A stretch of DNA of 64,000 nt, taken from positions 34,055,206-34,119,205 of the forward strand of contig NC_135360.1 of NCBI RefSeq assembly GCF_051622035.1. The letters run 5' to 3'. Numbering within the stretch: the first letter of the stretch is position 1; every line of letters begins with the position of its first letter. This DNA comes from Arctopsyche grandis. Its lineage: Eukaryota; Arthropoda; Insecta; Trichoptera; Hydropsychidae. The translations under genes were made by a program, and so were the position numbers. The notes below the pieces were generated by a model. That model did not search any database. It worked only from the letters and a program-made list of their open reading frames with translations, and had not been told where the DNA came from. Of this stretch, positions 1 through 64,000 are shown in pieces.

Positions 1-348
1 ATGTGGTAATATTGTTAGTATAGTATACCCCAATGTGTTTCCTTTACGTTACAATTTTACGCAACGCAATTTCGGTTTTAAAAAGAATTTACGTATAAAT
101 TTTTGTTATTTTGATTTTATAATTATTTTTTTTTATAAATGTACAAAATTATCGTACAAATAATATGTACAGCATTTGAAATTAATATCGTATTCCAATT
201 TTTGCCATTATTAAAAATATGACGGTATTAATTTTATTAGTGATAGCAACACTGCGTTGCGAGTTGACCGTTGCGATTCAGACCGTTGATAAACGGTTGA
301 ACGTTTACGTCAACTGTCCTAAACAAATGTTATAATAACCACATCAGC
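1..348. other. Upstream flank of asp
   Basis: This AT-rich stretch precedes the inferred asp start codon at 349. It should hold the promoter and 5' UTR, but I see no clear TATA box or initiator that I would stand behind. Around 250-315 there are short words repeated in both orientations (ACCGTTG / CAACGGT types). No ORF or recognisable repeat is present. Confidence 0.4.
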
Positions 349-3300
349 ATGTATTTCGAGGTTTGTATCTCCATTGCTACATAATTATCATCATCACCTT
401 CATCACCTTTTAATATATCATACCACACAGATCGACAATACTCCCGAAAACGTCAAAAGAAAACGAGTTACAAATCCAAAAGAAGAACACGCCATATTAA
501 AACTTGTACCATTCTCTCCAGCACCCATCATAACTTTCGAAAATGTACCCGTCGATACACAAGCAGTTCGAATTATACACGTATCCAATCCCAAATCGGA
601 TTCTGCAAAGGTATTCTAAATTCGATCTATATATGTACATATATATAGTCACTAAATATATTTCGTTACTATTGAGCGTTGTCCAATTTTAAGGTTTTCG
701 TATCTAAACGACCTGATGAGTTGGGTTTGAAACTGTCTTGGTACGAAAATTGTATTCCTCCAAACCAAGTCGTACCATTGGAGATATCATGGACTCCTCA
801 GAAGGCGCTTTCGCAAAGATTCACCTTACAATTCTGCGATAGTAGTAGAGGTAGATACGATGCTTTAATCGTCTGCAAGTCTATTGTAAGTATTATTTTT
901 TTATTGTTTAGAATATGTTTTATTGCGATGCGTTTATATTGTTGATGTACATATTTTCAGGTGAAGAAGGGAAGCGTTCTTGAAAAGGGTAAAGGACGGG
1001 TTGTAAAAAATGTTACAAAAAAAATTGGTGTTATTAAAAGTCCCGTACAAATTAAATCAAAATGTAAGTCGCCTAAAAGTAAATCGAATTATTTGCTCGG
1101 AGCTATTAAAAAGTCGGAAATAGATTTGAAGAAATTCAACGGTAAGTTTGAGAACGAAAATGAAACATTATTCTCGACTACAGTAACCATTGAAAATAAA
1201 TTCCAAACAAGCAGTTTTATGGAGAGCGAAATTGATTTTAATCTACGCCGTGAAACTTACTTAATACCCAACAAGCAGATATTTGCGAACAACGACTTCG
1301 AAAAGGAAAATGACTTCTTTTGCCAGCAAACACCGATGGTTCACAAAAAAAATGAGGACTACGTCAATAACGGACAAAGCCCCAGAATGTTCTTGTCGGC
1401 TATTGAAAATATGACATACACTCCTCTCAAGACGCATAATAGTAACATAAAAAAAAATAAACCTGAAAGCATTAGTTACAATTCTGGTAAGCATGATCAT
1501 CATCCAAACGACCACAAATTCAATATAGACTTGAGTATCAGTGAAATGGCCGAACTATCGTTTGAATTTCCATCACCAAATTCACTCTTCAAAGTTGTAA
1601 ATAAACCTTCACACACATTCTATCCAGGAAATGATACAACCATTTTAACCACCCCGAATTTACATGTCAATGTTAATGCTACACATTCCATAATAGACTT
1701 GAGAGATTGTAGTGGTTCATTTAAAGTTGAACCAATGGATCTTTCAAACAACAAAAAACCGACCATATTCGTAACCGATTTAAGAAATCGCATCACAAAC
1801 TTTGAAACCAATGAAATTTGTCAAACACCGAATGAAAACCACTCGCCACTATTCAACCCCAAAAGGTGCTCAACGGAAATTAAAAACCTGAAAAATCTAT
1901 TTGCTTCCGACGAAGTATACGAAACATTCGTTTGTGATGCATCTTTAAATAGCAGCATCAAGCGGCTGAGCTCGGAGACGTATATCAAAGGAGACTCTCC
2001 AATAATTCCACTGAATCCGGATAACAACGAGCACAAGCATAGCTCGCCATATACTATGGAATCGCCTCCAACGCATAATATCCATTGCTCGAGAACTTTA
2101 TTTTCAGACAATTTAAGGAATCAAAGTGACCGAATGTTCACGAGAAATACGATCAGAGACAGGAACGACTCGAGCATTGCCAAATCTATCATCGAAGCGA
2201 ACTTGTGGACTAAATCTCCGTCGCCAACTTGCACTCCACTCACTTCCATTCCCGAAGAGCCCTCTACGATACTATCTGAAACAGGGAGCTTCAATATAAG
2301 CAAAAGAATACCATTTGAAACGTTCATCTTGGACAGAACCTACGAAAAAGGTACAAATCAACCGCAACCGAGAGCCAAATGGAACAAAACTTCAGCAAAC
2401 CGAGATCTAATCATACAGAAAATAGATCACACATTCAAACTGCCTAAAGTGATATCAGAAACGCAATCGAAGAAAAAAAATATTAGAATAATGGAAAAGT
2501 CAAGTCACACGTTAGATGTGTATACAATTGCAACGACGGTCGATCCATTTCTAGCGACGACTTGCTTGTACGATGAAGAAGCCTTCGATAGACTCGAAAG
2601 CGAATTTAAAAGGTGGTTAAACTATTTATTGACGCCTCCGTCTGATTTGGACACCAAATTAGACATCGATATCGGCAAAGCGTGGATCGAAAATAGGAAC
2701 AAAGCAGTTCCAGCCGCGCCTACAAAGGAACAAGTCTCTTCAAAGTATCACACGTCTCACCGACTGGAGAGTCTTCGGAGGTCGGCCAAGACGTTGATTA
2801 AAAGCACGCACATAACCCAAGTATTCCTGAAAATCACCAGTCAAATAGAACGCAAATTATTATCCATCAGATCCGACAAAAACCTTCATTTAGATATCGG
2901 ATTGCAAAAGATCATCGTAAGATTGTTGATGTGTTACAATCCTCTCTGGTTGCGGATAGGACTTGAAGCTTTGTACGACAAAACGATTCCACTGTCGTCT
3001 AACGACGACGTGTGCGGCTTGTCGGACTTCATCGTCGACCACGTGTTCCGGGATCCGTACGTTAGCTCGAAGCACATCCTAATACAACCGTCTTACGCCG
3101 AGAGCATCAAAAAATTCACTTTGAAAAAGTTTCTGTTCCTGGTGTACTTTCTAGACCAAGCCAAACAGCAGAAGCTGATATTTCACGACCCGTGTCTGTT
3201 CTGTAGGAACGCACCCTTCAAAGAGAGTCGCCAGATCTTGATCCAATTCACTAAAGAGCTGCTTTCGGGCGTCGGCGATATTACCAAGCATCTGAGACCG

Positions 3301-6300
3301 ACCGGCTACGTAGTCTCGCACAAGCAGAGCTATTTAAACGAATTCAAATACGGCGTACGTAATCTAGCCGTTGATCTCAAAGACGGAATTAGACTCACCC
3401 GTTTGATGGAACTGATTTTAATGAAAGAGAATTTAATCAGTGGATTGAGAACGCCCGCTATATCCAGACTTCAAAAGATACACAACGTTCAAATAGCTCT
3501 AACCGCTCTGGAATCGGCCGATTTTAAAATAGTGGGTGATATCACCTCTAGGGACATTGCCGACGGGCATAGAGAGAAGACGCTGTCTTTATTGTGGCAG
3601 TTAATTCATAGATTCAGAGCACCGTTGTTTGAAAATGCTGCTATCATAATGCAAAAATGGTGGCGGCGGAAATATTTCAAAATATCCATCGAAAACAGAA
3701 TCAAAAATAGGCACATTCGAAAGTTGAATGACGCAGCCGTCGCAGTTCAAAGCTGGTGGAGAGGTATATATTATAGAAAGCAGGTATTGATTAAAAGATC
3801 GGTCGAAACTAGGGCTTGTTTAGTAATACAGAAGGCTTGGCGAATGTTTAAATGTAAATCCACTTTTATTCGAATGCAAAAGTCTGCAGTTACGATACAA
3901 AGATTCTACCGTAACCATATGCTCAATAAGGAGGCTAAGATTCAACTCATTTATTTACGACGGGTCAAATCCGCTATTGTTATACAAAGTTGGTTTAAAA
4001 AAATCCAACTGCACCGCTCGCTAAAAGCTCAAAATTCAGAACGGGAGCAATTCTTACGGCTAAAATCTACTGTGATTAAAATACAGAACATATTCCGAGC
4101 AAACTTGCTCGCTAAAAGGGACCGGAAAATTTACATTACATTGAAAACGAGCACTGTAAAAATCCAACGATATTATAGGACTTTGATCAAAACCAGAATC
4201 GTCCGGCAGCAATACCTCGAGCTAAAATCTGCAACTTGTCTAATACAGGATCGATTCCGAGCCAATATGACGATGAGAATCTGCCGGGAGGCATACGCAT
4301 CGAAACGGAATGCAGCCGTAACTTTGCAACGGTATTACCGGAATTATATAATCACAAAAAAGCACAGGGAAGACTTTCTAAGAATGCGTGCAACTGTTGT
4401 ATATTTGCAAGAGCGTTACAGAAGTAAAGTGATGATGAAAAGAATGCAAAATGCATACTCGGAACAGAAACGGAGTGCTGTTTTAATTCAACGGTGTTAC
4501 AGATCCTATCATCAGATGAGAATTGTAAGATCAGTCTATTTATCGCAAAGATCAGCCGCTGTGAAGATTCAACGATGGTTTAGAAGCTATCGTGTGATGC
4601 AGAAGGAAAAAAGTCAGTTTTTAAGTTTGAAAAGAGCCGCAGTTACAATCCAAAGGCTGTTTAGAGCTAAACTGAATATGCAAATGCAGAGATTATCTTA
4701 TGAAAATCAACGGAATGCTGCAATTAAAATACAGAACTATTACAGATCGTATTTGTTAATGAAATGTATCCGTAATGATTTCATTCGTAAACGGAATTTG
4801 ATCGTGAATATGCAGAGACGTTTCAGGGCATTGTTGGAAGCAAAGCGGAACAAGAATGCTGTAAAGATTCAACAATGGTATCGTTCCATCATCTGCATGC
4901 GGCCGATCAGATCTGATTATTTAAAACTTCGACAGGCAGTGGTCAAGTTGCAAATTAGGTTCCGGAGTAATGTGTTGATGAAAGAGCAAAGGCTTGCCTT
5001 CAGCAAATTAAAGAACGCTTGTTTATGCGTTCAAAGACGGTATAGAGCCAGGCAGCAGACAAAGTTGCAACGTCAGCGTTTCTTGGAAATCAAAAAGGCA
5101 ACGATCACTCTGCAGCAGAAATATCGGGCTTACATTTTAATGAAATTATACAGGGGACAATACTTGGAATTGAAGCGTAGTGTAGTGACAATTCAAACGA
5201 TATATAGAAATAATATGGTGTGTAAAAATGCACGGTTGCAATTTTTAACTTTGAAATCAGCTGCTGAAGTCATTCAACGGAAATACAGAGCTAATAAAAT
5301 CAAACAGATATTTTCAAATCAAAGATTAAGTGCCATCCTAATTCAAAGGTATTATAGGAATTACCGACAGATGAAATTGGTTCGAATGTCTTATCTTCAA
5401 CAAAAGACTGCAGCAACAGTCATTCAAAAGTATTACAGAGCTTACTTGGAAATGAAATCGAATCGAATATCGTATCACAGACAAAAAGATGCAGCGATTG
5501 CCATTCAAAAATATTACAGAAATTACCGTGCAATGAAATCAGTTCGGATGTTGTATCTTCAACAAAGGACTGCTGCTACAGTCATTCAAAGGTATTACAG
5601 AACTTATCGTGAAATGAAATTGGTGCAGACTTCATATCTCCAACAAAAATCTGCGGCTATTGCCATTCAAAAATATTACAGAAATTACCTTGAAATGAAA
5701 TCGGTTAGGATGTGGTATCTTCATCAAAGGACTGCGGCTACAGTCATTCAAAAGTATTACAGAGCTTACTTGGAAATGAAATCGAATCAAATATCATATC
5801 ACAGACAAAAGGCTGCAGCTATTGCCATTCAAAAATATTATAGAAATTACCTTGAAATGAAATCGGTTAGGATGTGGTATCTTCATCAAAGGACTGCGGC
5901 TACAGTTATTCAAAAGTATTATAGAACTTATCGTGAAATGAAATTGGTTCAGACTTCATATCTTCAACAAAAAACTGCGACTATAATCATTCAAAAATAT
6001 TATAGAAACTACATTGAAATGAAATCAGTTCGGATGTTGTATCTTCATCGAAGGACTGCGGCTACAGTCATTCAAAAGTATTACAGAGCTCACTTGGAAA
6101 TGAAATCGAATCAAATATCATATCACAGACAAAAGGCTGCAGCTATTGCCATTCAAAAATATTATAGAAATTACCTTGAAATGAAATCGGTTAGGATGTG
6201 GTATCTTCATCAAAGGACTGCGGCTACAGTTATTCAAAAGTATTATAGAACTTATCGTGAAATGAAATTGGTTCAGACTTCATATCTTCAACAAAAAACT

Positions 6301-9259
6301 GCGACTATAATCATTCAAAAATATTATAGAAACTACATTGAAATGAAATCAGTTCGGATGTTGTATCTTCATCGAAGGACTGCGGCTACAGTCATTCAAA
6401 AGTATTACAGAGCTCACTTGGAAATGAAATCGAATCAAATATCATATCACAGACAAAAGGCTGCAGCTATTGCCATTCAAAAATATTATAGAAATTACCT
6501 TGAAATGAAATCGGTTAGGATGTGGTATCTTCATCAAAGGACTGCGGCTACAGTTATTCAAAAGTATTATAGAACTTATCGTGAAATGAAATTGGTTCAG
6601 ACTTCATATCTTCAACAAAAAACTGCGACTATAATCATTCAAAAATATTATAGAAACTACATTGAAATGAAATCAGTTCGGATGTTGTATCTTCATAAAA
6701 GGACCGCGGCTACAGTCATTCAAAGGTATCATAGAGCTAATCATAAAATGAAATTAGTTCGGATGGCATATCTTCAACAAAAGACTGCGGCTACAGTCAT
6801 TCAAAAATATTATAGAAATTACCTTCAAATGAAATCAGTTAGGATGTTGTATCTTCATCAAAGGACTGCGGCTACAGTCATTCAAAAGTATTATAGAACT
6901 AATCGTGAAATGAAATTGGTTCGGATGTTGTACCTTCGACAAAAAGCTGCAGCTATGGTCATCCAAAAATATTATAGAACTTACTGTGAAATGAAATTGG
7001 AACGAATGTCATATCTTCAACAAAAGACTGCAGCTATCGTCATTCAAAAATACTATAGAACCTACTGTGAAATGAAATTAGATCGAATGTCATATCTTCA
7101 ACAAAAGACTGCGGCTATAGTTATTCAAAAATATTACAGAGTTTACTGTGAAATGAAATCGGTTCAAATGTCTTATCTTCAACAAAAAGCTGCCGCTATG
7201 GTAATTCAAAAATATTATAGAGCTTTCTGTGAAATGCAATCGGTTCGAATATTATATCTTCAACGAAAGACTTCGGCTTTGATTATTCAAAAGTATTATA
7301 GAAAGTATTTAATAGTAAAAAGAGAAAGGCATACTGCTTGCATTCAGAGGTATTATAGGACTTATAAAGCCGCTGTCACAATACAAACTTTCTATAGATC
7401 TTGGTTAGAGATGAAGCGCGTCCAAAATCGGTACAAGAAAATATTAGCGTCCGCTTCAATCATACAAAACTATTACAGGTCTTATTTAGAAACGAAAAAA
7501 GCAAGGGAGCGCTTCGTACAATTAAAACATAGCACTATTATAATTCAACGCCACTTCAGAAACTACAAAGCGGCTCAAACACAAAGATCGGAATACTTGA
7601 AACTGATGAGCACCGTTAGATTCATTCAAATGACATTCCGGAGCAAATCGGCCGCTACAAAATGCCGAACCGACTATCTGAACCAAAAGAGATGTGCTTC
7701 AATCATTCAAAACTACTATCGATCGTACAAAACGATGAAGCACGAACGAGAGCAGTATTTATATTTGGTAAAACAAGTGTCTGCGATTCAACGTCGCTAC
7801 CGAAGCAAACTTAGATTGAAAGCCGCCGTCGAATTGGAAAGGCAAACAGCTGCAACTACGATCCAGTCATATTTCAGAATGTACATTTGCCGAAAGAACT
7901 ATATAAGTTTGAGGAGTGCGACCATCGTGATCCAACGCGGATACAGAAGATACGTCACGGCCAAGATGACCCGAATTCAATACTTGCACGTGAAGACTTG
8001 CATCGTCACGATTCAAACCGTGATCAGAAGATGGCTGATGCGGAGACGGAGCGAACGCTACTACGAGTCGAAGATGGTCTCTCGGTGTAGGAATTGGAAG
8101 GAGTTCACGACGGCCGTCATTCGCATTCAGGTAATTGTGACGACCTGAATACAGTGACGAGTGTGATATCAATCGTTTCAATGGTTCGATTTTGATTTCA
8201 GGCTTACTGGAGAGGTTACAATCTGCGCAAGAAGCAGGGTGATGACTCCAGGATCAAGAAGTTGAGACGTAGGTGGCAGGAAGGTGCCTTAGTGTCGAAC
8301 CAGCCTACGTTGGCCGAACGGAACGACGACGCGCTCGATGTTCTGGGTCACTTCAAAGATATAGCTTCGGTCATCAGAGCTTTCAAGACCTTGGGTCAGT
8401 ACATGTACATTTACGCCACATACAAGTCTATCTATATAGGCATTTCTCCGTTCTGTGGACTTAATTGAACTTTAACTTTCAGACTTTGGCACCAGCGTGT
8501 GTCCGATGAAGTACGTCGGCGAAGCAGAGTTCATCGCACGACGATTGATCCTATACATGGGGGCAACCAACAGATCCGTTTCGACCCTCGAGACATTACA
8601 GCCCGCCTTGTACATCCTGATCAACCTCACCAGATATACTCCGACGGCGCATTCCGTCTACAAGGTACAATAATAATACACACTCGGCACGTGTTGAACG
8701 AGGCTTTCAAAGAACTTGTTGATAATTTTGTCACCGTCGTTTTCAGACGGAATACCTGAACACGCTGCTGAATCTGCTGATGCGCTGGTGCGACAAAGAC
8801 AACGTTCTATCTCGGTCGTTGTGCACGCTGATCTGGCTCTTTGGACAGTACGAAGACATCAAGAAGGTTCAGTATTCAATCTTTAAGCACACTCGTACAT
8901 TATTATATTCACGTCGTTTTTACGTGTATTTATATATGTATGTATTGCAGGATTTAACGGTGTTCCTTCAAAAGGAGGAGTCTCATAAAATCCTGTGCAA
9001 AGTCCGGTGCGCAATGGTTCGTAGGAAAAAGATGGAGAGTCGGAAGAGAAATTCCCACATAGTCAACCATACTCCGATCAAAGGCGGTCACACGCCGATG
9101 AAAAACGGCACGTCTTTCAGGAGTTTAAGTCTTCCGATGACGGAGCCCGATTACGGCATATCCAGATCGAGCAGACCGAAGATCTTCGAAGACGATGTGT
9201 ACGCCATCGATACCGTATTTTTAAAATATAACTTAACTGCGACCCCAGAAGAAAAGTGA
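349..9259 (+). CDS. asp: Abnormal spindle (Asp/ASPM), 8 exons, 2785 aa
   Basis: Asp is the microtubule-minus-end and spindle-pole protein homologous to human ASPM (MCPH5). My exon model is 349-360, 431-610, 694-885, 961-8130, 8202-8394, 8483-8664, 8747-8866 and 8951-9259. All junctions are GT-AG and the frame is kept throughout. The first exon codes only four residues (MYFE); joined to IDNTPENVKRKR it resembles the start of Drosophila Asp. Residues about 20-125 form the ASH domain (VPFSPAPIITFENVPV). A low-complexity Ser/Asn-rich linker follows. A calponin-homology region lies near 850-1022 (LKDGIRLTRLMELIL). About 57 IQ motifs (IQKYYR type) run from about 1029 to just past the exon 4/5 junction (about 2530), where calmodulin-like light chains should bind. 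The C-terminus (about 2540-2785) is helical, as in other ASPMs. The protein is longer than I recall for Drosophila Asp, mainly through the IQ array. The start in exon 1 is inferred; everything from exon 2 on is secure. Confidence 0.95.
5731..6702 (+). repeat. Three near-identical 324-bp tandem units in the asp IQ array
   Basis: The segment is exactly 3 x 324 bp. Each unit encodes four 27-residue IQ repeats (108 aa). Unit boundaries are 5731, 6055 and 6379. Reading the units against each other, unit 1 differs from unit 2 by one base (AGCTTACT against AGCTCACT) and unit 2 from unit 3 by two bases at the very end. Neighbouring IQ repeats on both sides (5340-5730 and 6703-7300) have the same 27-residue spacing but are clearly more diverged. 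This is a recent in-frame triplication inside an older array. Confidence 0.95.
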
Positions 9260-9840
9260 ATTCGTTTTAAGATTTAATATTTGTAATACTCAAATTTTTA
9301 TATTTATTCGACGAGTCCTTTATCGTGTAAAAGATGTTTTTTTTGTTTATATTATATATGACGTATTCTTTGTAAATTGTCTGCTTAATATGACGCTGTC
9401 GCTAAGCCAGAGATGTGTCAGATTGGTAATCATACATCTTTAGAGGGCCGTATGATTGTCTATCAGACGCTTGCTTGATGGAAATCTTGAAATCAATTCT
9501 ATAATGTTTTTATCCAATGCCAAGACATAGGAGTGAAGCTGTTTCGCTTTCAGAATAACGATCATATGGTTTCGGGGAGATTATTCTCACTCATTCTGTC
9601 AACGGATGCATGATCATACATTATTCTGGTCACAACAGCCTCAGACCGTTGCCATTTTAATAAAATGTAAATAAGGGTGTTGGTGATGGGATCATTAACT
9701 ATTTATACTACAGATTTATATTGAAATAAATATTCTTATTTTATTTATGTATTTTTATTAATAATATAGAATACATAATTGTGCTTATAATAATAATAAT
9801 AAAGATAATATTGCAAGTTCCGCTGAGAAATTAAAAATGC
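9260..9840 (+). other. asp 3' UTR region with two AATAAA signals
   Basis: After the TGA at 9257-9259 the sequence is noncoding. Candidate polyadenylation signals on the plus strand are AATAAA at 9659-9664 and at 9725-9730; the latter lies before a very AT-rich tract. Either could end the asp transcript. No repeat family seen elsewhere in the window was recognised here. Confidence 0.5.
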
Positions 9841-12455
9841 ATTAATTTGAAAAGCGTGTTTATTTACGAGATTTCAGAGTATTATAAAAGAATGGCCTCG
9901 TCAAGAGTTTTTGTTTGAACTCGAGCTGATCGTGAAGGCTCGACTTTTGACTAGAAGTTTTAACCCCGTATATATATATCGACCGACGCGAACTAGACCC
10001 GAATCATTACGATCGTTTTGCAAAATGGAAAACAAAAACAGTCATCGGTAAATACGTATAGGGTTAACGAGAAATACAAAAAATGTTGAATTCATGCACA
10101 CTCGAATTTTTGTCACATATTTATAAAAAATAAAGCAATACAATTCAAACTTAAAATTAAAAAATAAAACACGGTATATATTATTCATCAAAATCAATCC
10201 TAAAGCGAAAAATCATTACTGTATGAAATATTAAAAAAAAAGCAATTATATATATTTATGTAATATGTGTGTGTGTGTGCAGATTACTTATTGTCTATCA
10301 TATAAAAAAATATAATTCATAGCATTCATATTTCGTTTGAAAGAATTATACATGTATATGATCGAGGCCGTCGCAGCAGCGACGTTCGTATTCAAAACTA
10401 GGCCTGATCTTCAAACTAAACAGTTGCGGCGACAGCCTCGTTATGATTTGCAAAAAAAAATAAGCAACAAACCACAACCTTCGTTAGTATAGATTGGTTT
10501 TTGACATAAATGTGTTAGTTGGTCGACGGCTAAAATAATGATCGCACACAATTATAATAATAAAAAAATTATGGCACAAATAGACCATTTAAAGTAATTA
10601 TTATTTAAAAAACACTTACATAATATCGAAAAATATGACTAAATGTACAAAATGCGTAAAAAAACTATTACATAATACCATTCATTATGAAGTTGTTGAG
10701 ATTACAAAAAAAAAAAGCTGTAAAATTTTAAATAAAAACAAAAAATCGTTAAAAAATAATAACCTATGATTACACCTACATATACTATTTTTGGTACAAA
10801 AATATGAGGTTTATCAAATATGAGTTTCTATGAATATTATTGAATTCGCATAATTCCATTATATTTATATTCAATTTATAAAAAATTAAACTATAGTAAC
10901 ATTCAAAGATAATGGCCAGAATTCGTAAAAGTATTAAAAATAAAAATAATAAGAAGAAATTGCAGCGGTGCGAGTTTACATAAACTAAGTATGTAATAAA
11001 TGCTTAATATACTGATCGTGACTAATACAATAATAGGATGATACCATAGATCAGCGTTTCCCAAACTGCGTCAATTGAAAAAAATTTCATAATTTTTCGC
11101 CTAAAGGCGCATTTTTTCTAGTTTGAAATAGGTCTTATATAGATCCACTGTTATATCTAGGAAACGTAGCAAATATTATATAAAAAAGACTCCAACTGTT
11201 GAACACTTTCATATAAAGATCGAAAGTAGTTATAAGAAGCCGTCCCGTGCAACGTTTGGCAAAAGAAACGAAAATAAATAATGAAAGTTGCTATTTTTAT
11301 TTGATGTATACGTATCTTCCGATGTACTTTTAACATTATTATTCGCATACCCTTAAATGTTCTTGCATACTTCGATATACATATATATGTAGCACTGATT
11401 CGGAATTACTGACGAGAATAAACATTAAAAAAAGCATGTATAGAGAAGAAAGTTTAAACAGATTTTCTAGAAATTATAAATTATATATATAAAATTTTCG
11501 CATAGCGCCTTATTTTCAAATATAAAATGTAGAAATTGAATTCGTCTTCATATATTGGAGTCACCGTGGTTTGGAAAACACTATTGTAGACCAAAGTTTC
11601 TTACAATAGTTGGTTTGATATATATATATATTTATATATATATATATATATTAGAATTCCTAATAAACGTTTCAATCAACGAATACTTAACAGTATTTTG
11701 GCTTAATTTGTAGTAATAAAAATTTTGGATTCAAAAATTGTACCGAATATATATTGTGAATAATACATACATATTTGACCGATAAATACACGTTACCCTG
11801 GTCAACCAATTGAATAAAAAAAAAAACAATTTAAAAAACGACAACGTATTTAGTATCAAAAAGTCATAAGAGAATTATTACAATCGACTAAAATTGGTCA
11901 CTTTGATTCTCACCCGAAAACATATCATAATATTATATACTCAATCGGATGCACGTCAGGCGGACTTTTTTGGCGCACATTATTTATAAATATAAATAAT
12001 CTCACAACAAAAATCAACCAAACAATCCAACGAATCCGTACAAAAATAGTCTTGCAATTTTTAAAATACACAAACGTTAAAACTAAATTACAATATAAAA
12101 ATATATAGCAGCGCATTCTTAAAATTTATATATATATATATATTTTTAAAATCGTTCCGATTTGAACCTATCGGAACTATTTGAATTAAATAAAACAATA
12201 TACATCAATATCTACAAAGTGAAGAGAATAAAAAAACAAACAAATCAATCGATAGCACTTAAAAACGTAAATAAATATATATTGTAAATGCATCATGAAA
12301 ATCGTTACAAGTGTTTTTTTTCAAAAGCCCCCAATTCGTCCAAAGTACTTATTTAGATTGTTTAGAAAAATTTACACTATATGTAATCTTATCAACGGAT
12401 GTCAATGTTACTACTTTATACATTAGATAAAATATGAGAAGGATGCTGCCGCACT
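9841..12455 (-). other. Convergent intergenic region, probably the Mtl 3' UTR
   Basis: This 2.6-kb AT-rich tract lies downstream of the Mtl stop codon on the minus strand and is rich in short TA and GT runs (for example 10262-10280 and 11615-11652). It may be a long Mtl 3' UTR, but no poly(A) site could be assigned: the first clear minus-strand AATAAA below the stop that I found is at 11301-11296, inside a hAT-like MITE. No coding potential is visible. Confidence 0.35.
11052..11583. mobile_element. Old hAT-like MITE
   Basis: The left end reads CAGCGTTTCCCAAACTGCG. The right end, on the opposite strand, reads TAGTGTTTTCCAAACCACGG. These are imperfect terminal inverted repeats of the YAGNG...CCAAAC kind known from hAT elements. 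The interior has no transposase ORF. The flanking 8-mers (CCATAGAT and TTGTAGAC) match only partly, so the insertion is old or the boundaries are off by a few bases. Confidence 0.5.
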
Positions 12456-15400
12456 TTACATAATTTCACATTTTCTTTGGTGTCGCTTTTGAGGTTCGGG
12501 CCTCAGGACTGCGCGAACAGCCTCGTCGAACACCTGCAAAGACAAAACGGACGCCGATTAAACAAAAACACCAACTCGGCTGCAAACGACACGTTCGAAA
12601 CTGATACGTTACTTGTTTGAGGCCGCGTTGCGTCAACGCAGAACATTCCATATACTTTATAGCTCTTATTTTATTTGCTAGCTTCTGTCCTTGTTCCCTT
12701 TTGAGCGGTGACAGTCCTTGCTCTGATAAAAGACTCAGAGTTTCTCTATCGTCTCTTAAATCAATTTTAGTACCTGCAATTCAAAATTTTATTATATTAT
12801 ACATCAATTAATCAAGCACACTCGTCTAATGACGACGAGTGTGCTAAACAGATTAACCGTTTGCCCGCGGCCGTCTTCTATGAAAGCTTTAGGCGACAAG
12901 TCTGTAGCGCGGCTGTCTTCCATAGAATATCTGAACTTTGCACGGGATTTTGAGCCTTATATGCGCCTATTTCAACTGTTTTAAGGTTCAAAATTGGTTG
13001 AATATATTACTAAGAGTTGAATGCCATCTATTCAATTTGCTTAAAATGAATATATACAAGTCAAAAATTAGTTTTTTGTGGAACCATATTGAAACCTCGT
13101 TTATGTGACGTCACGTCTTCATACAATTGAGATGATACGTCTCAATTTTATGAAGAATGATTATTTGACAATTAAGCCAAAACTACGACATATATTATGT
13201 ATTTTATTGTTAAAAATAATACTTTATATGTTAATTAACATATCTGGTTACTTGAGTAAATATTAAAATCTGTATTTAAGGTCGAAAACTCGATTGCCAA
13301 ATTCGCGAAAAAGGTGCCGCGTACAGTGCTTGTTCGCTATATTTATTGCCGCGGGCAAAGGATTAAAAATGGAAAAAAAGTACATGAAAATACAAGTAAA
13401 AATAAATAAATGGAAGAAAAAAATAAATAAACATGACATAAAAATTCTCAACTGATCAATTCAACCGTTCTAATTGATCGCGACTTCCGTAACTTAGGAA
13501 GTGGTGCACAGAATGACGAGAGATGTGACAAATGTCAATGGCACCATCCAGTGAATTTAAGAAACGGAGGCCACGAGGAATGGGAGAATTACTATGAGCC
13601 ACAGTTCTAGCCAGAGGAGTGTGAAAAAGGGGACGATGTGGCCGGTCCATATCACACTCTCCGGAGCATATCAGCCAGGATAGACAGACAGGAGATAAAG
13701 CCTCTAAATATGGAAAACAAGAACTTGATGAGGGCAACACTCCTCCTGTGTTCAAGAGAAGACGTGTAGCCGACCATACCCATAACGAATTGTGAAGGAA
13801 ATAAATATATGGGTAAATCCCATATTGCTCCTTATAAAGCAGTCGAAGAAAGCGTCTTTGGATAAGTTCAAATTTGATAGATAGACATTTAGTGGAAGGA
13901 TTGCAGATCATAGAGGCGTATTCCAGATACTCCTAACTAGAGCATTGTACAGCGGCCTCAAAACAGTGGGATTATGGAAGTGTAGAGAATTACGAAAAAC
14001 AAACCCAAGCATTCTTGAGGCAGAGCAACACAGTCAATATGAACAGAGAAATTTGGGTCACTCTGAAATGCAACCCTAAGATCAACAGTAGAATCGATCC
14101 AGTTTAGTAAAGAGTTACCAGCAAGATAAGGAAAGGTACGATCGGGGATAGATCTGGAATAATAATTGAATTCGTTGAATAAATCATAAAATAAATTGAA
14201 TATAACCTTCTGGATGTTGAGACTTTTTCAATTTTCCCATTGAAGACTGAATATTTATTTTCATAGATATATACCAAAAAGCCTAACATATAAAACCCCA
14301 ATGTGCCTTCCTAGACAATTAATTACAAACATTGCAGCATTTTTATTACATAAATCGCTGTATTTCTAGAGGCTGAAGGACACGAAATCAACAATTAATT
14401 AATTAATGAATTAATCCATAGATATATCTATGGATTTAGACTTGTACATAAATCAAATTCAGATATTTTGAAGCAATTTGATGGAGGAACCGTTTCAACA
14501 ATGAATTCAAATAAATTAGCAAACTCTTAGAGTCACAAATATCCAAGTCTGACCAGCAGTATTAACGATTAAAGATGGGATCGAATCCGGTAACCTTTCG
14601 GTGCTAAAGATATACTGCTGGCTAAAGATGCTGATGATTAGAATTCAAAATACTTCAAATAATATGTGCATTGATGAACATGGGTATAATCCATCAATTC
14701 AAGTACGAAGAAACGATTTAGATGGGTCTCAAAACTCGTTTAAATGATTGATTTTACAGACAAGTGATCCGACTGAAGTTCCATTACTAAATATCTACAT
14801 TCGTCAGATCCTGCATATCCTAAAACCCATCCAGTGTGTTGCATTTACAAAACGTCATCTTCTTACATCCAACGGGTTGATACGTTTGTACGTACCGACT
14901 AATATCATAGGTGCGTCAGGACAGTGATGTTTTATTTCCGGATACCATTTAGACGTGACATTTTCAAACGACGAAGGACTGAAACAACACAGATGAAATG
15001 AGTTAAAAGTGAACATATGTATATAGAATACAAAAAATCGCACTATATATACCTAGTTACACTAAAACAAATAAGGAATACGTCGGTCTGCGGATAGCTG
15101 AGGGGTCGCAGTCGGTCGTAGTCCTCCTGTCCGGCCGTATCCCATAAGCCTAACGAGACTGCGACTCCATCAACGACCATCGGCGCTGAATAATTATCAA
15201 ATCTGAAAATAATCAAACAACACATTAAAACTATGTATCATGTGCATATAGAGCATTGTCATCCCACTAGTTTCCTTTGATCTGTTATTTGAAACATTGC
15301 AATGGGGTATCTTGAACTCAAATATATACATTTTATTAAACAGGAACCATTTGTGTTATGGCTATTTCTATACAGCACTGATGACGGTAGATTAATTTGT

Positions 15401-15788
15401 GATAAATTGTACCTAATCGAGAGGTTATAACTTTCAATATAATTTCACGTCTTTGTATACTAGTACTGAGACTATTACAAATAATGACAATTTTTTCTGA
15501 AATGATTCGACGAGTAGTAATCAAATTACAAACGTGCAGTATAGCCGCACATTTGTAATTTGTTAAAATAATTAAAATAATTCTAGTGAGTAGAGTGAGT
15601 GTGTGTGCGTGTGTGTGTTTGTTTTAGTGGGAGACCAGTCTGGAATGTATAATATATGGGTGTGATGATTACACTGTAGGCACATATTCTCCGGGGAAGC
15701 TGTCGGTGGTGTAGGAGATGAGCATGCAGGTTTTGCCGACGGTTCCGTCCCCGACCACCACACATTTGATTGGTCTCCCGGAAGACAT
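12456..15788 (-). CDS. Mtl: Mtl, Mig-2-like Rac-family small GTPase, 5 coding exons, 195 aa
   Basis: This is a Rho/Rac-family GTPase that cycles between GDP and GTP at the plasma membrane and controls actin, migration and axon guidance. Coding exons on the minus strand are 15788-15673, 15202-15053, 14978-14896, 12773-12613 and 12533-12456, all GT-AG, totalling 588 nt. The P-loop GDGTVGKT is at residues 13-20, switch I TVFDNYSA near 38-45, and DTAGQED at 60-66. TKID (G4) and ECSAL (G5) follow in exon 4. The C-terminus is basic and ends in a CAAX box, CEIM, so it should be prenylated. The APM after FDNYS and the [14 protein letters not shown] stretch fit Mtl better than Rac1 or Cdc42. The ATG lies immediately after a good acceptor (CATTTCAG), so at least one noncoding 5' exon is likely upstream. 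The 2.1-kb intron between exons 3 and 4 carries a LINE fragment and a SINE. Confidence 0.95.
12815..12845. repeat. Perfect 12-bp hairpin in an Mtl intron
   Basis: AGCACACTCGTC (12815-12826) is followed by a 7-nt spacer and its exact reverse complement (12834-12845). It lies 42 bp upstream of Mtl exon 4 in transcript orientation. It might be a transposon end or an RNA stem in the pre-mRNA; nothing else in the sequence decides between these. Confidence 0.5.
13456..14100 (-). mobile_element. Non-LTR retrotransposon fragment (C-terminus of reverse transcriptase)
   Basis: The minus strand from 13911 to 13456 reads open for 151 codons. It contains [10 protein letters not shown] near the start and a segment ending [23 protein letters not shown]. 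This layout (an IQ-R-FLR-L helix, then the RT..SPIPR..RFLN tail) is typical of the end of Jockey/CR1-type reverse transcriptases. Immediately upstream (about 14040-13920) a shifted frame reads [20 protein letters not shown], the expected preceding part. The copy is therefore frameshifted and dead. It lies in the large Mtl intron in the same orientation as the gene. Confidence 0.75.
14255..14624 (-). mobile_element. tRNA-derived SINE copy (minus orientation)
   Basis: In the minus-strand reading it starts with a tRNA-like head. The pol III B-box-like word is GGATTCGATCCCATC (about 14589-14575). It then has the family's central block around GTTGAAACG and ends in the 3' hairpin region AGGAAGGCACATTGGGG. 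It matches the copies at 32786, 49065, 51361 and, in part, 38075. It sits in the Mtl intron. Confidence 0.7.
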
Positions 15789-17061
15789 CTGAAATGCGAT
15801 CGATCGAAAGTGACTCGTTTTCTAGCGAGCTTTTCCCCAAATCGAGTCAGGAAGTGGACGAGAGCTGACTGCGGATGTGAGCTGACTGTCGAGCCGGCGA
15901 GCTGGTGAGCTGGTGAGCTGGTGAGCTGATGAAGAATGACACTTGATGGCTCTCCTGGAAACCTCTCCCACTCCCACTCCCACTCCGATCCCCTCGCGAT
16001 GACACACCTCACTTTTCTTAATGCTGTGTGCTCTTAACGCGCGCAAACACGTCCATCACCCTATCTTCATACTTCAACAAAGATGAGTTTGGAAAAAAAT
16101 AAACATTTTATTCCCTCACGCTCATATTACAACGGTTCAATCGAATATTATCTCTAAGCCCTGGTATTTGTAATTGCAATGTTGAAATGGACCATAAAAA
16201 AGTACATGAGTTTTATTTTATTTTATTTTAACATTTTCAAGAGAAACTTACAGCGAATACAAAAATAATAAAATGAATAGATATACATAAGCTATTTACA
16301 AGTTTCTTCAGATAGCATGAAAAATTCATAAGTAATAGTTGAAAACTCACACTTCGACATTTCGTCTTGGAATAGAAAAAAAATATCGAGAGACGTTAAA
16401 ATTATCGAGAGAATTTTCGTCGTAAGATCCAATTAGTGCTTAAATTAAACATCGCTGTCATCATACCAATCAGACATATAAAATTGGGTTCGGTGATTAC
16501 TAGTCACAAATTACTCGTCACAAAGTCACTAAAATCTCTATAACGGAACATCTGGCAGCCGAAAAGTCCATCATACTGTGGCGGCTCGCTTATACGACAT
16601 GGTCGAGTTTGGTTGCCTTCCTGCGAGTGGGGACCAACTCGGCTGGGTTCGGAGAACCGCTACTCACTCTGCCTTTAGCTGTCATATAATAAACACGTGC
16701 ATTAACATGCCAGTCGTCTCATTCGTTCATCCCCCATAATACTAACGATAACTATCATAGTAACGAGAACTTGAGTGCCAAATATTGTGTATTCGCGATT
16801 TTCATGGCAAAAATTGTCTTTGTGACCACCCCAATGTGACGAATAGTCCAATTACCATAAAATTGAATTTATAAGGATAAGGAAAAGTTAATCAACTAAA
16901 CTTCTTCCCCTTATAATAGAATACGTTGAAAGAAAGTATTGAAATAGTGCAACTACATTTAATAAAATGTGATTTGCGTGTGTCAGATTTATTGTATTCT
17001 AAATGTACACTTTTAAACTATACTCATATTAATTAGCCTATATGTCAATTTTGCTGGTTAG

Positions 17062-17460
17062 GTGATTACTAGACGGTTCGGTGATTACTAGTCAAATGTG
17101 AACCGGTCACAGGACAACCGGTCGCTCTAGATCGGTCACACGTCATCACCCGTCACACTAAAACTGGTCACACCCTAAAATTGGTCAACCAGTTTTCTCG
17201 TGACTGATTTTAGGGTGTGACCAGTTTTATGGTGTGACGGGTGATCACGTGTGACCGATCTAAAGCGACCGGTTGTCCTGTGACTAGTTTACATATGACT
17301 AGTAGTCCGTTTACCTACTAGACATAGGCGCTGTGATGTGCCAGCGCTGAAATAAATGGGATCCTTTTGTCAATTTCTATTGTTAACCTTGACAAAATTG
17401 ACAAAAGGATCCCATTTATTTCGGCGCTGGCGCATCATAGCGCCTATGTCTAGTGATTAC
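17062..17460. mobile_element. hAT-like foldback MITE, interrupted by another foldback element
   Basis: GTGATTAC at 17062-17069 and again at 17453-17460 is an 8-bp target duplication. The element begins TAGAC (17070-17074) and ends GCGCCTATGTCTA (17440-17452). The two arms (from ATAGGCGC near 17324 and to GCGCCTAT near 17447) are almost fully complementary, with BamHI-like GGATCC words in both. The first five bases are separated from the rest by the element at 17075-17315. Confidence 0.8.
17075..17315. mobile_element. Long-TIR foldback element (Mutator-like candidate), copy 1
   Basis: The left end is GGTTCGGTGATTACTAGTCA. The right end, reversed, is GGTAAACGGACTACTAGTCA. The two arms of about 110 bp are complementary over nearly their whole length (ACCGGTCACAGGACAACCGG and so on), leaving a small loop. 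It is flanked by TACTAGAC on both sides (17067-17074 and 17316-17323), an 8-bp target duplication. Long TIRs with 8-9 bp duplications suggest a nonautonomous Mutator-like element; no transposase is present. Confidence 0.75.
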
Positions 17461-18066
17461 ATCCCAAATGTGAATCGCTAATAGGACAACCGCCGCTACG
17501 AAAATTGCTCGTACGGTCACCTGTCGCACAAAAGTTCATCGCAGAGGAAAATTGCCGTACAGAAAACTGCCAAAAATTCGGCTCAAAACCGCCCAAATCT
17601 CGTAAAAAAAGCATTTGCTGATTTACAGATCGCTTCGTCCGGAATAATCACCGAACACTGTTGATCGTGCAAAGACTATTTTAAATATTATTTTAATATG
17701 GCAGCACCGGTTTGACAGCTTAGTTTCAAATATTGACGTGTCGAGACTTGTCGGTTTACTTTGTGAAGCGGCTCTTGTTCCAATCTTGTTGCTCGATTTA
17801 CACGATACTGGATTTGTTCAACTTGGGCATGACACTGCTAAATAATTGCGATGTCAATATTATTGTTTTCTTCTTGGCGATAACATAAAATTATCTTCAG
17901 TTTTATTAGAGACAAATTTCACATGATGGAAACCAAAACTACATATGTAGATTTAAAATTTTTCCTTATTTTTGGAACTCCATTTATCGTACATTTACTC
18001 ACTGTATTGTGTTATTACTCTATTAACAGATAAAATAAAATATTAGCATTTAATGTTTTTGACAAA

Positions 18067-21066
18067 ATGGATAAAGAAAACAGCCAAATTTTTACTCAAT
18101 CCCAAGAGGACGACACAGAAACACTTTTAAGGCGTGCCAGGGATCTAATCAACGGGTATTTCAAATTAACACTTGTTAAATAATATTTTTTCATAAATTT
18201 ATTTCATTATAAATATAATTTTAATCTTTCAGTGAAAGCAATAGGAAACTTCTGAAAGAAATAACTCCCAACAAGACTATAAATGCGGCTTTGAAGGTTT
18301 ATTATTTTGTTGTTTTCATTCTTACTTATTTTACTATACATTTTAAATGTCATCATTCTTTTCTCTACAGAATTCTAATGTAAAAAGTAAACCTGAATCC
18401 GTTAAAGACGCCAGGAGACTAATCCGTAAAGAATGGGACGCATTAAAAAACTCAACTTTACCCGACGACGATATTCCAAGACAAAATGTGTTGAAACCGA
18501 ATGAAAAGGAAATACTGTGCGGGATCGTAGTGTACATTGAAGTACCAAACAAACAACGCGTCGATATTTTAGCCTCTATATTGAAGAGATTGGGAGCTTC
18601 CGTCAGAAATAAATTCGATCGAGAAGTAACGCACGTCGTATTTAAGAATGGTTCATTGGAGACTTACAAGAGAGCTAAACTTTTGAACGTTCATCTTGTG
18701 TCCGTTTTGTGGGTCGAAGCTTGTAGAAATTCTAAAGCGAAAATCAGCGAAAAATTGTTCCCCGTGTGTGAAAAGAATGATTACTCTAATTCGCCGAGGA
18801 TGTTCCGCAAATTTATGGTATGTATTATTGTATAAGATACGATATAGACCCACTGAAATTGTATTTACTAATTAATAGCCAGTATTTTTAAATGAATTTT
18901 ACAAATTCAAAAACTATCTATATGTCATATAAATACAATGTTTTTAATATTATTAATTTACTCAAATAATTCAAAAAGTTATTATAATCTTAGTAGTTGC
19001 TTCTTTTCTATCTACATATTTTATACACCAGGCCAATTTCACCTCATCTTTAGTCTAATCATTGCAATGACATTTACATATGTATCTTACTCCTCCATCT
19101 TGTAAAAAAAATTAAAGATAAACCTTCGAGGCAACAAGGATCATAGTCTTTAACCCTCCTTCACCGAAGTGAGGTATGCAAGTGCCCCAATTTTTACGTT
19201 TTTCGTAATAACTATGTGGTTTTCAAAACTATACACTCTATATTTCTTGTATTCCTAGAATTAACTATAAGAAATTTAATTTAATAGATTTATTATGATT
19301 TATAAAAGGGGTACATCGTAAAAAAATACATTTATACGTTCCAAAGTATGATTTAAAGGCGTTAGCGATAAGTCATGTTTTTGACTGTTCGATTACATAT
19401 TCTTGTTGATTGATGAATCAATGTGAGAGAAAGAGACAGCTATGTTTTCGTCGCTTTTGGTGCGTGACTATTGAGTCATGCAGTCGCCTGTTGGCCTTAC
19501 CTATGTGCGTTTGCGTGTTGATTCTTCTCGTTATTTTTAATACAAAATAGTCAAAGACATGCTATAGGACTAAAACTTTTTTATGTTGATGTATAAAATA
19601 ATTAATAAGATATATATTGAACCCATTTGTATTGATAAAAGCTGTATTTTGATTAAAAAATACTGGGGTCTTACTCGACCCCAGTTCGGGACACTCGTTC
19701 AATCTCGACGCTCCGTCCTTCAAAGGTTAAAAAGTCACAGAACTTACTTAAAATAAATCTATTTATTTTATTTCAGTCAAATAAACCTGGACATTTTGAA
19801 TATGATGAAATTACTGGCACCATTTCTAGAAGACTACAAAAAGCTCAATCAAACTATCAAAATGTGAAAGAAGCCAGTATAGGAACTAAAACCATTGCTA
19901 CAACTAGTGATAATTCTTCTTCTAATGCAGAATCATCCGCTGAATCCATTACATTGTGTCTCAGTGCAGAAGGTTCCCCGAATACAAGCAACGTCCAGTT
20001 AGAATGCAACGAACCACTCGGTAACAATAATGAAAAGACTGATGCCGAAACAAAATCTGCACATCCAACTAGAAGACGACTCTTTGTAAAAAATCCCATC
20101 CGTGGAAGCTTTTTAACAATTGCATCTGACTCGAGCCTTAGTTCGCAAACCGAGAGAACAAAAGCAATCTTAACGAACCCATATGGTAAAGATAATACTA
20201 AAAAGGATAAAAGCAAAACGCGCAAAGAACCAGAAAACCGCCAACCAATTCATCCCAATATAGTTCCAGAAACGTCTTGCAATCTCGGATTATTTCCTAC
20301 GACTCAACTTACTTTGAAGAAATCTCCAACCAAAAATGCAAACACCAACAAAACTAAGTTGTCGTCTTTGGTAATTTTTTTACTTTATATATGAAGTTAC
20401 TTTTTTTATTGAACTGTTATTTGATTTTATTTTATTTATTTTAGGTTACCACTTACCTACATTCGGAAGAAAACAAATCGGTTAGGGAGGCAATCAGAAA
20501 GTTAGGCTGCTTTAAGTGGAAGTCAGCAGTCGATAAAATGACGACGCACGTCGTTGTCGGCGATTGCCAAAGAACATTGAATCTTTTGAAAGGCATCGCA
20601 CGAGGCTGTTGGATTCTCGACAAGCGGTGGATTTTCGAATCAGCCAGCGTCGGACATTGGCTGGCCGAGGAATACTATGAGTTGATTGATTTCTCGAAAA
20701 TTGTTCGGGTTGGTGTTGATTTTCTACTCACTTGTAGTATTATGACATGATAAGTGAACCATTGATTTTGTATTTCAGCGCTGTCGCATTCAAAGGCAAG
20801 CTTTGGGTAAATCGTTCAGTTTGGATATCTTCGATGAGTGCGGGACGATTCATGTAAGCGATAAGAATGTTCCGTATCATATAGATTTGAAAGAACTTGT
20901 CACTTTGTGTGGAGGAAGGCTGACTGCTGAGGCAAGTGATGCAAAGATCGTCATAGGCTCTGCTGGAGATGTTTCTAAAAAATGTGTCTCTCCTGAATGG
21001 ATTTTTGATAGTATTACTTTTGGAAGATGTAAAACACTGTCAAAATACTTCTTGCAACCAATTTAG
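18067..21066 (+). CDS. MCPH1: Microcephalin (MCPH1), 6 exons, 581 aa, three BRCT domains
   Basis: Microcephalin acts in chromosome condensation timing and the DNA-damage response. Exons are 18067-18155, 18233-18296, 18371-18817, 19777-20370, 20445-20708 and 20779-21066, all GT-AG and in frame. The first BRCT domain spans about residues 90-180 (GIVVYIEVPN ... VTHVVF ... VSVLWVEAC). A Ser/Thr/Lys-rich linker covers about 210-395. The second BRCT is about 396-482 (SLVTTYLHSE ... MTTHVVVGD ... RGCWILDKRW) and the third about 493-580 (ECGTIHVSD ... CVSPEWIFDS). One N-terminal BRCT plus a C-terminal pair is the microcephalin arrangement and separates it from other BRCT proteins. The start is the first ATG of an MDKENSQ reading frame. 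Exon 4 is the least conserved part and rests mainly on its intact frame and splice sites. Confidence 0.9.
18818..19776 (+). other. MCPH1 intron 3
   Basis: This 959-bp intron is the largest in the gene. It runs from GTATGTATT to ATTTTATTTCAG. I see no ORF, no match to the repeats elsewhere in the window and no conserved structure. Confidence 0.8.
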
Positions 21067-21316
21067 TTATATTTATTTGATACAATTCATTCTTTATATT
21101 TTTTATTCAAATTAAATCAATTCGAAATTTGAATATACATATGTACATGTAATGTATTTTTGAAAAAAAAACAATTATTTTTATATATAATACTTTATTG
21201 TTTGTTTAATGTAATTTATAATATTGTATGCAGAGAAATGTTATAATATTATTATTATAACAATTCTCTGATTGTATGTATCATTTTGTACAAAATAAAA
21301 TATAATAAATCAACGT
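21067..21316 (+). other. MCPH1 3' UTR, overlapping signals on both strands
   Basis: Plus-strand AATAAA words at 21294-21299 and 21304-21309 fit the end of MCPH1. A minus-strand AATAAA at 21199-21194 lies about 120 bp after the stop of the ORF on the opposite strand. The two 3' ends would overlap if both are used. Confidence 0.5.
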
Positions 21317-21730
21317 TCACGGGTTATTATTATCAGCTGGTAACGTGGAGAATCTTACATTTTTCCACGCTTTTTTGTTATCTCGGCCGTTGCGAGGCTG
21401 CGATGCAGTTTGATGGTCTGTGACTCCAAAGGCATGATTGTTTTGTTGAAGTTGAGACGTAGATGGAGATAGAGAGGGGTCGAGGGTTTGAGTTTGGTGG
21501 TCGGTCAGGTCACACAATTGAAAGGTGTATTTGACTTCTTGGTTGCGAGATGTTTTGTTATTGAATTTGCGCAAATGTAGTCCTTGAACGGTTGCAAAAA
21601 TCACTGGCGTCGTAATATTTACAGTGTGGTCGGGGTTTGGTCTTTCATCGAACATTTTTGCCCGTATTGACAGTTGCATTTGTTGTATAGATTGGGGTTG
21701 CCATAGATGCATCTGCACAAGCAAAATCAT
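21317..21730 (-). CDS. Unrecognised 137-aa ORF or terminal exon
   Basis: I do not recognise this protein. It reads open from MILLVQMHLWQPQ to a stop after ADNNNP. It is polar and Gln/Asn/Thr-rich, without a membrane segment or a family motif I can name. Two readings are possible. It may be a short gene starting at the ATG at 21730. It may instead be a last exon, because TTGTGCAG ending at 21711 is a fair splice acceptor just before ATGCATCTATGG. A minus-strand AATAAA lies about 120 bp downstream. No upstream exon was found before the LINE debris begins at about 21960. It could equally be an unlabelled piece of a transposon. Confidence 0.3.
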   Translation of the reverse strand: MILLVQMHLWQPQSIQQMQLSIRAKMFDERPNPDHTVNITTPVIFATVQGLHLRKFNNKTSRNQEVKYTFQLCDLTDHQTQTLDPSLSPSTSQLQQNNHAFGVTDHQTASQPRNGRDNKKAWKNVRFSTLPADNNNP

Positions 21731-21956
21731 TTTTATATAATTTGATAGGTTAAACTAACCCCAAGTGGGTAGTATGAACGATGAAGGCTCAGTAAACATG
21801 AATACAATGGCATAAAAGCTTTTAGGATATTAAAAACTGAAACAGCTTTCAAAATTGCCCATGAATAAGCGATAAAAAAGATACATTTGCTACAAACTAG
21901 GTATGTACCTTGGCGACAGATTTTCCACTCTTATAAACTTAAAAATAAAACTTTGA

Positions 21957-22155
21957 TTCTTAAATGCTTTTTATTATTACGAAATTATGTTCACAATACA
22001 TCTTATATCTATTTTAATAGCTACTGATCTACTGATCATTTTCTATTTTACAATTTAATTTAATTTGGTTAGTAATCATAGTATTATATTTTTGTAATGT
22101 TAATCTACAGCATAATAGGAAAAAGAGGTTAATAACCTATTTACAATTCTTAAAA
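21957..22155 (-). mobile_element. 3' end fragment of a Jockey-like LINE
   Basis: This is about 200 bp and nearly identical to 22464-22660. In minus orientation it ends TAATAATAAAAAGCATTTAA. The same terminus recurs in plus orientation at 28230-28425, 52883-53085 and 53240-53412. It is a 5'-truncated copy lying just downstream of a longer one. Confidence 0.8.
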
Positions 22156-22463
22156 ATAAAACTTAACTCCTAAGACAGCATCAAAATTGGCTTCCAATTT
22201 TTTTTTTATACTGTTATATCGAAAATAAAACAGCATAATTTCTAAAAACCTACTGTATGCGTTTAATAATTATGGTTGAATTCCCTATACACGTGGATCT
22301 ATAGTAAACAATTATGAATTTGAAAGATCCTTGGGTTTTTCGAAATCTGCAGACATTGAAGAAATTTCAAGACCCCTGGGCACAATTGAGCACCGACAGA
22401 TTTGCAAACAAATATTATATGAACTTATCTGTCGACAGTTAATTTTCGTACAGAATTTTGATT

Positions 22464-23130
22464 TTTAAATGCTTTTTATTATTACGAAATTATGTTCACA
22501 ATACAACTTATATCTATTTTAATAGCTACTGATCTACTGATCACTTTCTATTTTACAATTTATTTTAATTTGGTTAGTAATCATAGTATTATATTTTTGT
22601 AATGTTAATCTACAGCATAATAGGAAAAAGACCTCAAAACCTATTTACAATCCTTATAAATGTTCATAATACATCTAATACATAATATTAATTAAAGACT
22701 CTCTAAAGTCGATGACCTAAAGCAGATTGTGTTTAGGTAATCTGTGTTTATACATTGTTGTAATCACCGAGACTCTTCACAAGCGTGTAAGTATGGTTAT
22801 TAGTGATTCTGTCATAGAATCTACTGGTTAGTTTGTTAGTAATGTCTGTAACAAACGGAATATTATATATGGCATGCAGTTTTTTCAAGTTAGTATGTAT
22901 ATATATGAGTGTATTATAAATTATTTTTAGGGATTTATTTTGTATTACTTGGAGCTTGGAAAGATTAGTATTCGAGGCGTTATTCCATACAGGTGAAGCA
23001 TAGGTTAATAATGGTAATATGAGCGCGCGATATAATTTTATTTTATTTTGAGTTGATAAAGAACTATGGCGATTAAATATTGGATATATTGAGGATATAC
23101 CCCGCAAATAAAATAATTCGTTTGCTCCTA
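22464..23130 (-). mobile_element. Jockey-like non-LTR retrotransposon, 5'-truncated, with RT C-terminus
   Basis: From 23107 to 22748 the minus strand encodes the end of a reverse transcriptase: MRGISSIYPIFNRH, then KLYRALILPLLTYASPVWNN and NLSKLQVIQNKSLKII. This is the ...LLYKALIRPILTYG..W...S....KLQ..QN..LR.I block of Jockey-clade elements. It ends at SLGDYNNV. A 3' UTR of about 280 bp leads to the shared terminus. The 119-codon frame is open, so this copy is relatively young. The rest of the polymerase is missing. Confidence 0.85.
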
Positions 23131-25159
23131 TTTGAAATGATCGCTGTCTTTCAAGGATCCAAAATATTATTAAAAAGGGGGTTTATATAATAACAATACT
23201 TATACTTATCAATGTAGTCCAAAAATTGACAAAAGGATTTTGCATTCCACAGAAGATTCTCAAAAGTCTCGTAAGTTTTCTTGCTGACAAACTTTATAGC
23301 CAGAGACTCGTCTTCTGATCAGTGCTCAGCTTTAGGGTCATGAGATTTTCAGTTTGTACGTGCGTAGTCAGTTTTCAAAACTAATAGAAGTAACTTCAAA
23401 CATTTGTGTATGTGTGTATTTTTCGCAAATACATCCCATTCGTACCCGTGCTAATGCATAATATGAAAATGTTGAAAAGCAAACAAAAGTAAGTCTGGTA
23501 CACAGAGACAGGGGGTTGCAGCTTCTTGTCCAGGTGCGATCGAGTTTCTTTTGTGAGCACGTCCGGATATTATGGAAGAGCATAAAAGAAAAAGGTCTCG
23601 AAAGAAATGAAAGGACGCTTTGAAAGGAAAAGAGACGATAAAAAAAAATACATGAAATGAAAGAGCAAATACTGGTTGCCAGATTTAAATGAGAAGCCGT
23701 GCAGATGTGAGCTCGTCCTCAGCATCACAACCAGACGCGACAAAAAATTCCAAAACCGGAATTCAACCGTGAAAACGCAATATAAACGGTTTTCAGTAAG
23801 AACTTATGAAAATCGTGACAAGCGTCGTTAGATATGTATGCATGTATATAAATTATTTATATTCAAAATCTTTTTCTTTTTAGATAGATAGTTTGGTTGC
23901 ATAACCGTGTTGTCCTTGGTTCCAGATTCTTGGTAATTCAAATGCGCCAAGACCGGAATTTTCGCGCTGCCATAAACCCGAAACAAAGGACCGTTTTGCA
24001 CACACACACACACAAATATTCTGATCTTAGGCATAAATAAGCATTCAGTCTACAATTTTTTTATTGATCTTAAATTTTGAAAGAGAGCGAGCTTGAATGA
24101 AGAACCAGCTGCTAAAAGAAAAAAAAATGTGTTAGAAGTTGGATCAAAAATTTAAGAATTGGAAAAAGTTAACTGCTAACAACATCTGGAGCGGCTTCTG
24201 TAACTCCTTATCGAAAGTTTATTCACCTTCAGTGTGGAACGAAAGCTCTTTTCTTCCGGGAGTACATCCTATATACATACATACATGTTCATCTGATGGT
24301 GGAAATGATCTCAAAAGTGTACAAAAACTTTCAAGAATGCGATTAGGGTCAGTTGAGCCTTGCTTTGCTCCGTTTCAAGTCATCACATTTAAAGCTTCGG
24401 TATTTGTTTGAAATTACTTCTAAAGGGGGAACGATCTCGTTAGGTGTGTGCTTGTTAGTTTCCATCGTACGAGGACATTGGATTTTCAACCTTAAATGGA
24501 TTAATTTGAAACTGCTCTATTCATACTATTGTATTACATATATTACTTTTTTAGAACACAAAGGTGATAGGTCCACGATTTTGCTAAATTGAGTGTGCAA
24601 TAGAATAAAACTTTTTATTTATCAATTCTTTTCCAAAACCATCCGTAGAAATGTTGTATTAAAGTGATGTTATGTTTTTCCATGACTATTGTAATCTTTA
24701 AAATGCTGCTGATCAGTTGTTTCTCCTAGACTTATAATAATCTCTGAAATGTTGATATTAGAATTATTGGAAATTCATACATACATACATATTTGAATTT
24801 CAGTACAATAAGAATAGAGCAAAAGCGAGTTTATAAAGTGGTTGAACCCAAGAGGCTGCACTGCAACCAATAAGGAAGTAGAGGGCAAGAATGCGAGGAA
24901 ACCATTAACGACTTCACTTGGCACTGCCATTGCCCGCGATAATAAACCACTCACCTTTAATTAGCAACCGATTCCAATGGAGATTCTGCTGCTGAAAGAG
25001 TTAGACGAGATTTACAGCAGAACGATGACACTCACACTTAGTAGTGTCACCCAATTTCCGTAACGACAGATACCTAACAAAAAAATCTCCCAATACATAT
25101 TGTGTACCATAATTTATGGTCCATAAATATATGCTAAATAAATATGCCCATCGGGGATA
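23131..25159. other. Intergenic, no gene recognised
   Basis: The region is AT-rich with short microsatellites (CA run near 23999-24015, ACAT runs near 24276 and 24778). The open frames here are under 100 codons and show no known motif or splice context. No further element boundary was identified. Confidence 0.5.
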
Positions 25160-25665
25160 TATTTACAGGGCCTAGGAGTTCGGCCGCCTGTGTGCAAATT
25201 TAAATCGGCCGCTCTTTAATTTTATCAGCATTTGTATAAATCATATAAATAAAAAAAAAATTAAAAATGAATAGCATGCGAGCTGTGCAAAAATCTTACC
25301 TTGTGATAAATATAGTGTCGAAAATTTTAATCACAATAAAAATTAACCAGAAAAACAAACAAAGAACCAAAACATTTAGTTCTGAACAGGACCAGACGAC
25401 AAGAGAAACTGAACGTTTTCAAGTACATTCATGAAAATAGTGTTTTAACCCCAATCCCACATCTAGGACATTGTTCGTTCGATGATCGACCAATACTCAA
25501 GATCCTTGAAGAAATACATCTGGCTGTCGCAAAGATAATAGAACATAAAATAAGCTATACCTGCTATCCCGTTATTTCCCCCGAATTATAGTTCGAGTGA
25601 GTTACAAATTTTAACTTGCAATTACAACAGCAATTCACGAGTATACAACTAGTTGTTTTGTTTAT
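25160..25665 (-). repeat. Unclassified interspersed repeat, copy 1 (minus)
   Basis: The reverse complement of this segment runs parallel to 42565-43440. Shared blocks include the TTGCAAGTTA start, the CGGGATAGCAGGTATAGCTT block, CTTTCAGT...GTCGTCTGGTCCTG, and the block TGCTGATAAAATTAAAGAGC. This copy lacks the MITE cluster found in the other. No ORF or terminal repeats allow a class assignment. Confidence 0.7.
25442..25449. other. Paralogous empty site of the MITE cluster at 42796-43213
   Basis: GTTTTAAC here (GTTAAAAC on the minus strand) occupies the place of GTAATAAC in copy 2 of the repeat. The flanks continue without the 426-bp insertion: GGGATTGG on one side and ACTAT..TTTCATGAA on the other, read on the minus strand. 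It therefore marks the pre-insertion state. Confidence 0.8.
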
Positions 25666-25688
25666 TTAGTTGTCTTGTTTCGTATTTT

Positions 25689-25900
25689 TTAACCACTTAA
25701 TAGCCACGCATTTGTAGAAACCGATTCGATTATTTTATTATGTGTTTAGAGCCAACCCTTGACACTACCTCTTGAACATATCACAAATTAACGAAAAATA
25801 TTTTTAGATGTTACTGTGAAGAAACCAAAATTAATTTCGAGCCATAGCCTTAGTTACGTAGGAGCGCGCACCGGTGCGCTTATGGCGATGAAGTGGTTAA
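25689..25900. mobile_element. TTAA-flanked MITE, family 1, copy 1
   Basis: The element is bounded by TTAA on both sides, with terminal inverted repeats CCACTTAATAGCCA and TGGCGATGAAGTGG. The interior ends in a palindromic GCGCACCGGTGCGC block. A TTAA duplication is the hallmark of piggyBac-type insertion. A second copy is at 31505-31735. Confidence 0.8.
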
Positions 25901-26719
25901 GGAATATAATATTTTCAACTATCATTTATTTCGGCCGCCTTTGTACGTTGCACTCATTTGTACATATGTTAGACACGTCCCTGCATAATTACAAAATGTA
26001 AATGGCAATAGCACAAGTTTTGGTTCTAAAAAATGGAAGAGTAAACATGAAAAGACCCATACCCAAGAAATTTGAATTGTAAGAAGGCATTTAACTACAC
26101 ATTTCTGGAAATTTAAAATTCGGAACAAAGGATTTCCGGAACTCCACTGAATGACAGCACTACTCACAGCAGCTGAAAATCTCGCAAAGATGACATGCAA
26201 AGCCGAGTAATTCGAGAACCGTTACACACTCGTTGCTCATTCCGTTAAGTTATGACTGCGTGTGTATACTTATGCTTTACATTTGTTGCATTCAAATGGA
26301 CCGGTTTAGATTTAGTCATCCGAAATAATCCACCAATTCGTTTGCAATTATTTTACTTCCATACCATGAGCGTAACCTAATAATAAATATATCAGGAGAT
26401 TTCACACAACTTCGCCCACCTCATCCAGTTATCCCAGGATAGACCTATATGTTGGATATCAACTGACCGGTTCCAGCAGCAGCAACACACACTCGTAAAT
26501 CAGCAGAGAATGCATTTCGCAGATTCAATTAATTGATGTTGCAACAATGTCCTGAAACATGAGCCAAATACGATAATATTATACATTTCCTTTCCATATA
26601 ATTGTAATGGTAACTAACATAGACAAGTTGATAAATATGTGGGTATATACGTTTGACGTACCACCTTATTTATAATAGCTGGTTAGCCTGTCATACAACG
26701 ACTGGATATTATTTAGTGT
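25901..26719. other. Intergenic, no gene recognised
   Basis: I see no supported coding sequence, RNA gene or repeat boundary here. The stretch ends where the plus-strand LINE fragment begins. Confidence 0.5.
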
Positions 26720-27172
26720 TAGAAAGCATAAGCCAAGTTCAGATCTGAAAATCCCTTCTGGAGAAAGTCTGGAATGGCAACCAGTAATAAAATAATTACG
26801 AGTAACGTTCGATAAAATAATGAGATGGGCCCCTCAAATCCAAGCAGCGAAAAGCAAGGCGATGCGTGGTATATCCTCAATATACCCAATATTTAATCGC
26901 CATAATTCTTTAACAACTCAAAATAAACTAAAATTATATCGCGCGCTCATATTACCGTTATTAACCTATGCTGCACATGTATGGAATAACGCCTCTCATA
27001 CTAACCTTTCCAAGCTCCAATTAATACAAAATAAATCCCTTATAAAATAATTTATAACCCACCTAATTAATACCCATGTTTACTAACCTGAAAAAACTGC
27101 ATGCCATAAATAATATTCCGTTAGTCACAGACATTTCTAACAAACTAACCGGTAGATTCTATGACATAATCA

Positions 27173-27747
27173 CTAATAACTAGTCACCGGAGCCTGAGGG
27201 GGCCGTGTATTGTTCAAAGGTTGTAAATGCATTGTTAAAGGTTTGCCGAACAATGGATTGCACTGTGACTATCCTACCTCTACTAATAACTAGACACCGG
27301 ACCCAGAAGGTGCCGCGTATTGTTCAAAGGTTGTAAATGGATTGTTAAAGTTTTGCTGAACCTTTTTTACAAAGGATTTACAACAATGGATAGCACTGTG
27401 ACTACCCGGTGTCTACTAATAACTAGACACCGGATAGTCACTGTGCTTTTTCTAGGAATCGGGGCAGTTTAGTCCTATTTACAAAGCTAGAGTCCAAAAA
27501 AAAAAACGTTCGGCGAATCTTTAACAATGCAATGAACAATACACAGCACCCTCTGTGTCCGTTTTTTTCAAGACGGCACCTTGGTTATCCGGCCTTTACT
27601 AATAACTAGAGGTAGAACCGGAAGCGCGCCGTCTATTGTTCCATTATTGTAAATGCTTTGTAAAAAAGGTTCGGCAAACCTTTAACAATGCATTTACAAC
27701 ATGTGAACAATGAACAGCGCGCTCTGGGTCCGCTCTTTACTAATAAC
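27173..27747. mobile_element. Serial array of four hAT-like MITEs with five identical 8-bp target copies
   Basis: CTAATAAC occurs at 27173-27180, 27283-27290, 27416-27423, 27599-27606 and 27740-27747. Between these lie four units: 27181-27282, 27291-27415, 27424-27598 and 27607-27739. Each begins TAG; the inner ends read CTA or TTTA. Units 1 and 2 are one subfamily (TAG[TA]CACCGG..., TTGTTCAAAGGTTGTAAATG). Units 3 and 4 belong to related but different ones. None has an ORF. The host sequence (LINE reverse transcriptase tail) continues cleanly on both sides. Confidence 0.88.
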
Positions 27748-27775
27748 CACACTAACACACTTGGAAAGAGTCTCG

Positions 27776-27924
27776 GTGATTAGTAGTCACCGGACCCAGA
27801 AGGTGCCGCGTATTGTTCAAAGGTTGTAAATACATTGTTAAAGGTTTGCCGAACCTTTATTACAAAGGATTTACAACAATGGAACAATGGATAGCACTGT
27901 GACTATCCTACCTCTAGTGATTAG
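27776..27924. mobile_element. hAT-like MITE with GTGATTAG duplication
   Basis: The element at 27784-27916 starts TAGTCACCGG and ends CTACCTCTA. It is flanked by GTGATTAG at 27776-27783 and 27917-27924. The interior matches units 1 and 2 of the neighbouring array. A 19-bp remnant (27925-27943) follows before the LINE sequence resumes, possibly the trace of another insertion. Confidence 0.85.
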
Positions 27925-28061
27925 TATCAATAGTAGAATCACTGATTACAACAAAATGCCTATACCCTTCAGGTATAAACACAGATTACCTAAACACAAT
28001 CTACTTTAGATCGTCAACTTCTTTAGAGTCTTTAGCTAATATAAAATTATGTATAAGATGT

Positions 28062-28229
28062 ATTATTAGTAGACTCCGGACCCAAAGTGCGCCGTTTATT
28101 GTTCAATTGTTGTAAATGCTTTGTTAAAGGTTCGCCGAACCTTTTTTTTGCACTCTAGCTTTGTAAATAGAGCCAAACCGCCCTGATTCCTGGAAAAAGC
28201 ACGCTCTCTATCCGTAGTCTAATTATAAG
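28062..28229. mobile_element. hAT-like MITE, third insertion in the LINE
   Basis: The element at 28070-28221 starts TAGACTCCGG and ends CCGTAGTCTA. Flanks are ATTATTAG (28062-28069) and ATTATAAG (28222-28229), one mismatch. It is the same subfamily as 42945-43109 and 58330-58481, sharing the TACTCTAGCTTTGTAAATAG-type interior. Confidence 0.8.
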
Positions 28230-28430
28230 CATTTATAAGAATTGTGAATAGGTTTTTGAGCTCTTTTTCCTATTATGCTGTACATTAACATTAGAATAAT
28301 AAAATACTTTAATTACTAACAAAAATTGTAAAATAGAAAATGATCAGTAGATCAATAGCTATTAAAATATATATAAGATGCATTGTGAACATAATTTAGT
28401 AATAATAAAAAGCATTTTTAAAAAATACGA

Positions 28431-29993
28431 CAACTGGTGTTCAGCAGTTCACCTTTTTTTGAAAATAAAATTCATACTTTTAAAACTCACGTATATAAAG
28501 GCTGGAATTATGAATCTTCTAGACATGAATAAATAGTATCGCTTGTATACCCTCTTCTGAGATTTTTTTACAATGTTCTTCACTTATATACATAAGGACA
28601 TACCCACTTGTCAAACCTTCTGTATTTAAACCACTTCATATCGTATTTTTTTTATTTATTTAAGTAACTAATGATTTTTGTGATAAGTATTTATACCTTA
28701 TTTTATTTAGCTCGGTGGTAGGAAAAATTTTGATTTCGATTCGTATTGGTCGACGATATTTCTTAGAAATCTAGAATACGTGGGATTCATACTTTGTGAT
28801 TACTAGAGGTAAGATAGTCACAGTGCTATCCACTGTTCCATTGTTGTAAATCCTTCTTAAAAAAGGTTCGGCAAACCATTAACAATGCATTTACAACCTT
28901 TGAACAATACGCGGCACCTTCTGGGTCCGGTGACTAATGATTACAGATTTGTTTTGAATTTTATACTAAACATGATTGTGAAAAAAAATATATTGCAGTA
29001 AAACTAAAGAATTGTCAAAACATTTTATTTAACTTTTATTTAATAATATAAAGTCTTTGAAAGAAATACTAACTATTATCTACTGACCCTTACGAGCGAA
29101 AAATAGTCCAACTAATCACGAAGACAAATCACCTAGTTTGTAAATAAATTCTGGAATTAAATCAGTACTCTTCGTCACGGGCATTTTAGGTTCAATAAAA
29201 TGCCGGAAAAACCATTTTGTCACGTGAAAGTTCCCCTTCTTCATCGAGGAACCTTTTTATAATACACATCAACCTTTTTAGAACGTGCATTTAAAACTCG
29301 ACCGAAAGATGTGCATTCTGGAAATATTTGCATAATAATCTGCCGCTATATTTGCAACATAGTAAACTGTTGGAATTTAAACCTGATCGTATTCAGATTT
29401 ATCATAATAATATGCAAATATGTATGAGAGCGAGCCTCTCATGAATGGATTGCAACTTATTATTATTGCGTATTACGATAGTTTAGCACAGTTTATATCC
29501 GCGACAGAAATATTGAAGCTGAAACATTTGAGCAGATAAAACATCAATATCCAGTAAAATTTAACGACGTCATTAAACGCAACGTAATAATCTTATGGCA
29601 TCGAAAACGGTTATACCGGTTACCTCAGTAAAGCGAATAATAAAAGATCGAATCGAATCAACAGAGACAAAAAGCAAACTCAAACCACCGTTTATCTGCC
29701 TTTTAGTACTGTACAATGCATCTTCAAGAGAATCTAAAACAGTAGTCGAGAATCTTTAACGTTTAGTTAAGAGTTGTCTGCTATAAAGAAATGTAAGGAA
29801 CTTATTTTGTTCTATGGACTGTTATACTTTTTGTAGACTGTTGATATTTATCTTGATTAATCAACATATAAAAAAATAAACGTGTGGTGTGCAATTTGAT
29901 AGGACAACACGTATATCATGCAATTTGAGATTAGTTGACAAAGATTTTCAATTGATGTTTTCCAATCATTGATTTACTGGATCCCAGCTTTAA
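28431..29993. other. Intergenic, one MITE, otherwise nothing recognised
   Basis: Apart from the hAT-like MITE at 28804-28936 this stretch shows no coding sequence or repeat I can name. Confidence 0.5.
28796..28944. mobile_element. hAT-like MITE, solitary copy
   Basis: The element at 28804-28936 starts TAGAGGTAAG and ends TCCGGTGACTA. Flanks are GTGATTAC (28796-28803) and ATGATTAC (28937-28944). Its sequence is the reverse complement of the unit at 27784-27916, so the same subfamily inserted in the opposite orientation. Confidence 0.8.
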
Positions 29994-30502
29994 GAGGGCT
30001 GGACAGCAGCACAAACGTACTATACTTCCCCGTTCCTCAATTATGGCACTAGAGAAATTATTTTTTAATATGCTATGGATATCCACCATTGGGGTGCATC
30101 TATCGTTTTATTTTTTTGATTAATTGTTTTTTAAAGGAGCTAGGAGCCGCCAAAAATCTATAAAATTGCCTCTTTTTTGCACCCACGAAACGAGTCCAGC
30201 GTGCTTATTTAACGGTCGATTTTTAAAAAAATACGCCGATAGATGCACAGAAAGTATTTTTCTCATACTGATGATGAAATTTTTTTTAAATTGGTCCAGT
30301 TTTGGAGTAGAAAATAGTAGAATACGAAACCTCGATTTCGTCAATTTAAAATACGTTTTATCTGGTCGAAGCGCAACTGTCGCATTCACTCAATATATAT
30401 ATTGATATATATTGTCGCATTCACTCAATATATACATACACTCAATATATATATCGAAGAAAGGAACGGTAACAAAATTAAGGTTTCGGGTGTACAGCCC
30501 TC
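29994..30502. mobile_element. TTAA-flanked MITE, family 2, copy 1
   Basis: TTAA occurs at 29990-29993 and 30503-30506. The ends are GAGGGCTGGACA and TGTACAGCCCTC, short inverted repeats. The same 510-bp element occurs inverted at 63349-63869. The open frames of about 90 codons inside are shared by both copies but resemble no protein I know. The TTAA duplication suggests piggyBac-type mobilisation. Confidence 0.75.
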
Positions 30503-30506
30503 TTAA

Positions 30507-31165
30507 TGTAAAAAATCAATTGGGGGAGCATATTGAAATGTTCTCGAAACGAATCGAAGTTTGTAAGTTGCGGAGTGATGAGGCTGTTAGAGATGATGTG
30601 GAGTGATGATGGTCGACCTGAGTTGGTATGCAGCTCGCTATATAATAGTCACACCTCGAGTCGACTGGTTGGCTAACAGTAAACTTACCTCACAACGACC
30701 GTTTCTTTTTTTTTCATCAATAATATCATTACAGGTATGTACGTAAAACATAAAACGAGTGAACGTTTCCTCTGCATATTTCGCGATCGTCTTTGACTTC
30801 CTCGGTATTCATCCCATTGCTAACCGTCCGAAGGAAATGCTCTGGAATTCAAGCATGCAGTTAAGCTGAGGACTTCCTCCTCGACTTAACTGTTGGTGCA
30901 CTCTGCAGAATCTCCGATGCAAAAAGTTCAAATTACCCGACAGGGACATTACCAATCATTCATCTGTAAAAAATCAGTGCAGATTTAATAAAGCTTTGCT
31001 TTATACATGTCACTTCCTCTCTCTTTTCGTTTACTCTGTTATGATTATTGTTACAGTTACAGTTTGAATAAGTACATAGCTAACGATGTACGTGTAGAAA
31101 TAATTTGAAATTGTTATAGTAATTTGTGAGTGGAGATTCTTAGAACAGAGCTGCATCTAATGTAT
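30507..31165. other. Intergenic, no gene recognised
   Basis: Nothing beyond short AT-rich and homopolymer tracts was identified. Confidence 0.5.
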
Positions 31166-31367
31166 GTATGTATATAATTTCGAAAGAAACTTTGTATGTA
31201 GGTATGTTTGTTTGTTTGGTTCGTAGAGTCCGTGATGTTCAATTTAATAAAAAAAACAAATGAATATTAAAATAAAATAAATTTAATAAAATGTTTACTA
31301 TTAGATTGGCCATGTTTAAACGGGTTATATTTGCAAATACCGAGCGAAGCCGGCTAAAACCACTAGT
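31166..31367 (+). mobile_element. Helitron-like 3' end, copy 1
   Basis: It ends ACCGAGCGAAGCCGGCTAAA followed by ACCACTAGT. A short GC-rich hairpin next to a CTAG(T) terminus without target duplication is typical of nonautonomous Helitrons in insects. It shares TTTCGAAAGA.ACTTTGTATG and GTTCGTAGA.T.CGTGA with 61180-61513. Confidence 0.55.
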
Positions 31368-31504
31368 GTTCTATAAAAATAAAAATATCTATTCTAATAA
31401 ATAAACTCTCAGCGTGAGTCAACAGAAGTCATGTCGAATAAATGGTATGTTTACTTGGTTATCATATCAATTAATCAACACTCATGCTTGCATTATGAAT
31501 ATTA

Positions 31505-31735
31505 TTAACCACTTAATCGCCACGCGTTTGTAGAAACCGATTGGATTATTTTATTATGTGTTTAGTGCCAACCCTTGAACAAAAACTAACGAAAAATATT
31601 GACTTTTCAATTTCATTAGTATCACAGGATATTTTTACATAGATGTCGCTGTGAAAAAACCAAAATTCATTTCGAGCCATAGTCTTAAATACGAAGGAGC
31701 GCGCACCGGTGCGCTTATGGCGATCAAGTGGTTAA
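31505..31735. mobile_element. TTAA-flanked MITE, family 1, copy 2
   Basis: TTAA is present on both sides (31505-31508 and 31732-31735), with inverted ends CCACTTAATCGCCA and TGGCGATCAAGTGG. The interior matches 25689-25900 with small indels, including the GCGCACCGGTGCGC palindrome. Confidence 0.8.
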
Positions 31736-32785
31736 CAATGACAGCTTACAAACAGTGTCTGGAAAGCTTAACTCGAATTTTCGAGAAAAATATAATCGAA
31801 TAAACGACTTCTACAAAACTACTGCTTCTTTCTCTCCGATCCTGGAAGCCCCCTCTTCGCGTCCACGCAACAGTACATACATACAAGTATACAATATAAG
31901 CTCGCTCTATTTTGAGGACTCAATTACCAAATCAGTTTTCAAGTACTGAGCTTGACATGCAAAATTTCACTATTCTTTATTCACACAAATATAATAAAAT
32001 ATGAAATTGAATGGGTTTAATTTAAATTTTAACGAATACCATTTTGAAATGTTCCCCATAGCTAGAAGACGACCGTTTCTGCGTATAAAAGAATTTATAA
32101 TTCAAGGTGAGTCTTACAATTAAGGGGAAAACGATGGGGTTCCTTTTTCAATATAAGAAATTCAATCTAATCACCATTCAAACTTTGTATATTCCACAGC
32201 GTGTTTTCATTACGATAAGCATTCATTTCATAATTGCAAAAATTATCAAGCAATTCGAAAATAAAACACGACATTTGATTGCAATACAACGCGGCTCTTG
32301 ACGCCGAGAATGTCGTCTGTTCAAATTGAACATAATCTTGAGATTTTATATTCGAGTCTGTGTAACTGTAAACTTCAACTACTTATGCATATTTCTGTAA
32401 ACATCCACCTCAACCAGGTAGATCAAATTTGTCTTCGGAGAAAAAAACCCCTACCTGTGCGTAGCGAAAGGGTTGCTTTTATACTATATGAATACAAATG
32501 AAATTAAGTTACCGTTATTCACCAACAACGACTCGACAAATGGATTGATTTGAGTACCCACTAGTTTCACACGTGGATACGTTTTCAACTTCAAATCCTG
32601 GTTACATTTTGGCAAACAGTATTTTTATATACGATAAGTAATTAATATACATATTCCAGTTCAGTGATCGACCATTTCCTTTTTGAATAGATAATGAGCT
32701 AATAATACACAAAAGAGCACCAAATCAAACAATAATATCAACTACATAATGATTCAACTTATTCCTGTCCGATATCATTTTATAA
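31736..32785. other. Intergenic, no gene recognised
   Basis: Short open frames at 31728-31949 and 32107-32501 lack any recognisable domain or splice context. No repeat boundary was found. Confidence 0.45.
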
Positions 32786-33074
32786 CCAACAGTATGGCTC
32801 GGTGATTGTATTTACGTTTAGCACTGAGAGGTTACCAAGTTCAATCCCGTGCTAATCTTTAATACTGCTGGTCAGACTTGGATATTTGTGACTCCAAGTC
32901 GATCGTTTCTTATCAGAGTTTGCTAATCGGTCTGATTACATTGTTGAAACGATTCCTCATCATCCTACCCGCTGTCATAAATATTTGTAATTAATTGTCT
33001 AGGAAGGCGCATTGGGGACTACCTGTCAGGCCTTCCTGGTATATAACTATGTAAAAATAAAACCAAATAAAAAG
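32786..33074 (+). mobile_element. tRNA-derived SINE copy
   Basis: The head reads CAGTATGGCTCGGTGATTG and carries an AAGTTCAATCCCG B-box-like word near 32838. The central block has CAAGTCGATCGTTTCTTATC near 32896, then GTTGAAACGATTCC. The 3' part has the AGGAAGGC ... GCCTTCCT hairpin (33001-33038) and an A-rich tail with AATAAA. The body matches the copy at 51361-51794. Confidence 0.8.
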
Positions 33075-36000
33075 ACTGTAAGAAAAGAAACTGAATCGTT
33101 TGCGAAGTCAACCTAAAAAGAGGCCTTGTAAAAATAGGGGATTTTTCATCATTTCTTCTTGCGTTGTACCAAGTGGTTGTTTATTTTTCCAAACCGGTCA
33201 TTCTGTTTGATTCAAGCCTAAAATTGCGAATGTTCCATATAAAGCTTGTTTTCAATGGTATTTTTCCTATTATTTTTTTATAAATTACATCTCATCCATT
33301 TCTAAAAATAAGCAAAAAACCCAAAAAGTCCATCATGGTGAGGCAACCATTGTCAAAAGCAGAATTTATCCACAAGATTGGTAAATAGCGTTGTGGGGAA
33401 GGTAGAAGAATATGTATGTACGTAGGTATATAAGTTGCAAAAACTATAAATCCTGGCCGTTTGGCTGCTAACAACAACAAAAAAAAATGGTACTTTCAGG
33501 TAGAGAAGAATCGCGTGCAAAATAATCCGTGAAGCCAGTGAAGAGAATAACGAACCATTTCGACTATTCCCTTCTAAACGGACCCAAATTAAGCATTTTA
33601 TGCAGAAAATGTATATACCTGAGTATGACTAGGTACTGCAAGTTTATAAAACCGTCGAATTCCTAACCGCAAAATACATGAATTGCCAAAATACTGGGTA
33701 TTAAATAGTGTGGGGATGAGTTAACGTTGTGCGTAGTTGAAATAGAAAAGGGGTGACTCAATACTATTGAGTCATCAGCCCCCCCCCTTTATTACTACAT
33801 ATTGTACATACATATATACGAGGTTCGATCATAAAATACAACGAATTCGCGGTGTTGCAAAAAATAACCACTCTCATCTACACATTCGGTCCTTTTCAAA
33901 AACTCTAGAAATCGTGTTTTGAGATCAGTTCAAGAACTTGGCTTTTAAGACATTCGCAATTTATGCATTGAGTTACGATATCATATTTCCGAAGTCCAGT
34001 AAAAGTTTCGTGCTATTCCGCAAACTTCTTCTCAGACTTTCTTAGAATCAATAAATCAAAGATGTGTCATAGTTTTAGTTATTTCATGCACAGTACTTAA
34101 TTTATTTGTATTCATTTAACTTCACACATGTTTTTAGATAGCAAGAATAAGTTACCTTTTGAAGATGCGAGTTCAATTAGCGAGATGTCCTCCTCCAATA
34201 AAGGTAAGAATGTCTCGAATGAGAACCGTTTGACTTCTGACCTTCAATACAGTGCAAAGACATGCTCCCATTCTGGATCATACAATGGGACACGTCCTGC
34301 ACCACGGACGGACACATTTCCTGCGGAGATCATTCCTACAATAGATGAACCAACATGATCAAGATTATTATTAAATTAATAAAATAAATGCTGCATGATT
34401 AAAAACCTGGAACGTCCCCATGAGTCAACCACCCATGACGACGGAGGTCTAATCGGACCACAGTTTGTTCACGATAAGATACCACTCACAAAGAATATAA
34501 CAGTATTGTTTCGTAAGGACATCGATTGATGTGCCAGTACAAAGTATTCGATTACAATTGTATGAAAAAAAAATGATGGAAGATGGTGCGGGAATGCGTG
34601 CAAGCAGGCCAGGTATTGTGCAATATGAATAACAAAATCGACACATTTGCAACAACACACGGTCTTAAAGCTGTCGCATTACAAACATGTCCACAATCGA
34701 GTAGTATAGCCTAGAGTCTTAGACAAAAGACAGTTCCATGATGTAGAAGGGTTTCCCCCAAAGTTATTATGACGCCATGTAGGGTGATTGAACTTGATAA
34801 GAACTCCACAAGATATTCTAAACGGAATCAAAAATCAACCGGCTGTGTATACATATTTATATAATTGACTCGAGACATCGGTGAACTGAGAAGGTCAATG
34901 GCCGATTTGCCAATAGGTCATGTATCATCAATAAAACTAAAATGGATTGATGTGAGAAATGTTGGATTGAAGCATTGAATAAATCGTTGAGGTAGAATGG
35001 AATTGTTAACCAAAACATACTAGATGAACGATTCAACTCCGATGATGTTCTGGGCTTATTTCTACATTCTCTTGAATGTCATTCAATTATCTGCATCCGT
35101 CCAATCTTCGGACCATATGACACATCCATTGCCAATTATTTAGCTTCTTAACTGGCTCCAGTCATTTTTTTTTCGAATCGTTCTTCGTGACTGAGTTTTA
35201 CGATTGAAGTAATGGGGGGATGGGTGTTGTTGAAGACTAGATGAGCTTTCAAACAAAGAATATCCTGTTGACGTCTTGATTTGATCGGATCAACCTGTTG
35301 GTGATCTTCCTCTCCACCCCCATCGATCACTAAGAGTATTTTTTCAGGCTGTTCTCTACTCTTACATCCATATTTCTGAAAAACTAAACCTGAAGAACTA
35401 TACGGACAATCTGTCCTTTATCTCCGACTTCTACAGAATAGTTTCACCCCGATAAGGATTTTTTTCTAAAGTACTAAATGAATTTGGAATGCAATCAAAA
35501 ACTTTGTGGTTTATATCAAAGAAGAAGTCAACGAGTATCTTCAAAATTAACCAATCCTACATTTTTTGATCTCCAATTTTATTTGAACTTGACAGTATGA
35601 AGACACGTTAAGTTTTAAGCTGTCTTTCAGTCTTCACATTTTCGTTAGGAATCCACTCAAGATTTGTCGGCAGACAAATCTGTTTATAAATCTGTCTACG
35701 AAAGTTGCAGTAGCGAGAAATGCTACAAAAGATCCTGCTAGCGACAAATAAATCCCTTGACTTCGTTCTCTTATCAAACAATATTCCTTCGTCGAATACA
35801 TATACATAGATAAAAAAAACTTTCATGCAACCGCAATGAAGGAAAAAATTCGCTTAATTATTTAAGAACTTTTGAAACATTGAAAGACTGAGTATTTCGT
35901 CAATATCACCAGAACGATTACATTGCATCGGTTGGCAGACAAGTTAGTCATTGTTGAAAAATACCTACGACAAAACAAATTGCTAGAAACGAGTTTTAAG

Positions 36001-36570
36001 TAAGCAGACTTATGTAGAGTTCCTCAAAAATAGTACCTTCGTTTAGGTAAATGATTAATACACCATAAAAACATTGATTGGAAAATTATTCGAACCCAGA
36101 AGTAATGCATAAGTAATGCAGAATATATGCAAAGACTTAATTCGAGTAAATTACATTTGATGAATCAATAACTGTTCTAAGAAGTGACACGGAACGATAT
36201 TATGCCTACGATAGACGTGAGGAATGAAAAAATTCTCGAGTCCAAACGAATTGATCCTAATTTAGCGCAGACTGGAGGAAATTTAAAATGCACGCAACTT
36301 TAATTTCAACCGTATTGACGAGGTTTTCGTTTAGATTAAAATATCTCCGACATATCTAACTGTAAAGTACGTCATAATCAGCTGTTCGTGATAGTTGAAC
36401 GGTCGTCCGTAAGTGGCAATTAAACTGGATACATACGTCACGATCGAGCAAGATGTTGGCAACTTTGTTTCTACAATCGACGGAACTAAATGACCAACAG
36501 CCAATATTATAGATACTTAAACAATTCAGCAGCATTCGGTATTATTACTATTTAATATGTAGATACGATC
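33075..36570. other. Intergenic, no gene recognised
   Basis: This 3.5-kb stretch is AT-rich and holds a C8 homopolymer near 33781. The longest open frames are about 75 codons and carry no motif. I found no internal similarity to the other repeats in the window. Confidence 0.5.
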
Positions 36571-37137
36571 ATCAATCAAGTGCAGCCGGGGAAGTTCGCC
36601 ATTTTGCAATGCTTCAATTTTTCAAACCAAATTTTGATTGATATCAATTATTTGAGCATAGAAGAGTAAAGACATCTATCGCCGTACACGTTGAATCGAT
36701 TAAATTTAAATTATTTTGAAGATTTTACAAATTATGGGGTTTTAAAATAATTCTTTCGGCATACTAGGGAGGTTTCCAACCTTTTTGTACAAGCGAGATC
36801 AATATTCAGTATAATTAGAAGCTATCAGAAGAAGAGAAGGAGTGAGAAGCACGATCAATCAAGTGCAGCCAGGGAAGTACGCCATTTTGCAATGCTTTAA
36901 TTTTTGAAACCAAATTTTGGTTGATATAATTTATCTAAGTATAGAAGAGTAAGGAAATCTATCCATGTACACGTTGAATCGATTAAATTTAATATATTTT
37001 GAAGATATTACAAATGATGGGGTTTAAAATAATTCTTTCGGCATACTGGGGAGGTTTCCAACCTTTTATAACAAGGAGACCCGCGAGATCAATATTTAGT
37101 ATAATGAGAAGCTATCAGAAGAGGAAGTCTTGAGTGA
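36571..37137. repeat. Two-copy tandem duplication, period about 283 bp
   Basis: ATCAATCAAGTGCAGCC recurs at 36571 and 36854. The sequence between (CCATTTTGCAATGCTT, ACACGTTGAATCGATTAAAT, TTCTTTCGGCATACT, GAGATCAATATT) repeats in order in the second copy with scattered substitutions and small indels. The second copy ends near 37137-37148 with GAAGCACGATCA. There is no coding sequence. Confidence 0.85.
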
Positions 37138-37148
37138 GAAGCACGATC

Positions 37149-38074
37149 AGTTAGCCAAAGTAGCAGCCTGCAATTTACTATGTCCAAATGGTAACCAACA
37201 GTACGTATGAGTACACGAGCAGATAAGCATTGTGTACAATATAAAATCGTTCAATATGAAGAAGTGAGTCGTTGAAGAAATGTTATCTGGAGAAAATGGT
37301 ATAGCATTACTGTATACATTCTGCTTGGAATTCAAAACGCACAGAGACAATGCATAATTAGCAATAAAAGCGATTGCATTATATCCACAGTAACCCAAAA
37401 CTTCACTTCACTGATAAGAACAATCGAAACCGTATAGAATAGGATATTTCCGTTGGGTCGTGGGCGGATCAAAGATTGATCGTAACGGCTCTTTAAAAGA
37501 ACGATCATAACAACTACAGAGCGGTATAAACTCCGTTACACTTAATCAAACTCTTTTTGGTGCTTCGTCGAGGATCTCCATCTCCCTCTCTCTCTTTCTC
37601 TGTCTTCCTCTCCACAGTGCAGTTACTTGGTGGAGTAACGGTGCATCCACCGAGCTGAACATCCGCGTACTTCCAACTAGGAAACCTTCGCGTCAATCAA
37701 ATGCCAAAAGGTGAAAGTTCATAGCCAAGGTCGCATTTGTATTTGGAGCCATTCGTTAACCATTAAGCTAAAAACAGATGCAGAATTTCGCAACCAATGG
37801 GAATATTTTGACTAGACCCTTCAGAGAGAAGAGTTGCGTAACCGGTCGACCCAAATAGCACACCACACTATTGACCGACAAAAAAATATCAAATTTCAAA
37901 ATGGTAGTGTCTTCACTTCCATATGAAGGTCCTATTCTTTCTACACCCTATCTTGCTCCACAAAAGTTTTGGCTATCTTGATCATTTTCATCTGCATCCA
38001 AATGCCACATCTAATAGACTAGCGCTTTGAACCAAGTAGTTTTTTATGTTGTGCTTTGAACCAAATGATTTTAG
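37149..38074. other. Intergenic, no gene recognised
   Basis: A CT-rich tract lies at 37576-37612. No gene or repeat boundary was found. Confidence 0.45.
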
Positions 38075-38481
38075 CATATAATGCTTTGAACCGAGTGGTT
38101 GAGGGTTCAAATCCTACTGGTTTCTGCTGACCAGACCTTGGAATTTTGAGTCCAGGTCGATCGTTTCCTATCAGAGTTTGCCAATTTATTTGATTTTCAT
38201 TGAAACGGTTCCAACAATTGGCAACCTCACCTATTTTCTCGCAAAATTGTATAAAATGCTGCAAATCTATAATTTTGATCATAAATAATGGATGTTAATT
38301 GATATGTATTTACTGAATTGTTTAAAAAACAACTGCAAATATACAAATTTGACCGTAGATGTCTCTGTGGATATTAATTGATATGTATTTGTGTACTTTG
38401 CATAATACTAATATTTGTATCAAATGTACAATGTTTCTGGCCAGGAAGGCGCATTCCTGGTATTAAAGATAAAATAAAAAT
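38075..38481 (+). mobile_element. SINE-family copy with divergent head and collapsed 3' loop
   Basis: It contains GGTTCAAATCCTACTGG (B-box-like), the central CAGGTCGATCGTTTCCTATC, and ATTGAAACGGTTCC. Near 38437 the 3' hairpin is shortened to CCAGGAAGGCGCATTCCTGG, so the loop bases present in the other copies are missing. The word GCTTTGAACC occurs three times at the head (38025, 38051, 38079). Confidence 0.65.
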
Positions 38482-38504
38482 ATGTTATGGTCCATGCTGA
38501 CTTA

Positions 38505-38758
38505 GGGCGAAAACACACAGCGATGCACGTGTTTTTTTTTTAAGATACTTTTAAACATGCGAAAAAATGGGCAGTGCTTTGCACATATTCATTGAATGCC
38601 CAGCACCAAATAGACCCCTGGAGTGTTTTCGGTAAAATTGTATCCTTGCTCGATAGTGATCGATAACAGTGTATCCCATATTTGAAGAAATGTAGGAGAC
38701 CCCCCACAGCGGGGAGCCAAGCACACGATGTGCCGTTCATCGCTGTGTGTCTTCGCCC
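38505..38758. mobile_element. PIF/Harbinger-type MITE
   Basis: The terminal inverted repeats are GGGCGAAAACACACAGCGAT and its near-complement ATCGCTGTGTGTCTTCGCCC. They are flanked by TTA on both sides (38502-38504 and 38759-38761). A 3-bp TWA duplication with GGGC-type ends is the PIF/Harbinger signature. The 254-bp interior has no transposase. Confidence 0.8.
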
Positions 38759-38761
38759 TTA

Positions 38762-40466
38762 TCCTCAGATTCAAGTTTCTGTGCTATGGCGTTCACGTAG
38801 AGCTTTTAGAAGAGTTCGGTTGTGTAATGAGAAATAAATGGTCAGAACATGTGTATATGTAGGTATATTATGGTAAGAATTCCGCGTTCGCTCGGCCAAT
38901 AACGGTACACATATTCAGCTCGGATGCTGGTTTCCAACGTAACGTATCTCCCCCACTTTTGCCATCTTCGTTATTATCCACGGTTCGAGCAACAGTTTTC
39001 AACATCTAAATCAGATTTGGAAACAAACGCCGATCGGATCGGATCTTTCGAACAAAAAGATTAAAAACAGCTTCCGTTGTTCCATTGAGAGCTATCCGAT
39101 AGTGATAATGTTGATAACGTCTATTGCACGGACAAAAACTGCACTTTAGAATGCATATTCATATTGTGTGAAATCTGATCGACGATTTCGCAACCTCGTC
39201 GATGAAACATGAGTCACTTTATCAAGTTTTGACCGTATCGATTTGGAAGACATGCATATGGTTTAATTAGATGACTTGCAGTACCTTCGAATTACTAACG
39301 GCAATATATCAGTTGATTTTTCATCTACGTGGGGTAGTCCATAAACTACGTCACACTATTTTGGGTATTTTTGACCCCTCCCCTATGATCACATTTCATT
39401 CCATGTTTAAATCACCCCCTTATTTAAAACAGCGAGCAGGCTACCAAAAAATAATTTTTATTTTAATGGTTTTTGTGACGTCATATTTTATCCCATCAAA
39501 GTGTGAAGTCGTATAAGAAACAAACGAGGTATGTTTTATGACAAAAAATCAACAAACATTTCTTCATTGCATTTAGAACTGTTGACAAGAGAATACTCGC
39601 TTGATTTTGGTCGCATTGCGAATCATGTTTGCACGGGTTTTTCCCCCCATTATGGACAAATTCTAGCCCCATTTTCATTTTAATTGGAAATAGGAAAATT
39701 CTCCTACTGGTCGATGAGTTCTGCTATGAATAGACAAAAGAGTTTTGCTATCTTTAGCAGTCTTTCCTAAGCTGTGGTACGTAAAGATTGAAGGAGATAC
39801 GCGTCGTATTGTCTGATAAGCAAAATAAAACCAAAACACATCTGCAACGGTCATCTTTCATGTCTTCAAAGACAAAATAATAAACTTACATTACATTATT
39901 TTCTTTGATCAGATGACATTTTTGAATGTACATATATAAGAAATTATTTCCTAACTATAGTTCTCCTAAATGTTACAAATAATATCTAAATGCAAAATAA
40001 GTTGATGAAGCAGATTACAGGATTTTTCATTGTGTATGCATTTTGAATGTTATCCGTTCAGAATTGTATCCTATAATACTATGTAACAATTATATATATA
40101 AAATACCCTCATTTATATCAAAATTTGGGGTACGGATAAAATAATTTCTTTCAAGTGTACGCAAGTTTGAGAAGCATCGCTTCCTATCGGTCGAGAGCAA
40201 CAGGAATCGCGATTTTTTTATTCTTCTCACATCCAAGTCAACCAAAACGAGGTAAAAAAAAAAAAGATAAGACATCCTTAAAGTTACATTCACGGTAATA
40301 CCGAGTTCGACCTCGACCTCCAGCGATAAACGGTAAATAAATAGTAGTAAACAAACAAGATCCTGTGCGAATCTCCGCCATACATAGGCCGGGACATGTG
40401 CAATATTTCTCTGAATATAAACAAAATATATGCACCCATCACGACCGAAGCATAGCAAAGACATGA
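38762..40466. other. Intergenic, no gene recognised
   Basis: I see no supported coding sequence or repeat in this stretch. An open frame at 40090-40464 on the minus strand has no recognisable content. Confidence 0.5.
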
Positions 40467-40960
40467 ATGAGTTGTAAAAACACGTGGTTACACTGGGGGG
40501 AGGGGAAGGGGGGGGGATTGAATTCTTACGCCATCAGTCTCAGTGTCCTGGAGTGTGGAGTGTGGAGTGTGGTGTTTCCTGGAACGAGCACTCGGGTAAT
40601 CGGGCACTCGAGCACCCGAGCACTTTGGTTTCTGAGGTTCGTTTGTTTTCGCGGGAGATTCACTGCACTGAAGAAGCGGAAGACGGAAGACGGAAGACGG
40701 TTTGGCGCGCATTAAGTTCGAGAAGAGTGCACTGCGAGTGCGAATAAAGACGCGAGCGCGAACGGAGACGCGTCCACTCTCGCCGGCGCCCGGCGGTGGA
40801 CTGTTGTTGAAGCGTTCGAATGTTCGAATGTTCGAAGCTCGACCGTTCGGCCGTTCGCTCGCCAACTACAGCTGCCGTTCGAGCCCGTCCTACACGATAC
40901 GTCTCAACTTCGCGTCGAGTGCAAAGTCCCGCCACACACCACCAATTGTTTTGTCGCTTT
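40467..40960 (+). promoter_or_regulatory. GC/CpG-rich island, possible promoter or noncoding first exon
   Basis: Composition shifts abruptly from AT-rich to GC- and CpG-rich. The segment contains short tandem runs (GTGTGGA near 40553-40571, GGAAGAC near 40678-40699, TTCGAATG near 40816-40838) and many CGAGCAC and CGTTCG words. TCAGTCT near 40535 resembles an insect initiator. Several overlapping frames stay open simply because stops are rare here; none looks like a protein. It could be the promoter or 5' UTR of a gene with distant coding exons. I could not identify such a gene. Confidence 0.3.
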
Positions 40961-41001
40961 CGATGCTTTCATTTGTTTTTTTTTTCTTTTCAAATTTCGG
41001 T

Positions 41002-41210
41002 CGAACCATAAAATTCCCATATGCAATTTTAAAAAAGTACACTTTTCTTCAACAAAAAAATACGAATATGTCCGTTATTCGAATACGAATATTTGATATT
41101 TAAATATTTGGTCCGGAGTCTCTCAGACTGCAATAGCGGATCCAGAAAATGATCAAGAGGCATTCAAATTGAATATATAGTACGTGATTATATAAAAAAA
41201 ATATCTTGTT
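41002..41210. repeat. 209-bp direct duplication, copy 1
   Basis: It runs from CGAACCATAAAATTCCC to AATATCTTGTT and matches 41626-41834 over equal length without indels and with only a few substitutions. Confidence 0.85.
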
Positions 41211-41391
41211 CATTTCTTTTTCGTCAGTCGGCATTTACTATTGCGAGTTTCTTCACAACGTAAGGGTGCGAATTTGGTTTCAATCTAATTGAATCGAGGC
41301 TTTTGTAATAGACTAGTAGCTCTTAATTTTTTTTTCATAACTACATATAACCGAACTGAACAATTGCTTGATATTTATCATTATAAAATTC

Positions 41392-41631
41392 GGTAAACGG
41401 ACTACTAGTCATATGTGAACCAGTCACAGGACAACCGGTCGCTCTAGATCGGTCACACGTGATCACCCGTCACACTAAAACTGGTCACAAAATTAAAAAT
41501 TGGTTGAATTTTTGGGTGTGACCAATTTTCGGGTGTGACCAGTTTTAGTGTGACGAGTGATCACGTGTGACCGATCTAGTGCGACCGGTTGTCCTGTGAC
41601 CGGTTCACATTTGACTAGTAATCATCGAACC
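41392..41631. mobile_element. Long-TIR foldback element (Mutator-like candidate), copy 2
   Basis: The ends are GGTAAACGGACTACTAGTCA on the left and, reversed, GGTTCGATGATTACTAGTCA on the right. The arms are about 110 bp and complementary. It is the same family as 17075-17315 in inverted orientation. ATAAAATTC flanks both sides (41383-41391 and 41632-41640), a 9-bp match. The right flank also begins copy 2 of a 209-bp duplication, so the duplication could be coincidental. Confidence 0.75.
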
Positions 41632-41834
41632 ATAAAATTCCCATATGTAATTTTACAAAAGTACACTTTTGTTCAACAAAAAAATACGAATATGTTCGTT
41701 ATTCGAATACGAATATTTGATATTTAAATATTTGGTCCGGAGTCTCTCAGATTGCAATAGCGGATCCAGAAAATGATCAAGAGGCATTCAAATTGAAAAT
41801 ATAGTACGTGATTATATAAAAAAAATATCTTGTT
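41626..41834. repeat. 209-bp direct duplication, copy 2
   Basis: This is the second copy of 41002-41210, starting 624 bp later. It begins within the last six bases of the foldback element at 41392-41631. Confidence 0.85.
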
Positions 41835-42564
41835 AAAAACCCTAGGCCATAAATTTTAAGGACTTATTTTTTGATAGTTAAAACGAGGACTTTGAATAAT
41901 CAAAACACATGTATTTATGCATATATGTATTTATATGATATTAAATTCGTCCAAGAGAGGGTAGTCGGTAGGTAGACCCATGGTCAGACTCATGTTGAGG
42001 ATTTTATAGGTTGACTTCATTTACCCTTTTAAATGACTATATTAATGATAACAATAATAAATAATTTATTGAGCCCACTTCGGTTCTTGTAAAGACCATT
42101 TTTAGTAATAGCCGCCTCATGTGATATGTTTAGTAAAAGATACGTAAATAAACAATGATCTGTGGGCGGAAAGTTCGCAACATTTTGATTTGTACGTGTC
42201 TTTCAACAATGGTATCTTTATCTTTTTACAAGCTTTTTATTAGTTCCGCTATATGAGTTAGATGAAATTATTATTCTCTCATTATACAAAATTTTGTATT
42301 TCGATTTAGAATCACCGTTGTAAATGGAAAATTCTGTCCGGTGGCACTTTTGCTTGGCTAATATGATATTAGTAATATCATCAAACAATTAAACTATTTG
42401 CTTCATATACATACATACATATGTATATATGTACAAATATTTAGGGCCGCGCCTACCATATATACAAATGTGTACAACGCGCACAGGCAGACAAAAGAAA
42501 TGAGCAGAAAAAATTATATTCCTTAAAAAAAAACAAAACAAGACTTCGTACTTTTTAAAATGCA
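41835..42564. other. Intergenic, no gene recognised
   Basis: AT-rich, with an ACAT/GTAT palindromic microsatellite at about 42411-42432. Nothing else was identified. Confidence 0.5.
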
Positions 42565-43440
42565 TTTAGGTTGTCTTGTTGAATACTTGCGGTTTGCTCT
42601 TGCAAGTTACAACTTGTAACAAACCCGAACTTTAATTCGGGGAAATAGCGGGATAGCAGGTATAGCTTCGATCCGCATAGAGCTCATTATTTTATGTTCT
42701 ATTATCTTTGTGACCGCCAGATGTGTTTCTTCAAAGATGTTGAGTATTGGTTGGTCATCGAAAAAATGTCCTGATGTGGGATTGGAGGTAATAACTAGAG
42801 GTCGGAATCCGAAGGGGCCGGAAACGTGCCGCCTATTGTTCAATTGTAAATGCTTTGTAAAAATGGTTCGGCAAACCTTTAACAATGCATTTACAATCTT
42901 TGAACAATAAACAGCCCCTTCTGATTCCGGGCTCTAGTAATAACTAAATGCCGGATCCACAGCCCGCCGTTTATTGCTCAATTGTTGTAAATGCTATTGT
43001 TCAATTGTTGTAAAAGGTTCGCCCAACCTTTCTTTTTGTACTCTAGCTTTATAAATATAGCCAAACCTCCCCGATTCCTGGAAAAAGCACTGTCTCTCTC
43101 CGCAGTCTAGTAATAACTAGAGGTAGGATAGTCACAGTGCTATCCATTGTTCGGCAAACCTTTAACAATGCATTTACAACCTTTGGACAAGCCCCCTCAG
43201 GCTCCGGTGACTAGTAATAACACTATATTTTCATGAATGAACTTGAAAACTTTCAGTCTCTCTTGTCGTCTGGTCCTGTTCAGAACTAAACGTTTGGTTT
43301 TCTTTCTGTTTTTCTGGTTAATCTTTATTTTCTACACTATTATACCCCGATTTATATAAATGCTGATAAAATTAAAGAGCAGCCGATTTAAGTTTGCACA
43401 CAAGCGGCTGAACTCTTGGGTGCGGTCCTGCAGTTATTGA
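42565..43440 (+). repeat. Unclassified interspersed repeat, copy 2 (plus), with MITE cluster
   Basis: It aligns in order with the reverse complement of 25160-25665 once the MITE cluster 42796-43213 and one flanking target copy are removed. It ends near the block TGCTGATAAAATTAAAGAGC and CACACAAGCGGCTGAACTC. Its class is unknown. Confidence 0.7.
42788..43221. mobile_element. Serial array of three hAT-like MITEs with four identical 8-bp target copies
   Basis: GTAATAAC occurs at 42788-42795, 42937-42944, 43110-43117 and 43214-43221. The units are 42796-42936 (TAGAGG...GCTCTA), 42945-43109 (TAAATGCCGG...GTCTA) and 43118-43213 (TAGAGGTAGG...GTGACTA). The middle unit is of the subfamily at 28070 and 58330 and contains an internal duplication of ATTGTTCAATTGTTGTAAA. 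All are noncoding. Confidence 0.88.
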
Positions 43441-46400
43441 TAATTTCATTTTTCAATATTAGGCTTTGTGTTGTGTATTGTTTGGTTTTGAAAACTAGTG
43501 GACACTTACATTCTTATATAAATGTATCTGGCAACCTTTAAGTCGAAAGTACATATATCTTATTTCAAATGATTTGGCAGTAGGCACAATCGAAATCCTG
43601 AAGGGCCAAAACATGTAATGTGGGAATCACACCATTCGATTTGATTCGAGTAATTTTGTTCTATGTACATACAATGAGTGAAGTTAATAATAAGCCTGTA
43701 AAAAAATGATCGGAATGCAAAAAATTCTCTGGAAACGCTAAAGAATTTACACGACCTGTATGGGAATTTATACGACACTCTGAAAAGTATACATGTTGAA
43801 TTTAGCATTCGTTGCATTTGTGTACGAAGCTTTTATGGCGCAATCGAGCGACAACTATTTCATAGTCGGAACAGAAAATGGTGGATCCCACTAAATTAAA
43901 CTGAATTTGCACACAAAAATCTGCCCAAGAGGATTTCGAACATATGGTAAGCGAGTCCAGGTTCAACCTACACCTACATATGCCCTTTTCCGATCAGATC
44001 GAAGTAATAAAAAAAGGGATGCCACGCGCCGTTCAAAATACGGAAGGGTGACATTGAGTTCGATCCCCTTCAGCTACTACTACACCATTCGCACATAAAT
44101 TAGTACATAATAAACTCGTCGCCATGTGTGAGCTAAACCTTGACCTCCATTTATGACATAAATTAATGACCACCCATTATTTTACAATTATTCCGAAACA
44201 GGTGCTTGCAATAATGTTTAACTTCCGGTTTATAGAAGTAATGCAACATTGAATTATACTTTGAGAAAGTGTGTCATACCCAAATTCCCGGGATTGTATA
44301 AATTATAAATTCAAGACTTAAAAGACAGCATTGGATGGAAATCGAATAAATTGAAATGATTTTATCATCAAACCCGTTGGCCCACGTTGGATGAAACCAA
44401 AACCGCAGAAGTTCATCGAATTTTCAACGCCATGTACCACATACATATAAAATAAACCACATCAATCACTGAAACTTCGCACGAAAGTGACAACAATGGG
44501 ATAATAACAATAATGATATTTTTATACCTTTATGACTTTTTTGGGTGGAGGGCGGGGGTGGCGGGTTGCTTCGTTGAATTTGGGGAGGATTGATGGCGCG
44601 TAAAAAAAAGCAACGAAGGTTTTGCTTCACAAAGGTCTGCTGCTAACCACCTGCTCTTTTTGAGGTCCAATTTGACCACCGGAAGTTGGAGCTCGCAAGA
44701 CATGTGCCAGAGTGCGCTGCACGCCCAACCACCAAAAAAATATATATGAAATAAACCCCCATTCGAAACACCACCAAACATCTGCCCAGTCCGATACATT
44801 ATCTCAATTTAAATCTCTGGATCGCAGAAAATAAACCTGTATGACTTTGCATCAAAAGTTGCAAAGCGTTCAACATTGTATGAGTAGTGTTTTTAAAGTA
44901 GAAACCATTTGATTGCACCAACTCGGCGGACAATCGAGGATCCTGTCCATTTCAAATTCCTGAACCATCTGTGCTTGAATACAAAAAAAAATAGGCACGT
45001 GACACGGGAACTACCGATGGGCAATCAACCACGTGGCTGTTGTTGCTTCCAGCATACATATGCTGCATTTGCAACCGACGAAATGTTAGTTCTTACACTT
45101 GCTTTACCCGAAAGAGTTATGCACGAAAAAGTTGATGACGCTTGACAAAGAAGCTTTTGATACATCATATGATACTTTAAAAACAGCATTGGAGACGCGT
45201 TACGTACTGATAAGGCTTGTCAATACTCATATCGCGCTGGGTTATATTACGTTGACATTCTGAGGATGCGTTTCATTTGCTATTGAAATGTTTTAGGTCT
45301 TTCGAATGAAATATTGATAGAGACAGGTCTTTGTACGCGAGGGAATTCTCGTCAGAAAATAACTTGTAGAAATTTAACAGTTAGCTAGGTATACAAACTT
45401 CTAATCAATGGACAGGCAATGAAACGTCACAGAAAGGCACTGGAAAATTATCGTGAAAGGCACTTATCGCTATGACAACACCTGGTCTCTGATGCTTTAC
45501 AAAGCACAGCTTGCTATATACCTAGACTTTTATAACCAAAATCATGTATGTACATATAATAAATTTGCATATCTGGTACATTAGATGTAGATAAGCAGGT
45601 TGTAAAAGTAGTAAATCGAAAAGTTGCAAGGACGTGCTGGGTGCTTTAGCTAGTTAAGTACTAAAGCTTTTACTGTATTTATTAAAACCCAGGACTAGAA
45701 TGCTTTCCTTCCATGGATGTGCGGGAAGATGTTTACTTGGAATAATAATAAAAAGAGATACATTGATAACATGATAACAGACATACATAGTTGGAGCTGG
45801 GAGCTCGAAGCTTATATTCCATTTTTTTTTCATTTTATATAATTGTATTATGTACTATCGCTTTCAAATAATATATTTAGATTAGCTTCCCCTTTTCCTC
45901 CTTAAGAAAAATTCTTAGCCACGCGTTTTAAAACAGAATGGTAGCCAAGGAGATTCAGAAGAAAATAAGTAAAGCTGAGAGGACAATGTAAGAAAGAAGA
46001 TTGAAGATATTTACATTCAGTAAATATAATAAAATGTAGAATAAGACTGAAACGTTGGCATAATATTTTATCATCACGTGTTACTATTCTCCATTCATTG
46101 TTTCCATTATTATCAGTTATCAGTTCTAGCTCCCGCCCATACATATATCGCCAAAAAATTTCCTTACTTTGAATACCCATCTCATTTATGACGCTTATTG
46201 TTATTACATCCTTTTTCACACTCTTGAGTACCATTCGAGAACTTCTCTTGCACAGTCTTAGAGCAATTTCAATATCTTAGCTCGCTCTACTGTGTCAGCT
46301 CAGTTTCGACTACATATTTCTACAACATTACTCAAAAGTTTTCTTATTCGGGCAAAGAGGATTATTTGATGATATTATATAAGTTTTATAAGAGTGAGTA

Positions 46401-49064
46401 CGAGGTATCAATCAAGAAACTTCTAATAAATCGAGGGTACAGAGATATTTTGAGAATCTGCGGATACATATGTATGAATAGTGAGCGTGTATGTAAAGAG
46501 TACTTATCTTTTGGATGTATGTTCTGGGGACAGCTGCGTGCGACAGTTGGGGAAAATACTATACTATACTATACTATGTACCCACTTATATTATAGATAC
46601 ACGACGCTCAGATCGTGTTTGTAATCACATCAAGGACCACATGGAGGTTTTTTTTAAATTAAACTTTTACTCTTAGCACCGTTTTATCGTTGACATTTAA
46701 TAGACGGACAATGGTCGATAATTCATGCGTAATGTTTTCGAAGGAACTGCATAATGGAGTCGACTAATGAATATCGTTAGATTGCTTTCGTAATGTTATC
46801 TCAGTTTGCATATAGCGTGTGTTCCATTTCAGTTGATGTCGATAACAAATTTCCAAGACGTTCGTCCGTATAAAATTCCTGTCTGCTTTCAACAAGAAAA
46901 TTGTGTTTATTTTTGGCAACGCTGCAAAATTTTGCTCATATATGTATATGTACATGGAAACATTATAATAGAAAATGAAACTCATGAAAAAAACCCTCAA
47001 TCTTTGCACCTTATATATACAATACATAGAAAACAAATGAATTTATGGTATATTTCAAACTTCATCATATTGATAAGATCCATATAAAGATTTGGCAAGA
47101 CGTTAATTAAGTGTTTGCTGAAAAAAATATATTAGGAAACAAAATCCAAATTATAATATAATTTATTATTGGTACGTTTTGCTAGGCTTTGCTCGGGAGG
47201 GTCTAAGTTGATAAAAAAAGGTAACAAATTAAATAGCCAGTATTTTAATCAATTTCGGTAAGTATATAAATCAGTTTTCAATAGGCAGTATTATATGAAT
47301 AAATGAAAGTATAAATAACATATGGACAGTTTAAAATAAATTGGAAATCTGATGTGCATAAATTCGCCAGAACAAATAGCAATGCCCGTTGGATGGAATT
47401 GTCAATCAAGATTGTGCCAAATTTGTGTAAGATACCAATCAAAAAGTAATACTGACCATTAAATACTGGTCAAAATAAAAAAATAAAACTTACCATTTAA
47501 CATCAATACTGAACATTTATGTTTAAATATTTATTTTATTATTTAAACCGACCACTTGCATACAGAACGATGGATACTGACCGTTTAATATGACTTACCT
47601 TTCATATTTAAATACTGACAATAACAAAAGCCTTGTGAAAATACATAGATTAAAATACTTAAAAGTAAAATACAAGCCAAAAAAAAAAATATAGTGGTTC
47701 CAGATTGAAAAATATACATTTGCATAATGTTTAAAAAGTCAAAAGTACATATACATACATACATTAGAACGTACAAATTAAACATAATTGGAACTAAAAA
47801 TTTCAATTGTGTATTATTATTTGGTTATTTCGGTTCAGGCTTCGGCACCCTCTTTTCAAATAAGAAAAGTATTTTATAATGAAATTGAATTTTCGTTATT
47901 GTTGATTTTTTTGAATCCCAGAAAGTTTTCAAAAATTCGGCAACTGTGTACATACATACTTGAATAGCTATGTATTTTTTTTTTAATTGGTAAACGTTTA
48001 TGTTTCTGTCGACAGTTCAATATGAAAATGCAGGTATAAGTTTCGAAGTGCATTGAATATGCAGCTTTCTATGAAAGGATCAACCTTTCACAATACTATA
48101 ACTATTTATCTCAATACCAGTACCTAGACGAAATGATACTTTCAGGTAAAAAAAAAGTGCAACGTTGCATTTCATCCCGAGCACTTTCTGCAGCGTGGAA
48201 GTAAACAACATAAATATTCACATCCATTACCGTGAATCTCACCAGCTTAGACGCGACAGATCTTATTCGATCTTATTGATAATAATATAATGAATATTAT
48301 TAGAGTGATATTGGAGTGGTTGTGGAGTGGTCACAGCACAGGGTCAAGCTGCAAACCGGTAAGTTAACTGTACTAGTAAGTATACTGACTCGAGTCAGCG
48401 ACTCTCCTTCTGCAGATCAACCACCACCTGCTACTACTTACTTGTTACCTATCGAAATTGCATACTCTTACTTTTTTATTTTGTAATTTTAATTATAGTA
48501 CCAGTTTAGGTAATGCCAGATCAAGGTCACTTCTCCGTTACTTCGAGATTGATGATTTTTTGTATCGCAGTTATTGAGATGTTTAGCAGATGCTTGTACT
48601 GTAAAACGTACACAAATGAACGCTCGATGATGATCATCAATACGACATTACGGTATCTCGGCTTGATCAAACTTCCGTTGACATGTGGAGGCCTCCAGCT
48701 CCAGCTCCAGCACGTGCTCGGTAATTTCGTACGACACTGGTAACAATGCCCAAATTACTCATTGCTTTCTTTGTTTGATTTGTCAATTGTTTCGCTGATG
48801 AGATGCGTTCCATTTGACGATACAAACTACACGAGTTCTCCCTGTATTTAAAATTAATTCAGTACATGATAGAGCTTGTTCGTAACAGTTTGAAATATTT
48901 TTTAATTCACCTATCGGCTAAATTTAAATTGGTCTTGTTCTGTAAGAATTTGCTGATGTTATTTGATTCGTCATGCGATTTGTTTTTGCAATTGGTTGGA
49001 TTTGCAAAGGTCGCTCGTAGACTTGTTACGATTATCTTGGTAGTAGGTCTCAAATTTTCATTTA
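43441..49064. other. Long intergenic stretch, no gene recognised
   Basis: No frame longer than about 110 codons, no domain motif and no convincing splice-linked exons were found on either strand. The stretch contains scattered microsatellites (ACAT near 47750). Repeat content may be present but did not match other copies inside the window. Confidence 0.45.
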
Positions 49065-49492
49065 TTTTTTATTTTTACATATATACCAGGAAGGCCTTAC
49101 AGGTAAATCCCAATGCGCCTTCCTGGCCAATTACAAATACAAATACAGCATTTTTATTATAAGTCGTTGAATTGCGAGACACTGAAAACACTCGCAAATT
49201 AACGAGACATCTATGAATTGTACATAAATTTTTATTGTACATCAATCAAATTTTTCAAATAGTGGTGACATAGTAGGTAGGAAGGATTTTTAGCCAATTT
49301 TTTTTTCCGGGAACCGTTTCAACAATGAAATCAGAGAAAATTGGAAAACTCTGATAGGAAACGATCAACCTGGAGTCACAAATCCAGGTCTGACCAACAG
49401 CATACTCTGAAAAATTCATTTTCATTCAGGGATAGAACCCGGCACCTTCTTGACGGTAAGCAGAAGCTTAACGTCCGAGCTATGCTGCTAAC
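49065..49492 (-). mobile_element. tRNA-derived SINE copy (minus orientation)
   Basis: Read on the minus strand it has the head around GCATAGCTCGGACGTTAAGC, the central block CCAGGTTGATCGTTTCCTAT, and GTTGAAACGG. The 3' hairpin reads CCAGGAAGGCGCATTGGGAT followed by TTACCTGTAAGGCCTTCCTGG. The loop sequence of this copy is the closest to that of the LINE tail at 57537-57581. Confidence 0.8.
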
Positions 49493-51360
49493 TTCATTAA
49501 ATACATGTTCAAATGCATTATTGTGGTCAAGCCTTTTTGTAAACACATTGATGTTAAACGAACTATATGATTTCAAAATTGTAAAAAAATCCAGCTTAAG
49601 TTTATATTAGCCGTAATTATGATCGACACATTGAGATGATTATATCTCAGAAAAATACTAGTCATTAAAAGTAAATGTCACATACTCACATACTATATTC
49701 TTTGTCAAATAAATTCAATAGTTTCTGCATTTCCTAAAGTTTTCGTTTGATCTATGTTATCTCGTTATCTGTTTGATCATGAAAGTTACCCCGCATATAA
49801 GGCTATTATGTATATTCCAGGTACTAAATTTGAACCAAATTTATCATCTCTTGCTTTTCTACAAAGGTTGGTGACTACCAGATCTAACTGCTCCTCTGTT
49901 TAATGATTTAGTGTTGCCATATCATTATTTTTGGTAATGCTTTTCTCTTCTTCCCTGCTCTTTCTCTCGGAAAAGTTGATAATTGTGTATTGTATTACCC
50001 ACAGTACTACAATTCTACTAATTCTACTTTTACATATTTTTCTATGTGTTGGAAAACTCTTTTTATAATTTGCTCATCCAGGAGACATTTCAATCAAAAT
50101 TCAAGAGCGGATTAATGTACCCTAACATCTTGGTAAATGAACTGAAGTATGCATTTCCAAATATGTAGTCATTTAGTGATTTTTAGCGACGCATCGTTTA
50201 TTTTTCGAGTAGGCGATTGGTACCCAAAGGGTTATTGTTGTCGTAACGGTTTTTCTTTCGGCATTTTCCATATTCACCGTTTCGTTTGGTCGCCGTGTCA
50301 GCTTCAACACTCCTAGTGTCGATCAGATTACTACTTCCGGTTGAACGTAGAGAGAAGAGGAAAGGAGGAGAACTGGTTCGTGAATAATTTTCAACTCAAA
50401 TACAATACATGTATAATGCGGTACAAATTGTTCATCGAATCTCGAAGGTTTTCAAGGCGAGCTTTCAAGTGTTGTTTTTTTTCTTCACATTAGGTACCCA
50501 TTATGAAGATGCTATTCTGTACGGATCTCAAGCAAAAGACAGGATATGGGCGTAGATTATATGAATTCAATACATATTTTGAATCGAAACTCGTTCGTTG
50601 GATTGCGCAAAAAATAAAACTTCAATTCAATGTATGAGAAATTTGCTTGCTGTATTATATTATATTATGTATTAGGTAGGAGACTCCCTTCTCTCGTCCA
50701 CTTTGTATTATAATACATACATGCATATTTGAACTTGTACATGATATTATGTATATTTGAGAATAAATTTGCAGTCCAGTACAGTGATATGGATACATCT
50801 ATGTATGTGTACGAGAATACGAGAAGAAACAAGAAGGCAAAGAAAGCATGGGCGTCTGAAGCAGAGAAACTAACGGTGGTGAATTATCCGTTATATTCGC
50901 AGATTTTGCAATCTGGTCGCTATTCAACCATTCGCAAATCGTTTCGTCAATTATACGTATTTTAGTTTACACTTTAAATTGAATTTGTATACGAAATGCC
51001 TCAAACTTGAGAATTGGATTATTGATAGTACCCACCACCACATTGTTATTTCAATTTAAGGACGGAATTGATATTCAAATCCTTCTCCTGTTCTGATGAG
51101 ATTTGTCGAAAAACTTGTCTTGTGAGGTATCTGTCTTGATATCCCACAAGTCTACTTATGACTAGTAACCATAGATGTAGTTACCATGAGAGTTATATTT
51201 CTTGACTCTTTTTCTGAAAGTAGAGTCAAGAAATGGAACTTTACCCCCAGCTCCTCCCCCTTCTCTTCGACCATGATCATTCGTGCTCTTTCAAAATCAC
51301 TTCTCATATCCAAAGGGTTTAAACCAGTGGCGATTCATCTTATCATTAACATATATACAG
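49493..51360. other. Intergenic, no gene recognised
   Basis: No gene, RNA or repeat boundary could be supported. Confidence 0.45.
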
Positions 51361-51794
51361 CCAGCAGTATAGCTCAGGTTGCGTTTATGTTTAGCACCAA
51401 GAGATTGTTGGTTTGGATCCCGGGCTAATATACTGCTGGTTAGACTTGGATGTTTGAGTCCAAGTCGATCGTTTCTTATCAGAGTTTGCCAATTTTATTT
51501 GATCATTGTTGAAACGCTTCCCTGAAATTGACAAAAAATCATCCTACCTGCTGTCACAAATCTTCTGTATTCATGTATGTACAATTTGTAAAAAAATATT
51601 TACAAGCCTAAAAATCCATAGATGTCTCAATGGATTAATTAATTGTTAATTTCGTGTTCTTCAGCTTCTCGAAATACAATGATTTATGTAATAAAATGCT
51701 GCATTGTTTGTAATTAATTGTCAGGAAGGCGCATTGGGGTCTTCTTGTCAAGACTTCCTGGTATATATCTATGTATGTAAAAAATAAATAAAAT
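51361..51794 (+). mobile_element. tRNA-derived SINE, longest copy
   Basis: The head is CAGCAGTATAGCTCAGGTTG, with GGTTTGGATCCCG near 51411 as a B-box-like word. The central block reads CCAAGTCGATCGTTTCTTAT. The 3' hairpin is CAGGAAGGC...GACTTCCTG near 51721-51760, followed by an A-rich AAATAAATAAAAT tail. It carries an extra central segment of about 150 bp compared with the copy at 32786. Confidence 0.8.
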
Positions 51795-52489
51795 ATGGGG
51801 CTGCAGCCTCTCAGTATAGTAAATATGCATGATATTTTTGTATATTACATACTATTTTTTATAAGCCTCTTATCAGTTTGCTTTTGATTTTTTCGTTTGA
51901 CAATATTTTGTTCGCATTTGGTCATCGGTGTGGTCAAGGAGCTACTACAGTTCGATTCATCTCTGCAGCCCCCCCCTGGGAATTCTCACGAGCCGCCACT
52001 GGTTTAAACCATGAGATCCTTCTAATTTCCGGTCTCTGTCTCCTTTTGATTACACGAATGACATCATGCAAGCGATGGAACAAGATTAGTAATTAAGACC
52101 ATCGAGGTTTTCTGGCACAAAAAGGGCTCATCTTGCAACCGAAATATTTTTATCCGCTATCACCGACGCGATGTTGTGTCGTCAAGTTTCCGGATGCTGC
52201 ACTCCCAGAGCTGTTCAATTTCCGGGTCAAATGTCGGACTGCCTTTGTCACTGATTTGTACGTGAATGGGAGAAGGTGCGCCGGCCATCAGTGCAGAGCC
52301 ACTGGACCGGAACAACTCCGCTCAATACGCCTCCAATAGTCCAATGCGGTTCATCGGTTCAATTACCTCACTTTCAATTATCACCGTTTTACATACATAC
52401 GTATGTATATTGTAATTATTAATTATAATTATCGATGTGCAAAATTTTGGCCCTTTTAGAACGAATCAGTGCTACCGAACCGATGATAG
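51795..52489. other. Intergenic, no gene recognised
   Basis: Contains a C-run near 51968 and a TACATACGTATG palindrome near 52394. No coding sequence was identified. Confidence 0.45.
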
Positions 52490-52880
52490 GTGTGCACTCG
52501 GAGGGATCTACGTGACGAGCCAGAATGTTAAATTACAGAAAACACAAATATCGGAAGGCAAAGATCGAAAATCGAAAGATCAAAAAAAAAACGGTACATA
52601 CTCACTTAATTTGCGCGAGCAGGGTACAACAGGAACAAGAGGAACAGGCTTTTCCTGCCGTATTCTGCGCGCGCACATTAATACGGGAGGAAAAGCCTGT
52701 TCCTCTTGTTCCTGTTGTATCCTGCTAGCGCAAATTAAGTGAGTATGTACCGTTTACCATGCACCCTTTTTTTTTGATCTTTCGACTTAAGATCTTTCGA
52801 TTTTCGATCTTTGCCTTCCGATATTTGCGTTTTCTGTAATTTAACATTCTGGCTCGTCACGGAGACCGCATTCGGAGGTA
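52490..52880. mobile_element. Long near-perfect palindrome (foldback element, about 390 bp)
   Basis: The left arm (from about 52492) and the right arm (to about 52880) are complementary for about 180 bp each. Shared blocks include GTGACGAGCCAGAATGTTAA, CCTTCCGATATTTG, and ACAGGAACAAGAGGAACAGG. The centre is near 52675, around GCGCGCGCAC. Open frames here read through the palindrome and are not genes. The outermost 25 bp are less well paired and no target duplication is clear. Confidence 0.85.
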
Positions 52881-52882
52881 TG

Positions 52883-53085
52883 CTTAAGAATTGTAAATAG
52901 GTTTTTGAGCTCTTTTTGTATGCTGTACATTACCATTAGAATAATATAATACTATGATTACTAATAAAATTAAATTAAAACTGTAAAATAGAAAATTATC
53001 AGTAGATCAGTATCTATTAAAATATATGTAAGATTTATGTATTGTGAACATAATTTCGTCATAATAAAAAGCATTTAAAAATAAA
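52883..53085 (+). mobile_element. Jockey-like LINE 3' end fragment
   Basis: The sequence AATTGTAAATAGGTTTTTGAGCTC to ATAATAAAAAGCATTTAAAA matches the 3' ends at 22464, 21957 and 28230. It starts directly at the edge of the palindrome 52490-52880. Confidence 0.8.
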
Positions 53086-53239
53086 GAGTCGTTTTATTGA
53101 AATTAATAATGGCGGAAAAGGATTCAGATATTAACATTAAAAGGTATGTACAATTTGAAACAACCTTTCTGCCTTCTGATTATTGTTGTTTATTTTGCCA
53201 AACGTTGCATGGGATGTCTTCTTATAGCTTTTGGTTATT

Positions 53240-53415
53240 GTTAATAGGTTTTTGAGCTCTTTTTCCTATTATGCTGTACATTAACATTAGAATAATATAA
53301 TACTATGATTACTAACCAAATTAAATTAAACGATCAGTAGATCAGTAGCTATTAAAATAGATATAAGATGTATTGTAAACATAATTTCGTAATAATAAAA
53401 AGCATTTAAAAATCA
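53240..53415 (+). mobile_element. Second Jockey-like LINE 3' end fragment
   Basis: It starts at TTAATAGGTTTTTGAGCTC and ends GTAATAATAAAAAGCATTTA. It is a separate 5'-truncated copy in the same orientation as the one at 52883. Confidence 0.8.
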
Positions 53416-54959
53416 AAATACCTTATGGTTTTATGACGTTTTTACAGATACCATTGCAATTTATTTATTTATTTATAAAGGTAAAAACCCATTTAAGTAA
53501 ATTACATAATAAAAATCATGAAGCTGTAGCCGAGGGGGGGGGGGGGGTGGTGCTATGTAATTTAAAATGTAGCTCATATTTTGAAAAATAAACCCAAAAT
53601 CAAATTTATATTTTTTTACTTTAACTCAACGTCTTAGGTGAAAGTATTTTAAATAAATAAATACTTAAAATTAATAAATTGAAATATGATTCACAAACTT
53701 TTTATATACATAAAATCGTATTAAAGCATTGCAGGTGTAATTTTTTTTCGGAAAAATACCATTAGGGGGGGCGAAAGGACTAATGCACAACTATTTAATA
53801 CGACGGTCGAGAAGGAAGTAAAGTGGTAGCCACCAACATGGTCGAATTTTTCCCAACTTTTAGGATGGCGATCCAAACTCGACCATGTCGTAGCTTAATT
53901 AATTCATTTGATAATTCGGTCCGAAAAAGACGAAAAGTCGTTTATTCTATTCAACTGGGTATTCTAGGCGTATGAATTCACTGAATTAATTTATTCCTAT
54001 AAATGTACATAGTTTTCCGCAAATTCTAGGAACGAAAAAAAACGCTTGGGGGGAGGTTGCATCTGTGTTTCAGCCCCCCCCCCCTAAAAAATCATGTCAT
54101 GTTACCATGCTATTGCTTAAGTTTATTATAAACACACGTTTTCACTGTGTCGTTTGTAATTACTAATAAATAATAATTTCAAAGCATTTTCCTATACGAG
54201 GTGTATAGTTTATGGTAATGGGTGTCGAAGGGTACATCAGTTTAAAAAGGTTGGCAGCCAATGAAGTGGATGATATACATACATATATATGTATATATAT
54301 ATTGGTATATTAATATTACTACTTTACTAGCCTAATTCTTCGGAAAAGAAAATTACCTTTCGTCTCAATAATAAAGGGACCATTGCTGGAGATATGGCAC
54401 TGCAGAGATTTATTGCAGTATCTACAATGGACTTAGCTGGAAACGTGAAAACGTCAAACAAGAGGACTTTTTCAAAATACATAACTTTTATGATGTGCTT
54501 CCTTTTTAATTTATGGTTGAAGAACGTTTTTATTTAGCCAAGGCTTAGTAAAAGTTGTTTCAAAAGGGGCCGACACAATGGCTCAGAGAGATGAAAAGTC
54601 CTCTTCTAAATTTTGAATGAATACCAGCCGACTTCTTGACCAGCAAGCCAGTCAGCTAGGAGACGACAAAAGGCTGCACCCAGGAAGTGACGTCACTACC
54701 TTTGTTTTATCTCCACAACACTCATACACAGAACAAACATATCTGCAACCAAACTGTTCGTACATGTTGGCGCACGTCACGCATACTACATATTATTTTG
54801 ATATCGCAGAATCGTAGACAGTATAATTGGAGGTTTCAAATTGTGTTTCGTGATTTGCATGTTTTTCTCGTTTTATCATCTCGTAATAGATAGAAGGTTC
54901 CATATAATTAAATCCGGCGGAAAAAACTGATCTGTTACTTATTATTCGTTTTGAAGGTG
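53416..54959. other. Intergenic, G-run-bearing sequence, no gene recognised
   Basis: Contains runs of G (14 G near 53534, 7 G near 53765) and of C (near 54076), with AT-rich surroundings. No gene was found. This is the 5' flank of the ERp60 retrocopy, and I found no partial LINE coding sequence in it. Confidence 0.45.
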
Positions 54960-55109
54960 TCCCAGTGGCTGGTGTGATGGACGCGAAGCAGGCAAAAGGT
55001 CAAACTGTGATTCGGCGAACGAAAACTCGAATGCAATTATCTTGCCGGCGTGAGGCTGCCGGGGAAAGTCGTCTCGCTCGTGTTGTTTCACTCGGTTCAT
55101 CAGCTGAAG

Positions 55110-56591
55110 ATGCAGCACTCGTTCGTGTGGATGATGGCGATGGCCGCAGTCGTGGTTCTGACAGTCGTGGCGGCCACCGAAGAAGATGTCCTCGACCTGA
55201 CGGACGCCGACTTCACTTCTGGCGTCACGGAAACCGACACCACGCTAGTCATGTTCTACGCACCTTGGTGTGGACATTGCAAACGTTTGAAACCGGAATA
55301 TGCTAAAGCGGCAGAACTTCTCAAAGCCAATGACCCACCCATCGCTTTAGCAAAGGTCGATTGTACCGAAGGCGGCAAGGATACCTGCGGAAAGTACTCC
55401 GTGTCCGGATATCCGACGCTGAAGATCTTCCGCAACGGTGAAGTCTCTCAAGACTACGGAGGCCCCCGCGAAGCCAGTGGTATTGTGAAGTACATGCGAG
55501 CTCAAGTCGGACCCAGTTCAAAGGATTTGAAGTCGCTGAAGGATTTCGAAGACTTCATCGCCAAGGATGAGGTCGCCGTCGTTGGATTCTTCGAAAAGGA
55601 GACCGACTTGAAGGGTTCGTTCCTTAAACTGGCCGATAAGCTGCGGGAGAAGGTTCGATTCGCTCACTCTTCGTTGCCTGAAGTGCTCAAAGCCGGCGAC
55701 CAAACCAATGGAATTGTTTTGTTCCGTCCCAAACTGATGTCGAATAAATTCGAAGACGATAAGGTCGTTTATTCCGGCAGCGATGACTCAATTGATATCA
55801 ACAAGTTCATCACTCAAAATTTCCACGGATTGGTCGGATATCGCACGCGTGACTCCGCTCCGGACTTCAAAAAGCCTCTCGTCATCGCATTCTACAGTGT
55901 TGATTATGTTAAAAACCCCAAAGGCACCAACTATTGGAGAAACAGGATTCTTAAAGTTGCTAAAGAGTATTCCGATGAATTTACATTCGCCATCAGCTCT
56001 AAGGATGACTTCACCCACGAACTCAACGAATTCGGATTGGATTATGTCAAGGGTGACAAACCAGTTGTCTGCGCTTACAATGACGTAGATCAAAAGTTCA
56101 TCATGGAGAAAGAATTCAGCGTCGAAAACTTCCAAGACTTCCTCTCTCAGTTGAAAAACGGAGACCTCGACTCGTACGTCAAATCCGAGCCCATTCCTGA
56201 ATCCAACGACGCCCCCGTCAAAGTAGCCGTCGGCAAAAACTTCGAAGAAATCGTCACCAAGAACGGCAAAGACACCTTGATTGAATTCTACGCACCGTGG
56301 TGCGGACATTGCAAGAAACTCACCCCAATCTACGACGAGCTCGGTGAAAAGATGAAAGATGAAGATATCGCCATTGTGAAAATGGACGCGTCGAGCAATG
56401 ATGTACCACCACCGTTCAAGGTTCACGGATTCCCCACTATCTACTGGGCGTCCAAGGACGATAAGAAGAATCCCATCACATACGAAGGTGGTCGAGAGGT
56501 AGACGACTTTGTCAAGTACATCGCCAAGCAGGCCACAGACGAACTCAAGGGTTACGACAGGAAGGGTAGTCCCAAGAAGACTGAACTGTAA
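55110..56591 (+). CDS. ERp60: ERp60/PDIA3 protein disulfide isomerase, intronless 493 aa
   Basis: This is an endoplasmic-reticulum thiol oxidoreductase that forms and reshuffles disulfides in folding glycoproteins. The chosen ATG (55110) begins MQHSFVWMMAMAAVVVLTVV, a good signal peptide; an in-frame ATG at 55050 would add 20 residues in front of it and is less likely. The four thioredoxin-fold domains a, b, b', a' are all present. Active sites WCGHC lie at residues 53-57 and 397-401. The last four residues, KTEL, are an ER-retention variant. Length equals the normal family length and the frame is intact, with no stop or frameshift. There is no intron, and an AATAAA plus poly(A) tract follow, so it is a retroposed copy. 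Whether it is transcribed, and whether an intron-bearing parent exists elsewhere, cannot be seen here. Confidence 0.95.
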   Translation: MQHSFVWMMAMAAVVVLTVVAATEEDVLDLTDADFTSGVTETDTTLVMFYAPWCGHCKRLKPEYAKAAELLKANDPPIALAKVDCTEGGKDTCGKYSVSGYPTLKIFRNGEVSQDYGGPREASGIVKYMRAQVGPSSKDLKSLKDFEDFIAKDEVAVVGFFEKETDLKGSFLKLADKLREKVRFAHSSLPEVLKAGDQTNGIVLFRPKLMSNKFEDDKVVYSGSDDSIDINKFITQNFHGLVGYRTRDSAPDFKKPLVIAFYSVDYVKNPKGTNYWRNRILKVAKEYSDEFTFAISSKDDFTHELNEFGLDYVKGDKPVVCAYNDVDQKFIMEKEFSVENFQDFLSQLKNGDLDSYVKSEPIPESNDAPVKVAVGKNFEEIVTKNGKDTLIEFYAPWCGHCKKLTPIYDELGEKMKDEDIAIVKMDASSNDVPPPFKVHGFPTIYWASKDDKKNPITYEGGREVDDFVKYIAKQATDELKGYDRKGSPKKTEL

Positions 56592-56835
56592 AGTGTGAAG
56601 GCAGTGCATTTATTTTGTATCTCCTGGTAACATTTACCAGCTTAAAATACATGTGTGAATAGAATCTGTTTGTACGGTAATTTTAAGGAACACTTTTAGA
56701 AATCAAAAAAAAAAATAGTCGTAATTAAGAAGGTTGTCAATTCCATAAATACTGTGTTATTTTGTTACGCGTGTCTCGTAAAGGTGCAACACTTTTCAAT
56801 TTATTTTTTTTCTTTTGAAATAAATCATTTTTTTA

Positions 56836-56836
<1 letters not shown>
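56592..56836 (+). other. 3' UTR of the ERp60 retrocopy
   Basis: 245 bp between the TAA and the poly(A) tract. AATAAA at 56819-56824 is the polyadenylation signal, 12 nt before the first A of the tract. Confidence 0.85.

Positions 56837-56907
<71 letters not shown>
56837..56907 (+). repeat. Genomic poly(A) tract of 71 bp
   Basis: A run of 39 A (56837-56875), then TT, then 30 A (56878-56907). Its position right after a polyadenylation signal shows it is a copied mRNA tail. Its length suggests the insertion is recent. Confidence 0.95.
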
Positions 56908-56910
<3 letters not shown>

Positions 56911-57610
56911 CGTGGTAATACGTCATGCCCGTTGTTGCTGGAACAGTTGGGACTTTATGTCCCTAATAATTATGTGCGTGGTAGACATCATCATTTAATG
57001 GTTGTACCTGCTGCTCGCACAGTTCTTTTTCGAATGGCTCCTATTCCAAGAGCTATTCGACTTCTCAATGAAATCGTTGCTGCTGTCCCTGAATGTGATA
57101 TTTTCCACCTTGGGGAGCGTAGATTGTCGGATATTATCTTAACATATTTATCTGGTAACCTGCGCTCATCATTACTTTCTTAATTTGAATGTGATGAATG
57201 AGTGGAATCTTAATCTACTCTCTTCCATTTGGGCCTCGCTGTGATTTTATTTTTTATTCATATTTTGTTTTATTTTATTTTATATTTTCTTTCTCTTTTG
57301 TACATTTTTATATACTATTTTAATTTTGATCAGTGTAAACAAAGAATGGGATTTATGGATTTTATTTTTAATTTTTACACTTTTGTTATTTTTTTTTTTC
57401 TCTCTGAATGATGTATTATTTTCCTTTTGTTACTTTTTTTGTAATTTTATTTTACCATGTTTTCTGCTTTTGCTTTTTTCCTTTATTTACAGTTTACTTG
57501 TTTTTATATCATGTTTTTATATATTTTTCAAATGTAGGCCATTGTGGCGCATTAGGTTCTTCCTGTAATGCCACAATGGTCCAAAACTATTAAATAAATA
57601 AATAAATAAA
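56908..57610 (+). mobile_element. 5'-truncated non-LTR retrotransposon tail (CR1/L2/Jockey-type)
   Basis: It begins immediately at the last A of the poly(A) tract. The frame from 56908 to 57183 reads RGNTSCPLLLEQLGLYVPNN, then HHLMVVPAARTVLF and PIPRAIRLLNEI. This is the last part of a reverse transcriptase of the same general type as the fragment at 13456. A T-rich 3' UTR of about 350 bp follows. The element ends in a stem-loop (57537-57548 with 57570-57581) and a (TAAA)n tail. Confidence 0.8.
57537..57581 (+). repeat. 3' terminal stem-loop of the LINE
   Basis: GGCCATTGTGGC pairs with GCCACAATGGTC across a loop reading GCATTAGGTTCTTCCTGTAAT. The loop words GCATT, GG and CCTGTAA are shared with the SINE 3' hairpins in this window. 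It is probably the site bound by the element's reverse transcriptase. Confidence 0.7.
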
Positions 57611-58004
57611 TAATACATAATAACCGTTACCTTCCATTGCGAGCTCGTAGTAACTGTCTGCGTCGATATGCTGAATACTAAACAAGAATTCACTTGAAAA
57701 TATGAAATGATTGCAAAATTCGATCAATATAAAAAGAATCTCACAATTATCGGATCGTTTATGGCATTGCTCAGATTGCATATCGCAAAAGTTTCCAATT
57801 CTCAGATCGATCAATTTACATTTGCATTCGAGAACGCCCACATAACAAACGTACGATGTGTAAGTTTATTGATAAAAAAATCGCAGGATTACGCACAAAA
57901 TCAACGATCAGATCTTGTTCGAGCTCTCCTTCTCTATCCTCCTGGTGAATCAAAACTATTGTGACGTAAAATTACATGTACATACATAGATAGAACTTTT
58001 ATAG
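57611..58004. other. Intergenic, no gene recognised
   Basis: Short open frames on both strands (57590-57841 and 57707-57964) overlap each other and show no family features. Confidence 0.45.
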
Positions 58005-58080
58005 ACCACTAGCTGAACTCGGCATGCGTTGCAATGCAAAAGTAACGCATCCAATTCCCGTTCCCGTTCCCGTTTTTGTT
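58005..58080 (-). mobile_element. Helitron-like terminus (minus orientation)
   Basis: On the minus strand it ends GCAACGCATGCCGAGTTCAG followed by CTAGTGG. A similar plus-strand end (GGTAACGCCGAGTATGTCTG, then CTAGTA) occurs at about 60655-60682. GC-rich words before CTAG suggest Helitron 3' ends. A CCCGTT hexamer repeat lies beside it at 58056-58076. Confidence 0.4.
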
Positions 58081-58154
58081 CCAGTTTTTACAGAAACCAT
58101 CTCGGCACACACACAATAACTCATGTACCATCTGTTGTTTCAATAAAAATTATA

Positions 58155-58850
58155 GCAAATCGGCGGTAGAGTTTCCATTTCCCAAGAAAAATGGTTAACT
58201 ATTGTCAATTACTATTGTCCTACAAAGCTAGAGAGCAAAAAAAAGGCTGACAACAGAAATTGACAATAGTGAACCCATGTTTTTGTCCAAATAGAAACCG
58301 ACCGCCTATCCGTAGTCATAACTTATGACTAGTGGCCGGACCCGCAGCGCGTCGTTTATTGTTCAATTGTTGTAAATGCTTTGTTAAAGATTCGCCGAAC
58401 CTTTTTTTTGTACTCTAGCTTTGTAAATAGAGCCAAACCGCCCCGATTCCTGGAAAAAGCACGGTCTGTATCCGTAGTCTACTTATGACTATAGCCCGGC
58501 GCGACCCTGCGCCCCATTGTCGATTTCTATAGTGAACCATCTTTTTTGCTCTCTAACTTTGTAGTTTGCCCTCTTTCCTGGAAAACACCGTCCTGCGCCT
58601 ATCTCTAATTATGACTATGAATAAGGGACGGCGGCCGGTTTCTATTTGGACAAAAATAGGGTTTACTATTGTCAATTTCTAATGTCAATCTTTTTTTTGC
58701 TCTCTAACTTTATACGAAAATAGTAATTGACAATAGTCAACCCTCTTTCCTGGGAAATGGACACGCAACCGCCGAACACTAGTTATGAGTAGACTTCGGC
58801 GGATGAGCGTATGAACTATTGTCAATTTCTATTGTCAACCATTTATTTAA
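58155..58850. mobile_element. Serial array of hAT-like MITEs with related 8-bp separators
   Basis: CTTATGAC is at 58322-58329 and 58482-58489, ATTATGAC at 58608-58615 and GTTATGAG at 58782-58789. Units between them are 58330-58481 (TAGTGGCCGG...GTAGTCTA), 58490-58607 (TATAGCCCGG...CTCTA) and 58616-58781 (TATGAATAAGGG...ACACTA). A unit before (to about 58320) and one after (from 58790, TAGACTTCGG) lack clear outer ends. Interiors share CTATTGTCAATTTCTATTGTCAA and TGCTCTCTAACTTTGTA words. The separators have drifted, so this array is older than those at 27173 and 42788. Confidence 0.75.
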
Positions 58851-61179
58851 CTCTCCTGCTTTCTCGGACAATGAAGGTCTATTGTTATTTCATGGCGGCA
58901 ACTCGACCGCCTATCTCGAGTTTCTGACTCCTGTGAACTTCATAGGAGTTGTATGGGCTAGGTTGGACTTCTGTGAGCTAGCTAGGACTAGAAGATCCAC
59001 CAGTTTGGCAGATTTGGATTGCTCCAGTTCCAGGAGACGTCGTTCGGCCAGGATGCAAAGACTTGACGACACACGAAACACGACACCATCTTATCGTTTT
59101 TGTTCGCTTCTTTCGGCATGCCAACGCCAGTGGAGTTTCGTAATTTGACACTGCACTGCTTATTCAAGCGATTCTAAAATGTTCTTATCTGGACGAAAAA
59201 ACGGGTAAAAAACAAGCGCAGACTACACTAAAGCAGTTCACCTCTAAAATTTTACATTAAATATTATATGTGTATAGTATTATTATTGGTGAAGAAATAT
59301 TCATGAGCTGCGCTCCAATTGTAAAATTTAATTATTGAAATTAATTACACAGCATTTCTGCGCATATGTCGCGAAACGTCTCTGTAATTTATGTGCCGAA
59401 TATTCTAGCCGTACCATTATACATACATATGTATGTATATTTTTTGGCCGTTGTTTCTCACGGTCATTAAAATACCATAAAAATCATTGCGGAATCATTT
59501 GAATGCTTGATCTGAATGCTGAGTAGTAATTTTACTCAAATATCTTGGTACCGTGGTATCAAGTAGCATGAAATTAATTAAATGTTTTGTATGACGTTAT
59601 CTGTTGTAAAAGTAGATTTATTCAATGGTACGAATAAAGTCGGCTCATTTTCAAACGATAATCGATTATAATAAATTCCGAACAAAATGCTCCAGAAGTT
59701 TGTGTGCAGAATTTACGAATCGGATTGGAATCTCTTCTAAATGTCAAAATTGCACGAAAAATTCTAAATAAATATACAAACATAACGTTTTCTTTTGTTT
59801 ATCTAAAATTAATATAATCGAAAAGTTTTATTTTCATTACTAATTCTTCCTTTAGTATAATGTATAGACTTTTGAACGATTTGTCCACCAACAAATCGCT
59901 CAACTTTTCGAACTATTTATTGGTTGTAGACCTTTTGTAGCGAAGAACAATTTGTCTACAAACTTTTTAGCAATATTTTGACTTTTGTCCCCAAATAATA
60001 TATACTGATATTCAAAGACATTTTGGCTTTTTGAGGTCGATCGAAAGTTTTATGTTCAAAGATCGGATACACGTGGGTGCAGTATTCTTAAAATTTCTTA
60101 AAAAATCATCAGTGTTCAAAGCAAGAGGGCAAAAAAGCTTGTAAAAATATTTCCTTTCTAAAAAATTTACTAAAAATTGCATTTGAGAAAATTATAGAAA
60201 TCTTTTATTTGACAAAAGATTCTTGGAATCAATCTTGTCTCTCGATAAATCATTCCTAGGGTCGGTCATAGCGTCGCTTGCTATGAAAAGTTTCATAGCC
60301 AGCTATTTATTGGTTATGAATCGCTTTGTGAACATGCCATCCCCCATACATATAACATGTCTTTCCATCTCAACATACATATGTATGTACATACATATAT
60401 AGTTCATATGTATGTATATAAAAACTTTTGGTGATTTTGTTCAAAACACATTTATGTACTTAATTAATGCTAAATTTACAGTCATCTTTGTTTATAATAC
60501 ATTTTCCGACAACATGAAACCTCTTTCCGTATTATATGAAAAGTAAATACATATGTATATGTACAAACATATGAATCCGTCTTTGCCTAAGTTATGCGAC
60601 TGCCTAGTTGTTATAGCAAATCTGTGACTTCAACAACTTTTTACTACACGTTTGGGTAACGCCGAGTATGTCTGCTAGTATTTAATAATAAAATACCCAT
60701 TTGAAAACATTCACAGCGCATTTAGTGAAAACTGGTTTTGCGTTTTTTGACCATTTAAATTAGGCTAAAGCTAAAAATATTCATTCTAGGAATAGATTAT
60801 ATCACTTCTCTTCCAATCTGGAAACAAAAGTTGACCTTCAAGAGTCCAATAATATGTATGTAGATCCGCCAAATATAGGTTACCCGAATAAAAGTCTTAA
60901 AAATACCTTCAACCATACAAAGGTGAAGTATTGAACATGGCAATGAGTAATAACTATCGCGACTATATGGGATATTTGATCTTCCTCTAATTTAGATTTT
61001 TATTTAATATGTCGTTTTGTCTAAACCCATACCTTGGTAAAAGACCTACGTTTCTCAAAAAGTACCTACAATAACATCAAATTTGAAAACGAGTCCACGA
61101 TTCGCAATTTAGCTGAATGATTTATCGTGACGATCTGTCGCTGATAGACTTGTAGCGACAAAATATCATCTAATATACA
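58851..61179. other. Intergenic, no gene recognised
   Basis: AT-rich with long ACAT/GTAT microsatellites (59420-59441, 60370-60415). The open frame at 58819-59148 overlaps MITE sequence. A Helitron-like CTAGTA end lies near 60682. No host exon was identified. Confidence 0.45.
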
Positions 61180-61513
61180 ATTTCGAAAGAGACTTTGTAT
61201 GTAAAGTTTTAGTTCGTAGAATTCGTGACGTTATCGAAAAAATCAAATTTTCTATGACGAACATATGGATATCGATTTTGATTTCGTTTACGATATAGAT
61301 TCCGATTTCAGTTGAGATTACCGATTCTGATTCCGAATTTATTTTTCAGTTCCGGCTCCGGATTCTCTTTTTCATTTCCGGATCCAGATTCCTGTTTCAG
61401 TTCCGGAACCCAATTCCTTTTTCAATTTAGTTTCAGAATGTTTACTTATAGATTAGCCAAGTTTAAGCGGCTTTTATTACAAATACCGAGCGAAGCCGGG
61501 TAAAACCACTAGT
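61180..61513 (+). mobile_element. Helitron-like element, copy 2, with imperfect TTCCGG-type repeats
   Basis: It begins near ATTTCGAAAGAGACTTTGTA, like the copy at 31166, and ends ACCGAGCGAAGCCGGGTAAA then ACCACTAGT (61505-61513). Between 61270 and 61425 it holds an imperfect array of (GATTCCG/GGTTCCGG)-like words absent from copy 1. Confidence 0.55.
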
Positions 61514-63151
61514 TCATAATACATAAAAGTAAATAGACGGTCATTTGTAGACTTAAAATGCTATTTATTATTGACTTAAGTCTTTTGTTAAATTTGGGCA
61601 AGTTCCTAATTTGTTTTAATATGATCTGGAGTTTGCATGTGATATAAGATCCAGAAACGAATTATTGAGCGATTTATCGGCCTACCAAAATTGTAAATAG
61701 CGACTACTACGATCGATAAATCGTATAGCTTATATGTATAGTACATGGCTCTGCCGTCGGGCCTCTCCAATGGTTTAGATTTTGAAGCCAAAATGACTTT
61801 AGTAGCAACCATTTTCTTATTCTGTGTACTTAGTTTTCTTGTTAATCGATAACAACATTTGGCAACATTGGCAACTTTTTGACTTTTGAACTGGTCAACT
61901 ATTTTATTTTATTTTATTAATTGAAAAATCAACAGACAGGATGTACATAGATATGTATAAAAAAAAACAAATAGTAAATAAATAATATATGTAACATCCG
62001 AGTCCAATAATAGATTTTTACAAAAATGAAAAAGATAAATATAAGGAAAACAAATTAAAAAGTAAATAATAAAGGCATGACAAAATATGTAGAACATTGC
62101 ATAATTAAACTATAGTATTAAAATATCTGGAAAAGGTTATAAAATAGAATATAAGAAGAAATTGAAATTTACAAATTACTATTACTACATATTTAAACTA
62201 TTACTACATATTTATCAGCTAATTGTATTGACTTTATATAATGAATTTACCCCTACTTATTAAGTAAACACACCACCTTGCCAAATAAATTTTGAATCCG
62301 ATAACGTACAATGCCAGATATATTTATGTATTCAAATGCAGGTTATGAAATCTTTAAATACTGCGTATGTATTTGCATAATTGCGTACCATACACACATT
62401 TGAAATATTAAGTTCTTCTCTTCTGGGTTACTAATAATGATTCTTTTATACACCTAATAATACGAAGCATTGACTATTGATGTGCCATAATTTCCTAAGT
62501 GTATTATTCGTAGAGGGGGTTCTGTTGAAATTGGATTTTTCATTTTTAGGGAGGGTGAGCCGAACAATCGCCGGTGAGTTACAGCATTGGTTACTGTAGT
62601 GAGGTTGACACTTTTATCGACATTTAACAACCGGACTCTCCTTTGTGCAATCAAACCGAAGAAGATCCCCATGACTGGTTCAGGGTTGGCACATCTGAAA
62701 TCTGGATCCTCTGAAAAGGGGGGGGCTTGATTAGTCCGGTTGTTTTTGCTATCGACCGAGGGGGTTTTGATTGGTGTTTACGAAATTGTTGAAATTAATG
62801 TTTGTTGTTTTTTGGTTGTTGTTGTAGGAGTGTCAACCCTGCGAGCAGAAGAGAAGAAAGGGGCAGATGTTTGCTGATGGCAGCTGCTTGTTGGGCGCGC
62901 GCTACTACCTATTCAAAAGGTGCGCCTTTGCTCGACACCGACTGTGAATCACACTTCTCCTCTTCCCTTCTTCTCTCCCCGCTCGCTACAGAACCCCTTT
63001 CAAGGTTAATTCTAACTAGACTTCCCCATTCTTATTGCTGATTCAAATTGCCATTGACTTGCTGAATCGAGTACACGATTCCATGTCGCTTAATCTAAAT
63101 AGGGCTATTTTTAGCATTATTGAGTCATATAAATCCACGATTCGTCTAAAT
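61514..63151. other. Intergenic, no gene recognised
   Basis: No coding sequence, RNA gene or repeat boundary could be supported on either strand. Confidence 0.45.
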
Positions 63152-63240
63152 CAGCGCTACTCAAACTATGGTCCGCGGCCCAGTACTAGTCCGTGTACTG
63201 GCGGTAGCCGGTCCGTGCACAAAGAAGTAAATAAAAAATT
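63152..63240 (+). mobile_element. hAT-type 5' terminus
   Basis: CAGCGCTACTCAAACTATGG followed by GTCCGCGGCCCAGTA matches the widespread CAG.G.T.CTCAAA...CGCGGCCC start of hAT elements. The other end was not found; the element may be cut short by the TTAA-flanked MITE at 63349. An AT-rich inverted repeat (AACAATAGCTTATTATAA and complement) follows at 63243-63298. Confidence 0.5.
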
Positions 63241-63348
63241 AAAACAATAGCTTATTATAAGTTATAAGTTATTAAAAGTTATAATAAGCTATTGTTTCAT
63301 GATTATTTTTTTTATTTTCATCAATACTTTTCAATTATATTTCATTAA

Positions 63349-63869
63349 GAGAGCTGTACACCTGAAACCTTAATTTTGTTACCGTTCCTTTCTTCGATAT
63401 ATATATTGAGTGTATGTATATATTGAGTGAATGCGACAATATATATCAATATATATATTGAGTGAATGCGACAGTTGCGCTTCGACCAGATAAAGCGTAT
63501 TTTAAATTGACAAAATCGAGGTTTCGTATTCTACTATTTTCTCCTCCAAAACTGGGCCAGTTTTTAAAAAAATTTCATCATCGGTATGAGAAAGATACTT
63601 TCTGTGCATCTATCGGCGTATTTTTTTTTAAATCGACCGTTAAATAAGCACGCTGGACTCGTTTCGTGGGTGTAAAAAAGAGGCGATTTTATAGATGTTT
63701 GGCGGCTCCTAGCTCATATAAAAAATAATTAATCAAAAAAATAAAACGATAGATGCACCCCAATGGTGGATATCCATAGCATATTAAAAAATAATTTCTC
63801 TAGTGCCATAATTGAGGAAGGGAGAAGTATAGTACGTTTGTATGGACAAGACGCTGCTGTCCAGCCCTC
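63349..63869. mobile_element. TTAA-flanked MITE, family 2, copy 2 (inverted)
   Basis: TTAA flanks both sides (63345-63348 and 63870-63873), with ends GAGAGCTGTACA and TGTCCAGCCCTC. It is the reverse complement of 29994-30502 with few changes, including the ATATATATTGAGTGAATGCG direct repeat near one end. Confidence 0.75.
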
Positions 63870-64000
63870 TTAATACAAGGATTATTTCAGTAACCAATAC
63901 AATTAAGAATTTCAAGTTTCAGTTCGATAGGGTAAATGGTGTTCAAAAAATCCCCATAATACATTTTTTTCTAGAACATGAAAACGTGATCAGTGATCGA

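Follow-up and report, generated by a model that had tools for sequence, protein, structure and literature searches.

Description

The window, meaning the whole stretch of 64,000 nucleotides of Arctopsyche grandis DNA that was analysed, contains open reading frames with IQ, CH, BRCT and thioredoxin domains and 16 MITE units on seven sites (the outer ends of the third array set by eye). Four hAT-like units form array 1 at 27173-27747, where they are separated by the 8-bp word CTAATAAC. The word stands on the plus strand at 27173-27180 (copy 1, outer left), 27283-27290 (copy 2), 27416-27423 (copy 3), 27599-27606 (copy 4) and 27740-27747 (copy 5, outer right), and all five copies are letter-identical. 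Between them lie E1 (27181-27282, plus strand, 102 bp, TAGTCACCGG ... CCTACCTCTA), E2 (27291-27415, plus strand, 125 bp, TAGACACCGG ... CCGGTGTCTA), E3 (27424-27598, plus strand, 175 bp, of another subfamily) and E4 (27607-27739, 133 bp, placed on the minus strand from the core common to it and E1). All four start with TAG; E1 and E2 end in CTA and E3 and E4 in TTA, and the inverted ends are short and imperfect. This architecture, observed directly, bears out the preliminary description, in which five copies of the word bracketed four hAT-like MITEs. A frame of 2,400 aa at 946-8148, which we take to be ASPM-like, has IQ motifs and a CH domain, and the IQ portion consists of an internal tandem repeat (81/162/324 bp).

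As a word, CTAATAAC is no rarity in the window (six copies against 3.2 expected); what matters is how it is spaced between the units. None of 200 first-order Markov sequences held any single nTnATnAn 8-mer five times within 600 bp (the maximum, four, occurred in 2 of 200), and chance does not account for the separator spacing.

The nearest relatives of the four units all lie outside array 1: A2c for E1 (92%), E5 for E2 (88%), A3b for E3 (84%) and A2a for E4 (85%), the last two being the nearest within the window. By this comparison E1 to E4 are different subfamilies, and each unit of the second array is likewise nearest to a unit outside that array. Tandem amplification, by replication slippage or by unequal crossing-over between the 8-bp repeats, is therefore excluded for arrays 1 and 2, and the earlier argument that units of different subfamilies do not result from simple tandem amplification holds. 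Elsewhere one locus has three like units in a row (L068) and another two that are near-identical by eye (L052), and slippage or crossing-over steps can extend an array. As a rival to serial insertion, tandem amplification is very improbable.

The right end of E2 and the left end of E3 are alike in 22 of 24 letters across their separator (27392-27447), a closer match than either shows to any of the other window ends that were compared. Homogenisation of terminal inverted repeats (TIRs) across the separator was rejected as a general rule, since the mean likeness over nine junctions (13.6) is about that over 344 end pairs from different loci (12.4).

Two arrays in the window go beyond the preliminary description. 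Array 2 (42788-43221, plus strand) has units of 141, 165 and 96 bp between four copies of GTAATAAC at 42788, 42937, 43110 and 43214. Array 3 (58153-58918, plus strand) is older and has five units; its separators are of the NTTATGAN type (CTTATGAC at 58322, CTTATGAC at 58482, ATTATGAC at 58608 and GTTATGAG at 58782), and the outer ends of its first and last units were placed by eye, no matching outer word being found there. Solitary units with target site duplications (TSDs) are E5 (27784-27916, plus strand; GTGATTAG at 27776 and 27917), E6 (28070-28221, plus strand; ATTATTAG / ATTATAAG), E7 (28804-28936, minus strand; GTGATTAC / ATGATTAC) and E9 (17062-17460, plus strand; GTGATTAC at 17062 and 17453). 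E9 is in two parts, 17070-17074 and 17319-17452, and is interrupted at 17075-17315 by a MITE assigned by eye as MULE-like. This MULE-like MITE is about 241 bp long with the TIR GGTTCGGTGATTACTAG, spans the TSD/TIR junction of the hAT-like E9 and shows an 8-bp repeat, TACTAGAC; a second copy at 41392-41631 shows a 9-bp repeat, ATAAAATTC (both repeats by eye). Its own TIR holds the hAT-like target word GTGATTAC, followed by TAG. At 51153-51164 the full junction word CTA-CTTATGAC-TAG occurs, and neither side shows a MITE by eye.

In 200,000 random placements, with either target pool, 13 insertions never fell on six or fewer sites. A self-preference weight calculated from the window only (10 or 75, depending on the target pool) was set aside because the window had been picked for its arrays.

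The flanks of array 1 are part of a repeated element, which is probably a retrotransposon. The left flank covers 27061-27172 (plus strand), and the right flank, 27748-27775 (plus strand), runs on to a second target site of the same element, occupied by E5. The translated 3' part of the repeat presumably resembles the end of a non-LTR reverse transcriptase; a Pfam scan of its 84-aa frame gave no match. Paralogues of the left-flank element lie at 22796-22895 and in L002, L006, L078 and L131. The paralogue in the window has an empty target at 22796-22803 (minus strand), where one CTAATAAC, the sixth of the window, stands between GACAGAATCA and CATACTTACAC; this too goes beyond the preliminary description. 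L006, L078 and L131 have one MITE each at the same letters. The second site, GTCTCG-GTGATTAC, was struck as well, by E5 (27776-27924) and by the unit of L002.

Empty and occupied copies of the site were counted throughout the genome. The empty site, GAATCA-CTAATAAC-CATAC, has 2,766 occurrences (none for the reversed control); GAATCA-CTAATAAC-TAR, the left border of an occupied site with a MITE-like start, has 89 (one for the reversed control). Array 1 is absent from these 89 because its flank reads ATAATCA. Forty of the 89 candidates were read and a MITE was found in 38, one of which has two units (L166). The 40 comprise 34 closed singles (5 with one changed letter in the right copy), the double, 3 singles with a damaged right flank, one unclear site and one without a MITE, the last five sites having been classed by eye. 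They fall into 19 sequence clusters, or 16 (3 of these from incomplete reads) if the unclear site, the MITE-less site and the double (L158, L161 and L166) are left out, so the same letters were struck many times independently.

First insertions thus amount to about 89 in 2,855 copies, or 3.1%, a rough figure given that an exact right flank is required by the empty pattern but not by the occupied one and that a few of these 89 lack a MITE; second insertions were found at 1 of 38 occupied sites (2.6%, interval 0.1-14%). The second use of the site occurs at about the rate of the first, so self-preference is not needed at the retroelement site; the interval allows a several-fold self-preference. 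Between them, the 2,766 empty copies and the 89 candidate occupied ones are in effect a natural replicated experiment on first- and second-hit rates at the same letters, and make a preference for self-insertion testable without a transposition assay.

Because the same site was struck in many paralogues by different kinds of unit, partners exist for an exchange in which recombination joined single insertions that different alleles, or different retroelement paralogues, carried at one site. Such a crossover would have to fall within 8 bp plus short TIRs, and arrays also occupy sites outside the retroelement; we regard this origin as very unlikely.

The genome assembly searched comprises 475.7 Mb in 189 contigs. 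The whole of array 1 matched only its own place in the window among the 40 of 3,813 candidates that were scored. Twenty further loci were fetched by their two-unit likeness to array 1 and show how arrays look, not how frequent they are. Across these 20 the separators within a locus agree to within one letter of eight, apart from L063 and from L060, which closes one unit only and is uninformative; chance words inside units were excluded from this comparison by eye. Between loci the separators differ, with 16 different words among the 20: GTGATTAC, ATTATTAG, GTGATAAC, GTTATAAC, GTCATAAG, CTAATAAC, GTTATAAG, GTAATTAC, GTAATGAG, GTTATTAC, CTTATGAC, CTTATAAG, GTTATGAG, GTTATTAT, GTGATGAC and GTAATAAG. 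This directly observed match within loci and difference between them indicates that the units most likely came singly, one by one, in agreement with the earlier proposal of repeated insertion into the previous element's target duplication.

A composite element moving as one block, with the inner CTAATAAC words as part of it, would also yield two-unit combinations like parts of array 1, and such combinations do recur; for Anopheles it has been proposed that neighbouring P copies move en bloc (PMC1562414). Most of the recurring pairs, however, have a different separator, the same as their own outer TSD: pairs of 133-140 bp and 174-178 bp units are joined by ATTATTAG in L053, GTGATAAC in L054 and GTCATAAG in L056. 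L058 combines a 102-bp with a 175-bp unit and carries the word of array 1, but its outer words too are CTAATAAC and its flanks are unlike those of array 1. The sole deviant of the 20 is L063, where an inner GTCATGAC stands between an outer GTCATAAG and CTCATAAG, two and three letters off. A block with a single outer TSD was what the preliminary description had named as contradicting its reading, and with that one exception none was seen; movement as a block is extremely improbable.

Doubled or palindromic target words with no unit between them occur at both array edges of L052, on the right of L064, on the left of L111 and in the window at 58312-58332, reading for example GTAATCA-GTGATTAC or CTTATGAC-T-CTTATGAG. 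They could be excision footprints.

The frequency of arrays was estimated in a sample seeded with a 30-letter MITE core, which has 4,273 exact matches in the genome against none for the reversed control, a high copy number as expected of a MITE. The first 100 listed matches, all on contig 1, were taken and 96 were read, so that the sample represents a single core type and a single contig end. A script recognised a unit with an 8-bp TSD, the duplication length of the hAT superfamily, at 78 of the 96 seeds (the second seed of L128 being a mis-call); 70 of these duplications are perfect and 67 fit nTnATnAn. The remaining 18 seeds, read by eye, include solitary units with damaged ends and units in arrays. 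The lengths of the units, mostly 96-178 bp, are too short for a transposase gene, again as in MITEs.

The target motif was observed directly at 61 insertions that the script left unflagged and that are called solitary here, flanks resembling unit ends being left out by construction; one of them (the first seed of L101) was placed in an array by eye, and four (in L002, L006, L078 and L131) belong to one retroelement family. Their 8-mer target, pooled over both strands and therefore symmetric by construction, is GTNATNAC, with a T frequency of 0.93 at position 2 over both strands, which fits the hAT target nTnnnnAn. Flank positions -6 to -1 hold at most 0.08 bit each. CTA or TAG was found in 1 of 122 half-flanks (odds for CTA..TAG flanks 0.41), and these flanks are if anything disfavoured at solitary sites. 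Where the TSD is clear, the two ends of a unit match in 5-9 of 10 letters, and in the window they do so in 4-20 of 24; the ends are related and often imperfect.

Arrays account for 19 of the 96 seeds, or 14 of 91 sites (15%, interval 8.7-24%; partly by eye); counting L127 and L128 as a single duplicated locus would give 13 of 90. Together with the loci of the array search these are multimers of MITEs. The count starts from 16 junction rows flagged by the script, of which L007, L073, L084 and L108 were rejected by eye as lacking a TIR, and seven seeds were added by eye (L077, the first of L101, the first of L104, L111, L114 and both of L127). In L077 the separators are of 10 nt, and in L127 the outer and inner words are reverse complements (CTTATGAC on the left, GTCATAAG as separator); like L063, both loci speak against serial insertion. 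L127 and L128 lie 7 kb apart on contig 1 and seemingly have the same unit order.

In this sample arrays are about five times commoner than the first-hit rate of 3.1% at the retroelement site (binomial p 9e-7; p 0.0015 at a doubled rate), so that simple re-use of sites that are all equally hot does not fully account for them. From the motif only, 0.7% would be expected at 17,000 copies and 2.2% at 50,000, the copy number being a guess. The excess could be explained by hot sites, local clustering or true self-preference. It is one of two observations in favour of junctions that attract insertions beyond the motif, through CTA..TAG ends or an end-bound transposase that recruits the incoming complex; the other is the junction word CTANTNATNANTAG, found at 1,402 genome places against 671 for the reversed control. 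Against attraction stand the 61 solitary sites without a CTA/TAG flank signal and the single second unit among 38 occupied retroelement sites; the contrast between 14 of 91 and 1 of 38 is weak (Fisher p 0.066), and hidden differences in hotness or in local density could yield the same excess. We regard attraction by junctions as somewhat doubtful. The preliminary description is thus supported in its serial insertion and not supported in its suggestion that the junction CTA-NTNATNAN-TAG is itself a preferred target: solitary sites show GTNATNAC without such flanks, and at the retroelement site second hits are not commoner than first ones.

The hAT dimerisation domain (PF05699) has at least 150 matches in the genome, 150 of 2,335 candidates having been scored. 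One region of contig 2 (30.8-34.4 Mb, including L042-L051) is crowded with hAT transposase frames, most of them 628 aa long. Among 20 loci read, dispersed copies of the 628-aa family on other contigs seem to end in GCCCAAGCCTA, not in the MITE end, and no autonomous partner of the MITEs was found among these loci. None of the 20 window frames scanned with Pfam (of 97 of at least 75 aa) is a hAT transposase. Scans of viral contigs gave no match, and the sole match of a general contig scan (L001) was rejected as a chance match in a bacterial contig.

Discussion

Serial insertion of separate MITEs into a regenerated 8-bp target is well supported and very probably built array 1. Each unit would be a separate cut-and-paste insertion, most likely by a transposase of hAT type that works in trans on a number of related subfamilies; the hAT label most likely applies on the grounds of the 8-bp duplication and the target motif. 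Such an enzyme would pick an 8-bp target near GTNATNAC and duplicate it, and every insertion would leave a competent target in duplicate. Elements arriving later, of whatever subfamily and in an order that we infer, could insert into these copies and double the eight letters anew, and the outcome would be a chain of different units with identical separators. The site of array 1 lies in a repeated retrotransposon-like element and was struck in many paralogues, of which empty and singly occupied copies are directly observed. The data do not require CTA/TAG ends as attractors of insertion. It is possible, and in our view rather doubtful, that MITE ends heat their own target duplication several-fold over the same 8-mer elsewhere and that arrays are self-seeding; if so, each insertion would raise the chance of the next, and mixed-family chains would grow at nucleation sites.

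MITE multimers of rice and maize were reportedly described by Jiang and Wessler in 2001. A literature search, with subscription journals mostly outside its scope, returned no title or opening of an abstract on hAT-like MITE arrays with one common 8-bp separator. In the multimers of rice and maize, as in array 1, MITEs of different families cluster; in rice 11% of MITEs are in multimers, as cited in PMC10664404, and new insertions land inside existing elements more often than next to them (PMC5907723), whereas the units here are mostly intact and have one 8-bp separator in common. The SaTar arrays of guayule, rice and sorghum are likewise modular, with intact elements of different families end to end, but they are MULE-type, have 10-bp TSDs and are joined via microsatellite DNA, not by one re-used 8-bp word (PMC5907723). 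Coral CMITE arrays differ in being piggyBac-like with TTAA targets and in having elements and spacers that are alike within an array, and replication slippage has been proposed for them (PMC2872659). At inversion breakpoints of Atlantic cod hAT-derived MITEs also stand in tandem, but there the elements themselves contain repeat units of about 167 bp (PMC12368964); the main text of that paper contains neither "TSD" nor "target site". The hobo element of Drosophila makes an 8-bp duplication at a palindromic target, GTNCGNAC, close to GTNATNAC (PMC3276498); the centre of its target is CG as against AT here. P elements also give 8-bp duplications (PMC3276498). Within the literature searched, it seems to be new that several subfamilies re-use one 8-bp word, and this is documented here by a site that is seen empty, with one unit, with two and with four. 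Clusters of MITEs are often taken as nested debris; a re-used 8-bp word gives instead a chain whose assembly can be read.
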